DNA of 64,000 nt. It comes from Pedobacter frigidisoli (GTDB lineage: Bacteria; Bacteroidota; Bacteroidia; Sphingobacteriales; Sphingobacteriaceae). Under the pieces are notes generated by a model. The model worked only from the letters and a program-made list of their open reading frames with translations, was not told where the DNA came from and ran no database searches. How positions within the stretch are numbered: the stretch's first letter is position 1; each line of letters starts with the position of its first letter. This document shows positions 1-64,000 of the stretch, piece by piece. The translations under genes were made by a program, and so were the position numbers. The stretch lies in the NCBI RefSeq assembly GCF_004331675.1, contig NZ_SJSN01000008.1, positions 124,001 to 188,000 on the forward strand, given 5' to 3'.

Positions 1-227
1 CCAATGGGAAATTTTGGGGGATAAAAACTCACCACCTCTTGCAACGGAACCAATGTTTTAGCTTGTCCGGCGAAAACTATTATCGAAATCCACACCGTTT
101 CTATAGCGTAAGGATCTGTTTTAATGGCTTTTATGATGGTTGCCATTCCCTCCTCAACTTGCTGAATTTGATCTCCAACCATTGATTCAGAAATATCTAT
201 TAAAAAGTAAATTGGTAATCTTCTCAT
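1..227 (-). CDS. TerY-like von Willebrand factor A protein (3' end beyond window)
   Basis: The frame opens with ATG at 227 and runs off the left edge without a stop, so only about 75 N-terminal residues are visible. It begins MRRLPIYFLIDISESM, nearly the same N-terminus as the two complete VWA proteins at 967-1602 and 1608-2246. It carries the MIDAS metal-binding motif DxSxS (DISES), where the paralogues have DTSGS. It starts one base after the stop of the small membrane protein gene at 229-483, so it belongs to the same operon. TerY-type VWA proteins are known companions of TerD proteins in tellurite and stress-response clusters. The family call is firm; the function is inferred from context. 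Confidence 0.85.
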   Translation of the reverse strand, partial: MRRLPIYFLIDISESMVGDQIQQVEEGMATIIKAIKTDPYAIETVWISIIVFAGQAKTLVPLQEVVSFYPPKFPI

Positions 228-228
228 A

Positions 229-483
229 TTATAAATAATTGTTTAACAGTAAGAACATAACGAGTAATGCGATCTGTGTCATATCCACAGCCAACCCCTG
301 CCCCACTTGAAATGGTTTTATTAAAGATTTTAGCAAATTTAGTATAGGCTGAAAAATGCTTTGAAAGAAATTAAAGGCACTTTGGTATGGCTTGTTTAGT
401 TTATCTTGGTGCGGTAATAATTTTGAGTATAGGAATAATCCGACTATCAAAACGTTTACAAAAATTTTAAAGGCTAATATCAT
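229..483 (-). CDS. Small membrane protein in Ter operon
   Basis: This 84-residue protein is not recognised. It has a hydrophobic N-terminal segment (about residues 3-19), a polar and aromatic middle with repeated PxxxxxF-type spacing, and a hydrophobic C-terminal segment (about 70-83). That suggests two membrane passes with a short extracytoplasmic or cytoplasmic loop. Its ATG overlaps the TGA of the upstream gene (ATGA at 480-483), and the next VWA gene starts one base after its stop, so translational coupling is likely. Its place among TerD/TerY genes suggests it is part of the membrane-associated Ter complex, but that is inference only. Confidence 0.7.
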   Translation of the reverse strand: MILAFKIFVNVLIVGLFLYSKLLPHQDKLNKPYQSAFNFFQSIFQPILNLLKSLIKPFQVGQGLAVDMTQIALLVMFLLLNNYL

Positions 484-965
484 AGAGAAATTACTTTACG
501 AATTTCTGCTGCAACGGTTTTATAACCCTCTTTTATTCTTTGATTGAAATTAGCACCGCCATAAATAATCACATTATTGGTATCTTCCAAATAGTTTACA
601 GAAAAGTAGGTGTTAACGCTATTTTGAAACTCCTGAATTTCTCCACCTCTACTTTTTTTATCAAACACGTCGAAAAACTGAACATTAAGGTATAAGCAAT
701 TCCCTTTTAATTGACTTGCCTTTACCGTAAACTTTCTACTATTGGCATTTCGTAAATCCAATTCTAGGTGGCGGATGTTAAAATTAGGCACCCTGAAAGT
801 TTCGTAACAGTTCAAAATTCCATCTAAAGTAGTTTCCGGAAAAAGATCTATTTCTCTTGCTGATTCATGATCTTGATAAGTGTTCTCATCGTTTCCACTC
901 GATGAGAATTTAACGATTAAGCTAATTATGGAAATAATTAAACTTACTGCTCCAAAAAATCCCAT
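480..965 (-). CDS. Membrane-anchored hypothetical protein in Ter operon
   Basis: I place the start at the ATG at 965 (protein begins MGFFGAVSLIISIISLIV), giving 161 residues. The upstream VWA gene stops at 967, and a longer start at 1010 would overlap it by 44 bases. The protein has one N-terminal transmembrane segment (about residues 3-19), a short acidic linker, and a soluble domain of roughly 120 residues rich in beta-type sequence. The C-terminus reads YKTVAAEIRKVISL. No catalytic motif or family is recognised. It lies between VWA genes in the Ter operon and overlaps the next gene by four bases, so it is probably a structural partner of the VWA/TerD proteins. Confidence 0.7.
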   Translation of the reverse strand: MGFFGAVSLIISIISLIVKFSSSGNDENTYQDHESAREIDLFPETTLDGILNCYETFRVPNFNIRHLELDLRNANSRKFTVKASQLKGNCLYLNVQFFDVFDKKSRGGEIQEFQNSVNTYFSVNYLEDTNNVIIYGGANFNQRIKEGYKTVAAEIRKVISL

Positions 966-966
966 A

Positions 967-1602
967 TTATATAACCATAGTAATTTCACTTGGTGGTGGC
1001 GGTAAGGCAACGCTCTCGCCCGTTCCTTGGCTTTTATTTCCCTGTTCGATGGTTTCTGAAACCCATTTAAAAAACTGCTTCAAAGTAGAACTATCGGCAG
1101 TATCCAAATGCACAACATCGGGCGTAAGTTCTTTTAAGAGTGCATCATTTGCAGAATGACCAGCAGCACAGCCCACAATTGCACCAAAATTTAGCGATTT
1201 AATTTTCGGTATCATCTCTCGGTACAACTGCAAATCACTTGGTTTTCCATCGGTAAACAAAAACAATAAGGGTTTCCAATCTCCTTTTTGGTTTGGATTC
1301 CCTTTAATTACATCAGCCTGCACTTTTTCGTACAACATCTCTAAAGCTTGGCCTGTATGTGTTGGTCCGCTTTGTGGGCAGGTTATTTCTGGAAGTTGAA
1401 ATGAGGCCAGTTCTGTTAGTGAAACAATTTCCTTAACCTCCCGATCGAACGTTACCATACTTAACCATAGCGAATCCAAGGCTTGCGCATCAGCTCTCAA
1501 CGTATTGATCATCCCACTCAAGGCATTGTTTAAAGCTTGAATGGGTTCTCCATACATAGAACCAGAGGTATCAATTAAAAAATAAACCGGTAATCTTCTC
1601 AT
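967..1602 (-). CDS. TerY-like von Willebrand factor A domain protein
   Basis: This 211-residue cytoplasmic protein is one VWA domain. The MIDAS motif DTSGSM lies at about residues 11-16, and further metal-site elements are TFD (about 51-53) and FTDGKPSD (about 116-123). The C-terminal proline patch LPPPPSEI recurs in the neighbouring paralogue. VWA domains bind divalent metal and mediate protein-protein contacts; TerY proteins do so in Ter stress complexes. No signal peptide is present. The stop is one base before the start of the next gene, and the gene begins five bases after the stop of its paralogue, indicating tandem duplication within one operon. Confidence 0.9.
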   Translation of the reverse strand: MRRLPVYFLIDTSGSMYGEPIQALNNALSGMINTLRADAQALDSLWLSMVTFDREVKEIVSLTELASFQLPEITCPQSGPTHTGQALEMLYEKVQADVIKGNPNQKGDWKPLLFLFTDGKPSDLQLYREMIPKIKSLNFGAIVGCAAGHSANDALLKELTPDVVHLDTADSSTLKQFFKWVSETIEQGNKSQGTGESVALPPPPSEITMVI

Positions 1603-1607
1603 AATTA

Positions 1608-2246
1608 TTAAACTACAATATTTAATTCAGATGGTGGTGGTGGAAGTTCTTTAAGTAAACTGATTTCTTTGCCTGCATCCTCAACCTTGGTAGAAGTTAC
1701 ACCAATTGATGCTGTTACCCATTGAAAAAACTTGCCAATACTTGCCGAATCCGCGGTATCTAAGCTCACCACATTCTCAGTTATTTGCTTTAGAACGGCC
1801 GTATCAGCTCCAGATCCTGCTGCACAAGCAACTGTAAAAGCAACTTTTTGACGCTTAAATTCGTTCAACCCAGGCAACCAATCATCGGTGGGTACACCAT
1901 CCGTCATAATAAAAACCAAAGGCTTCCAATCGCCTTTTTGTTCGGTTGTGGTTTTCATTACCTCATTCTCAATTCTATTGGAAACCAACTTTAGCGCCTC
2001 GCCCAAAGCGGTAACGCCCGTGGCCTTAATATCGACCATTTGAAATGATGCCAGATCGGTTAATGGAATAATTTGCTGCGCCACATTATCAAAAGTAATT
2101 ACGCTTAAAAAAGCGGTTTCAATAGCCTGCGGGTTTTGCCTCAAGGAACTGATCATTACCTGAACACCGTTTTTTACAGCCTCAATGGGCTCTCCACTCA
2201 TCGAACCCGATGTATCTAACAAAAGGTAAACTGGTAATCTTCTCAT
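1608..2246 (-). CDS. TerY-like von Willebrand factor A domain protein
   Basis: I set the start at the ATG at 2246 (MRRLPVYLLLDTSGSM), because this N-terminus matches both paralogues and the upstream gene ends at 2251. A longer reading from 2420 would run antiparallel through that gene's reading region and is rejected. The 212-residue product has the MIDAS DTSGSM, TFD and MTDGVPTDD elements of a metal-binding VWA domain and ends in ELPPPPSELNIVV, similar to the neighbour. It is likely a cytoplasmic scaffold or regulator in the Ter system. It is the closest paralogue of 967-1602. Confidence 0.9.
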   Translation of the reverse strand: MRRLPVYLLLDTSGSMSGEPIEAVKNGVQVMISSLRQNPQAIETAFLSVITFDNVAQQIIPLTDLASFQMVDIKATGVTALGEALKLVSNRIENEVMKTTTEQKGDWKPLVFIMTDGVPTDDWLPGLNEFKRQKVAFTVACAAGSGADTAVLKQITENVVSLDTADSASIGKFFQWVTASIGVTSTKVEDAGKEISLLKELPPPPSELNIVV

Positions 2247-2250
2247 ATTT

Positions 2251-2682
2251 TTATTGAGGAATATTATAAGTGTTGGTATTTTCGTTATTTGAGGCTGGAA
2301 TATTGTAAGGACTTCCGCCGTTATTTTGCCCTGGAATGTTATAGCTCGTACCCGTTCCGTAAGTTGGATCGTTCTGATTAATGTGGGCCAAAATTTCTGC
2401 TGTATAATCTTTTCCACCACTCAAAATAGTGTAAATATTTCCAATAGTGTACACGGGGCCCCATGGAATGCCCCACCAACCTAGAAAAAAGTTGGTAAAT
2501 AAATGCCCCAAACCTGGTGTAATTCTGCTTTTTCCGGGATGAATAAAATGAAAATCAGATGGATTATTAAAGGTCATTAAGATTATGGATATGCAATATT
2601 TATACATCACAAATTTTCCACCTTGTGCTACCAAACTTCTAATTTGATCGCCAGATAAACCCTCTATATTTTGAATGTTCAT
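2251..2682 (-). CDS. Membrane-associated protein with C-terminal YNIP repeats
   Basis: This 143-residue protein starts MNIQNIEGLSGDQIRSLVAQ, a helical soluble head. A hydrophobic, aromatic part follows (about residues 25-90) that includes FFLGWWGIPWGPVYTIGN, probably two re-entrant or transmembrane segments. The C-terminus is a low-complexity tail with the motif YNIP three times (SYNIPGQNN, YNIPASNN, TYNIPQ). Its ATG overlaps the TAA of the upstream TerD gene by one base (TAATG), so expression is coupled. I recognise no named domain beyond the GWWGIPWGP hallmark. A membrane anchor for the TerD/TerY proteins is plausible but inferred. Confidence 0.75.
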   Translation of the reverse strand: MNIQNIEGLSGDQIRSLVAQGGKFVMYKYCISIILMTFNNPSDFHFIHPGKSRITPGLGHLFTNFFLGWWGIPWGPVYTIGNIYTILSGGKDYTAEILAHINQNDPTYGTGTSYNIPGQNNGGSPYNIPASNNENTNTYNIPQ

Positions 2683-3341
2683 TATAGATAGGATTTAATG
2701 ATCAAATGAATAGTTTGCCCTAAAAAAGTATCAGCCGTTGGATCGCCAATGGCATCGAATTTCCATTCATCATTACGTTTGTAAAGCTTACCCATAATTA
2801 TGGCTTTTTTACCCGCATAACTCGATTCTGAAGATACATTATAAGATGCAAAAACTTCTTTTACCTGCGTTGGCGTTCCCTCGTACATTCTAATTTTGGA
2901 ATAAGGAATTTGAGAAAAATCTTCTTTACCCACGTTATTTAAAAAGAAGAAGATTTTAGAGACCTTTGGATCAATTTTCGATAAATCAACTGTAATAATC
3001 TCATTGTCTAATCCATCATCACCGCCAGAATCGCCTTGCAAATCATCTCCTGTATGCCTTAAAGCACCATCTAAAGAAACTAACTTTCCTTTTGGCAAAC
3101 CAAATTGTTGCAAAAAATCGATATTATAAAGTGGCGAATAAATGTGATCGCACAGGTTATTGTTCTCATCAATTAAAATGCAACTTAGATCTAAATCCAC
3201 ACTTTGTTTGTTGGTTGATAATCCCAAAAAACCCTTGGTTTCTATCGCACCCCAATTTACACCTACACAAAAACTGGTTAAAGTTGCTCCAGTCTCTTTA
3301 CGAAGATCGATTTTTTGCCCTTTTGATAAATTAATTGCCAT
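2682..3341 (-). CDS. Divergent TerD-family protein
   Basis: This 219-residue protein opens MAINLSKGQKIDLRKE, the usual TerD N-terminus. It keeps DLDLS (about 49-53) and HTGDDLQGD (about 96-104), the calcium-binding regions of TerD folds. The second acidic loop is expanded and altered (GGDDGLDNE instead of GDGDDE), and the N-terminal core lacks the GLGWD motif of its neighbours (it has GVNWGA). It ends in a KLYKRNDEWKFDAIGDP block as in typical TerD proteins. It is the last and most diverged of four TerD paralogues in the operon, so its metal binding may differ. TerD proteins act in tellurite, phage and membrane stress tolerance; the substrate here is unknown. Confidence 0.9.
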   Translation of the reverse strand: MAINLSKGQKIDLRKETGATLTSFCVGVNWGAIETKGFLGLSTNKQSVDLDLSCILIDENNNLCDHIYSPLYNIDFLQQFGLPKGKLVSLDGALRHTGDDLQGDSGGDDGLDNEIITVDLSKIDPKVSKIFFFLNNVGKEDFSQIPYSKIRMYEGTPTQVKEVFASYNVSSESSYAGKKAIIMGKLYKRNDEWKFDAIGDPTADTFLGQTIHLIIKSYL

Positions 3342-3355
3342 TATTTAGTTCAGTT

Positions 3356-3907
3356 TTAGTTATACTTATTCAAGAAAAATTCAAGTCCGTCTTTCATTCC
3401 TACGCCAACAGCCTCAAATTTCCATTCATTATTGCGTTTGTAAATTCTTCCAAACTCTACCGCCGTTTCTATAGAGAAATCTTCCTCCAGTTCATATTTA
3501 AGGATTTCATTTTTAGTACCATCGAATATTCTGATGTAAGAATTTCTGATTTGTCCGAAGTTTTGTCTTCTATTTTCTGCATCGTGAACAGTTACCACAA
3601 TACATATTTCTGCTGCTCCAGCACCAATTTTTGAAAGATCTACCTTAATTTGCTCATCATCTCCATCGCCATCACCAGTTAAATTATCACCAGTATGTTC
3701 TACTGCGCCATCTGGTGTTTTTAGGTTGTTGTAGAACACAAAGTGTGCATCAGACAATAATCTTTTATTCTCTCCTAAAACAAAAATTGAAGTGTCTAAA
3801 TCGAAGCTGCTGCCTGTAGATGCGCTGTTGGTATCCCAACCGAGTCCTATTGTAAATTGTGGGGCACTAATTGCCTCCCTTTGTCCTTTTTGCAGGTTAA
3901 TTGCCAT
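3356..3907 (-). CDS. TerD/TerE-family stress protein
   Basis: This 183-residue protein has the full TerD signature: MAINLQKGQ at the start, GLGWDTN, FDLDTSIFVL, HTGDNLTGDGDGDDEQ (a calcium-binding acidic loop), NSYIRIFD and RIYKRNNEWKFEAVG near the end. The length is typical of TerD/TerE (about 190 residues). It is most like the paralogue at 4656-5231, sharing the FSIETAVEFGRIYKR-type block. It lies 14 bases upstream of the divergent TerD gene and 67 bases downstream of the next TerD gene. TerD proteins are cytosolic calcium-binding proteins thought to associate with membrane-bound partners. Confidence 0.95.
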   Translation of the reverse strand: MAINLQKGQREAISAPQFTIGLGWDTNSASTGSSFDLDTSIFVLGENKRLLSDAHFVFYNNLKTPDGAVEHTGDNLTGDGDGDDEQIKVDLSKIGAGAAEICIVVTVHDAENRRQNFGQIRNSYIRIFDGTKNEILKYELEEDFSIETAVEFGRIYKRNNEWKFEAVGVGMKDGLEFFLNKYN

Positions 3908-3974
3908 ATTTGGTTATTTTTTTTAATGGATGATATTCTCTTTTAAATCAATAACATCCATTTATATTAATGTT

Positions 3975-4640
3975 TTAGTTTGCGTATTTCTTCAAAACCT
4001 CTAAGAAACTATCAGTTTGATGAGGTTCTCCAATTGCCCTGAATTTCCAACCCCCATCTTTACGATAAGCCTCAGCGAAAACCATGGTACACATGCCATT
4101 TAAAGAGGCATCGCCAGAAAGGCTATAACGTGTTATTTCCTTTCCATTGGCATCTACAGCACGAATGAAAGCGTTTTCTACCATGCTAAAATGTTGGTTA
4201 TTTTGTCTTCCCTGATAAATGGAGACTACAAAAATGATCTTTTGATAAATGTTGTCCAGCGCATCTAATTTCACGATAATCTGCTCATCGTCTCCATCAC
4301 CTGCGCCAGTTCTATTGTCGCCAGTTAGCCAAATATTTCCCGATGGATGGCGCATGGAATTGAAGAAAATAACATCGCCCTCAAAGAGACCGATTTGTCG
4401 CCCGTTTTGATTTACCGTTCTGCCTAAATTCATGATTTTATCATTACCATCAAGCAAGAAAGCAATGGCATCGAGATCAAACTCTTCTTCTTTAGCACCA
4501 AAAAGCTTACCTAAAAACCCAGTTTTTGCTTGTCGAACATCCCATCCCAAACCCATGGTAACTTTTGATAAATCGAAAGATTCACCTTTATCATTTTTAC
4601 GAAGATCAATAGTTTGACCTTTTACTAAATTTATTGCCAT
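3975..4640 (-). CDS. TerD-family stress protein
   Basis: This 221-residue TerD-domain protein opens MAINLVKGQTIDLRKN. It has GLGWD (about 31-35), FDLDAIAFLL (about 54-63), LTGDNRTGAGDGDDEQ (about 105-120, the calcium loop) and YRKDGGWKFRAIGEP near the C-terminus. It is longer than the two TerE-like neighbours because of an insertion after GLGWD (KTGFLGKLFG) and another before the acidic loop. The divergent TerD at 2682-3341 carries a similar GFLG insertion, so these two form one subtype and 3356/4656 another. It starts 15 bases after the stop of the upstream TerD gene. Confidence 0.95.
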   Translation of the reverse strand: MAINLVKGQTIDLRKNDKGESFDLSKVTMGLGWDVRQAKTGFLGKLFGAKEEEFDLDAIAFLLDGNDKIMNLGRTVNQNGRQIGLFEGDVIFFNSMRHPSGNIWLTGDNRTGAGDGDDEQIIVKLDALDNIYQKIIFVVSIYQGRQNNQHFSMVENAFIRAVDANGKEITRYSLSGDASLNGMCTMVFAEAYRKDGGWKFRAIGEPHQTDSFLEVLKKYAN

Positions 4641-4655
4641 ACAGAGCGTTATTAG

Positions 4656-5231
4656 TTATTTTATAATTTGACCTTTGAAATATTTAGAGAGGAAAAAAGA
4701 TAAATCTTCGCGGTAGCCAATGCCTGAGGCTTCAAATTTCCATTTGCCTTCGCGTTTGTACAGTCTGCCGAATTCAACGCCTGTTTCTATAGAAAAATCT
4801 TCTCCAAGCTCGTATTTTGCTACTTCCTCGCCACTATTGTCATCCACAATACGGATGTAAGAATTTCTTACCTGTCCATAATTTTGTTTGCGTGTAATGG
4901 CATCATGAATGGTTACCACAAAAAGAATTTCTTGAATATTGGCATCAACCTTCGATAAATCAACCTGAATGCTTTCATCATCTCCGGTAGCGCTATTTCC
5001 ACCAGTTGGATCATCGCCCGTGTGGTGTAGGGCCTGATCTGGAGAATCTGTATTGCCATAGAAAATAAAATATTCTTCAACTGGAATTAAGCGATTAGAA
5101 TCGATCATAAATGCTGAAGCATCTAAGTCGAAATCAAAGCCCGTTCCCTCATTCGGATCCCAGCCCAAACCAACAGTAATTTTGGATAATCCAATATCGA
5201 TTTTTTGCCCTTTTTGTAGATTAATAGCCAT
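4656..5231 (-). CDS. TerD/TerE-family stress protein, first gene of Ter operon
   Basis: This 191-residue protein is the promoter-proximal gene of the operon. It shows MAINLQKGQKIDIG, GLGWDPN, FDLDASAFMI, HHTGDDPTGG with a slightly changed acidic loop (SATGDDESI), NSYIRIVD and GRLYKREGKWKFEASG. These are the standard TerD calcium-site regions and C-terminal block. No signal peptide is present, so it is cytosolic. A good Bacteroidota-type promoter lies about 230 bases upstream (5462-5492). The arrangement of two TerD subtypes, each duplicated, points to in-operon gene duplication. Confidence 0.95.
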   Translation of the reverse strand: MAINLQKGQKIDIGLSKITVGLGWDPNEGTGFDFDLDASAFMIDSNRLIPVEEYFIFYGNTDSPDQALHHTGDDPTGGNSATGDDESIQVDLSKVDANIQEILFVVTIHDAITRKQNYGQVRNSYIRIVDDNSGEEVAKYELGEDFSIETGVEFGRLYKREGKWKFEASGIGYREDLSFFLSKYFKGQIIK

Positions 5232-5558
5232 TGTTAAAATTAATTTTTAAATATATTGTTTAAAAAAAATGAGATGTAGAAATTCCTGTATTGCATTTAC
5301 AACGCAAATAAAAGACAGACAAAAGCTGCAACAGCAATCCATAAAGAAATGCAGGCAATTTTTATCTTAAATAATAGGGATATGTGAATGGCTACAGCGA
5401 TCAGGATTGAGCGTTAATTTTATATCCTGCAACCCGTTTTATTTGTTTAAATGTTTATTAACAAATATATTATTTTGGAATTTAAATCCAAATTTGATTT
5501 CTATAAATTTGATATGTGGCCGTAACTATCGTAGGCCAATCAAAGCGAATCATAATTT
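5232..5558. other. Intergenic region upstream of Ter operon
   Basis: This 327-base A+T-rich gap separates the L,D-transpeptidase stop from the first TerD gene. It holds the promoter at 5462-5492 and, below it, about 220 bases of leader with no convincing ORF. I saw no strong terminator for the transpeptidase gene and no known riboswitch. Confidence 0.6.
5462..5492 (-). promoter_or_regulatory. Putative sigma-A promoter of Ter operon
   Basis: Read on the minus strand, TTTG (5492-5489) and TATATTTG (5469-5462) are separated by 19 bases. This matches the Bacteroidota -33/-7 consensus (TTTG and TAnnTTTG). The predicted start site near 5455 would leave an untranslated leader of about 220 bases. 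A dyad TTGGA-N7-TCCAA (5476-5492) overlaps the -33 box and spacer and could be an operator. Confidence 0.6.
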
Positions 5559-7127
5559 TTATAATCTAAATTTTTTCATAGCCACCCAAAGTTTATCATC
5601 CATTTGGTAAACGTCAGGGCGATATTCTATTTTGTCGTTTTGCGACCAAGCGGTAAAATAGGTAATAATTAGTGGAACAGCTTTCTTTGGACCAAACCAA
5701 GCTGGTTTCAATTGGAATGATTTTGTAGTATCTGCCTTTGCAGCCATGCGCTTTTTATACCATTTATTGTGCGTGCTATCCACTGGCGGCAAATCTACTT
5801 CGGCCCTTAATTTATCGTAAGTGTAAGTATCGCCCACTAATTTCTCAGCAAATTCCAGCGGTTTTTCGACACGTACACAACCATGACTAATCGCTCTATT
5901 GGTTAAATTAAAACCATTTTTATTGTTGGTATCGTGAAGATAAATGCTTGAACTATTATCAAAAATAAACTTGAATTTACCTAGTGCATTACCACCGCCA
6001 GAGCCTTGTTTAAATTTGAAAGGTAGTTTATCTCTCGAATATTTATTCCAGTTTATCGTATCGGGCTCTCCAACTAGTTTATCCTTGTAATACACGTTTA
6101 TATTACTATTAGATAGATAATAACGATCTTTTCTGGCCATCCAATAAATTTCGCTTTGCGCAATACTTACCGGAATATTCCATACTGGATTGGCTTGAAT
6201 CGAATTAATTTTGCTGAACAACAGCGGTGTTTCGTGGTTTTTGGGTTTATCATCTAGATTTCCAGATTTAGCAAAAGCCTTTAACTTTTCTTCGTAACCA
6301 TTTTCGCGTTTACCTCCAACGCAAACTTTCATCGAAATCACAGTATCCTGTTTATCAAACCAAGTTAATTTGAAATCGGGAATATTTACCTGAACATAAT
6401 TTTCGCCAGTTTCTGGCATTTTCCATCGAAAACGTTCCATATTCAATAATAAGATGCGTTTTTCATCAACAGCATCCGTAGCTAAATATGCTGCTTGCAG
6501 CGCTTTGTATTGGGTAGATTTGGGTTGAACAGCTCTTAAGGTATCGATTAAACTGGATGATGCCAATAAGCTCACCATCCCAACACTATCCGGACGTTTT
6601 ACCTTGATATAATATCTAGAAAAGATATTGCGAGGATTTACGACACCATATTTTAAATAATTATTGTAATTTAAGTAGGCATTTGCAGTTAATAATTCAA
6701 GCTTTGCTATCACCGAATAACTTTCGTTAACATTTTTGAATTTGTTGGAAGATAAGGTAGACAAAAGGCTTTTTATTTCATCAACCTTAAAAATTTTAGG
6801 ATTAATACCATGTACCGTACTATTTTGGAGATAGTTAGCCAGAGAATCTAACTCACCAATGGTGTAGAATTTTGTTACAAGCTTTGGCTCGTTAACATTC
6901 GATTTGTAAAATGCCTTAATTGTTTTTGGATTGATAAAGTCTTTCGACAAACTGTCCATCGATTTAACGAAAACGCTGTCGTAAGCAGCTGTATCGAAAT
7001 CTTTATAAATTTTATTTTTGAAATGTTCTGATAAAACCTTTCCAATCTCAGGAGGAGTTTTAAACCAACCACAGCCAGCAACACACAAAACAACAGGGAT
7101 TATTAGAAAGCGTAAGTTCTTCAACAC
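5559..7127 (-). CDS. L,D-transpeptidase lipoprotein (YkuD/YcbB type)
   Basis: L,D-transpeptidases make 3-3 crosslinks in peptidoglycan or attach proteins to it. The catalytic motif ISHGCVRV is present, with the nucleophile Cys at about residue 417 of 522. Upstream are an IYLHDT segment and a long N-terminal scaffold, as in YcbB/LdtD proteins. I choose a GTG at 7127 (or the TTG at 7124) as start. This gives a short lipoprotein signal peptide (KNLRFLIIPVVLCVAGC) with lipobox VAGC. A longer start at 7232 adds 35 odd hydrophobic residues and overlaps the -7 box of the his promoter. The protein is probably anchored in a membrane facing the periplasm. It is divergent from the his operon. Confidence 0.85.
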   Translation of the reverse strand: MLKNLRFLIIPVVLCVAGCGWFKTPPEIGKVLSEHFKNKIYKDFDTAAYDSVFVKSMDSLSKDFINPKTIKAFYKSNVNEPKLVTKFYTIGELDSLANYLQNSTVHGINPKIFKVDEIKSLLSTLSSNKFKNVNESYSVIAKLELLTANAYLNYNNYLKYGVVNPRNIFSRYYIKVKRPDSVGMVSLLASSSLIDTLRAVQPKSTQYKALQAAYLATDAVDEKRILLLNMERFRWKMPETGENYVQVNIPDFKLTWFDKQDTVISMKVCVGGKRENGYEEKLKAFAKSGNLDDKPKNHETPLLFSKINSIQANPVWNIPVSIAQSEIYWMARKDRYYLSNSNINVYYKDKLVGEPDTINWNKYSRDKLPFKFKQGSGGGNALGKFKFIFDNSSSIYLHDTNNKNGFNLTNRAISHGCVRVEKPLEFAEKLVGDTYTYDKLRAEVDLPPVDSTHNKWYKKRMAAKADTTKSFQLKPAWFGPKKAVPLIITYFTAWSQNDKIEYRPDVYQMDDKLWVAMKKFRL

Positions 7128-7198
7128 GTTAAAATTTAATACAAAATAAAATAATGCAATTTTAAAACACGATAAAGGCAAATTAAGTGCCATTATTT

Positions 7199-7228
7199 TT
7201 TGATTTCCCAATTCAAACACTATATTTG
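7199..7228 (+). promoter_or_regulatory. Putative promoter of histidine operon
   Basis: TTTG at 7199-7202 and TATATTTG at 7221-7228, spaced 18 bases, fit the Bacteroidota -33/-7 consensus. The transcription start would fall near 7235, about 38 bases before the His-rich leader peptide at 7273. Confidence 0.6.
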
Positions 7229-7272
7229 CCAACGCTTATCAGCTAACGTATTGATACTGGCATAAATAATTT

Positions 7273-7320
7273 ATGAAATTAACTTTGAACCATCACTTAC
7301 ATTTGCACCATCGCCAATAG
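7273..7320 (+). CDS. hisL: His operon leader peptide
   Basis: This 15-codon ORF encodes MKLTLNHHLHLHHRQ, with five histidines at positions 7, 8, 10, 12 and 13. It lies 78 bases upstream of hisG. Histidine is normally about 2% of residues, so this density directly before a his operon is the hallmark of an attenuation leader: a ribosome stalls on His codons when charged histidyl-tRNA is scarce and changes the RNA fold downstream. The stop codon lies in the loop of a hairpin (ATCGCC / GGCGAT, 7310-7325). The ORF and context are seen directly; the regulatory role is inferred from enterobacterial his attenuation. Confidence 0.8.
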   Translation: MKLTLNHHLHLHHRQ

Positions 7321-7325
7321 GCGAT
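7310..7325 (+). promoter_or_regulatory. Hairpin overlapping hisL stop codon
   Basis: ATCGCC (7310-7315), loop AATA, GGCGAT (7320-7325) form a perfect six-base-pair stem. It spans the last leader codons and the TAG. A ribosome that finishes or stalls in the leader would melt it, so it is a candidate switch element. Confidence 0.55.
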
Positions 7326-7336
7326 ATGATATGTTT

Positions 7337-7360
7337 GTTTTGTACTTCAAAACTTTTTTT
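7337..7360 (+). terminator. Attenuator-type intrinsic terminator of his leader
   Basis: GTTTTG (7337-7342), loop TACTT, CAAAAC (7348-7353), then seven T (7354-7360). The stem is short and A/U-rich but is followed at once by the U-tract, 16 bases past the leader stop and 38 bases before hisG. It is the expected place for an attenuator. Confidence 0.6.
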
Positions 7361-7398
7361 CCGTAAAATTATTTCTTGTTCATTCTATATTCAATACT

Positions 7399-8250
7399 TT
7401 GAAAACACTTAAAATTGCTATCCAGAAATCGGGTAGGTTAAACGAAAAATCCGTTGAAATATTAAAAAATTGTGGTCTTTCTTTCGAAAACTACAAGAGT
7501 TCTTTAATATCAACCGTTCAAAATTTTCCATTAGAAATTCTTTTTCTTCGGGATGATGATATTCCTGAATACGTTCAGGATGGCATTGCTGACTTGGGAA
7601 TTGTTGGGGAAAACGTGATTACCGAAACCCAAGCTGGGGTAGAATATCTACAACGTTTGGGCTTTGGAAAATGCACGCTAAAAATCGCCGTTCAAACAGG
7701 CAGTGATATCCAAAAATTAGAGGATTTAAATGGCAAGGCAATTGCTACATCTTACCCTGTAATTCTCGAAAAATTCTTAACTGAAAAAGGAATAAATTCT
7801 GATATCAGAACCATTTCTGGTTCTGTAGAAATTGGTCCAGGTTTAGGCTTAAGTGATGCCATTTTTGATATCGTTTCTACTGGCGGAACATTAAAGAGCA
7901 ATGGACTAAAACCGTTTGCAGATGTGATGCAATCGGAGGCAATATTGATTGGAAATAAATCGATATTGGATAACCCCGAAGTTGCAGAATTACTACAAAG
8001 AATTCGTTCGGTTTTAAGCGCCAAGTCAAACAAATATGTGGTACTAAATGTATCAAAAGATAACCTGCAAAAAGTTGTTGATTTGTTGCCGGGTGTTAAA
8101 AGTCCAACGGTAGTTCCATTGTTCGAACCGAACTGGGTTGCTGTTCATTCTGTTATTGCAGAGGAAGATTTCTGGGATAAAATTAACAGCTTGAAAGCTG
8201 CAGGTGCTGAAGGAATTTTAGTGATGCCAATAGAGAAAATCATCACCTAA
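7399..8250 (+). CDS. hisG: ATP phosphoribosyltransferase
   Basis: HisG joins ATP and PRPP in the first, feedback-controlled step of histidine synthesis. The 283-residue product is the long form: two periplasmic-binding-like catalytic lobes (about residues 1-205, with GRLNEKS, ADLGIVGENV and DIVSTGGTLKSNGL motifs) and a C-terminal ACT-like regulatory domain (about 210-283, with GVKSPTVVPL and GAEGILVMPIEKI). The start is TTG at 7399, giving MKTLKIAIQKSGRL; no ATG lies near. It is first in a his operon and follows a His-rich leader and attenuator. Both allosteric and attenuation control are expected. Confidence 0.96.
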   Translation: MKTLKIAIQKSGRLNEKSVEILKNCGLSFENYKSSLISTVQNFPLEILFLRDDDIPEYVQDGIADLGIVGENVITETQAGVEYLQRLGFGKCTLKIAVQTGSDIQKLEDLNGKAIATSYPVILEKFLTEKGINSDIRTISGSVEIGPGLGLSDAIFDIVSTGGTLKSNGLKPFADVMQSEAILIGNKSILDNPEVAELLQRIRSVLSAKSNKYVVLNVSKDNLQKVVDLLPGVKSPTVVPLFEPNWVAVHSVIAEEDFWDKINSLKAAGAEGILVMPIEKIIT

Positions 8251-8309
8251 AAATTGCTCAAGACGTAGAAATTCATATTAACTATTAGTTAATTTCAAAT
8301 TATAACACA

Positions 8310-9623
8310 TTGAAAATCTATAAATACAAAGATTTATCTAAATCAAAAATTGAAGAACTGTGTTCGAGACAAATTGAGGACGATAAATTGGTTGAAGAGC
8401 GTGTTGCAGGCATCATCGAAACTGTAAAAAATGATGGTGATAAAGCACTCTTTGATTTCGCAAAAGCATTTGATAAAGTAGAGTTAGAAAAACTTTTTTT
8501 AGATGCTCAGGATTTAAAGGAGATTGCGTCAACTATTCCTGCTGATGCCAAAAAAGCTATCGAAACTGCATACCAGAACATCAAAACATTCCACCAATCT
8601 CAATTAAAAACTGAAGATAAGGTAGAAACTATGCCGGGTGTAGTTTGCTGGCGAGAATCAAGGGCAATTGAAAAGGTTGGACTCTATATTCCAGGCGGTA
8701 CAGCAGTGTTACCAAGCACTTTTTTAATGCTTGCGACGCCTGCAATTATTGCCGGCTGCAAAGAAATAGTTGTATGTTCTCCGCCTCAAAGTGATGGAAA
8801 AACTAACTGCTATTTGGCTTATTGTGCAGTGCTTTTGGGCATTGAGAAAATTTACCTGATCGGAGGTGCACAAGCCATAGCAGCCATGGCTTTTGGAACT
8901 GAAACCGTCCCTCAAGTTTACAAGATTTTTGGCCCAGGCAACCGTTATGTAACCACTGCTAAAACAATGGTTCAAAACAAGGTTGCAATTGACATGCCTG
9001 CTGGTCCATCAGAGGTTTTAGTGATCGCTGATGAGACTGCTAATCCGTCATTTGTGGCTGCAGATTTACTTGCCCAAGCAGAACACGGAACTGATAGTCA
9101 GGCAATTTTGGTTTCTACCTCTAAAGAAATTTTAGAAAAAACACTTTTAGAAATTGAAAATCAGATAGCTATCTTACCAAGAAGGGAAATTGCGGCAAAA
9201 GCAATCGAAAATTCTTACGCTATTTTAGTTGAGAATTTGACTTCTGCAATGGATTTTTCGAACGAATATGCTCCTGAACACCTAATTTTGGCAACGGAAA
9301 ATTTCGAAAGCCTTATCCCAATGATAATCAACGCTGGTTCGGTATTCTTAGGAAATCTTACTCCAGAGGGCGTGGGAGATTATGCCTCAGGAACGAACCA
9401 TACTTTACCCACAAGTGGCTTTGCTAAAGCTTATTCAGGTGTTTCAACTGATGCTTTCCTTAAAAAAATAACCTTTCAACACCTATCATCCAAAGGATTA
9501 AAAAACATCGGCAATACTGTTGAAACGCTTGCAGCAGCAGAGGGCTTGCAGGCACACAAAAATGCAATTACGATTAGAAGAAGCTGGAAGTCCGAAAGTC
9601 TGAAGACCGATGATAAAAAGTAG
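8310..9623 (+). CDS. hisD: Histidinol dehydrogenase
   Basis: HisD oxidises histidinol to histidine with two NAD+ in the last two steps. The 437-residue protein has the family motifs GLYIPGGTAVLPST, IGGAQAIAAMAFGT, IFGPGNRYVTTAK and DMPAGPSEVLVIAD. The zinc and catalytic region is QAEHGTDSQ, and EYAPEHL and TNHTLPTSGFAKAYSG lie further on. The start is TTG at 8310 (MKIYKYKDLSKS). The last dozen residues (after IRRSWK) are encoded by a GTCCGAAAGTC-type repeat that recurs inverted just after the stop, so the tail is probably not part of the conserved enzyme. Confidence 0.97.
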   Translation: MKIYKYKDLSKSKIEELCSRQIEDDKLVEERVAGIIETVKNDGDKALFDFAKAFDKVELEKLFLDAQDLKEIASTIPADAKKAIETAYQNIKTFHQSQLKTEDKVETMPGVVCWRESRAIEKVGLYIPGGTAVLPSTFLMLATPAIIAGCKEIVVCSPPQSDGKTNCYLAYCAVLLGIEKIYLIGGAQAIAAMAFGTETVPQVYKIFGPGNRYVTTAKTMVQNKVAIDMPAGPSEVLVIADETANPSFVAADLLAQAEHGTDSQAILVSTSKEILEKTLLEIENQIAILPRREIAAKAIENSYAILVENLTSAMDFSNEYAPEHLILATENFESLIPMIINAGSVFLGNLTPEGVGDYASGTNHTLPTSGFAKAYSGVSTDAFLKKITFQHLSSKGLKNIGNTVETLAAAEGLQAHKNAITIRRSWKSESLKTDDKK

Positions 9624-9685
9624 TCTATAACAATATAATAATAAATAATATCATCCGACTTTCGGACTGCCGACATCGGACTTTT
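9590..9685. repeat. Inverted GTCCGAAAGTC-type repeat around hisD stop
   Basis: GAAGTCCGAAAGTCTGAAGA (9590-9609) at the end of hisD is mirrored by TCCGACTTTCGGACTGCCGA (9654-9673) before hisC, leaving an A+T-rich loop of about 45 bases. The words resemble the TTCCGAC tandem array at 50920-51052. It may form a hairpin between hisD and hisC. Confidence 0.6.
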
Positions 9686-9696
9686 ACCCTTTGAAC

Positions 9697-10737
9697 ATGG
9701 ATATTAACGATTTAGTTAGAGAAAATATAAAAAACCTTAAACCGTACTCTACAGCCAGAGATGAGTTTAAGGGACAAGCGTCTGTATTTTTAGATGCGAA
9801 CGAGAACAGTTATGGTTCCCCCCTACCTGCAAATTATAACCGCTATCCCGACCCTTTGCAATTGGATTTGAAAGATGCTATCAGCAAAATTAAAGGTGTT
9901 CCGATTGAAAATACCTTTTTAGGTAACGGTAGTGATGAGGCAATCGATTTGTTATTTCGTGCTTTTTGTAACCCCGGAAAAGACAACGTAATTGTGCTAC
10001 CGCCAACGTATGGAATGTATGAGGTTTCAGCCAATATTAACGATGTTGAAATTCGCAAAGTTAGCTTGCTGCCGAACTTCCAATTAGACATGGAAAAAAT
10101 TGCAGAAACGATTGATAAAAACACGAAATTAATATTCATTTGTTCGCCGAATAACCCGACAGGAAATTCGATAAATCGTGAAGATATTGAAACGATTTTG
10201 GCCAACTTTAAAGGCATCGTTGTGGTTGATGAGGCCTACATAAATTACGCCCGTCAGAAGACCTTTATTCAGGAGTTAACCGAGTACGCAAACCTGGTTG
10301 TTTTGCAAACTTTTTCTAAGGCTTGGGGGCTTGCTGCTTTGCGTTTGGGCATGGCTTTTTCTTCGAGAAAAGTTATTGATGTTTTGAACAAAATTAAGCC
10401 ACCTTATAACATCAATCAGGCTACACAAGATTTAGCTTTTGAGGCGCTAAAAAACATCGCACAAGTTAATGATTGGATTAAAGAATCTGTTGCCGAAAGA
10501 GAACGACTTTCTATCGATTTAAATGCATTGGATATCGTTACAAAAGTTTATCCATCAGATGCGAATTTTATATTAGCCGAAGTTACCGATTCTACTAAAA
10601 TTTACGACACTTTGGTTGATGAGGGAATCATTGTTCGCGACCGTTCGAAAGTTACTTTGTGTGAGGGTTGCTTAAGAATAACTGTGGGTACCAAAGAAGA
10701 AAATGATAAACTGTTAACCATTCTGAAAAATTTTTAA
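9697..10737 (+). CDS. hisC: Histidinol-phosphate aminotransferase
   Basis: HisC transfers an amino group from glutamate to imidazole-acetol phosphate. It is a PLP-dependent class I/II aminotransferase. I chose the ATG at 9697 (346 residues); a TTG two codons earlier is possible. Visible motifs are LDANENSYGSPLP, GNGSDEAIDLL, CSPNNPTGN, VVDEAYINY (PLP aspartate region), QTFSKAWGLAALRLG (Schiff-base lysine) and LRITVGTKEENDKLL. The length is usual for HisC. The gene follows hisD after about 70 bases of repeat-containing spacer and precedes hisB by three bases. Confidence 0.97.
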   Translation: MDINDLVRENIKNLKPYSTARDEFKGQASVFLDANENSYGSPLPANYNRYPDPLQLDLKDAISKIKGVPIENTFLGNGSDEAIDLLFRAFCNPGKDNVIVLPPTYGMYEVSANINDVEIRKVSLLPNFQLDMEKIAETIDKNTKLIFICSPNNPTGNSINREDIETILANFKGIVVVDEAYINYARQKTFIQELTEYANLVVLQTFSKAWGLAALRLGMAFSSRKVIDVLNKIKPPYNINQATQDLAFEALKNIAQVNDWIKESVAERERLSIDLNALDIVTKVYPSDANFILAEVTDSTKIYDTLVDEGIIVRDRSKVTLCEGCLRITVGTKEENDKLLTILKNF

Positions 10738-10740
10738 AAG

Positions 10741-11874
10741 ATGAAGAAAGTATTATTTATAGATCGCGACGGAACTTTAAATATTGAGCCGGATGATGAG
10801 CAGGTAGATAGCTTTGCGAAACTAAAATTTTATCCCCGTTCCATTTATTACCTTTCGAAAATTGCGGCGGAAATGGATTATGAATTGGTAATGGTCACCA
10901 ATCAGGATGGATTGGGAACACCATCAAATCCTGAAGAAAATTTTTGGCCAATTCATAATTTCATGTTAGATACTTTTACTGGTGAGGGTGTAAATTTTAG
11001 CGAAATCATAATCGACAGAACTTTTGCAAAAGACAACGCACCAACCCGCAAGCCTGGCACGGGTTTGCTAACAAAATATTTTAGCGGAGATTACGACTTG
11101 AAAAACTCATACGTTATTGGCGATAGATTAAACGATGTAGTATTGGCTAAAAATTTAGGTGCAAAAGCAATTTTTCTTCGTCAGAATGATGCACTTGGTT
11201 CTACCGAAGCTTTAGATAAACATGAAACTTTGTTGGATATAATCATTCTGGAAACACAAAAATGGGAAGATATTTACAACCTGCTCAAGGCTGGTAGTAG
11301 AAAAATTCATCATGTTCGTAAAACCAATGAAACGGATATCACCATCAATATAGATTTAGATGGAACAGGAAAAGCTAAAATCGAAACAGGTTTAAATTTC
11401 TTCGACCACATGCTCGACCAAATCGCCAGACATGGAAGTGTAGATTTAGAAATCATTGCCAAAGGCGATTTAGATATTGATGAACATCACACCATTGAAG
11501 ATACCGGAATTGCGCTTGGCGAGGCATTTGCCAAAGGTTTAGGTAACAAGTTAGGTATTGAGCGTTATGGTTTTTGCTTACCAATGGACGATTGTTTAGC
11601 CCAAGTTGCTATCGATTTCGGAGGTAGAAACTGGATAGTTTGGGATGCTGGATTTAAACGCGAAAAAGTTGGTGATATGCCTACTGAAATGTTTTATCAC
11701 TTCTTCAAATCTTTCAGTGATGCTGCAAAATGCAATTTGAATATTAAAGCCGAGGGCGATAATGAACATCATAAAATTGAGGCTATCTTTAAGGCTTTCG
11801 CCAAGGCGATAAAAATGGCGATAAAACGTGATGCGGAGAAAATGGTGTTGCCGAGTACAAAGGGTGTTTTGTAA
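10741..11874 (+). CDS. hisB: Bifunctional histidinol-phosphatase / imidazoleglycerol-phosphate dehydratase
   Basis: The 377-residue protein is a fusion. Residues 1 to about 165 form a HAD-type histidinol-phosphatase ([12 protein letters not shown] with nucleophile Asp8 and Asp10, [36 protein letters not shown]). Residues about 185-377 form the imidazoleglycerol-phosphate dehydratase ([59 protein letters not shown], with manganese-binding His clusters). The same fusion occurs in enterobacteria and many Bacteroidota. It starts three bases after hisC. The enzyme supplies the sixth and eighth steps of the pathway. Confidence 0.97.
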
Positions 11875-11975
11875 GATTTAAGAGAAAAATGGATGATGGA
11901 ACTTGTTTCAGGAGCTCATCGTCATTTCGACCGAAGCGGAGAAATCTTTGAACAGGTAAAGAAAACTGTTGTTAA

Positions 11976-12125
11976 ATAAACCCGATAGCAGTGGAAAGTT
12001 TTTAATCTCTGTCATTCTGAGGCACGAAGAATCTGTTTCATCGGTGGCAGATGCTTCGTACCTCAGCATGACAGCATTTACAGGGTTGCTGCAAATTAAA
12101 AAACTTGGAACGAATAGCGGGACTA
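11976..12125. repeat. Composite palindromic repeat, copy 1
   Basis: Outer flanks AAACCCGATNNNNGTGGAAA (from 11978) and TTGGAACGAATAGCGGGACT surround a core hairpin at 12009-12074 (arms CTGTCATTCTGAGG and CCTCAGCATGACAG) followed by GGGTTGCTGC. The core is bordered by inverted repeats AAGTTTTTAAT (11996-12006) and ATTAAAAAACTT (12095-12106). A second copy at 45154-45300 has the same flanks but the opposite core orientation. Confidence 0.75.
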
Positions 12126-12179
12126 CAGAGGCATTGAAAAACTGACATTCGTTTTCAAATTTATTAAAAAGCATCGTGT

Positions 12180-12213
12180 CTTGATACTCGATACTAAATA
12201 CTTGATACTAATT
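12180..12213. repeat. TTGATACT octamer cluster before hisH
   Basis: Four degenerate units of an eight-base period (TTGATACT, CGATACTA, AATACTTG, ATACTAAT phase) run directly into the hisH ATG. A near-identical 34-base cluster lies at 53424-53457, upstream of pyrC. Confidence 0.7.
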
Positions 12214-12807
12214 ATGATTGGAATAGTAAACTACGGCGCTGGCAATATTTTCTCCTTAACTTCCGCTTTAGAGCGTTTAAATTTACAATACGGCATGGTA
12301 AACACCGAGGCTGATTTAGAGAAATATAGTCACATTATCATCCCAGGCGTTGGTCATGCAGGTTCCGCAATGGAAAAACTGAAACATACTGGATTAATTC
12401 ATGCAATTAAAGCCCTTCAGAAACCAGTTTTAGGAATCTGCGTGGGCATGCAATTAATTACTGAGCATTCGGAAGAGGGTGACGCAGCTTTATTAGATAT
12501 CGTTCCAGTGAAGACAAAGAAATTCGATAAGTCGCTGAATATCAAAATCCCACACATGGGATGGAATGCGATTCAGCATAAAAACAATTCACTATTCGAG
12601 GGTGTTGAAGATAATGCACAATTTTACTTTGTTCATTCGTACTTTATTGAATATAACCCTACTTTTGACATCGCCTCTGCCAATTACGGAATAAAATTTT
12701 CGGCAGCGGTACAAAAAGACAACTTTTACGGCGTTCAGTTCCACCCCGAAAAATCGGGCAAAGCTGGCGAACAGATATTAAAAAATTTTTCAAACTTAAG
12801 CTTATAA
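12214..12807 (+). CDS. hisH: Imidazole glycerol phosphate synthase, glutamine amidotransferase subunit
   Basis: HisH releases ammonia from glutamine and channels it to HisF. I set the start at the ATG at 12214 (MIGIVNYGAGNIFSL), the usual HisH N-terminus, giving 197 residues. An in-frame TTG at 12181 would translate an octamer repeat and is rejected. The class I amidotransferase motifs are present: GVGHAGSAM (oxyanion strand), LGICVGMQL (nucleophile Cys), and the His-Glu pair in FHPEKSG. It ends two bases before hisA. Confidence 0.97.
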   Translation: MIGIVNYGAGNIFSLTSALERLNLQYGMVNTEADLEKYSHIIIPGVGHAGSAMEKLKHTGLIHAIKALQKPVLGICVGMQLITEHSEEGDAALLDIVPVKTKKFDKSLNIKIPHMGWNAIQHKNNSLFEGVEDNAQFYFVHSYFIEYNPTFDIASANYGIKFSAAVQKDNFYGVQFHPEKSGKAGEQILKNFSNLSL

Positions 12808-12808
12808 A

Positions 12809-13558
12809 ATGTACATAATTCCTGCTATTGATATTTTGGATGGAAAAGTTGTTCGCCTACGTGAGGGTGATTATAACCAGAAAACTGAATACGATGTTTC
12901 TATTGCTGACATGATAGAAAAATACCGCTCAAATGGAACAGACTTCATCCATATTATTGATTTGAATGGCGCTAAAGGTGATTTCAGTAACCAGAAATCA
13001 CTTTTCGAAATCATTAAAAAAACCGAAATGAAAGTGCAATACGGAGGGGGAATCCGTACAATTGAGCAAGTAACAAATTTACTTGATGCGGGAATTCATC
13101 GTGTTATTGTGGGTACTCAAGCGATTACCAATCCCGATTTCTTACAGCAATTAAGTGAGGCTTTTGCAAAAAAAGATAACTACGCTAATCGTATTGTTAT
13201 TGCCATTGATGTTTTGGATGAAGTGATTAAATATTCAGGCTGGATGGAAAGTTCGCCAATTAAGCTAATGGATTACGTTGACAAATGTTTAGCACTTGGT
13301 TTTTTCCGTTTCTTATGTACGGATATCAGCAAAGATGGCAAATTGGGTGGTGCGGCAATTGATTTATATAAAAAACTGTTGGAACATTCGCCTATGATTA
13401 AATTAATTGCCTCTGGTGGTGTAAGCTCAATGGAAGATATTTACGAATTAGCTAAGTTTCCAATTAGAAGTGTTGTGGTTGGAAAAGCGATTTATGAGGA
13501 TAGAATTACTATTGAAGAGATTAAAGAATGGAATTTGAAAGCTTTGACAAGCATATAA
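12809..13558 (+). CDS. hisA: Phosphoribosylformimino-5-aminoimidazole carboxamide ribotide isomerase
   Basis: HisA is the (beta/alpha)8-barrel isomerase of the fourth step. The 249-residue protein has IIPAIDILDGKVVRL with the catalytic Asp, VQYGGGIRTIEQV, GVHRVIVGT-like GIHRVIVGTQAI, the second catalytic Asp in CTDISKDGKLGG, and the phosphate-binding IASGGVSSMEDI and VVVGKAIYE. The length is typical. Its TAA at 13556-13558 abuts the C-rich end of the DUF559 cassette, which separates it from hisF by about 0.5 kb; these two genes are usually adjacent. Confidence 0.97.
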   Translation: MYIIPAIDILDGKVVRLREGDYNQKTEYDVSIADMIEKYRSNGTDFIHIIDLNGAKGDFSNQKSLFEIIKKTEMKVQYGGGIRTIEQVTNLLDAGIHRVIVGTQAITNPDFLQQLSEAFAKKDNYANRIVIAIDVLDEVIKYSGWMESSPIKLMDYVDKCLALGFFRFLCTDISKDGKLGGAAIDLYKKLLEHSPMIKLIASGGVSSMEDIYELAKFPIRSVVVGKAIYEDRITIEEIKEWNLKALTSI

Positions 13559-14055
13559 CCCCCCAGCCCCCTAAAGGGGGAGCTAATAACATGATGGAAA
13601 AGCATAGTTAAGATGACTTACAGCCTTGATGATGATTTTGAGTTTTTGCAATTCAACGAACCTAAAATGTTTTATGGCGAATCGAATATTATTTTCGAAA
13701 ATGCTAAGCAATTAAGAAACCGATTAACGGAATCTGAAAAATTACTCTGGGAGCATTTAAATGAGAAGAAGCTAGGTGTTAAATTTAGACGCCAACATCC
13801 AATTTCATTTTACATTGCTGATTTTTATTGCCATGAAGTTAAGCTTATAATCGAACTTGATGGAAGTATTCATAACCTAAGAGAAAATATTGAGAACGAT
13901 TTTGAAAGACAAAAATTATTAGAAAGCCTTGGAATAAAAGTAATCAGATTTAAAAACAACGAACTCTATAAAAATTTAAATCAAGTTTTGGAAAAAATAA
14001 AGCAAACCATACAAGAACGTACTGCAGTTCCCCCTTTAGGGGGCGGAGGGGGTTT
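13557..14055 (+). mobile_element. DUF559 endonuclease cassette with C/G-rich terminal inverted repeats
   Basis: A segment of about 500 bases is framed by a left end (AACCCCCC, AG, CCCCCTAAAGGGGG; 13557-13580) and a right end (CCCCCTTTAGGGGG, CGGA, GGGGGTTT; 14030-14055) that are reverse complements of one another apart from a few bases. Inside lies one DUF559 endonuclease-like reading frame. The cassette sits exactly between the hisA stop and the native hisF start. A gene-less relative with the same ends occurs at 56364-56483. Calling it mobile is inference; no transposase is present and no target duplication was established. Confidence 0.6.
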
Positions 14056-14806
14056 GAGTAAAAGAATAATCCCTTGTCTTGACGTAAAAGATGGCCGCAC
14101 AGTTAAAGGAATCAACTTTGTAGATTTACGTGATGCTGGCGACCCTGTAGAATTGGCTGCCCAATATGCACAGCAAGGTGCCGATGAATTGGTTTTTTTA
14201 GACATTACTGCAACTCACGAGCGTAGAAAAACAATGATTGAAATGGTTAAATCAGTTGCTCGTCAGCTGAATATTCCTTTCACCATTGGCGGTGGGATAA
14301 CAGAACTTGCAGACGCAGAGGCTTTGTTAAATGCTGGCGCAGATAAAATCAGCATCAATTCTGCAGCAGTTAGAAATCCGAAGCTAATTGAAGAATTGGC
14401 AAAAGCTTTTGGTGTTCAATTTGTGGTTTTAGCAGTTGACACTAAATTTGTTGATGGCAGAAACATGGTTCACCTAAATGGTGGAAGATTAATTACCGAA
14501 CTAGAAACTGAAATTTGGATTAAACAAGCGGAGGATTTAGGTGCAGGAGAAATTCTGCTAACTTCAATGGACCACGACGGCACAAAAGCAGGTTTCGACT
14601 GTGATTTACTGTATAAAGTAAACCAAATGATAAACATCCCCATTATTGCATCAGGTGGCGCCGGAAACATGCAACATTTTACAGATGTTTTTCAAAAAGC
14701 AAATGTTGATGCTGCACTAGCTGCATCGGTATTTCACTACGGAGAAATTTTAATCCCAGATTTGAAACAGGAATTGAAAAGGAATAATATTCCTGTTAGG
14801 ATATAA
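13613..14806 (+). CDS. hisF: DUF559 endonuclease-like domain fused to imidazole glycerol phosphate synthase cyclase (HisF)
   Basis: One 397-residue frame joins two proteins. Residues 1-140 are a DUF559 (Vsr-like, PD-(D/E)xK fold) domain with [28 protein letters not shown] and [11 protein letters not shown], and ending in [12 protein letters not shown]. Residues 141-147 (PLGGGGG region) are translated from a palindromic repeat. Residues 148-397 are complete His[17 protein letters not shown] with catalytic Asp, IGGGI, the second catalytic Asp in [14 protein letters not shown], and [11 protein letters not shown]. HisF closes the imidazole ring using ammonia from HisH. A TTG at 14054 ([10 protein letters not shown]) is probably the native hisF start, so HisF may be made alone, as a fusion, or both. 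Confidence 0.9.
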
Positions 14807-14818
14807 ATAAGTCCGGAA

Positions 14819-14841
14819 TCGTGAGTCTTTAGTCGTGAGTC
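14819..14841. repeat. GAGTCTTTAGTC-type short repeat
   Basis: GTGAGTCTTTAGTCGTGAGT (14821-14840) belongs to a family with copies at 35916-35946, 36229-36253 and 53191-53221. It lies just after the hisF stop. Confidence 0.6.
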
Positions 14842-14868
14842 CATTTATTTGCAGTACAATAATTAACT

Positions 14869-14952
14869 CGTCATTGCGAGGCACGAAGCAATCTTACTAC
14901 AATGGGTTTTTATAGCATATGCTTTAAGATTGCTTCGTGCCTTGCAATGACG
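14869..14952. repeat. Long REP-like hairpin between hisF and hisI
   Basis: Two 27-base arms (14869-14895 and 14926-14952) are reverse complements with a single mismatch; they begin CGTCATTGCGAGGCACGAAG and end in the mirror CTTGCAATGACG. The 30-base loop is A+T-rich. Related GAGGCACGAAG words occur in the hairpins at 12009-12074 and 45204-45268. It may attenuate or stabilise his mRNA. Confidence 0.8.
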
Positions 14953-14966
14953 AAAAAGAAACGAAA

Positions 14967-15569
14967 ATGAATATTGAAACATCATCTCTTGATTGGGATA
15001 AAACAGCTGGCTTACTTCCTATAATCATCCAAGACCACAAAACTTTAGAGGTTTTAATGCTTGGTTACATGAATGCTGAAGCATTTGAGAAAACACAAAC
15101 TGAAAGGAAAGTAACGTTCTATTCTCGCTCTAAAAATCGCCTTTGGACTAAAGGTGAAGAGAGTGGTAATTTTCTTTTTGTTAAATCTATTCATATTGAT
15201 TGTGATAACGACACCATCTTGATAAAAGCCGATGCCGTTGGACCAACTTGCCACACCGGTAGTAGAAGTTGTTTTAAAACAGATTACAATCAGAATTTTA
15301 TTTTTGAGCTAGAAAACATCATAACTGATAGATACGAAAACCCAGTTGAGGGTTCTTACATCAACAAAATGCGCAGCAAAGGCTTAAACAAAATTGCTCA
15401 AAAAGTTGGCGAAGAGGGCGTTGAAACGGTTATCGCAGCACTTGCTGAAACCGAAGAAGAACTTATTGGAGAAGCCTCAGATTTAATTTTTCACTTGCTG
15501 TTTTTATTGAAAGAGAAAGGTTTATCTATTCAAGATATTGCTAAAAATTTAGAGAAGAGACATCAATAA
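14967..15569 (+). CDS. hisI: Bifunctional phosphoribosyl-AMP cyclohydrolase / phosphoribosyl-ATP pyrophosphohydrolase
   Basis: HisIE carries out the second and third steps of histidine synthesis. I set the start at the ATG at 14967 (MNIETSSLDWDKT; 200 residues); an earlier in-frame ATG at 14937 lies in the preceding hairpin repeat. HisI (about residues 1-110) shows FYSRSKNRLWTKGEESGN and the zinc/magnesium region DCDNDTILIKADAVGPTCHTG. HisE (about 110-200) shows KVGEEGVETVIAA and the acidic cluster EASDLIFHLLFLL. It is the last gene of the his operon, separated from hisF by 160 bases of repeat DNA. Confidence 0.96.
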   Translation: MNIETSSLDWDKTAGLLPIIIQDHKTLEVLMLGYMNAEAFEKTQTERKVTFYSRSKNRLWTKGEESGNFLFVKSIHIDCDNDTILIKADAVGPTCHTGSRSCFKTDYNQNFIFELENIITDRYENPVEGSYINKMRSKGLNKIAQKVGEEGVETVIAALAETEEELIGEASDLIFHLLFLLKEKGLSIQDIAKNLEKRHQ

Positions 15570-15627
15570 GGTAGAAAGTGAAAAAACGTGGGTCGACAAC
15601 CTTGTCCTAAACCTAAATCATGCAAAA

Positions 15628-16527
15628 ATGCTGAATCATTTAAAAACCCTTTCAGGCCACCAAAACCCTGTTTATGCTTTAGCCAATTCTGATAAGGATG
15701 GAATATTTTTTAGTGCCGGTAATGATAAAGGAGTTGTAGAATGGTCATTAAAGAAAATGGCATTTGTAATGGTAAAAATGCCTGTGCAAAGTTCTGTTTA
15801 TTGTCTTCATAACTATAATAATCAATTATTTATTGGCGAAAGAAGCGGTGCTTTTAGTGTTTACGATTTTAATGAGCAGAAAGTAATTGCCAGAGTCAAC
15901 GCCCATACCAAACCCATTTTCAATATTCAAACCGTTAAAAGCAAGAACGAACTTTTAACAACAGGTGAAGATGGTTCTGTAGCGGTTTGGTCGCTTAACG
16001 ATTTCACAGAAATTTACCGTTTTCAGGCAGCTTACGATACAGTCCGGGCAATCGCAATTTCGCCCGATGAAACTGAAGTCGCTTTCGGTTGCAAAGACCA
16101 TCTAATCAGAATTTACAATCTTTCTGATTATAGCTTGAAATCAAAATTAGAAAGTCATTCCTTACCTGTTACCTCATTAGCTTATCATCCAACAGGGAAA
16201 TATCTAATTTCAGGCAGTAGAGATGCACAACTAAAAATCTGGAATTTATCTAATTATGAACTTAGGGAAACCATTCCAGCACACCTATTTACGGTTTATG
16301 ACATTGCTTTCCATCCTACTCTACCGTATTTTGCAACGAGCAGTCAAGACAAAAGCATTAAAATTTGGGATGCCGAAAACTTCAAACTCTACAAAATTCT
16401 AAGCTTGGAGAAAGCTGGAATTGGTCATACACATTCCATTAATAAAATTATTTGGAGTAACGATGGAAAGTATTTAATTTCTACGGGAGATGATAGGCAG
16501 GTGATGGTTTGGGAGATGGAGGGTTAA
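15628..16527 (+). CDS. WD40 repeat protein
   Basis: The 299-residue protein is made of about seven WD40 repeats with GH...WD-type spacing (LSGHQNPVYALANS, TTGEDGSVAVWSL, ISGSRDAQLKIWNL, ATSSQDKSIKIWDA, ISTGDDRQVMVWEM). It should fold as one beta-propeller. No signal peptide or other domain is seen, so it is likely a cytosolic scaffold. It starts 58 bases after hisI on the same strand and ends 19 bases before the convergent alpha-2-macroglobulin gene. Its partner is not evident from context. Confidence 0.93.
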   Translation: MLNHLKTLSGHQNPVYALANSDKDGIFFSAGNDKGVVEWSLKKMAFVMVKMPVQSSVYCLHNYNNQLFIGERSGAFSVYDFNEQKVIARVNAHTKPIFNIQTVKSKNELLTTGEDGSVAVWSLNDFTEIYRFQAAYDTVRAIAISPDETEVAFGCKDHLIRIYNLSDYSLKSKLESHSLPVTSLAYHPTGKYLISGSRDAQLKIWNLSNYELRETIPAHLFTVYDIAFHPTLPYFATSSQDKSIKIWDAENFKLYKILSLEKAGIGHTHSINKIIWSNDGKYLISTGDDRQVMVWEMEG

Positions 16528-16546
16528 ATTCCAACTCTCATAATAA

Positions 16547-19500
16547 CTAGTTAATCCCCACTTTCTTCATTCCCTCCCTACCATAAAATACTGGAAAATA
16601 CATCATTTCTGCTTTAGCTGGATTTAAGACGTATGAGCCTGAATATCTAGGCATTAAATCAATTTCAAAAGTATATTTCCCTTTCTTCAATTTAGTGCAG
16701 AAGATGGAAGTTTTATTCTTATAATATTCACGATGTGTTTCTATGCCCCAAAAATTTTGAACCTTGTTTTCATAAGAGCAACCTGCAGGAATAGGGATCT
16801 CTATCATCACATAATCGGCATCTGCTCGAACATTAACTTCAACCTTTAAGGTTGTTAATGTTCCTGCCTTGAGTTTATTTACCGTATTTCTGTTTTGAAC
16901 GAAAGAGCTACTCACCGTAAAATCTTTATTAACTTTTTCTGGTTTTGGGTTTTGAAACTGCTGATAGGCTGTAAAGTAAATTGGCATTTTTCCATTTTTC
17001 GTTAGCTTAACGTCATCAATATTTTCTATAACCATATCATAAGGAAAAGTAGAAATGGTTTCGTCGTTTAATTTTAAATATGCGGGTTCTGCCTTTTTGT
17101 TTTCTGTTAGCATTTCAGGCAAAATTGTCTCCAAAATTAAGGAGGATTCAAAAGTATTTCGCCATTGCCCATCTCTACGTTGCTCAAGAAAATATAGTGC
17201 AATTTTTTCCAATTCATTTTTATTGTTCCCTGCATTTTTTAACACCTTGTAAGCCAATAACGTGTTTTGTATGCTGTTATCCCAGAAACGAATACTTTCT
17301 TCACCCCAATAAATATTGCCAAACATGGTTTGTTTTTTAATAGCCAATAAAGAATCAACATCGATTTTAATTCCAGCAAGTTGCTTTAATTCCATCAATT
17401 CCAATCGCTCATATAAGCTTGGTTTGTTCTCCGTCTTTCTTTTTGCAAAAGCTAAAACCCAATCTTTTACGTAATACTTATCATTCAGTAAATGTAAAAG
17501 CTTAATCGTTTGCACTTGGTTGTAGCTGGTATCATCAGTTAATTTGCTGATTAAATAGGTATATAAAGTTTGCTTGTTCAAATCAACTTTATAGCCTTGT
17601 TTTTCTGCTTGTAGCAACGCCTCAACCACATGTAAGCTGATCCAAATCTGTTCATCACTGTTTTGCCACCAACCCCAGGTTCCTTGCGGTTTTTTGGTTT
17701 GCTGTAATTTTTTAAGGATGAACACAATATCTTTTTCACGAGTAAAAGGCTCAGTTAAAAATTGACGAACACGCTTTTCTAACAGTAAGGATTTCAACTT
17801 GGAAGCCAGTTGTTCGTTACACAAATACTCGTAGTTGCGCAATTTGGTCATCTCATCCAACAAGGTTGGGAACACCGAGGATTCCGCTCTTAAAGTAACC
17901 TTACCCAAATTTTTATCAAAAGAATAATTAATGGAAGTATCGCGAAGCAAGGCTGAAAAATATCCTTTTGTCTCCTTTACTCCTTGTTCAAAAACAGGAA
18001 TTTTCCTAACCTCACCATCAAAATATCCATTTTCCTGCTTAAGTGTATATTCAAAATTCAAACTATCTCTGCCTTTAACAGCAATAGAAATGGTATCGAT
18101 ATGAGCATTTTTAAATTTAACATTTGTATTTCTCATTTCCTTTCCATTATAACTGAACTTACGGTTTACGATTTCTTCGAAAGGCGTATAATTCATCAAT
18201 TTACCAATCACATTAATGCTATCGCCATTTACAGCAAACAATGGGGATACAAAGTTGGCGCTCAGCGATTTAAAAGATTTTATAAATGTTTCCGTTATAC
18301 CCGATTGCTTTCTGCCGTTTATAGCGATTACTCTAACTTTCCAATTCGTAATATCATCAGGAAACTTTACTGAAAACTTTGCCGTTCCCGTATCATCAGT
18401 AATCAATTTTGGTTGCCAAAATCCCTCGTCAGAGAAATTAGTCCTCATGGTTTGTTGCTGCGAAACCAATTCTCCAGCCAAATTTATAGCAGAACTGCCT
18501 TTTTTTGTTTTGATGATAATTACCCCGTTTGCAGCTTTAGAGCCATAAATAGCAGTTGCATCTGTGGCATTTAATACTTCCATATTAGCGATATCATCAG
18601 CGCTTAACGAAGCCAAATCTCCAGAAAAAGGCACACCATCAACAATTATAATTGGTTTTTGTGTTCCAGTTAAAGATGCCGAACCTCTAATGCGAATCAT
18701 ATCTCCATTGGTAATGCTTACGCCAGCTGCACGGCCAGATAAGGATTGACTAACTACATTAGATGCACTAGCCGTTAAACTTTGTTTTCTCACCGCTCCA
18801 TAACCTACAACAACTACTTCGTTTAAAGAATGAGAATCTGATTTCAGTTTTATATCGCCAATGTTTCCATTTTTAGCAGATAGGGTTATTGTTTCGTAAC
18901 CGATAAAAGAAATTATTACTTTTCCATTTGATGGGATTTTGATTTTAAATTTGCCATCGCTATTACTCGAAGTGAAAACATTCAGTCCGACGATTTTAAC
19001 AGTAACGCCTGGTATTGCCGATTGATCATCTTCCGCAATAATCCTCCCTTCCATTACGCCAATTAACGAGCTGAGATCGAAGTTTTTTTCGTTAAAAATT
19101 TCAACTACTTCATTAGATATTTTTACCGATGGGTAATAATTGTTAGTGCCTTTTACTGTTTTGATGTAGTGATCCAAATTAATGCTAAAATTATCTGCTG
19201 CAGCAATTTTAAACTTATCCCATTTATAATAATTGACACCATTAATCTTGATTTTAATATCCTCTGCGGTAAAATATCTATTATCTTTTAGTAAAAACAT
19301 GATCTTATAATTACCTTTTACAAACGGCGGCCAATAGGTATTGTTACCTGCATAGATTTGAACAAAATCAGGCTCATCTGGCTTGTAAATTATAATATTT
19401 TTGATGTACGGCAAGTGATTTGTAAATGCCGTGTCGATACTAAAAATCAATTTGCCGTTATTTCTCGAAGTTACGTTTTGATTTTTAAACAGCTGAGTGG

Positions 19501-22363
19501 TGTGGCTTCTTAAATCCAGATAATCGTTCCAAATGCTATCAATTTCGCTTTTCTTTAAAGCATACTGTTTGTAATTAACATTTATGCCTGCAGATGATGA
19601 TAAACTTGTATTAAAGGCGAAAGGGCTATCGTTAGATTTTTGCTTAATTAAACCCTTTGTAAAAGTATAGGTATAACCTGGCTCCTTAATAAAATCCTGA
19701 TTAAATTCTTCAGTTTTAAGTTCGAGGTAATTTTCTTTTAGCGGGCCGATTAATAAATCCTTACCGTTTGATACATTAGGAGGATAATTAATTAAGACAT
19801 TAGTGGTATCTGCCCGCACGATAGTTTTCTCTCCATCAAAATTATTTTTAATCTTGAGCATATACCTATTCAGCAAATCGCTTTCTTGTGCGGTTAAAAT
19901 ACTTTCCATTTTAACAACTTCAGGTTTATAATCATTAAAAAGATCGGGCACAAAAGGAAGAAAAGCGTTAATACTTAAAATTGTCTTCTTGCCTTTTGGA
20001 ATCTCAAATTCTGGAATGGTTACCATTTTATTATAGGTACGTAATCTTATCAAATGTTTGCCGGGTTTTACTTTAAAAGAGTAGCGGGAAAGCTGATCTG
20101 ATTGATTAAAGAACACAGGAACCTCATCTATATAAACAATATTTACAGGTTCTATTGCACCGTTGGCAACTACAAATGGTGCAATTTGTGTGGTAGTATC
20201 ATTTGTTGATTCCTGTGTATAATAAACATTCTTCGGATGGGTAAACTTATAATATTCAATGGTATCAAGCCCTAGTTTTTTGCCCCATTTTTGCCAATTG
20301 ATATCAGTATTTTCACTTAAAGAAACACTTTCTGATTCTAACTGAATATTCTTCTTTTTTCTGGCAAAATAATTTTTTCCGAAACCAGGTATAGCAGGAA
20401 AATAATCGTTCTTGAATTTTGAGGTCGTGGCAAATGCCGTTAAATCTGTATTGGAAACCGGTTTATTTTCCAAATCGCTTACCTTAATCAAAACATTAAC
20501 TTTTTGCCCAGGATAAACCATATCTGGCGCAAACAGTTTTACATTCAGCAGATTTGGATTGTAAAAGGCACTGCTTTCTTGATTAATTTCTTCATCATCC
20601 CAATAATAGTTTATTCTAATATGGGCTGCTTGAGCATTTGTATGTTTAAAAGTGGTATCTAAAGCGTTGGTGAAGCCTTTATAAAATATTTTGTTACCAG
20701 AAAAAATGGTGTACCAAAACGGCACCTTATGTTCGTTATCAATTACGACCCGCAGCGAATCTCGATTTTGCGTCGCACCTATGCTTAGTTTTGGATCAAA
20801 ATCCGATAGAGAAATATATTCTTTGGATCCGTTATCTGTCTCCACCAAATAATTATCTGCTTGGAAGTTTATTTTTACGGCCAGCGGCAATTCTACATTA
20901 ACACTATCTAATTTGATACCCTCTTTGGAGAAAGAAATAATTTTAGCTTTCCTTTTTTCAGATTGATCATTAACGCGATAATCAATGTAAATGCTATCTT
21001 TTTTTAATGATGAAATAATTTGAGTCAAAGGCTTTTGCTCCTTTTTATAATCGAAAGACAAATATTTATTATCAGATCGGCTTTCGTTATTGCTATTTCG
21101 AAAATCGAATCTCATGGAAAAATTCAAATTTGCTTTTGGGAAAATACTATCTGGTAACACCAATTTTGTTTCACCCACGGGATCCAAATTCATTTCCTTT
21201 TTCCATAAAGTATCTGGTACAAAAACCTTTTTATCGCCGTATCCACTTACATTATTGGTTAACATAGTAATTCGCACCCTACCATCAGGCACGGCCAGCT
21301 CGTTTTCATCGGTAGCTTTCATAAAGACCGTAATTGGCGATCCTATCTGGTGTTTCTGTTTATCGGTACGCACCGCAAAACTTAAAGATTTAAGCTCATA
21401 ATCTTCGTAGTTAAAATTGCTGGAAATGACTATTTGATCTTCATTTTTAACTTTTTCTGATAGTGAAATTCGGTAACTTCTATCCAACCTAAGATTTAAA
21501 CTATCGGCTAATACAAACTGATATTCGTAACCACCATCACGATAAGGCTTTATCGTTGCCAAAAGAATATCCTTATCGTTAAAAAGTTTTACCTGTAATA
21601 ATTTATTGCTAATGGTTTTCCCTCTATCCGTTAATACGTAAGCCTTGAATTTTACGGTATCCAACGGCTTGTATTTGGGCTTACTAAATACCATAAAACC
21701 TATATATTTCGATTTTGCATTGCCATTTTCACGGTGCTTGGTAAAAAGTTTTTTAAAGGGTGTCCAAGTATATTTAATTGGTGATGAATAGGCAAGTTTT
21801 CGGAAAAAAGACCAATCCTTTTTATAATTATAAGGTTTATCTTCATCCAATTCGAAAGTAAAAAAGTTAGAAATGCCTTGATAATCTACCTTGATGTAGG
21901 TTTCAGATTTTGGTAAAGACGCTTTATAAAGTTGAGCCTTATTATCAAAATGCACCACTTTGCCGTGGCCAATCTCAACTTTATCTGCCTTAATGTAATT
22001 CCCTTTTTGATCTGTGAGGTAAAATTGAAACTCTTTTAAGTTGTTGATAAATTGCAGATCAACATTTTTTTCGGGCTTGTAATGATAGTTGATTTTCCCT
22101 CTATAGGTATTCAAATAAATATAATTACCGAATGGAAGATTCTTTTTATAGCCTTTATCGGTGTAAAAACTATCAACAAGCGTATGCAGAAAATCTTCAC
22201 TGAAACCGAGCTTGCCCTTATCGGCAATTTCGGTGGTTTCTTTATCCGTTATTTTATAGATGTAAGTAAAGTAACCCGAATCTTTACTTTGTGACAGTTT
22301 TTTTTGGCCAAATCCTTTGAAAGAAAAAATGAGTAGAACGATGAGCATTAAAGGTATCTTCAT
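16547..22363 (-). CDS. Alpha-2-macroglobulin-family protein with embedded carboxypeptidase-regulatory/TonB-plug module
   Basis: The 1938-residue exported protein has a signal peptide (MKIPLMLIVLLIFSFKGFGQ) and macroglobulin beta domains over about residues 150-900. A SusC-like insertion follows at about 1095-1290: a carboxypeptidase-regulatory beta-sandwich (GRIIAEDDQSAIPGVTVKI), the SLNEVVVVGYG linker, then a TonB-plug-like part (IRIRGSASLTG, IIIVDGVPFSG, EVLNATDATAIYGSKAANGV). Typical A2M sequence resumes (FWQPKLITDDTG, FPDDITNWKV), then the thioester motif CNEQ at Cys1515-Gln1518 and an alpha-alpha toroid (GTWGWWQNSDEQIW). Bacterial A2M proteins trap proteases in the envelope. No outer-membrane barrel follows the plug, so it is not a transporter. 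It lies 35 bases after the NlpC/P60 gene. Confidence 0.9.
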   Translation of the reverse strand: MKIPLMLIVLLIFSFKGFGQKKLSQSKDSGYFTYIYKITDKETTEIADKGKLGFSEDFLHTLVDSFYTDKGYKKNLPFGNYIYLNTYRGKINYHYKPEKNVDLQFINNLKEFQFYLTDQKGNYIKADKVEIGHGKVVHFDNKAQLYKASLPKSETYIKVDYQGISNFFTFELDEDKPYNYKKDWSFFRKLAYSSPIKYTWTPFKKLFTKHRENGNAKSKYIGFMVFSKPKYKPLDTVKFKAYVLTDRGKTISNKLLQVKLFNDKDILLATIKPYRDGGYEYQFVLADSLNLRLDRSYRISLSEKVKNEDQIVISSNFNYEDYELKSLSFAVRTDKQKHQIGSPITVFMKATDENELAVPDGRVRITMLTNNVSGYGDKKVFVPDTLWKKEMNLDPVGETKLVLPDSIFPKANLNFSMRFDFRNSNNESRSDNKYLSFDYKKEQKPLTQIISSLKKDSIYIDYRVNDQSEKRKAKIISFSKEGIKLDSVNVELPLAVKINFQADNYLVETDNGSKEYISLSDFDPKLSIGATQNRDSLRVVIDNEHKVPFWYTIFSGNKIFYKGFTNALDTTFKHTNAQAAHIRINYYWDDEEINQESSAFYNPNLLNVKLFAPDMVYPGQKVNVLIKVSDLENKPVSNTDLTAFATTSKFKNDYFPAIPGFGKNYFARKKKNIQLESESVSLSENTDINWQKWGKKLGLDTIEYYKFTHPKNVYYTQESTNDTTTQIAPFVVANGAIEPVNIVYIDEVPVFFNQSDQLSRYSFKVKPGKHLIRLRTYNKMVTIPEFEIPKGKKTILSINAFLPFVPDLFNDYKPEVVKMESILTAQESDLLNRYMLKIKNNFDGEKTIVRADTTNVLINYPPNVSNGKDLLIGPLKENYLELKTEEFNQDFIKEPGYTYTFTKGLIKQKSNDSPFAFNTSLSSSAGINVNYKQYALKKSEIDSIWNDYLDLRSHTTQLFKNQNVTSRNNGKLIFSIDTAFTNHLPYIKNIIIYKPDEPDFVQIYAGNNTYWPPFVKGNYKIMFLLKDNRYFTAEDIKIKINGVNYYKWDKFKIAAADNFSINLDHYIKTVKGTNNYYPSVKISNEVVEIFNEKNFDLSSLIGVMEGRIIAEDDQSAIPGVTVKIVGLNVFTSSNSDGKFKIKIPSNGKVIISFIGYETITLSAKNGNIGDIKLKSDSHSLNEVVVVGYGAVRKQSLTASASNVVSQSLSGRAAGVSITNGDMIRIRGSASLTGTQKPIIIVDGVPFSGDLASLSADDIANMEVLNATDATAIYGSKAANGVIIIKTKKGSSAINLAGELVSQQQTMRTNFSDEGFWQPKLITDDTGTAKFSVKFPDDITNWKVRVIAINGRKQSGITETFIKSFKSLSANFVSPLFAVNGDSINVIGKLMNYTPFEEIVNRKFSYNGKEMRNTNVKFKNAHIDTISIAVKGRDSLNFEYTLKQENGYFDGEVRKIPVFEQGVKETKGYFSALLRDTSINYSFDKNLGKVTLRAESSVFPTLLDEMTKLRNYEYLCNEQLASKLKSLLLEKRVRQFLTEPFTREKDIVFILKKLQQTKKPQGTWGWWQNSDEQIWISLHVVEALLQAEKQGYKVDLNKQTLYTYLISKLTDDTSYNQVQTIKLLHLLNDKYYVKDWVLAFAKRKTENKPSLYERLELMELKQLAGIKIDVDSLLAIKKQTMFGNIYWGEESIRFWDNSIQNTLLAYKVLKNAGNNKNELEKIALYFLEQRRDGQWRNTFESSLILETILPEMLTENKKAEPAYLKLNDETISTFPYDMVIENIDDVKLTKNGKMPIYFTAYQQFQNPKPEKVNKDFTVSSSFVQNRNTVNKLKAGTLTTLKVEVNVRADADYVMIEIPIPAGCSYENKVQNFWGIETHREYYKNKTSIFCTKLKKGKYTFEIDLMPRYSGSYVLNPAKAEMMYFPVFYGREGMKKVGIN

Positions 22364-22398
22364 AAATTTGGTTTTATATGAAGATGCAACTTTAATCC

Positions 22399-23184
22399 TT
22401 ATTCCACAAAGCGTTTGATAATCCTTAATTTATGTGAATATTTTCCTAGCTCCTTATTAAAAATCCCTTGATCATCAATGGGATCAATTTTTACTTTTGC
22501 CGAAGAATGGATAATCTCGTTAGGGCTTAACATAATTCCAACGTGGGTAATTTTACCTTCAGCATTATCAAAAAAAGCAACATCACCTGGTTTACATTCT
22601 GCAAGAAAGCCGACTAATTCTCCTTGTTCAGCCTGTTGAGAGGCATCGCGGTGTAATTTAATGTTCAACATTTTGAAAACAGTTTGAACGAAACCCGAGC
22701 AGTCTAATCCGAATAAATGTTTTCCTCCCCATAAATAAGGAACATTTTGGAAAAATTTTGCGGTAGATTCTATTTCAGATTTAAAATTAGCTTTTGAACT
22801 GTCATGAGCCTCAAAACCCAGTTTAAACTTTTCTTCACCAGCATAACAATAACCATCTGTTAAATAAGGCAAATTACTCGCCGGACTTAAATGATAAAAA
22901 CTCCCATCCGCAGCAGTTAAAACACTGTTAAAACTTAATGGGGCAAGCAATTTACAATCATGCATTTCGGCAAACTGACTTTGCGTAATTGGAGCCAATT
23001 GTCTAAAATCCATCCAACCTTCGTAGCCATCGTAACCATTTTGAATTAACCACCAACGCTCTTCTTTCTGAATAATTTCTACATGTTCACCAAATAATAG
23101 CTGCGACACAATTTCTGCTTTGTCTGATGGTTCTGCTCGTAAAGGTGCTACAGCGACTCTACAAATTCCGTATTGATTTTCCAT
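22399..23184 (-). CDS. NlpC/P60 family peptidoglycan hydrolase with SH3-type N-terminus
   Basis: The 261-residue protein has bacterial SH3-like repeats (about residues 5-115, with PLRAEPSDKAEIVSQLLFGE) followed by an NlpC/P60 cysteine peptidase domain (about 140-255). The catalytic Cys162 is in LDCSGFVQTVF, His214 in KITHVGIML, and a third polar residue near IIHSS. Such enzymes cleave gamma-D-Glu to meso-diaminopimelate bonds in peptidoglycan peptides. I see no signal peptide, so it may act on imported muropeptides in the cytosol or use another export route. It is probably co-transcribed with the A2M gene downstream. Confidence 0.93.
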   Translation of the reverse strand: MENQYGICRVAVAPLRAEPSDKAEIVSQLLFGEHVEIIQKEERWWLIQNGYDGYEGWMDFRQLAPITQSQFAEMHDCKLLAPLSFNSVLTAADGSFYHLSPASNLPYLTDGYCYAGEEKFKLGFEAHDSSKANFKSEIESTAKFFQNVPYLWGGKHLFGLDCSGFVQTVFKMLNIKLHRDASQQAEQGELVGFLAECKPGDVAFFDNAEGKITHVGIMLSPNEIIHSSAKVKIDPIDDQGIFNKELGKYSHKLRIIKRFVE

Positions 23185-23294
23185 TTAAATATGCTCGTAA
23201 AAGATGAAGTAAAACTAATAAAATACATCCATTCGCTAACATTTTGCGCACAAATTTGTTAATTTTATGATGATCACCTTTAAACCTGCTCACT

Positions 23295-23747
23295 ATGAAT
23301 TTTAAGAAAATATTAATTGCAGTTGATAACAGCACTTGCTCAGAAAAAGCTGCAAAGGCAGGATATGACATGGCCGAAAAGTTTCAGGCCGAGGTTGCCT
23401 TGGTAAATATTATCGAGCCTATCCCGACAAATGTAAATCCTGATTTAACTTTGGCGCCAGTGTTTCTGGAAACTTATGATAATAGTGAAGAAAACAGTCA
23501 CATCTTACTGAAAGAGATGGAAACAAAATATGGTAATGGAATTAAAACTACCTATTTAAGTGTTGTTGATACTGCGGCTCATGGCATAATCCAACAATCT
23601 GATGAATGGGGATCTGATTTAATTGTGATTGGTACTTATGGTAGAACAGGATTATATCACTTTTTGATGGGAAGTGTAGCAGAACATGTTGCTCGAAAAT
23701 CTGCTTGTCCGGTTTTGATTATTCCAAACAAATGTGACTTAGATTAA
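23295..23747 (+). CDS. Universal stress protein, UspA family
   Basis: The 150-residue single-domain protein starts MNFKKILIAVDNSTCSEKAA, the usual UspA beta-strand and nucleotide-pocket start. It has the ATP-binding motif G-x2-G-x9-G-S in IGTYGRTGLYHFLMGSVAEH and ends VLIIPNK. UspA proteins respond to starvation and respiratory stress. It is divergent from the NlpC/P60 gene and 15 bases upstream of a serine hydrolase gene, with which it may be co-transcribed. Confidence 0.95.
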   Translation: MNFKKILIAVDNSTCSEKAAKAGYDMAEKFQAEVALVNIIEPIPTNVNPDLTLAPVFLETYDNSEENSHILLKEMETKYGNGIKTTYLSVVDTAAHGIIQQSDEWGSDLIVIGTYGRTGLYHFLMGSVAEHVARKSACPVLIIPNKCDLD

Positions 23748-23762
23748 CCGAATTTACGGCGC

Positions 23763-25010
23763 ATGAAAAAAGTAATTATCAACCCTATTTTATTTATTCT
23801 TCTTATTGGTAGCTCAGCTTTTGCACAATCTGGCAAAACAATAATCACTGTTAATAAATTTACAAAAATTGATAATCTTTTTAAACAATACCTTGATAGC
23901 GGCTGGATAAAAGGCATCACAGCAAATATCGCAATTGATGGAAAAACCGTTTACAATAAAGCATTTGGAAATCAAATTGATCGACCTTTTAGAACTGATG
24001 ATATTTTGAGAATAGCTTCGCAAACTAAAGCAGTAACCAGCGTTGCAGTCATGATGTTATTTGATGAGGGACAGTTTACACTCGATGATCCAATCTCCAA
24101 ATATATTGTTGCTTTTAAAAACCCAAAGGTCTTAGATAAATTCAATCCAACAGATTCTACCTACACCACGAAACCGGCTAAAAGAGAAATTACCATTCGA
24201 GATTTATTAACCCACACCTCTGGACTTGGTTATGCACAAATTGGATCGCCCGAAATGAATGCGATTTATGCCAAATCTGGCATTGAGGCTGGATTTGTGA
24301 TCAATAAAAAGCTATTGAAAACCGAAATTAACAAATTAGGAAAATTGCCCCTTGAAATCAATCCAGGTCAAAAATGGCAATATAGCCTGGGCATGGATGT
24401 TTTAGGCAGATTGGTAGAAGTAACATCTGGATTAAGTTTAGATCGATTTTTTAAAGAAAGAATTTTTAATCCATTGGGAATGACCGATACTTATTTTGCA
24501 TTACCAAAAGATAAGCAAAATAGGTTGGCCACTGTTTACACAGAGGATGAAAAAAATCACGTAGTTAAACCATGGAAAGATGGAGCATTTCCTGGTGCAA
24601 CCATTAACTATCCAATAAATAACAATGGATATTTCGCTGGTGGAGCGGGTTTGGTTTCTACCTCAAAAGACTATGGAATATTTCTCCAAATGCTTTTAAA
24701 TGATGGAGAATTAAATGGCAAGAGGATACTTTCTAAGCGAAGTGTAGATTTAATGACTATTAACCAAATTGGTAAAATTCCTTTTGGAGATAATTCTTTT
24801 GGTTTAGGATTCGAGATCACTACCGATAAAGGCAGCAAAAAACTTGGCCAAAGTGCAGGTTCTTATGGTTGGGGTGGTTTTTTTGGCTCCACATATTGGG
24901 TAGATCCGAAGAAGAAAATGGTAGCGCAGATCTATGTTCAGCAATGGCCGCTCTCTCATGGAGATGTAGCTAATAAATTTAAATCATTGATTTATCAAGC
25001 CTTAAAATAA
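23763..25010 (+). CDS. Serine hydrolase of the beta-lactamase / class C PBP family
   Basis: The 415-residue protein has a signal peptide ending SAFAQ. Its beta-lactamase-type fold shows the SxxK catalytic motif (Ser86-Gln-Thr-Lys89 in RIASQTKAVTS), LLTHTSGLGY, a YSLGMDVLG segment at the usual YxN position (the Asn is not obvious) and a C-terminal GGFFGSTYWVDP. This group includes esterases, D-aminopeptidases and penicillin-binding proteins rather than true beta-lactamases. It is likely periplasmic. The substrate cannot be read from the sequence. Confidence 0.93.
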   Translation: MKKVIINPILFILLIGSSAFAQSGKTIITVNKFTKIDNLFKQYLDSGWIKGITANIAIDGKTVYNKAFGNQIDRPFRTDDILRIASQTKAVTSVAVMMLFDEGQFTLDDPISKYIVAFKNPKVLDKFNPTDSTYTTKPAKREITIRDLLTHTSGLGYAQIGSPEMNAIYAKSGIEAGFVINKKLLKTEINKLGKLPLEINPGQKWQYSLGMDVLGRLVEVTSGLSLDRFFKERIFNPLGMTDTYFALPKDKQNRLATVYTEDEKNHVVKPWKDGAFPGATINYPINNNGYFAGGAGLVSTSKDYGIFLQMLLNDGELNGKRILSKRSVDLMTINQIGKIPFGDNSFGLGFEITTDKGSKKLGQSAGSYGWGGFFGSTYWVDPKKKMVAQIYVQQWPLSHGDVANKFKSLIYQALK

Positions 25011-25020
25011 ATTTATTCGC

Positions 25021-25049
25021 AAAAAAAAGTCCCGATTTGCATCGAGACT
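25021..25049 (-). terminator. Intrinsic terminator of ferredoxin gene
   Basis: On the minus strand, AGTCTCGAT, loop GCAA, ATCGGGACT (one G-U pair) is followed by eight T. It lies 35 bases after the ferredoxin stop. Confidence 0.75.
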
Positions 25050-25083
25050 GATATTTATATGCGAAGATCGTTTATGTACAATC

Positions 25084-25434
25084 TTAATTCTCTTGGTGTA
25101 ACCAAGCTTTTTTAGCTAACAATTCTTCTTCGGTTTCGCGTACATCTTCATCATCTACGCAACAATCTACCGGACAAACCGCAGCACATTGAGGCTCATC
25201 ATGGAAACCTTTACATTCTGTACATTTATCAGATACTATGTAATAAACTTCGTCAGAAACCGCCTCCTGTGAGGAATCAGCTTCGATTTGTTGATTACCA
25301 AAATCAATGATACCATTCAAGTTAGTACCATCAGAAAAACGCCAAGCAGTACCGGCATCGTAAATTGCGTTATTAGGACATTCTGGTTCGCATGCCCCAC
25401 AATTTATACACTCATCTGTTATTTTAATCGCCAT
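25084..25434 (-). CDS. 4Fe-4S dicluster ferredoxin
   Basis: The 116-residue protein has two ferredoxin clusters: CINCGACEPECPNNAIY near the N-terminus and CTECKGFHDEPQCAAVCPVDCC near the middle. The spacing in the second is widened between its second and third Cys, as in Alvin-type and Bacteroidota ferredoxins. A region of about 45 residues between the clusters carries an acidic stretch. It is a soluble low-potential electron carrier; the partner is unknown. The divergent acyl-CoA reductase could use it, but that is speculation. A TATATTTG box lies about 40 bases upstream on this strand (25475-25482). Confidence 0.95.
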   Translation of the reverse strand: MAIKITDECINCGACEPECPNNAIYDAGTAWRFSDGTNLNGIIDFGNQQIEADSSQEAVSDEVYYIVSDKCTECKGFHDEPQCAAVCPVDCCVDDEDVRETEEELLAKKAWLHQEN

Positions 25435-25461
25435 GTTTTCGTCTAATTCTTTTGCTTAGTT

Positions 25462-25482
25462 TACCTTTGCGCTGCAAATATA
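25462..25482. promoter_or_regulatory. Divergent -7 boxes between ferredoxin and acyl-CoA reductase genes
   Basis: TACCTTTG at 25462-25469 faces right and TATATTTG (25482-25475) faces left. Both match TAnnTTTG, but no clear TTTG -33 box was found at the right spacing for either. Confidence 0.35.
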
Positions 25483-25512
25483 GCACTTAATCACTTAATA
25501 ATAATTCTAAAT

Positions 25513-26526
25513 ATGTCAGTATTAACTCAAGAAAAAGTAATAATCGCCTATAAAAAACTAGGCAAATTTCTTGCCACTCCTACTGGTTTACTGGAAAATA
25601 CAATTCTTTCGGCCCAAAATAGCAATGCTTGGTTCACTATAGAAAACGTAAAAAAATCTATTTTATCCTTTTCAGAAATGCTGAATGATACAGATATAGA
25701 AACATGGTTTCAATCCATTATGTTCAGCTCATCGCCAAAAAAAGTAGGATTAATTTTAGCTGGCAACATTCCAATGGTTGGTTTTCATGATGTTCTATGC
25801 GTTTTAGCCACGGGAAACATTGCCTTAATAAAACTTTCCTCAGCTGATGATAAATTGATTAAAACCGTAATTGCAGAACTAATTAATATTGAACCTGCGT
25901 TTCAGGATAAGATCGAATATGTAGAACGATTAAAAGATTTCGATGCCGTTATCGCAACAGGAAGCAACAATTCGTCAAGGTACTTTGATTTTTACTTTTC
26001 AAAAGTGCCTAATATTATCCGCAAAAACAGAAATAGTGTAGCCGTTTTAGATGGGTCAGAAACTTTTGAGGATATTCAGAATTTAGGATCAGATATTTTC
26101 GATTACTTTGGTTTAGGCTGCAGAAATGTTTCTAAAATTTATTTCCCAAAAGGTTATGACATTGCCAATTTATACGAGGGAATAGAAAGTTTTCAGCCCA
26201 TTATCAATCATTTTAAATACAACAATAACTACGATTACAATAAGTCGATTTACTTGGTAAATGCCGCAAAACATTTTGATAACGGCTTTTTACTCCTCAA
26301 GGAAGATGAAAGTTTAACATCACCATTGGCTGTTCTTTTTTATGAAGAGTATGAAAATTTGAGTGATATAGAAACAGAACTTAACGAAAAAGCAGATAGC
26401 ATACAGTGTGTAATTACCAAATTAGGTTTAAAGATGAACACTTTTGCCTTTAGCGAAAGTCAACACCCTAAACTTTGGGATTATGCTGATAATGTAAACA
26501 CAGCTGAGTTTTTGAATAGCTTATAA
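25513..26526 (+). CDS. Acyl-CoA reductase (LuxC-like)
   Basis: The 337-residue protein resembles the LuxC/acyl-CoA reductase branch of the aldehyde dehydrogenase superfamily. It has VGLILAGNIPMVGFHDVL (nucleotide-binding strand-turn), LATGNIALIKLSS, VIATGSNNSSRYFDFYF and the active-site region DYFGLGCRNVSKIYFPKG with Cys. These proteins reduce acyl-CoA or acyl-ACP to aldehydes with NADPH. It is conserved in Bacteroidota as a stand-alone gene without lux partners, as here. It is divergent from the ferredoxin gene and convergent with the next gene, one base away. Confidence 0.88.
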   Translation: MSVLTQEKVIIAYKKLGKFLATPTGLLENTILSAQNSNAWFTIENVKKSILSFSEMLNDTDIETWFQSIMFSSSPKKVGLILAGNIPMVGFHDVLCVLATGNIALIKLSSADDKLIKTVIAELINIEPAFQDKIEYVERLKDFDAVIATGSNNSSRYFDFYFSKVPNIIRKNRNSVAVLDGSETFEDIQNLGSDIFDYFGLGCRNVSKIYFPKGYDIANLYEGIESFQPIINHFKYNNNYDYNKSIYLVNAAKHFDNGFLLLKEDESLTSPLAVLFYEEYENLSDIETELNEKADSIQCVITKLGLKMNTFAFSESQHPKLWDYADNVNTAEFLNSL

Positions 26527-26527
26527 G

Positions 26528-27148
26528 TTATTTGAAATATGAATGAAACAATTTAGTAAACTTGATAATTGATTGTCTACCTTTCCTACCAGGACAATAT
26601 TTCTCAAAACTATCTGGTTCATAAAAAACTAAAGATTTAATATTATTTTTTGTGATGAGATGAACCCATATCCCTAAACCATCTTCAATTGAAATCGAAT
26701 TTACATTTTTATTTAACGGACAACCTCCGCCATCTACAGAATCGTCTTTAATGTCCCAAGGCTTAAGAGCTGAAACTTCTCTCCAGAATTTAATCAAAGT
26801 ATCGGGCTTAATATCAAAAACATTAAAGAACTGATTTACATCTATTGGCGTTTTATAAATCTCCATCATCAATCTTGAAGAAATAGTGGCGGCAATCCTT
26901 CTTGGAACTTTGTTAATGCTAGAATATTTTCTTACATCTTTATACATGTAACAGGTAAGCGTATCCCCTTTTTTACTCAATAAATATAAATTTGGCGGGT
27001 CGATCCATCCTCCTGTGTATTGAACAATAATGGTGCTATCAGCATTAACTTGCATAAATTTATACAATGCAGTAGATTCATCCCTTACCTGAGCATAAGC
27101 CAATTGAACTGCAATAATAAAGAAGAAAAGAAATATGTTTTTTTTCAT
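26528..27148 (-). CDS. Secreted hypothetical protein
   Basis: The 206-residue protein has a clear signal peptide (MKKNIFLFFFIIAVQLAYAQ) and no family that I recognise. The mature part is mixed alpha/beta, with Cys at KGDTLTCYMYKD, GGGCPLNKN and KYCPGRKGR; the last two could form a disulfide in the periplasm. No catalytic motif is seen. It ends one base from the convergent acyl-CoA reductase gene. Confidence 0.75.
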   Translation of the reverse strand: MKKNIFLFFFIIAVQLAYAQVRDESTALYKFMQVNADSTIIVQYTGGWIDPPNLYLLSKKGDTLTCYMYKDVRKYSSINKVPRRIAATISSRLMMEIYKTPIDVNQFFNVFDIKPDTLIKFWREVSALKPWDIKDDSVDGGGCPLNKNVNSISIEDGLGIWVHLITKNNIKSLVFYEPDSFEKYCPGRKGRQSIIKFTKLFHSYFK

Positions 27149-27274
27149 TAATTAAGAGATGCAAATTATGAAAATTTCCATACAGAGATTAATAATCTTA
27201 TTCAACTTGGTTTCAATTAAATCTTGGTTTTTTCTAAAATTTTATTTAGATATTCGCTAAATGGCTTTTAGGCA

Positions 27275-29197
27275 ATGCGCTATCCAAGTATATTCTTAAT
27301 TATTCTTCTAATTTTATTTTACAATGGCAAATTATTTGCGCAATGCAGTGGTGCATTGGGCGATCCCATTATTAATATAGATTTTGGTTCTGGTACAAGT
27401 AGATTCGGTCCTGCATTAAATAGTGGCATAACCAACTATAATTATGTTACCGTATCTCCTAAAGATGGTCAATATACTTTGGTAAAAACCGTTTCGGGTT
27501 TAAATAGCGGTTGGATACAGAACATAGTCAACCATACTCCAAATGATCCAAATGGATATATGATGTTGGTTAATGCCAGTCACAATCCCGATATATTCTA
27601 TCAAGCAACTATAAATGGGCTCTGCCCTAATACCACGTACGAGTTTTCGGCATATATCATTAACATATTAATTTCTCGTAGCGGAGTAGAGCCAAATATC
27701 AAATTCACTATAGAAAATGATGGGACTATTATTAAAGATATTCCAACAGGTAGTATTCCAGCAGGAAATGCCAACAGTTGGGTAAAATATGGAACTACTT
27801 TTACTACACCATTAAATTTAGGCACAATTACCCTTAAAATGACTAATACTGTAAACAATAATAATGGTATCGGCGGGAATGATTTAGCTTTGGATGATAT
27901 TGTTTTTCGTGCCTGCGGGCCAGAGCTAACTCCATCAATTGAGGGCGGTAATTCAACTTTTACTACTTTATGTGAAGGTGATAATGCTAATTTTAAATTT
28001 AAAACAGCAACAACTCCTGGGGTTTATCAAGATCCTAGATTCCAATGGCAGAAAAATACGGGCACTGGTGGTTTTACAGATATACCAGGCGAAACCAATG
28101 AAGAAATTCAAGTTTCATTTGTAAATGCTGCACGAGGGGTTTATCAATATCGCCTTGTGGTGGCCGATGGAGATAACATTAATTCTCCAAATTGCAGAGT
28201 AAGCGGTTCTCCTTTAACTGTTGAGGTAAACCCAAGGCCAATAGCCAATATAACCACTGCCGCACCTGTTTGTGTGGGAGATCCCATTCAACTCAGGGCT
28301 TCGGGTGGAACAAGTTATAAATGGAGTGGCCCTAATCTATTTACCTCTGATGATCAAAATCCCATCATACGGAATGCAACCAAAGCTATGGCCGGCGCTT
28401 ATTCTGTTACGGTTACAGCCAGAGGATGCGATGCTGTAGCATCAACCAATGTTCAAATTTTAGATCCGGTAATTGTAACCACAAACGTTCAATCTGCTAC
28501 CATTTGCGAGGGAAAATCTGTTCAGTTAGAAGCTTCTGGAGGAACAGCATATCTATGGTCTCCTGCAAAAGGCCTTTCAGATTCGCAAGGTCCTAATCCA
28601 ATCGCCTCGCCTACTGAAACCACGATTTATACCGTTCGGGTATCAAATGGTGCTTGTTCAGAAACCGCAGAGATAACAGTGAATGTTAATAAAAATGCAA
28701 TCGCTGATGCTGGTGGAGATCAAAAAATTCTATCGGGACAAACAATAACCCTCAATGGAAAAGTAACAGGTGATGATTTTACCTATTTCTGGACAGCAAG
28801 TGATTATCTTGATGATCCATCAAAACTGAATCCGATTGCAACACCAACAGAAGATATCACTTATACCTTGCATGCCATTTCCAATTTAGGCTGTACAAGC
28901 ACTACCGATGATGTTTTTATAAAAGTTTATCCAAAAGTTATAATCCCTAATTCGTTTTCTCCAAATGGCGATTCAGTAAATGATACTTGGAATATTCCTG
29001 CAGCAATAAGTTTTACAAATCCTATAATCAAGGTAACTAACAGGTATGGCCAATTGGTTTATGAAAGCAAAGGGACTTTTAAACCTTGGGATGGCAAATT
29101 TAATGGTAAGGAATTGCCACCCGCCGCTTATTATTACACCATTTATTTGAATGAAGATTTTCAAACTTACTCCGGGTGGGTTATGCTAATCAGATAA
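27275..29197 (+). CDS. Secreted Ig/PKD-like protein with type IX secretion (type B) C-terminal domain
   Basis: The 640-residue protein has a signal peptide ending KLFAQ. A lectin-like or carbohydrate-binding-like N-terminal domain (about residues 25-215, with LDDIVFRACGPE) is followed by several Ig/PKD-like beta domains (GGTSYKWSGPN, GGTAYLWSPAKGL, TTIYTVRVSNGACS, GGDQKILSGQTITLNG). The last 85 residues are the gliding-motility-associated type B sorting domain: IPNSFSPNGDSVNDTWNIP, VTNRYGQLVYES, KPWDGKFNGKELP, YYYTIYLN. It should be exported by the type IX system and kept at or released from the surface, probably as an adhesin. Confidence 0.92.
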   Translation: MRYPSIFLIILLILFYNGKLFAQCSGALGDPIINIDFGSGTSRFGPALNSGITNYNYVTVSPKDGQYTLVKTVSGLNSGWIQNIVNHTPNDPNGYMMLVNASHNPDIFYQATINGLCPNTTYEFSAYIINILISRSGVEPNIKFTIENDGTIIKDIPTGSIPAGNANSWVKYGTTFTTPLNLGTITLKMTNTVNNNNGIGGNDLALDDIVFRACGPELTPSIEGGNSTFTTLCEGDNANFKFKTATTPGVYQDPRFQWQKNTGTGGFTDIPGETNEEIQVSFVNAARGVYQYRLVVADGDNINSPNCRVSGSPLTVEVNPRPIANITTAAPVCVGDPIQLRASGGTSYKWSGPNLFTSDDQNPIIRNATKAMAGAYSVTVTARGCDAVASTNVQILDPVIVTTNVQSATICEGKSVQLEASGGTAYLWSPAKGLSDSQGPNPIASPTETTIYTVRVSNGACSETAEITVNVNKNAIADAGGDQKILSGQTITLNGKVTGDDFTYFWTASDYLDDPSKLNPIATPTEDITYTLHAISNLGCTSTTDDVFIKVYPKVIIPNSFSPNGDSVNDTWNIPAAISFTNPIIKVTNRYGQLVYESKGTFKPWDGKFNGKELPPAAYYYTIYLNEDFQTYSGWVMLIR

Positions 29198-29248
29198 AAA
29201 CCAGTTCTTGCTTTCGCTTATCGTTTGGAAATGCTATTTTTGAACACA

Positions 29249-29452
29249 ATGTATATCGTTAAAGTTAAAGGCATCGCCAAAATTCCGGATTACGTACAAT
29301 TAAGGGATGATAAGTTTACGCTCCTAGCTTATTTTAGGGTTGATAGACCAGATAAATCTTTGCAAAAGTTAGGATTAGGCGACAAACAAGATTACATTAT
29401 GGAAATGGTTAAAGATTTGCCTTTTGGGCAAATTGCTAAATTAGAAATATAA
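29249..29452 (+). CDS. Small conserved protein upstream of ftsE
   Basis: I take the ATG at 29249 as start (MYIVKVKGIAKIPDYVQLRD; 67 residues). An ATG eight codons earlier is possible but adds an unlike hydrophobic stub. I do not know a function. It is compact, charged and lacks a signal peptide. It lies two bases upstream of ftsE and is likely translated from the same mRNA, which suggests a link to cell division or to the FtsE ATPase. Small proteins of this type are commonly found next to ftsE in Bacteroidota as far as I recall. Confidence 0.75.
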   Translation: MYIVKVKGIAKIPDYVQLRDDKFTLLAYFRVDRPDKSLQKLGLGDKQDYIMEMVKDLPFGQIAKLEI

Positions 29453-29453
29453 A

Positions 29454-30137
29454 ATGGCAGGCAACGCAGTAATTCATTTAAGCAATGTTGATGTTTTTCA
29501 ACAGAAACACTTAGTACTCTCAAACGTAAATTTACACATCGAAAAAGACGAATTTATCTTCTTAATCGGTCAAACAGGTTCGGGTAAAAGTAGCTTGCTT
29601 AAAATATTATATGGCGATTTACATATTGGCAATGGCGAAGGAAACATTGCTGGTTTTGACCTTAAAAATCTTAAGGAAAGTCAGGTTCCCTTTTTACGCA
29701 GAAAACTGGGTGTTGTGTTTCAAGATTTTCAACTGCTAACAGATAGAACCATTGAGAAAAACCTAGAGTTTGTATTAAAAGCAACAGGCTGGAAAGATGC
29801 GAAACTGATTAATGAACGCATAAAAGACGTACTGGACAAGGTTGGTTTGCGCTCGAAAATAAAGAAAATGCCTCATGAAATTTCTGGCGGCGAGCAACAG
29901 CGAATTGTAATTGCAAGGGCATTACTTAACGATCCAGAAATTATCCTTGCCGATGAGCCTACTGGAAATTTAGACCCTGAAACATCAGAAGAAATTGTAA
30001 CGCTTTTAAAGCAAATTAGCCAAGCCGGAACTGCGGTTTTAATGGCTACACACGATTATCACATCATCCGTACTTTCCCATCACGCATTATAAAATGCGA
30101 AAATGGTGTGGTACTAGAGGGTGCACAAATAGCATAA
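29454..30137 (+). CDS. ftsE: Cell division ATP-binding protein FtsE
   Basis: The 227-residue ABC ATPase has Walker A (GQTGSGKSS), Q-loop (VFQDFQLL), the signature SGGEQQR, Walker B (IILADEPTGNLDPE) and the switch His (ATHDYH). The length and the LLTDRTIEKNLEFVL region match FtsE, which pairs with FtsX to activate peptidoglycan hydrolases at the division site. ftsX is not adjacent here; the next gene is grpE. Without FtsX nearby, a lipoprotein-exporter ATPase (LolD) is an alternative, though less likely from the sequence. Confidence 0.85.
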   Translation: MAGNAVIHLSNVDVFQQKHLVLSNVNLHIEKDEFIFLIGQTGSGKSSLLKILYGDLHIGNGEGNIAGFDLKNLKESQVPFLRRKLGVVFQDFQLLTDRTIEKNLEFVLKATGWKDAKLINERIKDVLDKVGLRSKIKKMPHEISGGEQQRIVIARALLNDPEIILADEPTGNLDPETSEEIVTLLKQISQAGTAVLMATHDYHIIRTFPSRIIKCENGVVLEGAQIA

Positions 30138-30159
30138 AATTCTGACACCCGTCAGTCAA

Positions 30160-30208
30160 TCAGCCAATCTGGTCAGATATATTCAAATAAATCTGCCAGC
30201 TTGGCTGA
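30160..30208. repeat. Inverted repeat between ftsE and grpE
   Basis: TCAGCCAATCTGGTCAGAT (30160-30178) and ATCTGCCAGCTTGGCTGA (30191-30208) are near-perfect inverted repeats around an A+T-rich loop. No T-run follows, so this is more likely a dispersed hairpin than a terminator. Confidence 0.65.
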
Positions 30209-30262
30209 TTTCCGTTTATGGCAAAATAGTTGAGAATAACACAAAAAATTCAGCCTAGTATT

Positions 30263-30844
30263 ATGTTTAATAAGAAGAAAAATAACGACAAAGAAGAAAA
30301 TATAATGAATCCTGAAAACACATCAGAAAATGCTGCTGAAAATGTAGAAAATACTGATGCCTCTACCAATGAGACTGAACAAGCGCCAGAATTATCTGCT
30401 GAAGAGAAATTGCAAGTAGAGGTTCAACACCTTAATGATAAATATTTACGTTTATATGCTGAGTTCGATAATTACAAACGTCGTACACAAAAAGAACGTG
30501 TTGAGTTGTTACAAACTGCAGGTAAAGATGTAATTGTATCTCTATTGCCGGTTTTAGATGATTTTGATCGTGCTTTAAAAGCAATGGATACTGCAGCAGA
30601 TGTAGCACCAGTTAAGGAAGGAATAATTTTGGTTAGCACTAAGTTAAAAAATACCTTATCGCAAAAGGGATTGAAAGATGTAGAAAGCATCAACCAACCT
30701 TTTGATACCGATTTCCATGAAGCGATTACCAATATTCCTGCACCAACTGCAGATTTAAAAGGTAAGGTAATTGATGAGGTAGAAAAAGGATATACATTAA
30801 ACGATAATGTTATCCGCTTTGCTAAAGTTGTAGTAGGAGCATAA
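30263..30844 (+). CDS. grpE: Nucleotide exchange factor GrpE
   Basis: GrpE releases ADP from DnaK. I chose the ATG at 30263 (MFNKKKNNDKEEN; 193 residues) over a TTG at 30230; a later ATG at 30305 is also possible. The N-terminus is acidic and disordered, followed by the long coiled-coil helix (EEKLQVEVQHLNDKYLRLYAEFDNYKRR) read in part as LRLYAEFDNYKRRTQKER, and the C-terminal beta-domain (DFHEAITNIPAP, GKVIDEVEKGYTLNDNVIR, FAKVVVG). It is 91 bases upstream of dnaJ, with an octamer repeat between them. Confidence 0.95.
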   Translation: MFNKKKNNDKEENIMNPENTSENAAENVENTDASTNETEQAPELSAEEKLQVEVQHLNDKYLRLYAEFDNYKRRTQKERVELLQTAGKDVIVSLLPVLDDFDRALKAMDTAADVAPVKEGIILVSTKLKNTLSQKGLKDVESINQPFDTDFHEAITNIPAPTADLKGKVIDEVEKGYTLNDNVIRFAKVVVGA

Positions 30845-30850
30845 AAATAA

Positions 30851-30930
30851 TTTTGAATGATAAGAATTTTGAATGATGGAATATTAAAACCATTCACTCA
30901 TTCAGTCATTCAACCATTCAATCATTAAAA
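30851..30930. repeat. CATTCANN octamer repeat between grpE and dnaJ
   Basis: An eight-base period runs through the whole spacer. TTGAATGA appears twice on the left (30852 and 30868), and CATTCACT, CATTCAGT, CATTCAAC, CATTCAAT on the right (30891-30922). The halves are mutually complementary. A similar cluster lies between ccmB and ccmC (47982-48052). Confidence 0.75.
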
Positions 30931-30935
30931 CAGAG

Positions 30936-32099
30936 ATGAGTAAAAGAGATTATTACGACATATTAGGTGTTAGCAAAAGTGCAGCAGCCGATGAGATAAA
31001 GAAAGCTTATCGCAAGATGGCGATTAAGTATCACCCAGATAAAAACCCAGGCGACAAGGCTTCTGAAGATAAATTTAAGGAAGCTGCAGAAGCTTATGAA
31101 GTTTTAAGTAGCCCTGAAAAAAAACAACGTTATGATCAATATGGTCATGCCGGTGTTGGCGGTGCAGCTGGTGGTGGTTATGGCGGTGGCGGCATGAACA
31201 TGGATGATATCTTCAGTAATTTCGGAGATGTATTCGGTGGTCATAATCCTTTCGAAAGCTTTTTTGGTGGTGGCGGTGGTGGTCAGCAACGTGGCGGCAG
31301 ACGAGTAGCTAAAGGCTCTAACTTGCGTATAAAAGTTAAATTAACACTCGAGGAAATTGCTCACGGTGCAGAGAAAAAAATTAAGGTTAACAAATTAATC
31401 GTTTGTAAAACCTGCGATGGCTCTGGCGCAAAAGATAAATCATCGGTAAGTACTTGTGGTACTTGCGGTGGTAGTGGCCAAGTTCGTAGAGTAACCAATA
31501 CAATTTTAGGGCAAATGCAAACTGCCTCTACCTGCCCTATCTGTAATGGTAGCGGACAACAAATTACTTCGAAATGTACGGTTTGCCATGGCGATGGAGT
31601 TGTTCGTGGCGAAGAAACCATTACCATTAATATTCCTGCAGGTGTAAGCGAAGGCATGCAATTGAGCATGAGTGGAAAAGGTAATGCAGCACCAAACGGC
31701 GGTATCCCTGGAGATTTAATTATCTTAATTGAAGAAACCGCTCACGAAACCTTAAAACGCGAAGGAAATAACATTGTTTACGATTTGCATTTAAGCTTTG
31801 TTGATGCCGCTTTAGGGATGAGCATTGAAGTGCCAACCATTGATGGTAAGGCAAAAATCAAAATCGATCCAGGAACGCAAAGTGGCAAGTTATTGCGTTT
31901 GAAAGGTAAGGGTTTACCAGAAGTAAATTCATACCACAGAGGTGATGAAATTATTCACATTAACATTTGGACGCCAAAAGCTTTAAGTAGCGATGAGCGT
32001 GATGCATTGGAGAAATTACGTGAATCTCCAAACTTTAAACCTCAACCAGGTAAAAACGATAAGAGTTTCTTCGAAAGAATGAAAGAATATTTCGAGTAA
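30936..32099 (+). CDS. dnaJ: Chaperone protein DnaJ
   Basis: The 387-residue co-chaperone has a J domain (about residues 1-70, with YHPDKNPGD carrying HPD), a glycine-rich region (about 75-130) and four CxxCxGxG zinc-binding repeats ([32 protein letters not shown]; about 158-232). The C-terminal substrate-binding beta domains follow. It stimulates DnaK ATPase activity and delivers unfolded proteins. It follows grpE; dnaK is not in the window. A strong terminator follows the stop at 32121-32149. Confidence 0.98.
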
Positions 32100-32120
32100 T
32101 CGAAACTTTAACATACACAG

Positions 32121-32149
32121 AAACCGATGTCAAAAGCATCGGTTTTTTT
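32121..32149 (+). terminator. Intrinsic terminator after dnaJ
   Basis: AAACCGATG (32121-32129), loop TCAAAAG, CATCGGTTT (32137-32145), with the T-run continuing to 32149. It begins 21 bases after the dnaJ stop. Confidence 0.85.
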
Positions 32150-32199
32150 GTTTAAGAAGTGTTTGAAAAGCAGTTGCGGTAATTTATTTTAAAGCTAGT

Positions 32200-32254
32200 C
32201 GGGCTATGCGCTGTAGCTCTGGTAGAAAAAACCAGAGGCTGCCGCTTCTATCCC
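32200..32254 (+). repeat. GGGCTAT...CTATCCC hairpin repeat, short copy
   Basis: The conserved ends CGGGCTATGCG and CTTCTATCCC enclose the hairpin CTCTGGT-N7-ACCAGAG (32217-32237). The ends match the larger copies at 60843-60949 and 62197-62306, but the stem sequence is different. Confidence 0.65.
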
Positions 32255-32380
32255 GTTTATAAAAGATGCATCTTACTACTATTTTCGGCAAATTGCAGAT
32301 CCAAACTGACGGGCATTTTGTGGCAAATGCGATCTAGCCAATCCGAACAGGTACAAATAAAATAAACCTGATGGCACGAA

Positions 32381-32415
32381 AAGCCCCGAACCGATTTTTC
32401 ATCGAGTTCGGGCTT
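32381..32415. repeat. Hairpin AAGCCCCGAAC / GTTCGGGCTT
   Basis: A stem of about nine to ten base pairs with an extra inner CGAT/ATCG pairing (32381-32415). No T-run follows, so it is probably a dispersed structural repeat. Confidence 0.55.
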
Positions 32416-32511
32416 GGAGGAACAGCAGGACTAAAATAACAAAAGAATTACTGAAATTGCTTTCCAAAAACCTTAAAATTTCATACTTTTTGATTGATTA
32501 AAAAAATAAAT

Positions 32512-33426
32512 ATGCGCTTTGCCATTATCGACTTAGGAACCAATACTTTTCATTTATTAATCGCTGAAACCAAAGGCAATCAATTTGAAGTTTTATTCAA
32601 GACCAATGTTCCAGTAAAGCTTGGTGAGGGAAGAATTAATGAAAATATTATTATTCCAACCGCTTTTGAAAGAGGGCTTAATTGTCTTAAGAACTTTAGC
32701 CAAACAATTAAAGACTATAAGGTAGATCAAACTCGGGCAACGGCAACATCGGCCGTTAGAAGTGCAGAAAATGGGCAGGCTTTTGTTAATGCAGCTAAGG
32801 CGCAGGCTGATATTATTATTGAAACCATTACTGGAGATGAAGAAGCCGAACTGATTTACCAAGGTGTAAAGCTAAGTGGAGCTGTGAAAGAACTATCGCT
32901 CATTATGGATATTGGCGGTGGAAGCGTTGAATTTATTCTCTGTGATACGGAAAAATTAATTTGGAAAAAAAGCTATAATATAGGAGCCGCAAGATTAATG
33001 CAGCAGTTTTTCAAATCTGATCCGATTTCTGATGATGATAAAAATGCCATCCTATTTCACGTTCAAAATCAATTAATTGATTTGTTTGATATGTGCGAAA
33101 AATATAAACCCGAAGTTTTAATTGGTTCTGCAGGTGCATTTGAAACTTTCGCTGAACTAATTTCGAGGAAAACTAATGCTGATTTCGATTTATCATCTAT
33201 TAAAGCTTACCAATTCGATTTCGATGAATACATTGCCGTTACGCTAAAGCTGATTAATTCCACTCACCGCGAAAGATCGGAAATGCCAGGGATCATTCCT
33301 TTAAGGGTAGATTTGATTGTAATTGCAGCCTTAATCACAAATTATATTTTAGGCAGAACAAAAATAAATAAACTAATGCTATCCACTTACGATTTGAAAA
33401 TGGGCGTTTTGGCAAGTCATTTATAA
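32512..33426 (+). CDS. Exopolyphosphatase / pppGpp phosphohydrolase family protein
   Basis: I set the start at the ATG at 32512 (MRFAIIDLGTNTFHLLIAE; 304 residues), which gives the usual Ppx/GppA N-terminus; a start six codons earlier is possible. It belongs to the ASKHA fold, with the phosphate-1 loop DLGTNTFHLL, ATATSAVRSAENG, ISGDEEAELIYQG-like ITGDEEAELIYQG, and the second phosphate loop IMDIGGGSVEFIL. At about 300 residues it is the short form without the C-terminal HD domain of E. coli Ppx. It may hydrolyse polyphosphate or pppGpp. It overlaps the convergent gene by six bases. Confidence 0.92.
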   Translation: MRFAIIDLGTNTFHLLIAETKGNQFEVLFKTNVPVKLGEGRINENIIIPTAFERGLNCLKNFSQTIKDYKVDQTRATATSAVRSAENGQAFVNAAKAQADIIIETITGDEEAELIYQGVKLSGAVKELSLIMDIGGGSVEFILCDTEKLIWKKSYNIGAARLMQQFFKSDPISDDDKNAILFHVQNQLIDLFDMCEKYKPEVLIGSAGAFETFAELISRKTNADFDLSSIKAYQFDFDEYIAVTLKLINSTHRERSEMPGIIPLRVDLIVIAALITNYILGRTKINKLMLSTYDLKMGVLASHL

Positions 33427-34107
33427 AAATTTATTTCCTTGTTTTGGCGTGTAAGCGATCTTGCCAACAATCATAAATTCTTCCATTTTTAAAATCAAAT
33501 CTTTTTGCTTTTCTTTCGAAAAATCCAATATCATTGTGGCCGAATAACGGGCACTTTGTACCGTTAATGCATTATGTTTAACATTTAATCCATTTTTAAA
33601 AACAATCTCATACTTGCCATCCTTATCGGTAGTGGCATAATATTTAGTATTCGGAATTACTAACCTAATTCCAATCAAAGGTTTTTTATCTTGACCTAAA
33701 ACATATCCATTAACCTTATTAACAGTTTTTGGTTTCTTATTATCCTTTTGGTCATCAATGTTTTTTGAAATTTCTAATGTCGCTTTTGGAATTGATGCAT
33801 TCGCGTTTTGCATAAAAATAGATGCGCCTAATGCCAAAACCCCTAAGTATTTCATCCAATTTCTATTAACTGGAGCAACCACTAAATGGTAATTAAGCTG
33901 ATTTAATTGGGTTTTGGTTAATCTTCCACAAACTTCTGTTGATGCATTAGCTAATGTTTTAATAATTTCAGCGTTGCTGTAACCCGTAAAATCAACTACA
34001 CATTTACTACAGGCTTCGCAGAAATTATAACCATCTCGCTTTTCCATTTCTTCCCAATTTTGAGAACAAGGTTCGGCAATGCTAATTTGAGGTTGTGGGT
34101 TTTTCAT
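33421..34107 (-). CDS. Cys-rich N-terminus plus carboxypeptidase-regulatory-like protein, membrane-spanning
   Basis: The 228-residue protein has three parts. The N-terminal part carries four cysteines in a zinc-ribbon-like pattern (EPCSQNW, YNFCEACSKCVVDFT), plus VCGRLT. A single hydrophobic segment follows (about 84-104). The C-terminal part is a carboxypeptidase-regulatory-like beta sandwich (NGYVLGQDKKPLIGIRLVI, TTDKDGKYEI). This domain order occurs in several Bacteroidota proteins of unknown function. The Cys part would be cytosolic and the beta domain periplasmic. It could sense or anchor something; nothing in the context says what. It overlaps the ppx-like gene tail to tail by six bases. 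Confidence 0.8.
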   Translation of the reverse strand: MKNPQPQISIAEPCSQNWEEMEKRDGYNFCEACSKCVVDFTGYSNAEIIKTLANASTEVCGRLTKTQLNQLNYHLVVAPVNRNWMKYLGVLALGASIFMQNANASIPKATLEISKNIDDQKDNKKPKTVNKVNGYVLGQDKKPLIGIRLVIPNTKYYATTDKDGKYEIVFKNGLNVKHNALTVQSARYSATMILDFSKEKQKDLILKMEEFMIVGKIAYTPKQGNKFL

Positions 34108-34178
34108 GTTTCAGTATTTGCTTACATGATGAAAAAGCTTTTATGATTCCATAAATGATTTGAAAAAACCTCGTATGT

Positions 34179-34751
34179 TTATAAGCCTACCAGGTTTTCT
34201 AGCGCTCTATACAACTTCTCCGTTGGCAAGCCCATTACGTTGGTATAAGAACCCTCAATGCGCTGAACAACAGTATTCCCCCACCAATCTTGTACGCCGT
34301 AGCTTCCTGCTTTATCAAAGGGATGATAATTATCGATGTAGAAATTAATTTCCTGTTCTGTCACTATTCTGCAGTAAACTACAGTGCTATCAAAAAAAGA
34401 TTCAATTTTATTGCCTTTAACTATGGTCACGCCTGTAAAAACCTCATGTTTTTGTCCTGAAAGTTTACGTAGCATTTCTTGAGCATGTGCCTTATCGTTT
34501 GGCTTGCCTAAAATTTCTCCATTTAAGGCAACAATTGTATCAGCGGTTATAATAATTTCATTTTTATCAGCAGAAAATGCCTTTGCCTTTTTTTCGGAAA
34601 TATAAACGGCGATTGCTGCAGGTGACAATTCTTCTGGGTAACTTTCATCTACATCTTTAAGTTCGACTTTAAAATTTAAGCCCATTAAAGTAAGAAGTTC
34701 TTGCCTGCGTGGAGACTTGGATGCAAGTATGATAGGTAAATGTTTTAGCAT
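34179..34751 (-). CDS. maf: Maf family nucleotide pyrophosphatase
   Basis: The 190-residue protein has the Maf hallmarks: LASKSPRRQELL at the N-terminus (nucleotide-binding), the catalytic ITADTIVALNGEILGKP and the GSYGVQDWWG and VMGLPTEKLY blocks near the end. Maf proteins hydrolyse non-canonical or modified nucleoside triphosphates (such as dTTP/UTP or methylated bases) and can delay septation. The active-site Asp is in TADT. It is followed upstream by a Spy-like gene; the intergenic hairpin at 34780-34799 separates them. Confidence 0.95.
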   Translation of the reverse strand: MLKHLPIILASKSPRRQELLTLMGLNFKVELKDVDESYPEELSPAAIAVYISEKKAKAFSADKNEIIITADTIVALNGEILGKPNDKAHAQEMLRKLSGQKHEVFTGVTIVKGNKIESFFDSTVVYCRIVTEQEINFYIDNYHPFDKAGSYGVQDWWGNTVVQRIEGSYTNVMGLPTEKLYRALENLVGL

Positions 34752-34779
34752 GGTAAATTAGAAAGTGCTAAAATAACAA

Positions 34780-34799
34780 AAGCGGCCGATAAGCCGCTT
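34780..34799 (-). terminator. Hairpin terminator after Spy-like gene
   Basis: AAGCGGC, loop TTATCG, GCCGCTT followed on the minus strand by TTTGTTATTTT. It lies 25 bases past the Spy-like stop and is probably a rho-independent terminator. Confidence 0.7.
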
Positions 34800-34824
34800 C
34801 TATTGAATTATTTTTGGTTCAAAA

Positions 34825-35229
34825 TTAGTTATTTGCACCACCACCTTGACGCTCCTGCATACGTTTCTGCATTTCAGCACGTTGCTCATCTTGCCAAGTT
34901 TTGTACAATTTTTTCTGATCTTCAGTTAAAACAGCGTTTACCTTAGTGTCATTATCAGTACGCATTTTCATCATTTTCTCTCTCATTGCATCTCTGTCGC
35001 CACCTTGAGCTTCTTCACGCATTTTCTTCATCGCATCTGCTTGTTCAGTAAAAACTACAGTCAATTTGGTTTTTTGATCATCGCTTAACTTTAATTTTTC
35101 ATCTAGTTGTTTTACCCTGTCCTCAGGTTTCATCATCATACCGCCTCTACCTTGACCGCCACCTTGCTGCGCATTTGCAAAAGTTACTACCGCGAATAAC
35201 AGTGCACAAATCATCATTAATTTTTTCAT
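34825..35229 (-). CDS. Spy/CpxP-like periplasmic LTXXQ-type protein
   Basis: The 134-residue protein has a signal peptide ending TFANAQ. The mature protein is helical, highly charged and Met-rich, with two LTxxQ-like motifs (KLSDDQKTKLT and VLTEDQKKLYK) and glycine-rich ends (QGGGQGRGG, QGGGANN). This is the pattern of Spy/CpxP periplasmic chaperones, which respond to envelope stress and bind metal or unfolded proteins. Met and Lys/Glu content is high throughout. It is a single-gene unit bounded by a terminator. Confidence 0.85.
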   Translation of the reverse strand: MKKLMMICALLFAVVTFANAQQGGGQGRGGMMMKPEDRVKQLDEKLKLSDDQKTKLTVVFTEQADAMKKMREEAQGGDRDAMREKMMKMRTDNDTKVNAVLTEDQKKLYKTWQDEQRAEMQKRMQERQGGGANN

Positions 35230-35346
35230 GTTGTTGTTTTTTGTTTTGAATTTAGACCTATTGGAGTGCAGCTACATCCAGAAGTTTAATTGCCAAATTG
35301 TAACTTCGCTGTTGCGAAAATTTAATCTGGCTTATATACACAGAAA

Positions 35347-35874
35347 TTACTTACCAGAATCGGCAGCGTTAGAGTTTTCATCGTGCCATTTACCTTGTAT
35401 TTTCATCACTTTCTCCATGATATCCCTAACAGCAGTTTTACCGCCATTGTAAGGAGAAATAAATTTAGAAATGGTTTTTATTTCTTCAACGGCATCTGCT
35501 GGGCAAGTTGGAAGCCCAACCAATTTCATCACCTTTAAATCGGGAATATCGTCGCCCATATAGAGTACCTCTTCTGCGGTAATGTTTTTATCTAAAAGAT
35601 ATTGATTAAAAATAGAAACCTTATCGCCTGTACCTAAAAATACATCTGTAACACCAAGATTAAAGAAACGTTTGCCCATTGCTATCCCATCTCCACCAGA
35701 AATGATGCAAACATTATAGCCTCGTTTTACAGCCAATTGCATGGCATAACCATCCTTAATATTAAAAGTGCGCAACGATTGTCCATTATCAGTAACCTGA
35801 ACAGATCCATCTGTTAGCACACCATCCACATCAAAAATGAAAGTGGTTATATCTTTAAGATTTTGGAGAAACAT
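35347..35874 (-). CDS. kdsC: KdsC-like HAD phosphatase (3-deoxy-D-manno-octulosonate 8-phosphate phosphatase)
   Basis: The 175-residue protein is a short-cap HAD phosphatase with FIFDVDGVLTDGSV (nucleophile Asp), CIISGGDG (motif II Ser region), and YMGDDIPDLKVMKLVGLPTCP (motif IV aspartates, KdsC-like GDDxxD). KdsC dephosphorylates KDO 8-phosphate in LPS core synthesis. The size and the VFLGTGDKV segment fit KdsC. In Bacteroidota this gene commonly sits near the DUF2520 and Maf genes, as here. Confidence 0.9.
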   Translation of the reverse strand: MFLQNLKDITTFIFDVDGVLTDGSVQVTDNGQSLRTFNIKDGYAMQLAVKRGYNVCIISGGDGIAMGKRFFNLGVTDVFLGTGDKVSIFNQYLLDKNITAEEVLYMGDDIPDLKVMKLVGLPTCPADAVEEIKTISKFISPYNGGKTAVRDIMEKVMKIQGKWHDENSNAADSGK

Positions 35875-35915
35875 ACCTAGTTTGGGGTTGAGGGTTTGGA
35901 GTTTGGTTTAGCCGA

Positions 35916-35946
35916 CTAACGACTCAAGACTCTGAACTCAAGACTA
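35916..35946. repeat. GACTAACGACTC-type short repeat
   Basis: GACTAACGACTCAAGACTCT (35916-35935) and AACTCAAGACTAATCC follow. It touches the iscX stop. See the family described for 36229-36253. Confidence 0.6.
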
Positions 35947-36189
35947 ATCCTGATTATCTCTCCACTCATAACACCAAGCAGTTTGAATTTGCTCTAAATG
36001 TCCCTCGCTACTTTCTTCGCGAGTACCCTTAAAGTTTGGCAACTCTAAAACCCATTCTAAAAGTTCGGTAAAACGGATACGGTAAATTTTTGTTTCATTA
36101 AAATCATCACCAAACTTTTCATATAAAGACATTGCAATATCTTCATAATCGTTCCAGTAAAAGGGTAAAGCAAATTTATCGTTATTCAT
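35944..36189 (-). CDS. iscX: Fe-S cluster assembly protein IscX
   Basis: The 81-residue protein matches IscX (YfhJ): FYWNDYEDIAMSLYEKF, TKIYRIRFTELLEWVLEL, PNFKGTREESSEGHLEQIQTAW. The DE-rich helical fold binds IscS and frataxin-type regulators and tunes cluster assembly. It lies 66 bases downstream of a 2Fe-2S ferredoxin gene. An HscA-type chaperone is encoded at 58904, so pieces of the ISC pathway are spread over the region. IscS, IscU and HscB are not seen here. Confidence 0.9.
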   Translation of the reverse strand: MNNDKFALPFYWNDYEDIAMSLYEKFGDDFNETKIYRIRFTELLEWVLELPNFKGTREESSEGHLEQIQTAWCYEWRDNQD

Positions 36190-36228
36190 GTATTGTTATT
36201 TTTGGTTAACAGTTGTAATTGGTTAATT

Positions 36229-36253
36229 GACTAAAGACTCCGAACTCCCTACT
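36229..36253. repeat. GACTAAAGACTCCGAACTCC repeat
   Basis: GACTAAAGACTCCGAACTCC (36229-36248) is the exact reverse complement of bases inside the copy at 53191-53221. It sits between fdx and iscX. Confidence 0.7.
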
Positions 36254-36255
36254 AA

Positions 36256-36588
36256 TTAGTGTCCCATGAAGCCAGATTGATCTGGAATGGTCACTTCTAT
36301 ATCGCCGTTAATTACCACGCATTGGCATCCTAAGCGGGAAGTTATTTTAGGTCGCACTGCCCTATCTATAAAATCTTCTTCCTTATCAGAAATTTCCTCG
36401 ATATTATCCATGCCTTTAGTTACGTAAACATGGCATGTGCTACAACCGCAAACGCCGCCACAGTTGTGTTGAAGGTCTATTCCATTATCCAGACAAACAT
36501 CCAAAACAGATTCTCCAGCAGCTATTGGTAATTCTATAGCTTCGTGATCTGCTTCCTCGAAATTTATTTTCAGTTTAAAAATACTCAT
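36256..36588 (-). CDS. fdx: 2Fe-2S ferredoxin of ISC type
   Basis: I set the start at the ATG at 36588 (MSIFKLKINFEEADHE; 110 residues); an earlier start adds an unlike hydrophobic stub. The 2Fe-2S ligands are in HNCGGVCGCSTCHVYV (Cys-x5-Cys-x2-Cys), with the fourth in RLGCQCVVI. The length and the DKEEDFIDRA block match adrenodoxin/Isc-type ferredoxins, which reduce sulfur during cluster assembly. It is upstream of iscX, supporting the ISC role. Confidence 0.93.
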   Translation of the reverse strand: MSIFKLKINFEEADHEAIELPIAAGESVLDVCLDNGIDLQHNCGGVCGCSTCHVYVTKGMDNIEEISDKEEDFIDRAVRPKITSRLGCQCVVINGDIEVTIPDQSGFMGH

Positions 36589-36629
36589 AATTTGTGTTGC
36601 AAAAGTAATAAGCAAAAGCCGTAGTTACG

Positions 36630-37394
36630 CTATTTCAGCGTTAATTTTATGCTATCGCTTAATGTTTGATAAATGTTTTGCAATTCAGGCATGTTATTCA
36701 ACAGACCTAAATGCTTATTTAAAGTGGTTTCATCGTTCCGAATTGCTGGACCAGTCTGCACATTTTCAGGCAGATTGCTCATTACCTTATCTGCAGTTTC
36801 AGCTATTAATGGTCTGATGATATTAAAATCCAAATCGTTTTCTACAAGAATCTGGTTTGCCAAAGCATATAAATGATTGGGGAAATTACAGGCAAAAACT
36901 GCAGCCAAATGTAATACTTTACGTTTATCGCCACCCAATTCATAAACCTGATTGCTTAATTTGGTCGCTAAATTTCTTAAAACTTCCAATTGTTTTTCAT
37001 CTTCAGCCTCAATGCAAATTGGTAAGTGATCAAATGAAACAGCCTTAGCTTTAGAGAAAGTTTGCAGAGGATAAAATACTCCAGCGTTTTTTACGTGAGC
37101 AGAAATCACCTTAATATCGGTTGTGCCTGAAGTATGAACAACTAACCCTTTTACATTTTTCAATGCCGAGGCTAAGCTTTCAATCGCATCATCCTTAACA
37201 GCGATAATATACAAATCTGCATTTTGATCAACTTTCGATACATCATCAATCGCTTGTGCTTCAATAGCATCGGCAAGTAAATTGGCATTTATTAAATTAC
37301 GACTATAAACCTGCATTACATTTTCACTTTTGGCTTTTAATGCCTTAGCTAAATGTGTAGCAACGTTTCCCGAACCTAATAAAACGATATCCAT
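36630..37394 (-). CDS. Rossmann-fold DUF2520 protein
   Basis: The 254-residue protein has an NAD(P)-binding N-terminus (IVLLGSGNVATHLAKALK with GxGxxA) like NADP oxidoreductases and 6-phosphogluconate dehydrogenases, plus VVHTSGTTDI. A C-terminal all-helical DUF2520 domain carries CNFPNHLYALANQI and GPAIRNDETTLNKHL. The family lacks an assigned reaction to my knowledge. It lies two bases after the ccmF stop and upstream of the ferredoxin gene, so it is likely co-transcribed with the cytochrome maturation genes. Confidence 0.9.
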   Translation of the reverse strand: MDIVLLGSGNVATHLAKALKAKSENVMQVYSRNLINANLLADAIEAQAIDDVSKVDQNADLYIIAVKDDAIESLASALKNVKGLVVHTSGTTDIKVISAHVKNAGVFYPLQTFSKAKAVSFDHLPICIEAEDEKQLEVLRNLATKLSNQVYELGGDKRKVLHLAAVFACNFPNHLYALANQILVENDLDFNIIRPLIAETADKVMSNLPENVQTGPAIRNDETTLNKHLGLLNNMPELQNIYQTLSDSIKLTLK

Positions 37395-37396
37395 TG

Positions 37397-39862
37397 TTAA
37401 GCTACTTTCGCCTCTTTTCTTCTTCTAAAAATCGAGATTAAGAAACCTATCACCATCACAATCGTACCCGCCCAATATAAGTTGATGAATGGAAATTCGA
37501 TCGCCTTGAAAACTACCCAATCTTTAGCTTGTTGCGGTTTCTCAAAAATTTGAAGCTCCACTTTTTTCTCATCAGGTAAAACTCTCGAGAAACGGAATTT
37601 CAAATCCAGCTCATCTAACTTACGGGCAAAATCGAAAGTGTTATTTCCTTTGATTAAAAAGATAGGCTCTGTATTATAAATTTTTCCAGCAGCGTTAATT
37701 TCTATAGGTAAACCTACAGCGTAATCTCCTTGACCAAGCGCTAAATCTTTAGCAACCGGTTTATTGTTCAATGCCTTTACTGTTACAATTCCGCTTGATG
37801 TATGGATCGTATCTCCTACTGCAACTTTAACAATTCTTGGTGCTTTGTAGTTTTCATCATCAGAATGACCTTCATGATCATCATGTGATTCTTGCTTTAT
37901 TGCGGCACTTGTAATGTGAGTGTACACATCATAAGTTAAATAATGTTTAGTATCTGGAGAGGCAATTAAGCCCATTTTCTCATTATCCTGAACGTGTGGA
38001 TGCAAGTTAAAATCTTCTTTTACCTTACCCTCTTTATCAACAACCTTAAAATTAAGTGTATAAATAGTATTTGGCGCTTCAGTGGTATCGGCTACATAAG
38101 TTACGGTGTACTTGCCCATTATTTTAGGTTCGTTTTTGTATAACATGATGTTTTCACCAGGCTTTTCAGTTTTTTCAAAATCCTTAACGGGAATAAAATT
38201 ATTCGCATTAATAGATATTGGCTTGTTAGTAGCTGCTGAAATTAATGCACCCAAAAGCAAGAAAGCAAAACCAATGTGTGCAACAGCCGAACCAGCCAAC
38301 TTTGCTTTACCACCGAAAGCCTGATATAAAACTGCAGCATTGGAAAGCACGGCAAACAAACAACTAAATGTAATTAAAATATACATGGTGTTGGTGTAAA
38401 TACCAGTAACATATACTAAACCTGCTGTTAAAACAATAGCAAATAAGATTGCCGAAACTAGGCTGCTGTAAAATTTCCTTGGATCAGTTCTTTTGTATTT
38501 TAAGTATTGAGAGAAACCAGAAATCAACGTAATCAAAACTGCAAATGGTGCCTGCCACTGATTGTAATACTTAACGGCATCAATTGGTGGCGAAAATTTC
38601 GTACCAAAAGCTTTGTTAAATACCGGAACAGAAGTTGAAAAAATGACTTGAATACAAGCAATGGTAACGACTAAAGCACCAATAAACATCCAAAATTCGC
38701 GTGAATAAGTTTCCTCATCTTTAGTTGTAATCGGTAATTCTTTCCATCTTTTAACAATTAAGAAGATGGCTAAAATGGCAAATACGACGTTGTACAATAT
38801 CAAGTGACCAAACATTCCCATATCGGTGAATGAGTGAACGGATGTATCGCCTAAAATTCCGCTTCTAGTTAAAAATGATGCATAAAGTACCAATAAGAAA
38901 CTTAAGAAAACCAATGCGATTGCAGTAAAATAAGCATGACCAGTATTTTTATAAGCAATCATAACGTGGACAGCGCCTATTAAGGTTAACCAGGGAATTA
39001 GCGATGCATTTTCTACAGGGTCCCATGCCCAGAAACCACCAAAATTTAGTGCCTCATAAGCCCAAAACGAACCCATAATAATTCCGGTTCCTAAAACCAT
39101 AACCGCAAAAAGCGTCCAAGGCATTGCAGGTTTAATCCATTCTTTATATCGTTTTTGCCAAAGGGCAGCAATGCCATAAGCAAAAGGAACAACCATACTG
39201 GCGAACCCTAAAAACAATGTTGGCGGGTGAATAACCATCCAATAGTTTTGCAATAATGGATTTAAGCCTCTTCCATCGGTAATAAATTTTAAATAGTGAG
39301 AGAAATTTTCTGGGTTAGCAAAAACCACGGGCGCCATCGATTTTAAATCAAGAGAATCTCTTAATAAAATGAATGGTGAACTACCAATTCTTTCGCCGAA
39401 AATTTCTACACCTAATAACATCGATGTTAAAAACACTTGCGAAAATGCCACAACTGTCATCACCGGGCGCTCCCAAGTTTTGGCTTTCCAAATTAAAAGC
39501 GCACCTAAAAAAGATTGCCAAAATGCCCAAAGCCAGAAACTACCCTCTTGTCCCTCCCAAAAAGCAGAAACAATATAATAAACAGGTAATTCTTTTGAGG
39601 AGTGCCAATAAACGTAACTATATTCGTTATAATGACCAAGAATTAAATAAAATAAGGTAATACCGATACCAAAAATACTGGCCCAATTCACCAGAAATCC
39701 AATTCGACCGAGGTTTCTCCAAGTTTTATCTTCTAAATTTTCTTTGCGACTGGCAAAAAAATATGCAATAGTTGAAAGTAACGATGCACTAAACGCCAAC
39801 ACAATAAAAAACTGTCCGATTTTACCCGGTAACAGGTTTTCGCCTACAAATTGAATATCCAT
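37397..39862 (-). CDS. ccmF: Cytochrome c maturation protein CcmF
   Basis: CcmF/CcmH ligates haem to apocytochrome c. The 821-residue polytopic protein has about 15 hydrophobic segments and the WWD haem-handling motif GGFWAWDPVENASLIPWL (about residues 275-292). It also has FAYGIAALWQKRYKEW, a conserved HPP region (WMVIHPPTLFLG) and LYASFLTRSGILGDTSVHSF. A large periplasmic loop is present near residues 545-780, with a short His/Asp-rich part (HDDHEGHSDDE), and a final membrane helix. It starts five bases after ccmE. CcmH is not in the window. Confidence 0.95.
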   Translation of the reverse strand: MDIQFVGENLLPGKIGQFFIVLAFSASLLSTIAYFFASRKENLEDKTWRNLGRIGFLVNWASIFGIGITLFYLILGHYNEYSYVYWHSSKELPVYYIVSAFWEGQEGSFWLWAFWQSFLGALLIWKAKTWERPVMTVVAFSQVFLTSMLLGVEIFGERIGSSPFILLRDSLDLKSMAPVVFANPENFSHYLKFITDGRGLNPLLQNYWMVIHPPTLFLGFASMVVPFAYGIAALWQKRYKEWIKPAMPWTLFAVMVLGTGIIMGSFWAYEALNFGGFWAWDPVENASLIPWLTLIGAVHVMIAYKNTGHAYFTAIALVFLSFLLVLYASFLTRSGILGDTSVHSFTDMGMFGHLILYNVVFAILAIFLIVKRWKELPITTKDEETYSREFWMFIGALVVTIACIQVIFSTSVPVFNKAFGTKFSPPIDAVKYYNQWQAPFAVLITLISGFSQYLKYKRTDPRKFYSSLVSAILFAIVLTAGLVYVTGIYTNTMYILITFSCLFAVLSNAAVLYQAFGGKAKLAGSAVAHIGFAFLLLGALISAATNKPISINANNFIPVKDFEKTEKPGENIMLYKNEPKIMGKYTVTYVADTTEAPNTIYTLNFKVVDKEGKVKEDFNLHPHVQDNEKMGLIASPDTKHYLTYDVYTHITSAAIKQESHDDHEGHSDDENYKAPRIVKVAVGDTIHTSSGIVTVKALNNKPVAKDLALGQGDYAVGLPIEINAAGKIYNTEPIFLIKGNNTFDFARKLDELDLKFRFSRVLPDEKKVELQIFEKPQQAKDWVVFKAIEFPFINLYWAGTIVMVIGFLISIFRRRKEAKVA

Positions 39863-39866
39863 TAAA

Positions 39867-40301
39867 TTAATTATATTTTTTCTCGCCGTACTTACCTACT
39901 TCATCAACTTTACCATCTTTATTAATTTCGACAAGGTTATCGTTGTATTTAGATGGGCATTTCATTAAAATTTTCGAGGCATAGAATTTATCCTTATCCA
40001 TTTTTCCGATAAGAACCAGCTTTTCCGATTTTTCGAAATCTTGAGGTTTAGTTCCGCTGTAAACTACTTCACGAACTTCGCCCTTTTCATCTTTCATGTG
40101 GAAAGAGAAATGATTGGCATCCTTAACGGCATCATAATAAGTACCTTGAGATTTATCCCAATAACCCATTACGTGTTCTTCTTTTTGAGAAGCGGTAGCC
40201 TCTTTGAAATTAGAATAAGTATCGGTATTTGCATTTAAGCTAAATAAGATTCCTACGCAAATCGCAATGGTGATGAGCCCAATAATTGCACTTTTTTTCA
40301 T
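39867..40301 (-). CDS. ccmE: Haem chaperone CcmE, CxxxY variant
   Basis: CcmE carries haem to CcmF. I set the start at the ATG at 40301 (MKKSAIIGLITIAICVGILF; 144 residues), giving an N-terminal membrane anchor. The periplasmic domain has the OB-like CcmE pattern (VVYSGTKPQDFEKSEKLVLIG, FYASKILMKCPSKY). In most bacteria the haem-binding motif is HxxxY; here it is CPSKY, a CxxxY motif. CxxxY CcmE proteins are known from archaea and some bacteria such as Desulfovibrio. The gene is in an operon with ccmF and ends with a TAA five bases before it. Confidence 0.92.
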   Translation of the reverse strand: MKKSAIIGLITIAICVGILFSLNANTDTYSNFKEATASQKEEHVMGYWDKSQGTYYDAVKDANHFSFHMKDEKGEVREVVYSGTKPQDFEKSEKLVLIGKMDKDKFYASKILMKCPSKYNDNLVEINKDGKVDEVGKYGEKKYN

Positions 40302-40643
40302 TTTATATGTTGTTGTAAAAGCTGGCAACAAAGATAGAAAAATCGACTTAGCGAACGCCTATTAACATTTTTCTTGTCTTTATATTGACAATTAGCTGAT
40401 GATTAGGAGGGAAAACAAAAGACTTTTATAAATTAATTTTGGGCGTTTTAAAAAAAATCTATCAAAGCTGTATTCCCGATTCTAGATATCGGGAGATGTC
40501 ACTTCTATCGTTAACGCAGTCACAGCATTAAAAACTAAATGTTCAACATAAAAATATCAAAATTCAACCTTAAATTATTATGTTTGAAACATCAGATAAT
40601 CATTCCTCATTTACATCCCAAGTAAAACATAAATTAGATTAAT
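40302..40643. other. Divergent intergenic region between ccmE and lipoprotein gene
   Basis: This 342-base gap holds promoters for both sides. TATCTTTG (40336-40329, minus) lies just upstream of ccmE, and TATGTTTG (40579-40586, plus) lies upstream of the lipoprotein gene. A small hairpin CCCGAT-N7-ATCGGG lies at 40475-40493. I saw no ORF or RNA gene. Confidence 0.45.
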
Positions 40644-41324
40644 ATGAACCTTAAGCAGTTCTACAAGCTTTTATTATTGATAGTTTTAATACCCATTTTA
40701 AGCTCTTGTTTTGAGGTTATTGAGGAAATTACCATGCGAAACGATGGCACTGGCGATGTGGTACTTACTATAAATTTGAGTCAGAGCAAAACCAAAGTTG
40801 CATCAGTAATGCTTTTAGATAGTGTGCAAGGTTACAAAGTGCCCAGTAAGCAGAAAATTCAGCAAGAGTTGAACGAAGCAGTTGCTTATCTCAAAAAATC
40901 ACCAGGAATTACAAACGTAAAAAGCACCAGCGATTTCAATAATTACATTGCCACAATTGGTTTCACTTTTAAAGATGTCTCCAATATCAATAACATCACC
41001 AAAAACATTTTAGCCCAGCAAAAAATAAAGGCGACCAATACTTCATCTTACAGTTATAATAAGGCTACAAAAACCTTTAGCAGAAAATACCAAGCGACCA
41101 ATACAACAAAAACAGAATTCAATAAATTAAAAAGCAAGGATAAGGCTGTTTTTAATGGCGCAACTTACACCAGCGTTTATCGGTTCGAATCTCCTGTAAC
41201 AAGTACCACCAATCCGGCATCAAACCTATCAAAATCGAAAAAAGCCGTGATGTTTAAAAGCAGCATTATGGATTTAATAAACGGGAAAATTAACGTTTCC
41301 AATCAAATACAACTATCTAAATAA
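40644..41324 (+). CDS. Lipoprotein of unknown function
   Basis: The 226-residue protein has a lipoprotein signal peptide (LLLLIVLIPILSSC, lipobox LSSC). The mature domain begins FEVIEEITMRNDGTGDVVL, a beta-rich pattern similar to Bacteroidota lipoproteins of unknown function. A basic, Ser/Thr/Asn-rich region follows (about 140-200). It ends one base before the start of the next gene, which is also exported. The three-gene group 40644-44974 may form one envelope complex; that is inference. Confidence 0.82.
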   Translation: MNLKQFYKLLLLIVLIPILSSCFEVIEEITMRNDGTGDVVLTINLSQSKTKVASVMLLDSVQGYKVPSKQKIQQELNEAVAYLKKSPGITNVKSTSDFNNYIATIGFTFKDVSNINNITKNILAQQKIKATNTSSYSYNKATKTFSRKYQATNTTKTEFNKLKSKDKAVFNGATYTSVYRFESPVTSTTNPASNLSKSKKAVMFKSSIMDLINGKINVSNQIQLSK

Positions 41325-41325
41325 C

Positions 41326-43398
41326 ATGAAGAAAATTCTAATTGCAATCTCCCTCCTATTTCTTGCCAAGCTAAATTACGCTCAGGATTTAGCTAAAAAA
41401 ATTCCTGCCAACGCATTCACTGTTGCCACAATTAAAGGCGATAATGTTTTCAAACTGATGTTTGTTAAAGATTTTAATGAATCATTTGTGGGCAAAAAAC
41501 TACTAACCGAAACTTCTAAATCGCTCGATAAAAACTTCACCAGCATTGAAGATTTCGGAATAAACTTAGAGAAAAACATGTATTACTTCAATCAGTTAAG
41601 CGATAGTATTACTTACAACTGCTTTCTGATTCCGTTGAAAGATGCTACAAAATTTGAAAAACTCATTAACGATAAGGATAAGAAAATCAAAACAGAGGGC
41701 GATGTGAGAACAATGATTTTACCTGATAGCTCAAGCATTATTAAGTGGAATAATAGCATGATGTACTTTGTTACCGGAAGCATTAAAAGTTCTTTTTTTG
41801 CCGATTCTATAAATTCTGCCCGTTATGGAATAAAGGAAATTAGGTATCAAAACAATTATGATGATGTTGCCATGGCTGATAGTGCGGTTATGGTTACAGA
41901 TTCTGCTATGGTTAGCACAACCGAACCTGTTGTGGAAGTTGTAGCTCCGCCTGTAGCTGAAGGCTGGAAAGTTCATCCTCCGCTAAAAAAGCAAACAATT
42001 AATAAGAGTAAGACTAAAGCAACAAAATCAACCAAGAAAAAACCAGCCAAAAAGAAGTCCGCGAAGAAAAAAGTTATCATCAAACCTAAAAAAACAGAGG
42101 AAGTAACTGAAGTGGAAATAACTGATTCGCCCATAATGGGAGATCAAGATGCTATTGACAGCACCATGGAAATGACTCAAACTGGGAAACCAGATGATCA
42201 ATACGACGAATATCAAAAAGAAAGAGCCGAGCAAGATGCCAAGAAAAAGCAATTGGCTTTTGTATGGATGACTGCACAGGCTGATAAAATTTTCAATTCG
42301 ACTTACGAATCTATTGAAACCAATAAATCTTACACCGCAAGTTTAGATAATAAAGCCATTGCAGAACTTTGGGTATCGAGTTTGCAGGAGGTTTATAATT
42401 CTATTGCACCAGAGTTTGGCACTTATGGAAAAGCTGGTTTAATGCAAGGTTACGGCAGCTTAAATGCAAAGCTTTTTATGGATGATAAGAGTTTCCGTAT
42501 TTCGACAGGATTAGAATTAGCCAAGGAACAAGCTGATGCTTACAAGAAAATTATGAATAGAAAGTTGAACAAAAACTTTCTAAAATATGTAAACAGCGAA
42601 AAAGCAATCGGCTTTATGGGCTATTCAATTGATACCAAGGCTTATTTGGAAGAGTTTCCTAAACTGATGAAACAAACTTATGGCTCATTTTTAGGAAAAA
42701 ACATGGAAGAGGAAATTGAGTTAGGAACTGATTTATTTTCTCTTTTATTAGATGAAGAGGCTGTAAGCAAAGTAATTAAAGGCGATGCTTTATTCGTTAT
42801 CAATGGTTTAAACACAAAAGATGTTACCTACACAACTTACGAATACGATGATGATTATAAACAAAAAGAGGTAACCAAAACAAAAAAAGAAACTTTGCCT
42901 GATTTCCTTTTCATGTTTTCTTCTGAAGATAACCGACTGATGAACAAGTTGATAAAATACGGAATCAACAAAAATTACGTAACGGTTAACAATAACATTT
43001 ACAAAATTGAGGAGAAGAAAAGTCCAGTTGATATTTACTTTATGATAAAAGATGGAATTGTATTTTTTGGCAACTCACTAACTGAAATGCAAAGCATTAG
43101 CAACAATAGTTTTAACACTTCAATTAGCAAAGCCCACAAAACTTTATTGGCTAAAAACAATTTTAGCTTTTTGTTTAATGCAAAAAATTTAGTCGGCAAA
43201 GTACCAACTGAAGAAATTGGCGGCGAAGAAACGGCTAAAAAGTTTAATGAAACTTTAGGCAAAATGGGTAATGTGTATATGATATCGAACCCGATTAAAG
43301 GAAATATGGTATCAGCAGATATTTGTGCAGAAATCCCAAATGGGCATGAAAATGCATTGAAGTATTTGTTCTCTTTAATTGAGAACGCAGCGAAATAG
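41326..43398 (+). CDS. Exported protein with lysine-rich linker (DUF4836-like)
   Basis: The 690-residue protein has a signal peptide (MKKILIAISLLFLAKLNYAQ). The N-terminal part (about 25-190) is followed by a low-complexity linker rich in Lys/Thr/Ala and then in Asp/Glu (about 220-310, with KKPAKKKSAKKK), then a large C-terminal domain. No enzyme motif is seen. The C-terminal part resembles the next gene's product: TYEYDDDYKQKEV here against TYEYNDDFEKVEK there. A DUF4836-type fold is my best guess and is weak. It probably sits in the periplasm or outer membrane. Confidence 0.7.
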   Translation: MKKILIAISLLFLAKLNYAQDLAKKIPANAFTVATIKGDNVFKLMFVKDFNESFVGKKLLTETSKSLDKNFTSIEDFGINLEKNMYYFNQLSDSITYNCFLIPLKDATKFEKLINDKDKKIKTEGDVRTMILPDSSSIIKWNNSMMYFVTGSIKSSFFADSINSARYGIKEIRYQNNYDDVAMADSAVMVTDSAMVSTTEPVVEVVAPPVAEGWKVHPPLKKQTINKSKTKATKSTKKKPAKKKSAKKKVIIKPKKTEEVTEVEITDSPIMGDQDAIDSTMEMTQTGKPDDQYDEYQKERAEQDAKKKQLAFVWMTAQADKIFNSTYESIETNKSYTASLDNKAIAELWVSSLQEVYNSIAPEFGTYGKAGLMQGYGSLNAKLFMDDKSFRISTGLELAKEQADAYKKIMNRKLNKNFLKYVNSEKAIGFMGYSIDTKAYLEEFPKLMKQTYGSFLGKNMEEEIELGTDLFSLLLDEEAVSKVIKGDALFVINGLNTKDVTYTTYEYDDDYKQKEVTKTKKETLPDFLFMFSSEDNRLMNKLIKYGINKNYVTVNNNIYKIEEKKSPVDIYFMIKDGIVFFGNSLTEMQSISNNSFNTSISKAHKTLLAKNNFSFLFNAKNLVGKVPTEEIGGEETAKKFNETLGKMGNVYMISNPIKGNMVSADICAEIPNGHENALKYLFSLIENAAK

Positions 43399-43432
43399 AA
43401 ATTTATTAACCTATTAAAGAATTCCAAAAGCT

Positions 43433-43602
43433 AACCACCCCTGCCCATCCTAAATTAGGAGGGGAGTAGAACAGTGAAATAGAAAATGTGGAGTTAAAAT
43501 TATGTGTTGTGGTTTGAACCCTAATTCATAAATATTTGCAGAAAAAAGCATAATAACTACGCTACTCCCCTCCTTATTTTCAAGGAGGGGTTGGGGGTGG
43601 TT
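43433..43602. repeat. MITE-like element with C-rich terminal inverted repeats
   Basis: The left end (43433-43469, AACCACCCCTGCCC...AGGAGGGGAGTAG) and right end (43562-43602, CTACTCCCCTCC...GGGGGTGGTT) are imperfect inverted repeats of about 37-40 bases. They enclose about 90 A+T-rich bases without a gene. The ends resemble those of the DUF559 cassette in layout (C-run, palindrome) but differ in sequence. It lies between two envelope-protein genes. Confidence 0.75.
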
Positions 43603-43627
43603 CAAATAAAAAAGTAATATTTAGGTT

Positions 43628-44974
43628 TTGATGAAGAAATTTTTAAAAATAACAGCAGTGATAGTTTTATTGCTGCTTATTTTTTTTGTAGGAACTTTTA
43701 AATACAGGCAATATCAAGCCAATGAAGTTTCCATTCCTAAAAACGCTACTTCCTTGGTAAAAATTAGTATTGATGAAATTTACAAGAGTTTGGCAGCTAA
43801 CATGATTTCAAACCCTGGTTTTTATTTCCAATTGGATAAAAAAGCCACCGCTGAAAACAAAGAAAACAAATTTGATACAGGTCTTAAAATCCCAGCAAGT
43901 ATTTACTGCTACACCATTGAAGGAAAACCTAAAACCGCTATATTTTCGAGGTTAGCGATTAGTGATTTTCAAGAATTCTCAAATTTTATCAGGAATACCT
44001 TAAAGCTTAATATCACTAAAGCATCGGGATTAAACCTGGCGCAAAATAACCTTAAAAATTTCACCATCCTTTTTAATGATGAATATGCAGCCATCGTAAT
44101 AACCGCACAAAGAGATGAATTTGAAACTGTTCTCAAGGACATTTTAAATGAAAGGAATTTTATTAAAGTTGGCGATAGCAAGTTTAATGTGATAAAAAAA
44201 TCGACCGACCATTTGGCATTTATAGATAAGGATAATAAAGGATATATTAATTTCGAGAACGGAGAAATCAACTTTGATAATGAATTCTTATCAAAGACTA
44301 TTATTCCAGCAAAAAAACCGTTTTATAGAAAATTCAATACCGAAAGCGCAGTGAGTTTTTGGTTAAATGCCAATTTCGCAAAAGCTGATAATAAAACCTA
44401 CAAACTCAAAAATGCCAGTTTAGAACGTGATAGTTTATTGAAATATTACAAGGGTTACCTCGATTTTGAATGGATAAATACTACTCAGCAAACAGATTCT
44501 GTTATAACTTACGAATACAATGACGATTTCGAAAAGGTCGAAAAAATAAGTCTGCAGAAACGGGCGGTTCCAAAATTCATACTGAACATCAGCGCCGATG
44601 CGGTAGGATTGAAAAATTACCTCAATCAAAAAAATATTATCAAACAAGACACTGCATTGGTAAATAAAGCAGTATTTCCGCTTTATAAAGTTTTTGTAGG
44701 AGGTGATACTAAGCAACTTACTTTAAGCACAAAAAAATACGATAAGACCGATAAGAATAATTTACCTAGCAATGATTTCCTTTCCATAAACATCGATTTT
44801 ATTAAGGTAAACAAACAAATTAGCCTACCCTTTTTTACCAACTCTTTCAAGAGTTTATCCCGGTTAGATATAAAAGGAAAAGTTATTGAAAATGGCAAAA
44901 TCAAGGTTGATGGAAAGCTTGAATTGGTTAATAAGGATATCAATTCACTTTATCAGTTGCTGAAAGGGTTTTGA
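43628..44974 (+). CDS. Membrane-anchored exported protein, paralogue of the preceding gene product
   Basis: The 448-residue protein has one N-terminal transmembrane anchor (about 5-23, ITAVIVLLLLIFFVGTF) without a clear cleavage site. The rest is predicted extracytoplasmic. The segment VITYEYNDDFEKVEK followed by a P-x-F-x-L-x-x-S strand aligns with TTYEYDDDYKQKEV and LPDFLFMFS in the 690-residue protein upstream, so the two are paralogues. I do not recognise a function. A repeat element of 170 bases lies between the two genes. Confidence 0.72.
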   Translation: MMKKFLKITAVIVLLLLIFFVGTFKYRQYQANEVSIPKNATSLVKISIDEIYKSLAANMISNPGFYFQLDKKATAENKENKFDTGLKIPASIYCYTIEGKPKTAIFSRLAISDFQEFSNFIRNTLKLNITKASGLNLAQNNLKNFTILFNDEYAAIVITAQRDEFETVLKDILNERNFIKVGDSKFNVIKKSTDHLAFIDKDNKGYINFENGEINFDNEFLSKTIIPAKKPFYRKFNTESAVSFWLNANFAKADNKTYKLKNASLERDSLLKYYKGYLDFEWINTTQQTDSVITYEYNDDFEKVEKISLQKRAVPKFILNISADAVGLKNYLNQKNIIKQDTALVNKAVFPLYKVFVGGDTKQLTLSTKKYDKTDKNNLPSNDFLSINIDFIKVNKQISLPFFTNSFKSLSRLDIKGKVIENGKIKVDGKLELVNKDINSLYQLLKGF

Positions 44975-45153
44975 TGCTGAAGAGCCGTTAGGCTGAATTT
45001 ATTTCAGGGCTTTAATCGATAAAAAATGCTGAAATAGAACCTTTTATTTGCAGGAAATCTTTTGTCGGCGTTTGAAGTTAATCCGAATATTTCTCCACTA
45101 GGGCCAAAACGATGGCCATTTTAAGGAACATTGCTAAGCTGACCATTGTTTCT

Positions 45154-45300
45154 AAACCCGATTAATGTGGAAATACTTTTCTTGCAGCAACCCTGATTAT
45201 TATTGTCTTGCTGAGGAACGAAGCATCTGCAACCGATGAAACAGATTCTTCGTTCCTCAGAATGACAGAAGTTTAAAAAGATTGGAACGAAAGCGGGGCT
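45154..45300. repeat. Composite palindromic repeat, copy 2 (core inverted)
   Basis: Flanks AAACCCGATNNNNGTGGAAA (45154 on) and TTGGAACGAAAGCGGGGCT (45282-45300) match copy 1 at 11976-12125. The core (GCAGCAACCC at 45184, then hairpin 45204-45268 with arms GCTGAGGAACGAAG and CTTCGTTCCTCAG) aligns with copy 1 only after reverse-complementing. Confidence 0.75.
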
Positions 45301-45340
45301 AAGCCAACCCTACAAAACACAGAGCCGTACATTTCCAAAA

Positions 45341-45374
45341 CAAAAAAGCGTTGTAGATATCTCCACAACGCTTT
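45341..45374 (-). terminator. Intrinsic terminator of glutamate dehydrogenase gene
   Basis: AAAGCGTTGT and ACAACGCTTT (45345-45354 and 45365-45374) form a perfect ten-base-pair stem. On the minus strand it is followed by TTTTTTG. It lies 57 bases after the stop. Confidence 0.85.
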
Positions 45375-45431
45375 CTAATAAGATTGCTACATCTCGAAGA
45401 AAAATCGAGATTCGCAATGACGACTAATCGA

Positions 45432-46853
45432 CTAAGGCCAAACTCCCAAATTCATATAAGAAACGGCGATTTTATCAATTGAATTAACAAAAGCTGCAGT
45501 TCTCAAAGTCTGAGTGGCTGGTTTATTTTTTAGTGTTTCACGAATTTCGTGGTAAGAATGAATCATGGTATCTTCCAAACCTGAGTTTACCAATTCCATT
45601 TCTGATGCACCTTTAACAATCATTAAGCGATGCTCTGGAAGAATAGTTTTACCTGTTAAATTCTCTAAAGTGTTGATTAAATTCGCATTCGAATTAGCCG
45701 CGTAACGGTTTTCCATACGACCAAAAGCTACGTGAGAAAGGTTTTTTAACCATTCGAAATACGAAACCGTAACACCACCGGCGTTGCAATACATATCCGG
45801 AATAATCATACCACCCATTTCGGTAAAAATGGCTTCTGCCTCTGGCGTAGTTGGTCCGTTTGCACCCTCAGCAATAATTTTTGCCTTAATGTTACGGATA
45901 TTCAACTCTGTAAACTGATTTTCTAAAGCTGCTGGAACCAGGATATCGCACTCTTGCTCTAAACCCTCCATCGAGTTTTTGAAATCAGTTGCACCAGGGA
46001 AACCTAAAATTGAACCAGTATTTTTACGGTGAGCAAAAACCTCATCAACGTTTAAGCCGTTAGGATTGTAAATTGCTCCTTCAAATTCGCAAAGACCAAC
46101 AATGGTTGCACCGAATTCAGCCAAGAATTTAGCAGAATGGTAACCTACGTTACCTAAACCTTGAACGATTACTCGTTTATCACCCAAACCAGCTTTCAAG
46201 CCAATTTTAGCCATATCTTCAGCAACATCCACACACTCACGCACGGCATAAGCAACACCGCGACCGGTAGCCTCTTTTCGTCCGCGGATACCGTGTAACG
46301 CAATTGGTTTACCAGTTACGCAACCCAAAGCATCCAGCTGACCAGGGTTCATAGTCATGTAAGTATCTGCAATCCAGCTCATTTCCCGTTCACCAGAACC
46401 ATAATCAGGAGCAGGAACATCGATACCGGGACCGATAAAATTTTTCTTAATTAATTCTGTAGTATAACGACGAGTGATGGTTTCTAACTCGGCAACGCTA
46501 TATTGTTTGGTGTTGATTTTAATACCGCCTTTTGCACCACCGAAAGGAACGTTTACGATGGCACATTTGTATGTCATTAGGGCTGCAAGTGCCATAACTT
46601 CATCTTCGTTAACCATTTCGCTATAACGAATACCACCTTTGGTTGGGCTCATGTGATGCGAGTGTTCTACACGCCAGGCATCGATTACTTCGAAACCATT
46701 TCCACGACGAATTGGGAATTGGAAACGATACACACTGTTACACGCTTTAATCTGGTTCAATAAACCCTCCGGATGATTGGTGAATTGAGCCGCACTGTCA
46801 AAGTTCTTGCATACATCTGCAAAAAACTTGTTCTCGTCTGCTAGATTAGCCAT
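45432..46853 (-). CDS. Glu/Leu/Phe/Val dehydrogenase (glutamate dehydrogenase type)
   Basis: The 473-residue protein belongs to the Glu/Leu/Phe/Val dehydrogenase family. It shows MTYKCAIVNVPFGGAKGGI (substrate-binding lysine), a GPGIDVPAPDYGSGEREM block with the catalytic aspartate, the Rossmann motif VIVQGLGNVGYHSAKFL, and ANGPTTPEAEAIF. Such enzymes interconvert glutamate and 2-oxoglutarate with NAD(P)H. Catabolic NAD-type is my preference but not proven. It lies between ccmD and the convergent envelope genes and has a strong terminator downstream. Confidence 0.93.
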   Translation of the reverse strand: MANLADENKFFADVCKNFDSAAQFTNHPEGLLNQIKACNSVYRFQFPIRRGNGFEVIDAWRVEHSHHMSPTKGGIRYSEMVNEDEVMALAALMTYKCAIVNVPFGGAKGGIKINTKQYSVAELETITRRYTTELIKKNFIGPGIDVPAPDYGSGEREMSWIADTYMTMNPGQLDALGCVTGKPIALHGIRGRKEATGRGVAYAVRECVDVAEDMAKIGLKAGLGDKRVIVQGLGNVGYHSAKFLAEFGATIVGLCEFEGAIYNPNGLNVDEVFAHRKNTGSILGFPGATDFKNSMEGLEQECDILVPAALENQFTELNIRNIKAKIIAEGANGPTTPEAEAIFTEMGGMIIPDMYCNAGGVTVSYFEWLKNLSHVAFGRMENRYAANSNANLINTLENLTGKTILPEHRLMIVKGASEMELVNSGLEDTMIHSYHEIRETLKNKPATQTLRTAAFVNSIDKIAVSYMNLGVWP

Positions 46854-46986
46854 TATTTATTTTTTATGAATTTAGTATGCCGCAAAATTGCCTAAAAAAA
46901 CCGCATATATCCAAATGAAAAAACACTTAGTGTACAGCCAACACCAATCAGTTTTGATAAGAAAAATAGGTTTAAACTGTTTAAAG

Positions 46987-47205
46987 TTAGTTTTTAGGTA
47001 GGTTTTCTTTTTCTATTTTTTTTAATCTTTTATCTATAGAAAATAGATAAGCCAACAAACCAAGCAAAATGATGACTATGCAAGCAACAACAACGTAAAT
47101 TTTACCATCGCTGCGCAATTTATCAGCCATTTCTACACCATTATCTTGAGCAAATAATTGTACGGTAGTAAGCATTAATATCAATGAGAATAATATCTTT
47201 TTCAT
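46987..47205 (-). CDS. ccmD: CcmD-like small membrane protein
   Basis: The 72-residue protein has a signal-like hydrophobic N-terminus (LILMLTTVQLFAQ), then a transmembrane helix (about 36-55, VVVACIVIILLGLLAYLF) and a basic tail (IDKRLKKIEKENLP). This is the CcmD pattern: a single helix with a positively charged C-terminus that helps release haem-loaded CcmE from CcmABC. The position 101 bases after ccmC supports the call. The N-terminal signal peptide is extra compared with enterobacterial CcmD. Confidence 0.82.
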   Translation of the reverse strand: MKKILFSLILMLTTVQLFAQDNGVEMADKLRSDGKIYVVVACIVIILLGLLAYLFSIDKRLKKIEKENLPKN

Positions 47206-47215
47206 TTTGATTCTG

Positions 47216-47249
47216 TTGTGTGTTGAAATGTTTTGATGTTGAAATGTTT
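47216..47249. repeat. TTGAAATG octamer repeat between ccmC and ccmD
   Basis: TTGAAATGTTTTGATGTTGA (47224-47243) has an eight-base period. Its reverse complement (CAAAACATTTCAAC type) recurs at 58852-58888 before hscA. Confidence 0.6.
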
Positions 47250-47266
47250 AGCCAGTTGCTATTGGG

Positions 47267-47307
47267 TAGCTTTTAGCTTTCAGCTTTGGTCTTTTAGCTT
47301 TACGCCT
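47267..47307. repeat. TTTTAGC heptamer cluster after ccmC
   Basis: TTTTAGC, TTTCAGC, TTTGGTC, TTTTAGC, TTTACGC follow each other (47271-47305), a seven-base period. It ends at the ccmC stop. Confidence 0.6.
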
Positions 47308-47969
47308 TAATTATGTTGTTGTTTGTTCTCAATTGAACGTAATCTGAAACGGATGGTGTAAACCCAATAACCAATTAATATCCAGCCTAAACATGCAGGG
47401 TAAAACACCATGCGCATCCGACTATCTAAATCGTAACTGTTAAAACCAGGATTACCGCCGTTGCCAGGATGTAATGAATCTTTTAAACGTGGTAAAACGA
47501 AAAGTAAAACTACCATCATTGGGAAAGCAAAAATATTGTAAATGGCTGAAATTTTAGCTCTTTTTTGTTCTTCATCTATCGCATTGCGAAGAATTAAATA
47601 AGCAAAATATAGTAAAACGGAAATGGCTGCAAAGTTTTGTTTCGGGTCGAAACTCCAGAACTGACCCCAAGTATATTTCGCCCAGATGGCACCCGTTACT
47701 AAACCTAAAAGACCGAAAATGATGCCTGCATTTACGCTTTCTACTGCTTTCATATCATCAATCTCACTTTTAGAACTTAGCGATTTGATGCTGTAAAAAA
47801 CAGAAATCGAGAACAATACAATCATGGCAAACCACATCGGAACGTGGAAATATAAATTCCTGATTGATTCATTTAAAATAGGCAAACGAGGTACGCCAAG
47901 CAATAAACCTGCAATTGCAGTATAAATTACCAGCACTGACCCTAAAATTTTCCACCAAGTTTTATTCAT
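47307..47969 (-). CDS. ccmC: Cytochrome c maturation / haem exporter protein CcmC
   Basis: The 220-residue protein has six hydrophobic segments and a CcmC-type WWD variant, TWGQFWSFDPKQNFAAI. Two conserved periplasmic His positions (FHVPMWFAM and SLHPGNGG) agree with haem ligation. CcmC transfers haem to CcmE. It ends with a proline-free charged tail (RLRSIENKQQHN). It lies between ccmB and ccmD on the minus strand, with octamer and heptamer repeats in both spacers. Confidence 0.93.
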   Translation of the reverse strand: MNKTWWKILGSVLVIYTAIAGLLLGVPRLPILNESIRNLYFHVPMWFAMIVLFSISVFYSIKSLSSKSEIDDMKAVESVNAGIIFGLLGLVTGAIWAKYTWGQFWSFDPKQNFAAISVLLYFAYLILRNAIDEEQKRAKISAIYNIFAFPMMVVLLFVLPRLKDSLHPGNGGNPGFNSYDLDSRMRMVFYPACLGWILIGYWVYTIRFRLRSIENKQQHN

Positions 47970-47981
47970 AAGTTATAATTA

Positions 47982-48052
47982 TTGAATGAGCGAATTTTGA
48001 ATTAGAGAATTTTTCCCTCTCATTATATCATTCACTCATTCTATCATTCTAT
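47982..48052. repeat. TTGAATGA / CATTCACT octamer repeat between ccmB and ccmC
   Basis: An eight-base period runs from TTGAATGA (47992) through CATTATAT, CATTCACT, CATTCTAT, CATTCTAT (48020-48051). The two halves are complementary and match the family at 30851-30930. Confidence 0.75.
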
Positions 48053-48718
48053 TTAATCTCTCCAAAGGTAAGGAAATAACAATAAAGAGGTTGCAACGGT
48101 AAGTATATTCACAAGCACCAACATCCCAATTTCATCGTAACTATTCTCCCATGGCAAGCCATCAACAGCATTTTTAGCTAATTTTATTAACAGAATAAGC
48201 ACAGGAATGATGATTGGAAAGCTCAAAATTGCCATCAACATTCCGCCATTACCCGCTTTACTGGCAATAGCCGAAACCATTGTAAAAACTGTTGAAAAAC
48301 TGATGCTACCCATTACAACGGCAACATAATACAAAAGTAAATCGGGCGGCGTAAAAGAATCGAAAACCAAAGTGTAAAATCCCAATGCTATCGTGGTTAA
48401 AACGAGCATCAAAATGGTATTATAAACTGTTTTCGAGATAAGTACCGCAGCAGGACTTGTCAAAATATAACTGTATAATTGCTGCCCTTTGGTTTCTTGC
48501 AAAAAGCTTTTAGATACGCCATTAATTGAAGCAAAAAGGATGATTATCCAAAATAAGGCATTCCAAGCTAGCTTATCGCCAAGGCTTACAAAAGAAAGGT
48601 AGCAGGTAAAAATTGTTGAAACCACATATAACAATACACCGTTGATGGTATATTTGGAACGCCACTCTAACAGTACTTCCTTGTGGATTAAATATTTAAC
48701 CTCTTTGGCCAGTTGCAT
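48053..48718 (-). CDS. ccmB: Haem exporter protein CcmB
   Basis: The 221-residue protein has six hydrophobic segments and the CcmB features LHKEVLLEWRSKYTINGVL (an N-terminal elbow) and LPWENSYDEIG near the end. With CcmA (the ATPase) it forms the transporter that releases haem-CcmE. The ccmA gene is not in the window. TATCTTTG at 48731-48724 lies upstream and may be the -7 box. Confidence 0.92.
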   Translation of the reverse strand: MQLAKEVKYLIHKEVLLEWRSKYTINGVLLYVVSTIFTCYLSFVSLGDKLAWNALFWIIILFASINGVSKSFLQETKGQQLYSYILTSPAAVLISKTVYNTILMLVLTTIALGFYTLVFDSFTPPDLLLYYVAVVMGSISFSTVFTMVSAIASKAGNGGMLMAILSFPIIIPVLILLIKLAKNAVDGLPWENSYDEIGMLVLVNILTVATSLLLFPYLWRD

Positions 48719-48794
48719 AACCGCAAAGATACTTTTATTGATAAATATTGCGAGGGTAAATTGTTGGATTGTTGTAATTTTGTTTAAAGTTTTA

Positions 48795-48866
48795 GCCGCA
48801 GATTCGCAGATTATTTATAATATTAATTTTTAAATAATTGTAAAAGGAAATCTGCGAATCTGCGGC
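48795..48866. repeat. Perfect 18-base inverted repeat before DNA alkyltransferase gene
   Basis: GCCGCAGATTCGCAGATT (48795-48812) and its exact reverse complement (48849-48866) enclose an A+T-rich loop of 36 bases. The right arm ends six bases before the ATG at 48873, so a hairpin would sit in the leader. Confidence 0.8.
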
Positions 48867-48872
48867 CAACAA

Positions 48873-49358
48873 ATGAAAAATCAATATGCATCAACCCTCG
48901 AATCGCCTATTGGCAAAATAACCGTTTTAGCAGATGATGATTCCGTGTATGCCGTAACTTTTTCAGAGAAAGACATTGATGGATTAACGGAAAATGACCT
49001 GACCAAAAATGTGGTTAAACAATTGGAAGATTATTTCAAAGGAGATTTAAAGGATTTCAACTTCCCGATGAAGCAAAAAGGAACTGAATTTCAGCAGGAG
49101 GTTTGGCAAAATTTATTGACTATTCCTTATGGAGAAACTACTTCTTACGCAAAATTCTCTGCACATAATCCTTTAGCCATTCGGGCAATTGCAGCTGCAA
49201 ACGGCAAAAACAATATTGCCATTGTAGTTCCTTGCCATAGGGTTATTGGTAGCAATGGAAAATTGGTTGGCTATGCAGGTGGTTTATGGAGAAAGCAATG
49301 GCTTTTACAACACGAACGGGAAATTTCTCAAAAAGGACAAACAGAATTAAAGTTTTAA
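48873..49358 (+). CDS. ogt: Methylated-DNA--protein-cysteine methyltransferase
   Basis: The 161-residue protein has the alkyltransferase motif IVVPCHRVIG with acceptor Cys121, the LTIPYGETTSYAKFS helix-turn-helix region and GYAGGLWRKQWLLQHE. It repairs O6-alkylguanine and O4-alkylthymine by taking the alkyl group onto the cysteine. It is closer to Ogt (stand-alone) than to the fused Ada. The cupin-like gene follows after one base, suggesting co-transcription. Confidence 0.95.
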   Translation: MKNQYASTLESPIGKITVLADDDSVYAVTFSEKDIDGLTENDLTKNVVKQLEDYFKGDLKDFNFPMKQKGTEFQQEVWQNLLTIPYGETTSYAKFSAHNPLAIRAIAAANGKNNIAIVVPCHRVIGSNGKLVGYAGGLWRKQWLLQHEREISQKGQTELKF

Positions 49359-49359
49359 C

Positions 49360-49749
49360 ATGAATACACTATTAGATAAAGTCGATACTCCAAACTATTT
49401 AAAAGCCATTCGACTAATTAATATCGAAGATGGAAAATGCGATTTCGAAACAGGCAGAATCCCAATCAGACAACATATTAATGCCAATTATTTCTTTGCT
49501 CAAACAGATATTTCATTACAAAATAGTCCTCATACTGCTCCACGCAGGCAATATGTGATTACGCTTAAAGGAAAATTGAAATTTACCGTAAGCAATGGCC
49601 AAAGTTTTATTATCGAGCCAGGTATTATCTTAATTGCCGCAGATACCGCTGGCGATGGCCATACTTGGGAAATTTTAGATGGAAATGAATGGGAAAGGAT
49701 TTACATTCCTTTGCATGAAGATGTTGAAGATTATTTTATTGCTGATTAA
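49360..49749 (+). CDS. Cupin-like protein
   Basis: The 129-residue protein resembles a small cupin: RRQYVITLKGKLKFTVSNGQ (strands), FIIEPGIILIAADTAGDGHTWEI with a single His near the usual metal site, then YIPLHEDVEDYF. The first cupin motif lacks the usual two-histidine pair, so metal binding is uncertain. It starts one base after ogt. The substrate is unknown. Confidence 0.75.
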   Translation: MNTLLDKVDTPNYLKAIRLINIEDGKCDFETGRIPIRQHINANYFFAQTDISLQNSPHTAPRRQYVITLKGKLKFTVSNGQSFIIEPGIILIAADTAGDGHTWEILDGNEWERIYIPLHEDVEDYFIAD

Positions 49750-49779
49750 GAGACTATTTCTCATTTATTCAAACATCGA

Positions 49780-49863
49780 TTGTCACGTTGAGCCTGTCGA
49801 AACGCCTTTAAGCAAATGTCTTCGATGACTTGTCCCGAATCTTTGGGAAGCTCAGATTGACAA
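49780..49863. repeat. REP-like palindromic repeat
   Basis: The ends TTGTCA-N3-TTGAGC (49780 on) and GCTCA-N3-TTGACAA (to 49863) are inverted repeats, with CTGTCGAAACGCCTTTAAGC inside. It lies between the cupin and lipocalin genes. Confidence 0.65.
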
Positions 49864-49953
49864 CTTAAATCCGTACTAAGCTTTTAACAATTTCTGAATC
49901 GTTAAAACCAATTTCATAACATTCTCGTAAATAACATTAAACCTATTGATGTT

Positions 49954-50457
49954 ATGAAAACGATTTGCTCAATACTTTTAATGCTTTCAAGCTATTTGCC
50001 GATGGAAAAAAATGCACCAGTGGCTAAGCTAGATTTGAAAAAATATTCGGGAACCTGGTATTCATTATATTCTATCCCAACAATTTTTGATAAGGGAAGC
50101 AGGGAAACTACAACGAAATACACCTTGAATAAAGATGGGTTTTACAATGTGTTAACTACTTATAAAAAGCCTAACGACGAGAAAATATATTCTAGAAATT
50201 CGAAGATGTTTCCATCGGATGAGGGAAATAATGGCGAATTACAAGCGCAATTTATTTGGCCAATTAAAGTAGATTATTGGATTATCGAATTGGCTGAAGA
50301 TTATTCTTATGTAGTTGTTGGTCACCCAGACCATAAATTTTTATTCATCATGAGCCGCAATCAAACAATGCCGAAGAAAACTCATGATGAAATTGTTGCC
50401 CGCTGTAAGGCAAAAGGTTATGAAGTAAGTAAACTTACTGCACAGTTTAAAGGCTAG
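49954..50457 (+). CDS. Lipocalin family protein (Blc-like)
   Basis: The 167-residue protein has an N-terminal hydrophobic segment ([13 protein letters not shown]) and a lipocalin domain with the G-x-W motif ([12 protein letters not shown]), [33 protein letters not shown] (the second motif) and [17 protein letters not shown]. These features match bacterial Blc-type outer-membrane lipocalins that bind fatty acids or lysophospholipids. The lipobox Cys is not clear, so it may be soluble in the periplasm. It overlaps the convergent gene by 11 bases. Confidence 0.9.
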
Positions 50458-50857
50458 GTTGAGCGATTATTTTTTCACCGCGTTTAACGCTGAAAAGCAT
50501 AAATAAAACACCAACCAAAAGTACAATCCATCCCCATTGGAAATGAACAACTTTACCAATTAGCTTATTGGCGAAACCGTATTTTGTGTAATTGTTTGAG
50601 GTAAAATAAACGGCTACTATCGCTAAAACATACCATATTGCCATCACAAAACTCATGAAACGAAATGCGCCTACTTTTCTGATAAAAAGAATCAGAACTG
50701 AAAGTGCAATAATTGCATAGGTAATCAGAAATAATCTTGCATCAGATTGATATAGATTCCAGTTACCTTTAATCGGCACTTTCAACATTGGGCAGAAACC
50801 AGCAATAACGCACAATAAAATGCCTAACCACGCTCTGAATTTATTTAAAACTAACAT
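50447..50857 (-). CDS. Four-helix membrane protein of unknown function
   Basis: The 136-residue protein has four hydrophobic segments (about 8-25, 38-57, 68-90 and 110-128) and short charged loops. No motif is recognised. It is convergent with the lipocalin gene, overlapping by 11 bases. A TTCCGAC tandem array lies just beyond its start. Confidence 0.75.
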
Positions 50858-50919
50858 TTTATGTTTAACTGTATATTTGTTTAAATCGGTTAATTATACC
50901 TAACTTGTTTGTCATTTTC

Positions 50920-51052
50920 TTCCGACTTCCGACTTCCGACTTCCGACTTCCGACTTCCGACTTCCGACTTCCGACTTCCGACTTCCGACTTCCGACTTCC
51001 GACTTCCGACTTCCGACTTCCGACTTCCGACTTCCGACTTCCAACTTCCGAC
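50920..51052. repeat. TTCCGAC tandem array, 19 units
   Basis: Nineteen consecutive seven-base units TTCCGAC (133 bases), 18 perfect and one variant (TTCCAAC, the eighteenth). Because 7 is not a multiple of 3, all frames cycle through LPTSDFR-like or SRKSEVG-like repeats; these apparent ORFs are artefacts. It begins after the membrane-protein gene and ends seven bases from the gldC stop. Confidence 0.95.
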
Positions 51053-51059
51053 TAATGAC

Positions 51060-51395
51060 CTATTGCCCCTCAATAATCCCCATTTTATCGGCGAAGTGTG
51101 CACAGTAATCACGCAAATCTTCAACTATTAAAGTTTCATTTGTAGCTTTCAAGAAAGTATCGCCCATGGTCTGCAAAGTTTCATAAAAGAAACGTTTCAT
51201 TTCATCAACAGGCATATCTTTTGTCCAAAGGTCTAATCGCATTGAGTTTTTGTAGTTATGGTCCCAAAGTGCAAGAATCATTGCTTTCACGGGCACTTTA
51301 TCGGTACTTCCAGCATCCGTGCTTTCCCAAAGCAAGTTTTCTGGATTATTAGTATCATCTAACTCAACGGTTATTGTTATTTTTTCTTGTCTCAT
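51060..51395 (-). CDS. gldC: Gliding motility protein GldC
   Basis: I set the start at the ATG at 51395 (MRQEKITITVELDDTNNPE; 111 residues); an earlier start adds six residues. The sequence matches GldC of Bacteroidota: LLWESTDAGS, KAMILALWDHNYKNSMRLDLWTKDMPVDEM, LQTMGDTFLKATNE, LRDYCAHFADKMG. GldC is a small soluble protein that supports gliding and type IX secretion in Flavobacterium. It is conserved in non-gliding Bacteroidota as well. The stop lies seven bases from the TTCCGAC array. Confidence 0.92.
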   Translation of the reverse strand: MRQEKITITVELDDTNNPENLLWESTDAGSTDKVPVKAMILALWDHNYKNSMRLDLWTKDMPVDEMKRFFYETLQTMGDTFLKATNETLIVEDLRDYCAHFADKMGIIEGQ

Positions 51396-51406
51396 TTTTA
51401 AGATTG

Positions 51407-51510
51407 ATTTCACCGATTTAAAAGGATTTCACCAATTCTACCGATTTAATTTAAGGATGCAAAGATGATTAATTTTTAGTGATTACGCCGATTAAATGGA
51501 TTTCTCAGAT
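51407..51510. repeat. GATTT-rich short-repeat spacer before gldC
   Basis: Words such as GATTTCACCGATTT, GGATTTCACCAATTC and TACCGATTTAATTT repeat irregularly. It resembles the GGATTT-rich spacer at 58728-58800. No gene or promoter is clear here. Confidence 0.4.
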
Positions 51511-51527
51511 TAATGATTACAAATATT

Positions 51528-51800
51528 TTACGTTAGCTTTTGAATAATCACTATCAAGATTGCTGTGAAAACAATGAAAATCGATTCTACTACCCAAATT
51601 CTTTTAAGGTCTTTAAGCGTGAAACGGAAAATCAAATCGGTAATAAATGTAACCAGAATCAGGCAGCCCAGAATAAGCAAATAAAAACCACTCATATCAA
51701 TATGTCGCGGCGCATTATCTTTCGGACTTAAAATATTAAAAGCCGCTAAACCTAATCCTACAGCTCCAATTATATTTAAAGGCGTAATCCTCAGCTTCAT
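51528..51800 (-). CDS. Small three-helix membrane protein
   Basis: The 90-residue protein has three hydrophobic segments (about 9-21, 36-55, 70-88) separated by short charged loops (SPKDNAPRHIDM, FRFTLKDLKR). No family is recognised. Its ATG overlaps the TAA of the helicase gene (TAATG at 51798-51802), so it is translationally coupled to it. Confidence 0.78.
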   Translation of the reverse strand: MKLRITPLNIIGAVGLGLAAFNILSPKDNAPRHIDMSGFYLLILGCLILVTFITDLIFRFTLKDLKRIWVVESIFIVFTAILIVIIQKLT

Positions 51801-53146
51801 TACTTTTTCTTATCGAATTTTTTACCTTTTTTGAAAGTCTTTACAACTTTACCTGCCTTAGCTTTTGCCTTTTCCCTTACCTTTTTTTCTATCGCAGCAG
51901 CATGTTTTTTCTCGTGGAAAGCACCTTGAAAATCAGGGTCTTCCTTGCGTTTCTGCATATCAATCTCTTTCGCAATATGCTGGCGTTCCTCATAAGGCGT
52001 TTCATCAATAAAAACACCCTCCGGAATTTCAGCCACAGGAATATATTGGCGAATTAACTTTTCAATTTTACGGATGTAATATTTCTCTGCATCTGTTGCG
52101 AAAGTAATGGCATCACCCTTAGAAAAAGCTCTACCCGTACGACCGATTCTGTGAACATAATCTTCAATTATAATTGGTACATCGAAGTTAATTACATGGC
52201 TCACATCACTTACATCAATACCCCTACTCGCCACATCGGTTGCTACCAAAACGCGAATATTACCCTCTTTAAAGCTATTAATAGAGTTAATTCTCGTATT
52301 CTGCCCTTTATTCGCATGGATTACCCGAACATTTGCTGCGCCGTATCTACGTTCAATAAAGCTGTAAATATTATCGGCAACAGTTTTAGTTTTACAAAAA
52401 ATAATAAGACGGTTAAAAGTCTCATCATTTTTCAAAAGATGCTGCAATAGGTTAATTTTCGTTTTAAAATTCGGAACATAATACAAAGCCTGTGTAACAT
52501 TTGCCGCTGGCGTTGCTTGTTCTGATGCCTCAATTACCAATGGATTATTTAAAAAATCGCCTGCAATTTTCTGCACCAAATCGCTCATCGTTGCCGAGAA
52601 CAATAAATTTTGGCGTTTGCGAGGAACGATTTCCAAAATCCGATGAATGGAGCCAATGAAACCCATATCCATCATTTTATCTGCCTCATCCAACACCAAA
52701 AACTTAAGGCTTTGGGTGTTAATATCGCCAGCTAAATATAAATCAAGGAATCTACCAGGGGTCGCAATTAAAATATCAACACCTTTTGCAATCTGTTCTT
52801 TTTGCGTCTTCGGACCAATTCCGCCGAAAATTACTAGCGAACGTAAATCAGTATAAACCGAAAATAACTTCACTTGCTCGGCAATCTGCATCGCCAATTC
52901 GCGTGTTGGCGATAAAATCAAAGCCCTCGGATTTTCGCCTTGGGCATATTTCAATTGCATTAAAATCGGCAAAACAAAAGCCGCGGTTTTACCGGTTCCA
53001 GTCTCGGCAATACCGAAAATATCCTGTCCAGATAACACTGGCGCAATTGCTTTTTCCTGTATTGGCGTGGCAACGGTGTAACCTGCATCGGCAACTGCAT
53101 TTAAAATTTGCCTGTTTAACTTAAATTCTTCGAACGATTTTGCCAT
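51800..53146 (-). CDS. DEAD-box ATP-dependent RNA helicase (RhlE-like)
   Basis: I set the start at the ATG at 53146 (MAKSFEEFKLNRQI; 448 residues). All DEAD-box motifs are present: the Q motif (FEEFKLNRQILNAV and TPIQEKAI), I (AETGTGKTA), Ia (PTRELAMQIAEQ), II (DEADKM), III (SATMS), IV (IIFCKTKT), V (ATDVASRGID) and VI (HRIGRTGRAF). The tail is very basic (KKVREKAKAKAGKV), which aids RNA binding. RhlE/DbpA-type helicases act in ribosome assembly and RNA decay. TATCTTTG at 53160-53153 is a likely -7 box just upstream. Confidence 0.94.
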   Translation of the reverse strand: MAKSFEEFKLNRQILNAVADAGYTVATPIQEKAIAPVLSGQDIFGIAETGTGKTAAFVLPILMQLKYAQGENPRALILSPTRELAMQIAEQVKLFSVYTDLRSLVIFGGIGPKTQKEQIAKGVDILIATPGRFLDLYLAGDINTQSLKFLVLDEADKMMDMGFIGSIHRILEIVPRKRQNLLFSATMSDLVQKIAGDFLNNPLVIEASEQATPAANVTQALYYVPNFKTKINLLQHLLKNDETFNRLIIFCKTKTVADNIYSFIERRYGAANVRVIHANKGQNTRINSINSFKEGNIRVLVATDVASRGIDVSDVSHVINFDVPIIIEDYVHRIGRTGRAFSKGDAITFATDAEKYYIRKIEKLIRQYIPVAEIPEGVFIDETPYEERQHIAKEIDMQKRKEDPDFQGAFHEKKHAAAIEKKVREKAKAKAGKVVKTFKKGKKFDKKK

Positions 53147-53190
53147 AGCGCACAAAGATAGGTTTTTTAAGCTTAAAGCTTAAAATTAGT

Positions 53191-53221
53191 CTGGAGTTCG
53201 GAGTCTTTAGTCATGAGTCGC
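53191..53221. repeat. GGAGTTCGGAGTCTTTAGTC repeat
   Basis: GGAGTTCGGAGTCTTTAGTC is the exact reverse complement of the copy between fdx and iscX (36229-36248). Confidence 0.7.
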
Positions 53222-53233
53222 AAACCCAATCGC

Positions 53234-53270
53234 GAAGTCAAAGTCCCCTTTAGGGGATTTAGGGGTAAAG
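53234..53270. repeat. Solo right-end fragment of DUF559-type element
   Basis: GAAGTCAAAGTCCCCTTTAG (53234-53253) followed by GGGATTTAGGGGT closely matches GAAAGTCAAAGCCCCCTTTA and GGGGTTGGGGGTTT at the right end of the element at 56364-56483. No left end is found nearby. Confidence 0.6.
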
Positions 53271-53423
53271 CAGTTTCAGTAATTCTTCGGTTAAGACGGT
53301 CCTGCCATTCGCTTTACTTCGCAAATCAGCCGCGAGGGCTGATGCTACGTGCCCGCTACTGTCACGTTTATTTAACTTAAACCTATGCTAAAAACTCAAT
53401 TTCCACCTTTCATGCGCCCAAAT

Positions 53424-53457
53424 CTTGATACTTGATACTCGCTACTTAATACTAATT
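53424..53457. repeat. TTGATACT octamer cluster before pyrC
   Basis: Units TTGATACT, TTGATACT, CGCTACTT, AATACTAA match the 34-base cluster directly before hisH (12180-12213). Confidence 0.7.
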
Positions 53458-53473
53458 TGCTACCTTTGAAACC

Positions 53474-54808
53474 ATGAATTCTTACCTGATAAAAGCCGCC
53501 ACAATTGTAAATGAGGGACAAAAAATTGTTGCTGACGTATTAATTAAAAATGGATTTATTGAGAAAATCGGTCAAAATTTATCGGCACTAGATGCAACGG
53601 AAATTAATGCCGAGGGTCAATACCTTTTACCAGGAATGATTGATGACCAGGTTCATTTTCGTGAGCCAGGTTTAACACATAAAGCAGATATTTTTACAGA
53701 AAGTATGGCCGCCGTAGCTGGTGGAATCACCTCTTTCATGGAAATGCCAAACACGATTCCTAATACCTTAACTCAAGATTTACTTCAAGATAAATACGAT
53801 ATCGCTGCTGAAATGTCTTTAGCCAATTACTCATTTTATATGGGTGCCAGCAACGATAACATTGAACAAGTCTTAAAAACCGACCCGAAAAATGTTTGCG
53901 GGATTAAAGTTTTTATGGGTTCATCGACCGGAAATATGTTGGTTGATAATGAAAAAACGCTAGAAAATATTTTTAGCAAAGCACCAATTTTGGTTGCGAC
54001 ACACTGTGAAGATGAGGCAACTATCCGCCATAATCTAGCAGAATTTATGGCAAAGTATGGCGATGATTTAACCATCGAAATGCATCCGCTGATTCGAAGC
54101 GCTGAAGCTTGTTACAAATCTTCATCTTTAGCGGTTGAATTGGCAAAAGCATATCAAACACGTTTGCATATTCTTCACATTTCTACAGCGAAAGAAATTG
54201 CACTTTTCGATAATACAATCGCATTAAAAGATAAAAAAATCACTGCAGAAGCTTGCGTTCATCACCTTTGGTTTAACGATAAAGATTATGGAACGAAAGG
54301 CAATTTCATTAAATGGAACCCTGCTGTTAAAACTGAAGAAGACCAAAACGGAATTTTAGCAGGCGTTTTAAATGATAATATTGATGTGATTGCTACCGAC
54401 CATGCGCCACATACTCTAGAAGAAAAGAACCAGCCTTATTCGCAAGCACCATCAGGCGGACCATTGGTTCAACATGCTTTACCTGCGTTATTGGAAATGC
54501 ACTTGCAAGGTAAAATCTCATTAGAAAAAATCGTGGAGAAAACAGCTCATAATCTGGCCATTTGTTTTGATATCGAAAAACGCGGTTTCATTCGCGAGGG
54601 TTATTGGGCAGATTTGGTTTTGGTTGATTTAAAAGATGAATGGAAAGTAACCAAGCTTAATAATTTCTACAAATGTGGATGGAGTCCTTTTGATGGCGAC
54701 ACCTTTCAAGCAAGCGTTACGCACACATTTGTATCTGGAAATTTAGCTTATCAGAAAGGCAGATTCACTACCGACCAGATTGGCAAGCGACTAACTTTTG
54801 CAAGATAG
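53474..54808 (+). CDS. pyrC: Dihydroorotase
   Basis: The 444-residue protein is an amidohydrolase of the class I dihydroorotase type. It has the HxH zinc motif in DDQVHFREPGLTHK, GGITSFMEMPNT, HCEDEATI, ICGIKVFMGSS-like CGIKVFMGSSTGNM, the third histidine in LHILHISTAKE and the catalytic Asp in ATDHAPHTLEEK. It closes carbamoyl-aspartate to dihydroorotate in pyrimidine synthesis. A lysine for carbamylation is expected in the CGIKVFMG segment. The type-I length and unlinked position are normal for Bacteroidota. Confidence 0.94.
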   Translation: MNSYLIKAATIVNEGQKIVADVLIKNGFIEKIGQNLSALDATEINAEGQYLLPGMIDDQVHFREPGLTHKADIFTESMAAVAGGITSFMEMPNTIPNTLTQDLLQDKYDIAAEMSLANYSFYMGASNDNIEQVLKTDPKNVCGIKVFMGSSTGNMLVDNEKTLENIFSKAPILVATHCEDEATIRHNLAEFMAKYGDDLTIEMHPLIRSAEACYKSSSLAVELAKAYQTRLHILHISTAKEIALFDNTIALKDKKITAEACVHHLWFNDKDYGTKGNFIKWNPAVKTEEDQNGILAGVLNDNIDVIATDHAPHTLEEKNQPYSQAPSGGPLVQHALPALLEMHLQGKISLEKIVEKTAHNLAICFDIEKRGFIREGYWADLVLVDLKDEWKVTKLNNFYKCGWSPFDGDTFQASVTHTFVSGNLAYQKGRFTTDQIGKRLTFAR

Positions 54809-54814
54809 ATTTGT

Positions 54815-54822
54815 TATATTTG
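54815..54822 (+). promoter_or_regulatory. Putative -7 box of toxin-antitoxin operon
   Basis: TATATTTG at 54815-54822, 20 bases before the antitoxin ATG, fits TAnnTTTG. The upstream TTTG (54797-54800) is only 14 bases away, so the -33 element is uncertain. Confidence 0.4.
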
Positions 54823-54841
54823 TTTATTAAGCAACATCAAA

Positions 54842-55039
54842 ATGGAAACTTTAATCGCACATCCTAAAAACGAAGAACAAGCCACAGCTTTAAAAGCGGT
54901 GATGAAAGTTTTGAAAATTGATTTTGAAACTGAAGAAAGTCCTTATAATCCAGAATTTGTTGCAAAAATAAAAAGAGGTCAAGAACAAATAAAAGCTGGA
55001 AAAGGTATTAAGATTGCTATTGAGGATTTGTGGAAATAG
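54842..55039 (+). CDS. Antitoxin (DUF2683-type)
   Basis: The 65-residue protein begins METLIAHPKNEEQATALKAVM, an N-terminal strand-helix pattern, and continues with a charged linker and a C-terminal helix (EFVAKIKRGQEQIKAGKGIKI). It precedes a YoeB/Txe toxin by three bases. It looks like the DUF2683 antitoxin type rather than the YefM/Phd fold usual for YoeB. It should bind the toxin with its C-terminal part and repress the operon. The family call is from pattern memory and moderate. Confidence 0.82.
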   Translation: METLIAHPKNEEQATALKAVMKVLKIDFETEESPYNPEFVAKIKRGQEQIKAGKGIKIAIEDLWK

Positions 55040-55042
55040 CAG

Positions 55043-55303
55043 ATGGAAATTCAGTTCGTTGACGATTCTTTATTAGATATCAAATTTTGGAAGAAATCTG
55101 GGAATAAAGCTATACAAAAGAAAATTGAACAATTAATATTGGCCATTCTTGAAGACCCATATGATGGGATAGGAAAACCAGAAGCGCTGAAACACGAATT
55201 TTCTGGTAAATGGTCTAGAAGAATTAACGAAGAGCATCGAATAATATATGAAGTCATAGAAGATGTTCTATACATATATTCTTTAAAAGGCCATTACAAA
55301 TAA
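55043..55303 (+). CDS. YoeB/Txe family ribosome-dependent mRNA interferase
   Basis: The 86-residue toxin aligns well with E. coli YoeB: GIGKPEALKHEFSGKWSRRI, NEEHRIIYEV, and a C-terminal GHYK. The catalytic residues Glu47, Arg66, His84 and Tyr85 are all present. YoeB cuts mRNA in the ribosomal A site. Its stop overlaps the start of the downstream DUF3810 gene (TAATG at 55301-55305), so that gene may be read through from the toxin-antitoxin promoter. The pair is an insertion candidate between pyrC and the DUF3810 gene. Confidence 0.92.
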   Translation: MEIQFVDDSLLDIKFWKKSGNKAIQKKIEQLILAILEDPYDGIGKPEALKHEFSGKWSRRINEEHRIIYEVIEDVLYIYSLKGHYK

Positions 55304-56373
55304 TGACCTCAATAAAAAAACTTTCTTTAAAAGCTGTCGCCATATTTAGCATAGCGCTGTTGATTTACATCTTCGGACTCTTCCCTGCCCCTGTTCAAAA
55401 ATATTATTCAACAGGCATTTATCCTTATATTTCTTCTTCACTAAGGTTTACATCCTCAATTTTTCCTTTTGCCATAGGTGATATTGTTTATGCTTTACTA
55501 ATCGGTTTTGTACTTTACAGAATCATCAGATTTTTCAAAAGAAGAAAAGTCTTAAAAAGAGAATACAGAATTATAGTTCCGCTGCAAGTTTTAAACTTTT
55601 TTTTGATTTTATACATCATCTTCAAAATTGTTTGGGGTTTAAATTATAGCCGACCGAGTGTGAGTGAAGAATTAGGTATTGGAAATGAAAAGTATAGCGT
55701 AAAAGAATTGGTTTTACTGGGCGATTTTTTTGTGAAAAAGACTAATGATTTAAAACTTAAGCAAAGCAAAATCCCAGCTTACTCCATAAATGATTTAGAA
55801 ATCAATTCAGCCAAAGCTTACGATCTAATGGAAAAGAAAAATCCATTATTTCGCTATTCAAATCCTTGTTTAAAAGCGGTTTTAAATTCGTGGTTAATTA
55901 GTAAAGCTGGCATTGAGGGGTATTATGCGCCTTTAACTGGGGAAGCGAATATGAATATGAAGCTGCCAGATTTTGTAAAACCCTATGTTTCCTGCCATGA
56001 AATTGCACACCAATTAGGAATTGCTTATGAAGATGAAGCAAATCTTTTAGGGTATTTAACCGCAAGTAACAGTCCTGATGTGAACTACCAATATTCTGCG
56101 AACTATGAAATGTTGCGCTATATTTTGTTCGAAATCAGAATGAAATCGCCTGATGATTACAAGTTACTCCACGATAAATTATCAGTTGGCGTTCTTGCTG
56201 ATTTTAAAACCGAAAAAGAATTTTGGCGTAAATATAATGGCGATATGTTTGGCTACATGGATGTCGCTTTTGATAGTTTTTTAAAACTCAATAACCAGAA
56301 AAAAGGAATCGACAGCTATCAGGATATTGTGATTTGGCTATGGAATATACATAAGAGAGAAATCACCCCCTAG
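55303..56373 (+). CDS. DUF3810 membrane protein with HExxH-like motif
   Basis: The 356-residue protein has three N-terminal hydrophobic segments (about 10-30, 45-70 and 90-107). A soluble domain of about 250 residues follows with VSCHEIAHQLGIAYEDEANLL, read in part as CHEIAHQLGIAYEDEA. HEIAH is an HExxH zinc-metalloprotease signature and EDEAN could supply the third ligand. DUF3810 proteins are known from Bacteroidota and Firmicutes without an assigned function. The start overlaps the toxin stop. The last codons and stop (EITP, TAG at 56371) are contributed by the left end of a palindromic element. Confidence 0.88.
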   Translation: MTSIKKLSLKAVAIFSIALLIYIFGLFPAPVQKYYSTGIYPYISSSLRFTSSIFPFAIGDIVYALLIGFVLYRIIRFFKRRKVLKREYRIIVPLQVLNFFLILYIIFKIVWGLNYSRPSVSEELGIGNEKYSVKELVLLGDFFVKKTNDLKLKQSKIPAYSINDLEINSAKAYDLMEKKNPLFRYSNPCLKAVLNSWLISKAGIEGYYAPLTGEANMNMKLPDFVKPYVSCHEIAHQLGIAYEDEANLLGYLTASNSPDVNYQYSANYEMLRYILFEIRMKSPDDYKLLHDKLSVGVLADFKTEKEFWRKYNGDMFGYMDVAFDSFLKLNNQKKGIDSYQDIVIWLWNIHKREITP

Positions 56374-56483
56374 CCCCCTAAAAGGGGAACTCAATGCATG
56401 ATGAAAAAGCATTGCTTATTTTCTATCAAAAACCAAACATGAACGATAGAAAGTCAAAGCCCCCTTTAGGGGGTTGGGGGTTT
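56364..56483. mobile_element. Gene-less relative of the DUF559 cassette (MITE-like)
   Basis: The left end (CACCCCCTAG, CCCCCTAAAAGGGG; 56364-56387) and right end (GCCCCCTTTAGGGGG, TTGGGGGTTT; 56459-56483) match the ends of the DUF559 cassette at 13557-14055. The bases just inside the left end also match: CATGATGAAAAAGCATTG here and CATGATGGAAAAGCATAG in the cassette. The interior is only about 70 bases and has no gene. The element supplies the stop codons of both converging genes. Confidence 0.7.
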
Positions 56484-57063
56484 AGCCATGTATCGCCTCT
56501 TTTGTTCCGAAACTTTGAATCAATTCGCCCTCAAATTCCAACCATGCTGCCCAGCGTTTATCTACATCAACATCGGTACTATATTTACGAGCGAAATTTA
56601 AAAAAGTAGTATAATGCCCAGCTTCTGAAACCATTAACTCATGGTAAAATTTGGCCAATTCTTTATCTTCGATATTTAAGGATAATACACGGAATCTTTC
56701 GCAACTTCTAGCCTCAATCATTGCGGCAAACAAAAGTCTGTCGATAAAAGCTTGATTTCTGCTTCCGTCTTTCTTGCTAAACTTTACCAAGCGACCAACA
56801 TAATCATCTTTACGTTCGCGGCTTAATGTGTAACCACGTTCTTTTATAATATTAATTACCATCTGGAAATGCTGCATTTCTTCAATCGCGATGGCTGTTA
56901 ATTCATCAACTAAATCCTGATGCTCTGAATTTTGGGTGATTAAAGTAATGGCATTTGATGCTGCTTTTTGTTCGCACCAGGCATGGTCAGATAAAATTTC
57001 CTCTAGATTCGATTCCGCTATATTTGCCCAACGTGGGTCTGTCAACAATTTTAATCCTAACAT
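56482..57063 (-). CDS. miaE: tRNA 2-methylthio-N6-isopentenyladenosine-37 hydroxylase
   Basis: I set the start at the ATG at 57063 (MLGLKLLTDPRWANIAES; 193 residues), the usual N-terminus in Bacteroidota. An upstream in-frame ATG at 57144 would translate through the palindrome at 57108. The ferritin-like di-iron ligands appear as EEILSDHAWCEQKAASNA, ELTAIAIEEMQHFQ, LFAAMIEARSCERF and MVSEAGHYTTFL (Glu and ExxH pairs). MiaE hydroxylates ms2i6A at position 37 of tRNAs, using oxygen. It is convergent with the DUF3810 gene. Confidence 0.93.
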   Translation of the reverse strand: MLGLKLLTDPRWANIAESNLEEILSDHAWCEQKAASNAITLITQNSEHQDLVDELTAIAIEEMQHFQMVINIIKERGYTLSRERKDDYVGRLVKFSKKDGSRNQAFIDRLLFAAMIEARSCERFRVLSLNIEDKELAKFYHELMVSEAGHYTTFLNFARKYSTDVDVDKRWAAWLEFEGELIQSFGTKEAIHG

Positions 57064-57107
57064 GTGGTGGTATAATTGAGCTGCAAAATTAAGAATTTCC
57101 TGCACAG

Positions 57108-57127
57108 CCCACGATTTAAATCGTGGG
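57108..57127. repeat. Perfect 20-base palindrome upstream of miaE
   Basis: CCCACGATTTAAATCGTGGG is a perfect palindrome between miaE and the divergent glycosyltransferase gene. Its form recalls REP palindromes mobilised by Y1/RAYT transposases; no such gene is in the window. Confidence 0.75.
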
Positions 57128-57153
57128 TTATGTTTATTTTGCACAAATTTTAA

Positions 57154-58380
57154 ATGATGAAAGCAAAAAAATTATTGATTATTGGATTGGTCTGGCCTGA
57201 ACCGACTTCATCGGCAGCGGGAACTCGGATAATTCAACTGGTCGATTTATTTTTGCGCAAGGGTTATGAGGTCACTTTTGCCTCGGCAGCATCTAAAAGT
57301 GATTTCAGTTATGATTTCTCTACGACTGGTGTTACAGAACAAGAAATAAAGCTGAATGATGAAAGATTCAATTCGATTCTAAAAACTTTAAATCCTGATA
57401 TGGTAATGTTCGACCGCTTTATGGTGGAGGAGCAATACGGTTGGCGGGTTCAACAGGAATGCCCAAATGCGCTTAGAATTTTAGATACTGAAGATTTACA
57501 TTTACTACGAAGTGCCCGTCAGCACAGTGATAAAAAGCAAACCGAAACTGATTTATTTTCTGATACCGCAAAGCGGGAAATCGCTTCAATCTTGCGTTGC
57601 GATTTATCGTTAATCATTTCTGAAGTGGAAATGAAAATATTGGCAGAAACTTTTAAAATTGATTCTTCGCTGCTTTATTATTTGCCTTTTCTTGAAAATG
57701 AAATCACCGAAAAAATTGTTAAAAACTGGGTTCCGTTTGAAGAAAGAGCAGATTTTATTTTTATTGGAAATTTCTTACATGAACCAAATTGGAATACCGT
57801 TCAGGTTTTAAAAACTAAGATCTGGCCAGCGTTAAGAAAAAAATTGCCTAGTGCGAGCTTAAACATTTACGGTTCTTATGCCTCTCAAAAAGTGCTGCAG
57901 TTGAATAATAAAAATGAAAGATTTTTTATCAGGGGAAGAGCGGCTGATGCGCAGCAAACAATTTCAAAGCACATGATTTTGCTCGCCCCTATTCAATTTG
58001 GTGCTGGTGTAAAAGGGAAATTTATAGATGCCATGCAGGTTGGAACGCCATCTGTAACCACTTCGGTAGGCGCCGAAGCCATGAGAGGTTCGTTAGATTG
58101 GAGCGGAATTATTGAAGACAATTTTGAGGATTTTATCGAGAAAGCAGTTTTGTTGTATCAGGATAAAGCTGCATGGAATTTAGCTCAACAAAATGGAGTT
58201 AGGATTATTAATGAAAGGTATTCTGCATTGAAATTCACTGATAATTTTATTTCTTTGGTTGAAAAATTAGATTTATTAGTTCATCGTCAGCAGAATTTTA
58301 TAGGTCAGATTTTGAATCATCATACACTGCAAAGCACAAAGTATATGTCGCTGTGGATTGAGGAGAAGAATAGAGATTAG
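57154..58380 (+). CDS. Family 4-like glycosyltransferase
   Basis: The 408-residue GT-B protein has an N-terminal lobe (LIIGLVWPEPTSSAAGTR, a glycine-rich acceptor loop) and a C-terminal nucleotide-sugar lobe (FIFIGNFLHEPNWNTVQVL, GAGVKGKFIDAMQVGTP, TTSVGAEAMRG). The EX7E-type glutamates are not exactly placed by eye. No membrane segment is seen, so it is cytosolic or peripheral. It is probably an LPS/exopolysaccharide glycosyltransferase; the sugar donor is unknown. It is divergent from miaE. Confidence 0.9.
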   Translation: MMKAKKLLIIGLVWPEPTSSAAGTRIIQLVDLFLRKGYEVTFASAASKSDFSYDFSTTGVTEQEIKLNDERFNSILKTLNPDMVMFDRFMVEEQYGWRVQQECPNALRILDTEDLHLLRSARQHSDKKQTETDLFSDTAKREIASILRCDLSLIISEVEMKILAETFKIDSSLLYYLPFLENEITEKIVKNWVPFEERADFIFIGNFLHEPNWNTVQVLKTKIWPALRKKLPSASLNIYGSYASQKVLQLNNKNERFFIRGRAADAQQTISKHMILLAPIQFGAGVKGKFIDAMQVGTPSVTTSVGAEAMRGSLDWSGIIEDNFEDFIEKAVLLYQDKAAWNLAQQNGVRIINERYSALKFTDNFISLVEKLDLLVHRQQNFIGQILNHHTLQSTKYMSLWIEEKNRD

Positions 58381-58903
58381 TCCGAAGATATTGTGTGTTT
58401 TAGGTAAGAAATTTTTAATTCTGGATTAGGACATTCGTCACCCTTAATTTTTTATTTGCTCTTATATTTTTAAAGACATTTAAGAAAGCTCCGCTGTTTA
58501 TTTCAGGGTTTTTCATACTAGAAAGATGCTGAAATGAATTCAGCATGACGATAGCCTAAATTGAGAAACTGTAACTGGCAAGTCGAGGGTAGTTTTATTA
58601 CCCAAAAGCGTTTTCCCTCTGTTTATAAACCTGATTGACGGGGAACGCCCAAACTTTTTCTGTTTGGCTTGTACCAAAAGCAGGGCTGTAGCACCCGAAG
58701 AATTACCAAACCGCTCATTTCCTATCAGGATTTAAGGATTTCCAGAATAAGACAAGATTTTAGCCAGGATTCTGGGATTATAAGATGAACAAGGATTTAA
58801 CCTGCTATCTTCGCACTTTCGGACCACAGACTTCTGTACTTTCTTTACAACATTAAAACATTTCAACCTCAAAACATTGCAACAATCTCCGTAAATTCGC
58901 CCC
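58381..58903. other. Repeat-rich intergenic region before hscA
   Basis: The 523 bases hold a TTTATTTCAGGG...CAGCATGACGAT repeat (about 58497-58552, related to 45000), a CCAAAC-N7-GTTTGG hairpin (near 58650-58668) next to GGGGAACGCCC, a GGATTT-rich stretch (58728-58800) and an ACATTTCA octamer cluster (58852-58888). No gene or clear promoter is seen. Confidence 0.55.
58852..58888. repeat. AACATTTCA octamer cluster before hscA
   Basis: ACATTAAA, ACATTTCA, ACCTCAAA, ACATTGCA follow in an eight-base period, reverse-complementary to the TTGAAATG cluster at 47216-47249. Confidence 0.6.
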
Positions 58904-60760
58904 ATGGCAAAAATATCAATCAACCTGGCCACGGGTTCATTACAGAAAGAAGAAATTATAGTGGGAATCGATTTAGGCACCACAAACAGCTTGGTAGCTT
59001 TCATCAATCCCGATAAAAATCCCCAAGTTATTAACGATGCTGGCAAGGGAATTTTGGTTCCATCTGTTGTATATTTCAATAGCCAAAATGAGGCAATTGT
59101 GGGTAATGAGGCGAAAGAATTCTTAACCACAGACCCTGCAAACACCATTTTTTCAGTAAAACGATTGCTTGGTCGCTCGTATAAAGACGTTGCCGAGCAC
59201 TCTGCTATTTTCTCTTACAAAATTATTGACGATGATAGCGATGCCTTGGTGAAAATTCAGGCTGGCGACCGTTTTTATACACCAATTGAATTATCGGCGG
59301 AGATTTTAAAAGAGCTTAAGGCCAGAGCCGAACATGCACTGAAAACTCCAGTAAACCGTGCTGTGATTACGGTTCCTGCATATTTTAATGATAGTCAGCG
59401 CCAGGCCACTCGTGATGCGGGGAAACTTGCAGGCCTAGATGTGATGCGTATTGTGAACGAGCCAACCGCAGCGAGTTTGGCTTATGGGATTGGTTTAGAC
59501 CCATCGCAACAAAAAACCATTGCGGTTTATGATTTGGGCGGCGGAACTTTTGATGTTTCTATTCTTCAAATTCAAAACGGAATTTTCGAGGTTTTGGCAA
59601 CGAATGGAAATACTTATTTAGGTGGCGACGATTTCGACCGTGCCATTTTAAACTATTGGTTAGAGAAAAACAACCTCGATTTAGCTGTTGTTGCGGAGGA
59701 TAATATTTTGATGCAGACCTTACGTTTGCAAGCCGAAGCTGCTAAAAAAGCATTATCTACCCAAAATTTATATAATGAAAAGATTGGCGAAATTTGGTGC
59801 ACTTTAGATAAACAAACTTTTGAGCAATTAATTTCTGCAAAGGTTGAGGAAACAGTTACCGCCTGTAAAAATGCTCTAGCTGATGCTGATTTAACGACAG
59901 CTGATATTGATGAAGTGATTTTAGTTGGAGGATCTACCCGTACCCCTTTTGTTAAGCAACAGGTAGAAAATTTCTTTGGCAAAAAGCCGCAAGATAATAT
60001 TAATCCGGATGAAGTTGTGGCCCTTGGCGCAGCCATTCAGGCTGATGTTTTGGCTGGGAATCGTTCTGATATTTTACTGCTTGATGTTACGCCGCTTTCC
60101 CTAGGTATAGAAACTATGGGTGGTTTAATGGATGTAATTATCGCCCGAAATAGTAAAGTTCCGACTAAAGCTGGTCGCCAGTACACTACTTCTCTTGATG
60201 GGCAAATAAACATGAAAATTTCGGTTTACCAAGGTGAGCGTGATTTGGTGAAAGAGAATCGTAAGCTTGCAGAGTTTGATTTAAAAGGAATCCCAGCGAT
60301 GCCAGCAGGTTTGCCAAAAGTAGATATCAACTTCTTGCTAAATGCAGATGGAATTTTAACGGTTCAAGCGATTGAATTACGCTCTGGCGTGAAACAGGAA
60401 ATCGAAATTACGCCAAGTTATGGTTTGAGCGACGATACTGTTGAGAAAATGTTGATTGACAGCATTACTTATGCTAAAAGCGATGTAGAACAAAGAATGT
60501 TAATCGAGGCCCGCAGTGAGGGCGAACAATTGCTTTACACAGCCGAACGTTTCATTGAAAAACATGCTGAACATTTAACTGAAGAAGAAATTGCGGAAAC
60601 AAAAGTTCATATTGAGGCTTTGAAAACCGCTTTGGCCACTCAAGAAAAAGATACGATTTTGAAAAAAGCAGATGAGCTGAATGAATTTACTCGTCCGTTT
60701 GCGGAACGTGTAATGGATGCAGCGATTTCTACGGCGATGAAAGGGAAGAAGATAGAATAA
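58904..60760 (+). CDS. hscA: Hsp70-family Fe-S assembly chaperone (HscA-like)
   Basis: The 618-residue Hsp70 has the ATPase motifs [56 protein letters not shown] and [15 protein letters not shown] linker [16 protein letters not shown] and a beta-sandwich plus lid end the protein. An N-terminal extension of about 17 residues before the first strand and the length of about 618 residues fit HscA (about 616) better than DnaK (about 635, with an acidic tail EEVD or similar). HscA helps transfer clusters from IscU. IscX and an ISC-type ferredoxin are encoded at 35944-36588, in agreement. DnaK is the alternative. Confidence 0.85.
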
Positions 60761-60842
60761 TGGTAGAAAGTTCGATGATACTAATTCTGTAGCAACCATT
60801 ATTCAGAGCTCGTTTCAGAATCGTAAAAATTTTCAAGATTTA

Positions 60843-60949
60843 TGGCGTTCCCCGAAAAAAAATCGGGGCGGGCTATACGTTACAAGTCCTCGTACCAATG
60901 AAAAATTGGCACTCCGGGCTTTACACTGCTATCCCTAACGCAAACCGCA
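60843..60949. repeat. GGCGTT...GGGCTATACG...CTATCCC repeat, left copy
   Basis: It contains the outer hairpin CCCCGA-N7-TCGGGG (60850-60868), the block GGCTATACGTTACAAGTCCT, inner hairpin CCAAT-N5-ATTGG (60895-60909) and CTATCCCTAACGCAAACCGC. The copy at 62197-62306 is its inverted partner. Confidence 0.85.
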
Positions 60950-60970
60950 GGGGTGCAAAAACCCTTTCTA

Positions 60971-62104
60971 TTATTTTACACCTATCCACCATTGTTTAAA
61001 AACCTGTTTATCATTTTTTAAATTAACCAGCTCACCTATCATTGGGGTAACTAATGGCATTTTTTGAACTTGATTAAGCTCCGTGATTTTAGCCAAAGGT
61101 TCATCCCAAGGATGATTGGCCAATACAAATTTCGATGAATGTACAGGAAACAAGCGCTTAGCATTTAAATCTTTTGCTGCCATTAAAACCTGTGCAGGCA
61201 ATAAATGAATGTATTTCCATTTTACATCGTACTGGCCATCTTCTAGAATTGCCAAATCAATTGTTCCAAATTTTTTGCCGATTTCAGCAAAATGAGTATC
61301 ATAGCCACCATCGCCACCAATAAAAATTTTCTTAGTTGGGCTTTGGAAAATGTACGACATCCACAATGTGTTATTTCTGGTAAAACCACGCCCCGAAAAG
61401 TGCCTTGCTGGAGTGGTATGAATATAAAATCCACTTCCCAGATCAATTGTTTCATTCCAATCTTTCTCTAAAATATCGGCTGGTTTGTAACCCCACTCCT
61501 CGAAATCGGCGCCAACGCCAAGGCCACAAATCACCTTTTTAGTTTTTGCTTTTAGTTTTATTAGCGTTTCATAATCAACATGATCGTAATGATCGTGGGA
61601 AATGATGAGGTAATCAATATTGGGCAAATCTTCAACCTTGTATCTATCAGTACCTTTAAAAGCCTTAACTGTTCCTGGGATTGGTGATGCATTCCCACTA
61701 AATACAGGATCTACCAAAATCCGCTTTCCATCCAACTGAATAAAATATGATGAATGCCCGAACCAAACTAAAACGTTACTATCTATTGGAAGGTTGAGCA
61801 AATTAACCTTTTGCGAAGGAATACTATCTACTGGACTTAACCTTGGGTGATAACCAAAAAGCTTATCGTAAATAACGCCTAATAAACTATAACCCTCAGT
61901 AAGTTCTGGTGTATGGTTTAGGTTATGAAAAATACCATCCTTAAAGTTCGGTGATTTTTTCATTCTCTCTAATCTTGCACCCTCCGCAGCCTTACCGAAG
62001 AGTGGTTTTTTTAAATAGAAATAGGTCACAATCGCTAGTATTAACACAAGCGATATCAAAATGATTAATATCCACTTTAAGGTTTTAAAAATCTTCCGTC
62101 TCAT
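60971..62104 (-). CDS. Metallo-beta-lactamase-fold hydrolase (NAPE-PLD-like)
   Basis: The 377-residue protein has one N-terminal membrane anchor (about 10-30, ILIILISLVLILAIVTYFYL) and a metallo-beta-lactamase domain. The zinc motif is SHDHYDHVD (HxHxDH), followed by TTPARHFSGRG (second-site His), FIGGDGGYDTHF and LFPVHSSKFVLANHPWDEP. This combination is seen in the bacterial homologues of N-acyl-phosphatidylethanolamine phospholipase D and the UlaG group. A lipid phosphodiester or lactone could be the substrate; this is not proven. It is bracketed by two copies of a hairpin repeat in opposite orientations. Confidence 0.9.
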   Translation of the reverse strand: MRRKIFKTLKWILIILISLVLILAIVTYFYLKKPLFGKAAEGARLERMKKSPNFKDGIFHNLNHTPELTEGYSLLGVIYDKLFGYHPRLSPVDSIPSQKVNLLNLPIDSNVLVWFGHSSYFIQLDGKRILVDPVFSGNASPIPGTVKAFKGTDRYKVEDLPNIDYLIISHDHYDHVDYETLIKLKAKTKKVICGLGVGADFEEWGYKPADILEKDWNETIDLGSGFYIHTTPARHFSGRGFTRNNTLWMSYIFQSPTKKIFIGGDGGYDTHFAEIGKKFGTIDLAILEDGQYDVKWKYIHLLPAQVLMAAKDLNAKRLFPVHSSKFVLANHPWDEPLAKITELNQVQKMPLVTPMIGELVNLKNDKQVFKQWWIGVK

Positions 62105-62196
62105 GCAATTATTATGGCCTAACCACTACTTTTAAATCATTAGGCTGTAAGATAACATTTTTCGATTATCCTTTTATTTGCATGATTTAAAATTTA

Positions 62197-62306
62197 TGCG
62201 GTTTGCGTTAGGGATAGTAGAGAAAAGCCCACAGTCCCCGATTCTTTATCGGGGACGAGGACTTGTAACGTATAGCCTGACCCGATTTTTCATCGGGTAA
62301 CGCCCA
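62197..62306. repeat. GGCGTT...GGGCTATACG...CTATCCC repeat, right copy (inverted)
   Basis: The reverse complement of this copy aligns with 60843-60949 over its whole length. The two hairpins differ in sequence but remain paired: outer ACCCGAT-N5-ATCGGGT and inner CCCCGAT-N5-ATCGGGG. Confidence 0.85.
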
Positions 62307-62319
62307 AAAAATCAAAAAA

Positions 62320-64000
62320 CTATTCTATCCAAATCATTTGTGTGAAAGCTCCGTTTGCGGCAATATCCCAAGCCTCTACCCTTACCCATTTTTTACCTTT
62401 TAAATTAGCTGGCCAGCTAAAGGTTTGTTTGCCAAATGCTGTAGTGGTATTCAAATTTATATGCTCTCTATATACTTTATTGCCATCGCCAGAAACAATT
62501 TCGACGAAACTGAGTGGAAATGTCCAACTAAGCTGCATGTTAACGTTTGTTTTAGCGCCATTAATCTTCAATGTTTCGCCTGCTCCCTTTCCGTTAATAT
62601 TGAAACTTGGAATAAGCACCTCGCCTGTAGAGACAAAGAATTTTCCATTTTTTATGACATCCAATACGGGTTGCCAACCATCTTTGTAATTTGGCAAGTT
62701 GTCCATTTGCAAATAATTAACATTAAGGTGCGCATACATTTCATTTTGTTCAGTAACGGTAAAAATATCTGCTTCAGAAATAATATGTTTTTTTAAGCCC
62801 CAATTGGCCATGTCATCCATTAAGTTAAGTACACGTTTGCTTAAGGTGGGTAAAGATAGATCGGCAGGAATAGCTTTCCAAGCTGCCCCCAAAAAGGTTT
62901 CTGATTTAAAGAAATTTTCTTCTTTGTATTTATCTGGATAGCCTGTCGAAGCTTTTGTTCTGGCATGGGCAGTCCAAGCTAAACCATTTTCCTGTTCGAG
63001 TAACTTTAACATCTCGGCCTTATCTCCTACGTGGTAAACCTTACCATACTTTGGATCGTTCATTTCAAAAGGTACACCTTGCTTTTTATCCATTACCCAA
63101 TAAACTGGTTTTGGAAAAAAGGCCAACCAATGGCCACCATAAAAGTTATTTGCCTCTTCGCCTGGAAGTAACAAAAATTGTGAATTAGAGAGTCTTTCTG
63201 TTTGTTTAAATAGTGCGTTAAGTTCTTTTAGTCGAGTAGAATCGGGTCCTTTTGGATGACCTGGGCCATGAAACTCGGCAAGCTTAACAATATTTAAACC
63301 CGCGTTTTTTAATACATCCACAAATTCTGGCTTCTCTGGAACGGTTTTTCCGCTTAGTACCACATCAGAAATAAATTCATTGTGAAAGTGGCTAGCCATT
63401 GTTTTATAACCTGGCAATGGAACGTAAGAATCGTTATGTGTAAATTTTTTAACTTCGTTTAGGGCTGCCTCTGCCTTGCCAGTGCTTAACAAACAAAAGA
63501 AATTAAGCCTCTGTTTGGTTTCTGGTGGCGCATTAAACCATGGAACGTAACGTTTATCGCCTAATGGATCTTGACGAATGCCGATTCCGAAATCAGATAT
63601 TAAATTTAAATAGTTGCTTCCACTCCAAGTAAATTTGAGGTTAAAGGCTTCATCCAAAGGATAGAAATATTGGTGAGGTGCTGGGAAAAGCGCCAAACTT
63701 CCACCTTTGTTCTCACCAATTACGGTACGATATTTTACCTCAAGATTTTTGCTTTGATCAGTTTTCGCAACTTTTTCTGTTTGCATCTTACCTTTTACAT
63801 CGCTCCAAGCTACGTTTTCCCAAACATTTAATTTATTCACTAAGCCTGCATCGTACAAGATAGCGGTAGAATCTTTTTGGCTAGACATTACTGCTGCAAC
63901 ATTAAAAAGCGGACTTCCATTATAAAGTGTAATTTCTAACTCGCCTTTAAATATTGTAGATTCTAGTTCTGAGATTTTAATAACGGTTTGAGAACCATTT
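62320..64000 (-). CDS. Possible PHP-type metallo-hydrolase (5' end beyond window)
   Basis: The frame stays open from the stop at 62320 to the right edge, so the N-terminus is missing and at least 559 residues are present. An internal ATG at 63888 is not needed as start. Histidine-rich pairs such as ASHFHNEF and EFHGPGHPKG, LLPGEEANNFYGGHW and TAHARTK look like a PHP/CehA-type metal site, with an N-terminal and a C-terminal beta domain around it (LSWTFPLSFVEIVSG, GKKWVRVEAWDIAANGAF). I am not sure of the family. It follows the inverted repeat at 62197-62306. Confidence 0.7.
   Translation of the reverse strand, partial: NGSQTVIKISELESTIFKGELEITLYNGSPLFNVAAVMSSQKDSTAILYDAGLVNKLNVWENVAWSDVKGKMQTEKVAKTDQSKNLEVKYRTVIGENKGGSLALFPAPHQYFYPLDEAFNLKFTWSGSNYLNLISDFGIGIRQDPLGDKRYVPWFNAPPETKQRLNFFCLLSTGKAEAALNEVKKFTHNDSYVPLPGYKTMASHFHNEFISDVVLSGKTVPEKPEFVDVLKNAGLNIVKLAEFHGPGHPKGPDSTRLKELNALFKQTERLSNSQFLLLPGEEANNFYGGHWLAFFPKPVYWVMDKKQGVPFEMNDPKYGKVYHVGDKAEMLKLLEQENGLAWTAHARTKASTGYPDKYKEENFFKSETFLGAAWKAIPADLSLPTLSKRVLNLMDDMANWGLKKHIISEADIFTVTEQNEMYAHLNVNYLQMDNLPNYKDGWQPVLDVIKNGKFFVSTGEVLIPSFNINGKGAGETLKINGAKTNVNMQLSWTFPLSFVEIVSGDGNKVYREHINLNTTTAFGKQTFSWPANLKGKKWVRVEAWDIAANGAFTQMIWIE

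Follow-up and report, generated by a model that had tools for sequence, protein, structure and literature searches.

A conserved histidine-codon leader upstream of hisG in the Sphingobacteriaceae, with a covarying long-range helix and no credible terminator, may act on hisG translation

In E. coli and other gut bacteria a small His-rich peptide is read ahead of the histidine-making genes, and where a leader peptide controls an amino-acid operon, an intrinsic terminator is usually taken to be the output. Translational attenuators such as those of ermC and cat sense antibiotics; there, a ribosome stalled on the leader is thought to free the downstream start by refolding of the RNA. For Flavobacterium psychrophilum and the Flavobacteriaceae, clues to leader-peptide attenuation at amino-acid operons have been published, together with a conserved 5' element before hisG (PMC9723704), and histidine RNA attenuators with predicted transcription terminators and antiterminators are described for the Bacillus cereus group, Peptostreptococcaceae and Erysipelotrichales (PMC9413887). 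A His leader in the Bacteroidota is not new in principle, and the value that the original prediction saw in an instance from this phylum is partly pre-empted by these Flavobacterium findings (PMC9723704). The passages found in PMC2965389 and PMC4833913 make no mention of a hisG leader in Bacteroidota, and family-wide loss of the terminator together with a covarying zipper between leader and hisG was not found described in the open-access literature searched.

Here we analyse such a leader in a stretch of 64,000 nucleotides from Pedobacter frigidisoli (the window). Like the enterobacterial hisL leader (RF00514), it has a His-codon ORF between promoter and hisG and hairpins that hinge on the position of the ribosome; unlike hisL, it has no Rfam match and no strong terminator, it pairs over a long range with the hisG start, and its 3' hairpin has a competitor on the upstream side of the His codons, which inverts the logic. 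It shares the short multi-His leader, the predicted alternative hairpins and the lack of an RF00514 match with the attenuators of PMC9413887, which belong to a different phylum. It differs from the Flavobacterium hisG leader (PMC9723704) in that the genomes we sampled from families f3 and f4, the latter presumed to be Flavobacteriaceae, have a terminator and an antiterminator, while the window's family has neither.

All features of the locus lie on the forward strand. A Bacteroidota-type promoter, with a -33 box TTTG (7199-7202) and, after an N18 spacer, a -7 box TATATTTG (7221-7228), stands where it had been predicted; it is recognised from the sequence and from a family-wide motif count, the motif TTTG-N17..20-TANNTTTG being found ahead of 111 of 128 family leaders against a mean of 0.1 in shuffled sequences. 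Transcription probably starts a few bases 3' of the -7 box. The predicted 15-residue ORF with five histidines, MKLTLNHHLHLHHRQ, is also confirmed at 7273-7320 (ATG at 7273, TAG at 7318-7320), with His codons at 7291, 7294, 7300, 7306 and 7309, and a leader ORF with at least five His codons arose in only 8 of 20,000 shuffles of the 230-nt region upstream of hisG. The end of the ORF lies 78 nt from hisG and, as had been proposed, falls within a hairpin (P2, 7310-7325) that has the stop codon at its loop.

Behind the leader lies a complete his operon, hisGDCBHAFI. Its first gene, hisG (7399-8250), starts with TTG and encodes the long form with a HisG_C domain (PF01634, PF08029); hisD (8310-9623), hisC (9691-10737), hisB (10741-11874), hisH (12181-12807), hisA (12809-13558), hisF (13613-14806) and hisIE (14937-15569) follow, all assigned by Pfam. 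Judged by HisG, the nearest named relatives are Pedobacter species. Across the family the hisG start is nearly always TTG or GTG and seldom ATG (e.g. 7399 in the window, and loci L101-L138), as if initiation were deliberately kept weak. The hisF frame carries an in-frame, endonuclease-like N-terminal DUF559 domain (PF04480, 1.5e-34) joined by a GGGGG linker, and may represent an inserted gene read through into hisF. Two matches to the Flavo-1 RNA (RF01705) were also observed, one between hisB and hisH (11974-12128, plus strand) and one at 32193-32262 (minus strand).

We sampled the regions upstream of hisG in 90 genus members, in 40 genomes from other genera of the family and in 60 genomes from other families, and scored as a leader any short ORF lying at most 300 nt upstream of hisG in which nine codons hold four or more His. 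Such an ORF precedes hisG in 128 of the 130 Sphingobacteriaceae regions and in 37 of 49 regions from other Bacteroidota families with a similar HisG; it is found in none of the 11 regions from other-family genomes with a distant HisG, nor on the reverse strand of any sampled region, and shuffled regions gave a mean of 0.1-0.3 (0.3 for the family). In a separate check of 80 named genome records, 78 had the leader ORF. The core N-H-H-x-H-x-H-H-R hardly varies across 89 genus leaders; CAT and CAC replace each other at three of its five His positions, and the His codons are the most conserved codons of the ORF. The comparison with related sphingobacteria that had been proposed as a check thus came out in favour of the leader, the His run being kept. 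A covariance model of the leader found a single match in the window's genome (E 1.2e-16; the next at E 0.6). Rfam holds no family matching the leader region: the His_leader model RF00514 gave no match at the gathering threshold or at E<=5, and the T-box riboswitch gave no covariance-model match. This pattern of conservation gives strong support to a translated His-codon leader ahead of the his operon, and histidine sensing through its His codons is well supported.

The minimum free energy (MFE) fold of 7234-7412 is a single long rod (-29.0 kcal/mol, z -2.5), in which the leader 5' UTR and ORF pair with the region from hairpin P3 to the hisG start, with P2 (ATCGCC 7310-7315, GGCGAT 7320-7325) as the apex over the last His/Arg codons. 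At its base, helix P1a joins GTATTGA (7248-7254), upstream of the leader start, to TCAATAC (7391-7397), which stops one base short of the hisG start codon; P1c joins AAATAATTT (7264-7272), adjoining the leader ATG, to AAATTATTT (7366-7374). In the middle of this zipper, UUUGAA of codons 4-6 (7284-7289) pairs with UUCAAA (7346-7351). The latter overlaps the 3' side of P3 (GTTTTG 7337-7342, loop TACTT, CAAAAC 7348-7353), which is the stem originally taken for a terminator and is followed by a run of seven U (7354-7360). The middle of the zipper and P3 are mutually exclusive in the window, UUUGAA and GUUUUG (7337-7342) competing within 7346-7353; the suggested search for two exclusive folds thus succeeded, with these two as the competitors.

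Helix P1 was assessed by a partition-function shuffle test, with dinucleotide-shuffled 3' sequences as controls, and by swapping 3' parts between six clades. In the genus, the 5' UTR and the hisG-proximal segment form 20 expected base pairs, against 6 with shuffled 3' controls, and the shuffle test gave p<=0.1 in 42 of 43 Pedobacter representatives. The signal is weaker yet present in groups g2 (8/10), g3 (8/13) and g4 (6/13), and at chance in other families (5/37). When these parts were swapped among the six clades, own combinations gave 17.9 expected base pairs and swapped ones 8.3, the natural combination being the highest in every row and column; swapping the ORF half against the 3' half gave 16.2 and 9.3. 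The partner strands vary in sequence between genera while their complementarity is kept, and clade B has changes on both sides at four of seven predicted P1 pairs. In g2 and g3 the 3' strand is placed some 15-37 nt ahead of hisG and not on the start codon, and there a simple duplex-energy test was not discriminating, its signal being obscured by long internal loops and A/T richness. As in translational attenuators of the erm/cat type, an alternative structure over the downstream initiation region is present, namely the covarying P1; in contrast to ermC and cat, the closing helix has its 5' strand ahead of the leader ORF, and His-tRNA would serve as the signal. A 5' UTR hairpin, P0, was considered as a competitor of P1 and set aside, being no more stable than shuffled sequences (median p 0.2-0.5).

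Could the rod itself be the terminator, with the segment 7284-7351 acting before the U-run once the leader ribosome is gone, or could Rho act on the untranslated leader? The nascent transcript up to 7353 is dominated by the rod (MFE -21.9), which holds the 3' side of P3, the U-run begins within 2-3 nt of it, and the sign of the switching would be right. However, the base of the rod beside the U-run consists of six A/U-rich pairs followed by internal loops, the U-run is not conserved across the family, and P1 is left unexplained, since RNA polymerase reaches its 3' strand only past the decision point. We regard termination of this kind as unlikely, though, for the window's clade, the rod itself as terminator is worth keeping in mind.

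A classical transcription attenuator, in which 7337-7353 and the U-run form the terminator and read-through is set by a ribosome stalled on the His codons, was the original proposal. In its favour, the parts stand in the right order, most members of the window's clade have 5-7 U after the stem, and elsewhere in the phylum other families carry strong terminators and antiterminators at the same place. The His-codon cluster, the promoter and the cognate operon are indeed present, and the conserved leader upholds that half of the proposal. Termination does not hold up in the same way. The predicted U-tract hairpin at 7337-7360 exists, but the P3 stem reaches only -2.9 kcal/mol (P2 reaches -8.8 kcal/mol, and has a compensatory change from GC to AU), so that the original claim of a full set of switch parts was overstated: the listed parts are there, a credible terminator is not. 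Not one of the 128 family leaders has a terminator hairpin of -6 kcal/mol or stronger. The P3 stem is conserved, with compensatory changes from GC to CG and from UA to CG, whereas the U-run, retained in the window's clade, is broken or absent in sister clades that still have the stem, and is not kept in group g3. No segment 3' of the His codons that pairs with the 5' arm of P3 was found. When the nascent RNA was folded with ribosome positions masked, the probability of P3 was 0.04 in the free RNA and rose to 0.94 once a ribosome occupied the first His codon; stalling is thus predicted to favour P3, which as a terminator would act under starvation, the wrong sign, and the window lacks a terminator that stalling disfavours by way of an antiterminator. 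Taken together, we consider classical attenuation at this locus rather improbable.

In some clades only, the His codons CACGTACAT can pair with the loop or flank of P3, and we left this pairing uncounted. The P3 dyad was also considered as a protein-binding DNA operator; the compensatory changes and its fixed position relative to the ORF disfavour this and favour an RNA element. Elsewhere in the same genome (G000, contig C1, L202:2974-3116, minus strand) a trp-type leader ORF, MINNIHTWLWQGNSKQNCAGCV (HTWLW), lies upstream of a chorismate-binding, trpE-like gene; it is followed by a GC-rich terminator of -21.9 kcal/mol, with a complementary GCCGGC segment within the leader, and is a classical attenuator. 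Strong terminators are thus available to this organism.

Most other families of the phylum have what looks like a classical attenuator. Among 42 other-family leaders, 34 are followed by a terminator hairpin of -6 kcal/mol or stronger (median -16.3), and in 26 of these 34 the 5' arm of the terminator has a complementary partner segment following the His codons (p<=0.05). The f3 and f4 genomes have terminators of -13 to -17 kcal/mol and a 2:3 antiterminator. In f3, f4 and one f32 genome, the terminator 5' arm and loop can in addition pair with a stretch 13-30 nt ahead of hisG, as in the example CGTTTGAGTAAA/ATTTACTCAAAC; this second complementarity is significant in 10 of 34 at p<=0.05 (L157, L162-L166, L168-L170 and L187). 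It suggests, from base complementarity, a second, translational lock atop the terminator in f3 and f4 (and f32), and the double lock of these two sister families, f3 and f4, would make a natural halfway state on the path to the window's family. In f21 (L182, L185, L186, L188 and L189) the leaders have 9-11 His, often a GTG start and an ending HVH or HVVH, and lie close upstream of hisG without a strong terminator hairpin, perhaps representing another type of output.

We suggest that the locus is a histidine attenuator worked by the ribosome, and that the window's family has rebuilt its output, so that the zipper controls translation of hisG; we put the probability of this reading at roughly 0.55. 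When charged His-tRNA is low, a ribosome would stall on the five leader His codons, as their conservation implies. With no ribosome stalled, the whole leader would form one zipper, from the P2 apex down to P1, with codons 4-6 holding the 3' side of P3 in between. It would close over the start of the leader as well as the initiation region of hisG, and so repress hisG translation, perhaps with polarity on the his operon. A ribosome on the His codons would occupy the 5' half of the zipper, letting P3 form and leaving hisG more open. To our knowledge, Shine-Dalgarno sites are not used in the Bacteroidota. Initiation in Bacteroidetes is tuned by structure from -20 to +20 (PMC6847099).

Equilibrium folding exposes the weak point of this mechanism. 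In the window, the unpaired fraction of the hisG start region rises only slightly, from 0.56 in the free RNA to 0.57-0.61 with a stalled ribosome; P1 is mostly lost in the window for stalls at His codons 3-4, persists under stalling in several other clades, and is largely removed in all clades only by a ribosome that is starting on the leader or waiting in a queue there. Kinetics or the bulk of the ribosome would have to supply the remainder of the opening. The small predicted change in hisG accessibility would also fit a leader that senses histidine but uses P1 and the zipper for mRNA stability or for stopping repeated leader translation, and P1 does cover the leader's start region at least as fully as that of hisG. 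In every clade, nonetheless, hisG is preceded at a short distance by the 3' strand of P1, and an independent helix in f3 and f4 targets the same place, and we believe that a role apart from hisG translation is improbable. That the leader ORF merely delivers ribosomes to hisG, without sensing histidine, can be practically discounted: reinitiation from leader genes can boost downstream translation (PMC4833913), but the 78-nt gap is too far for the 10-14 nt reinitiation peak given there, His richness is phylum-wide, and the most conserved codons are His, with synonymous CAT/CAC changes.

In this leader a sensor conserved across the phylum has been kept, while one family has no credible terminator and has gained a covarying long-range structure. 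We tentatively propose, at slightly less than even odds, that in this family the terminator was lost and the zipper came to control translation of the his operon through ribosome stalling, with the double lock of f3 and f4 as the intermediate. A switch from transcriptional to translational output would thereby be testable in non-pathogenic laboratory Bacteroidota, and traceable along the species tree.
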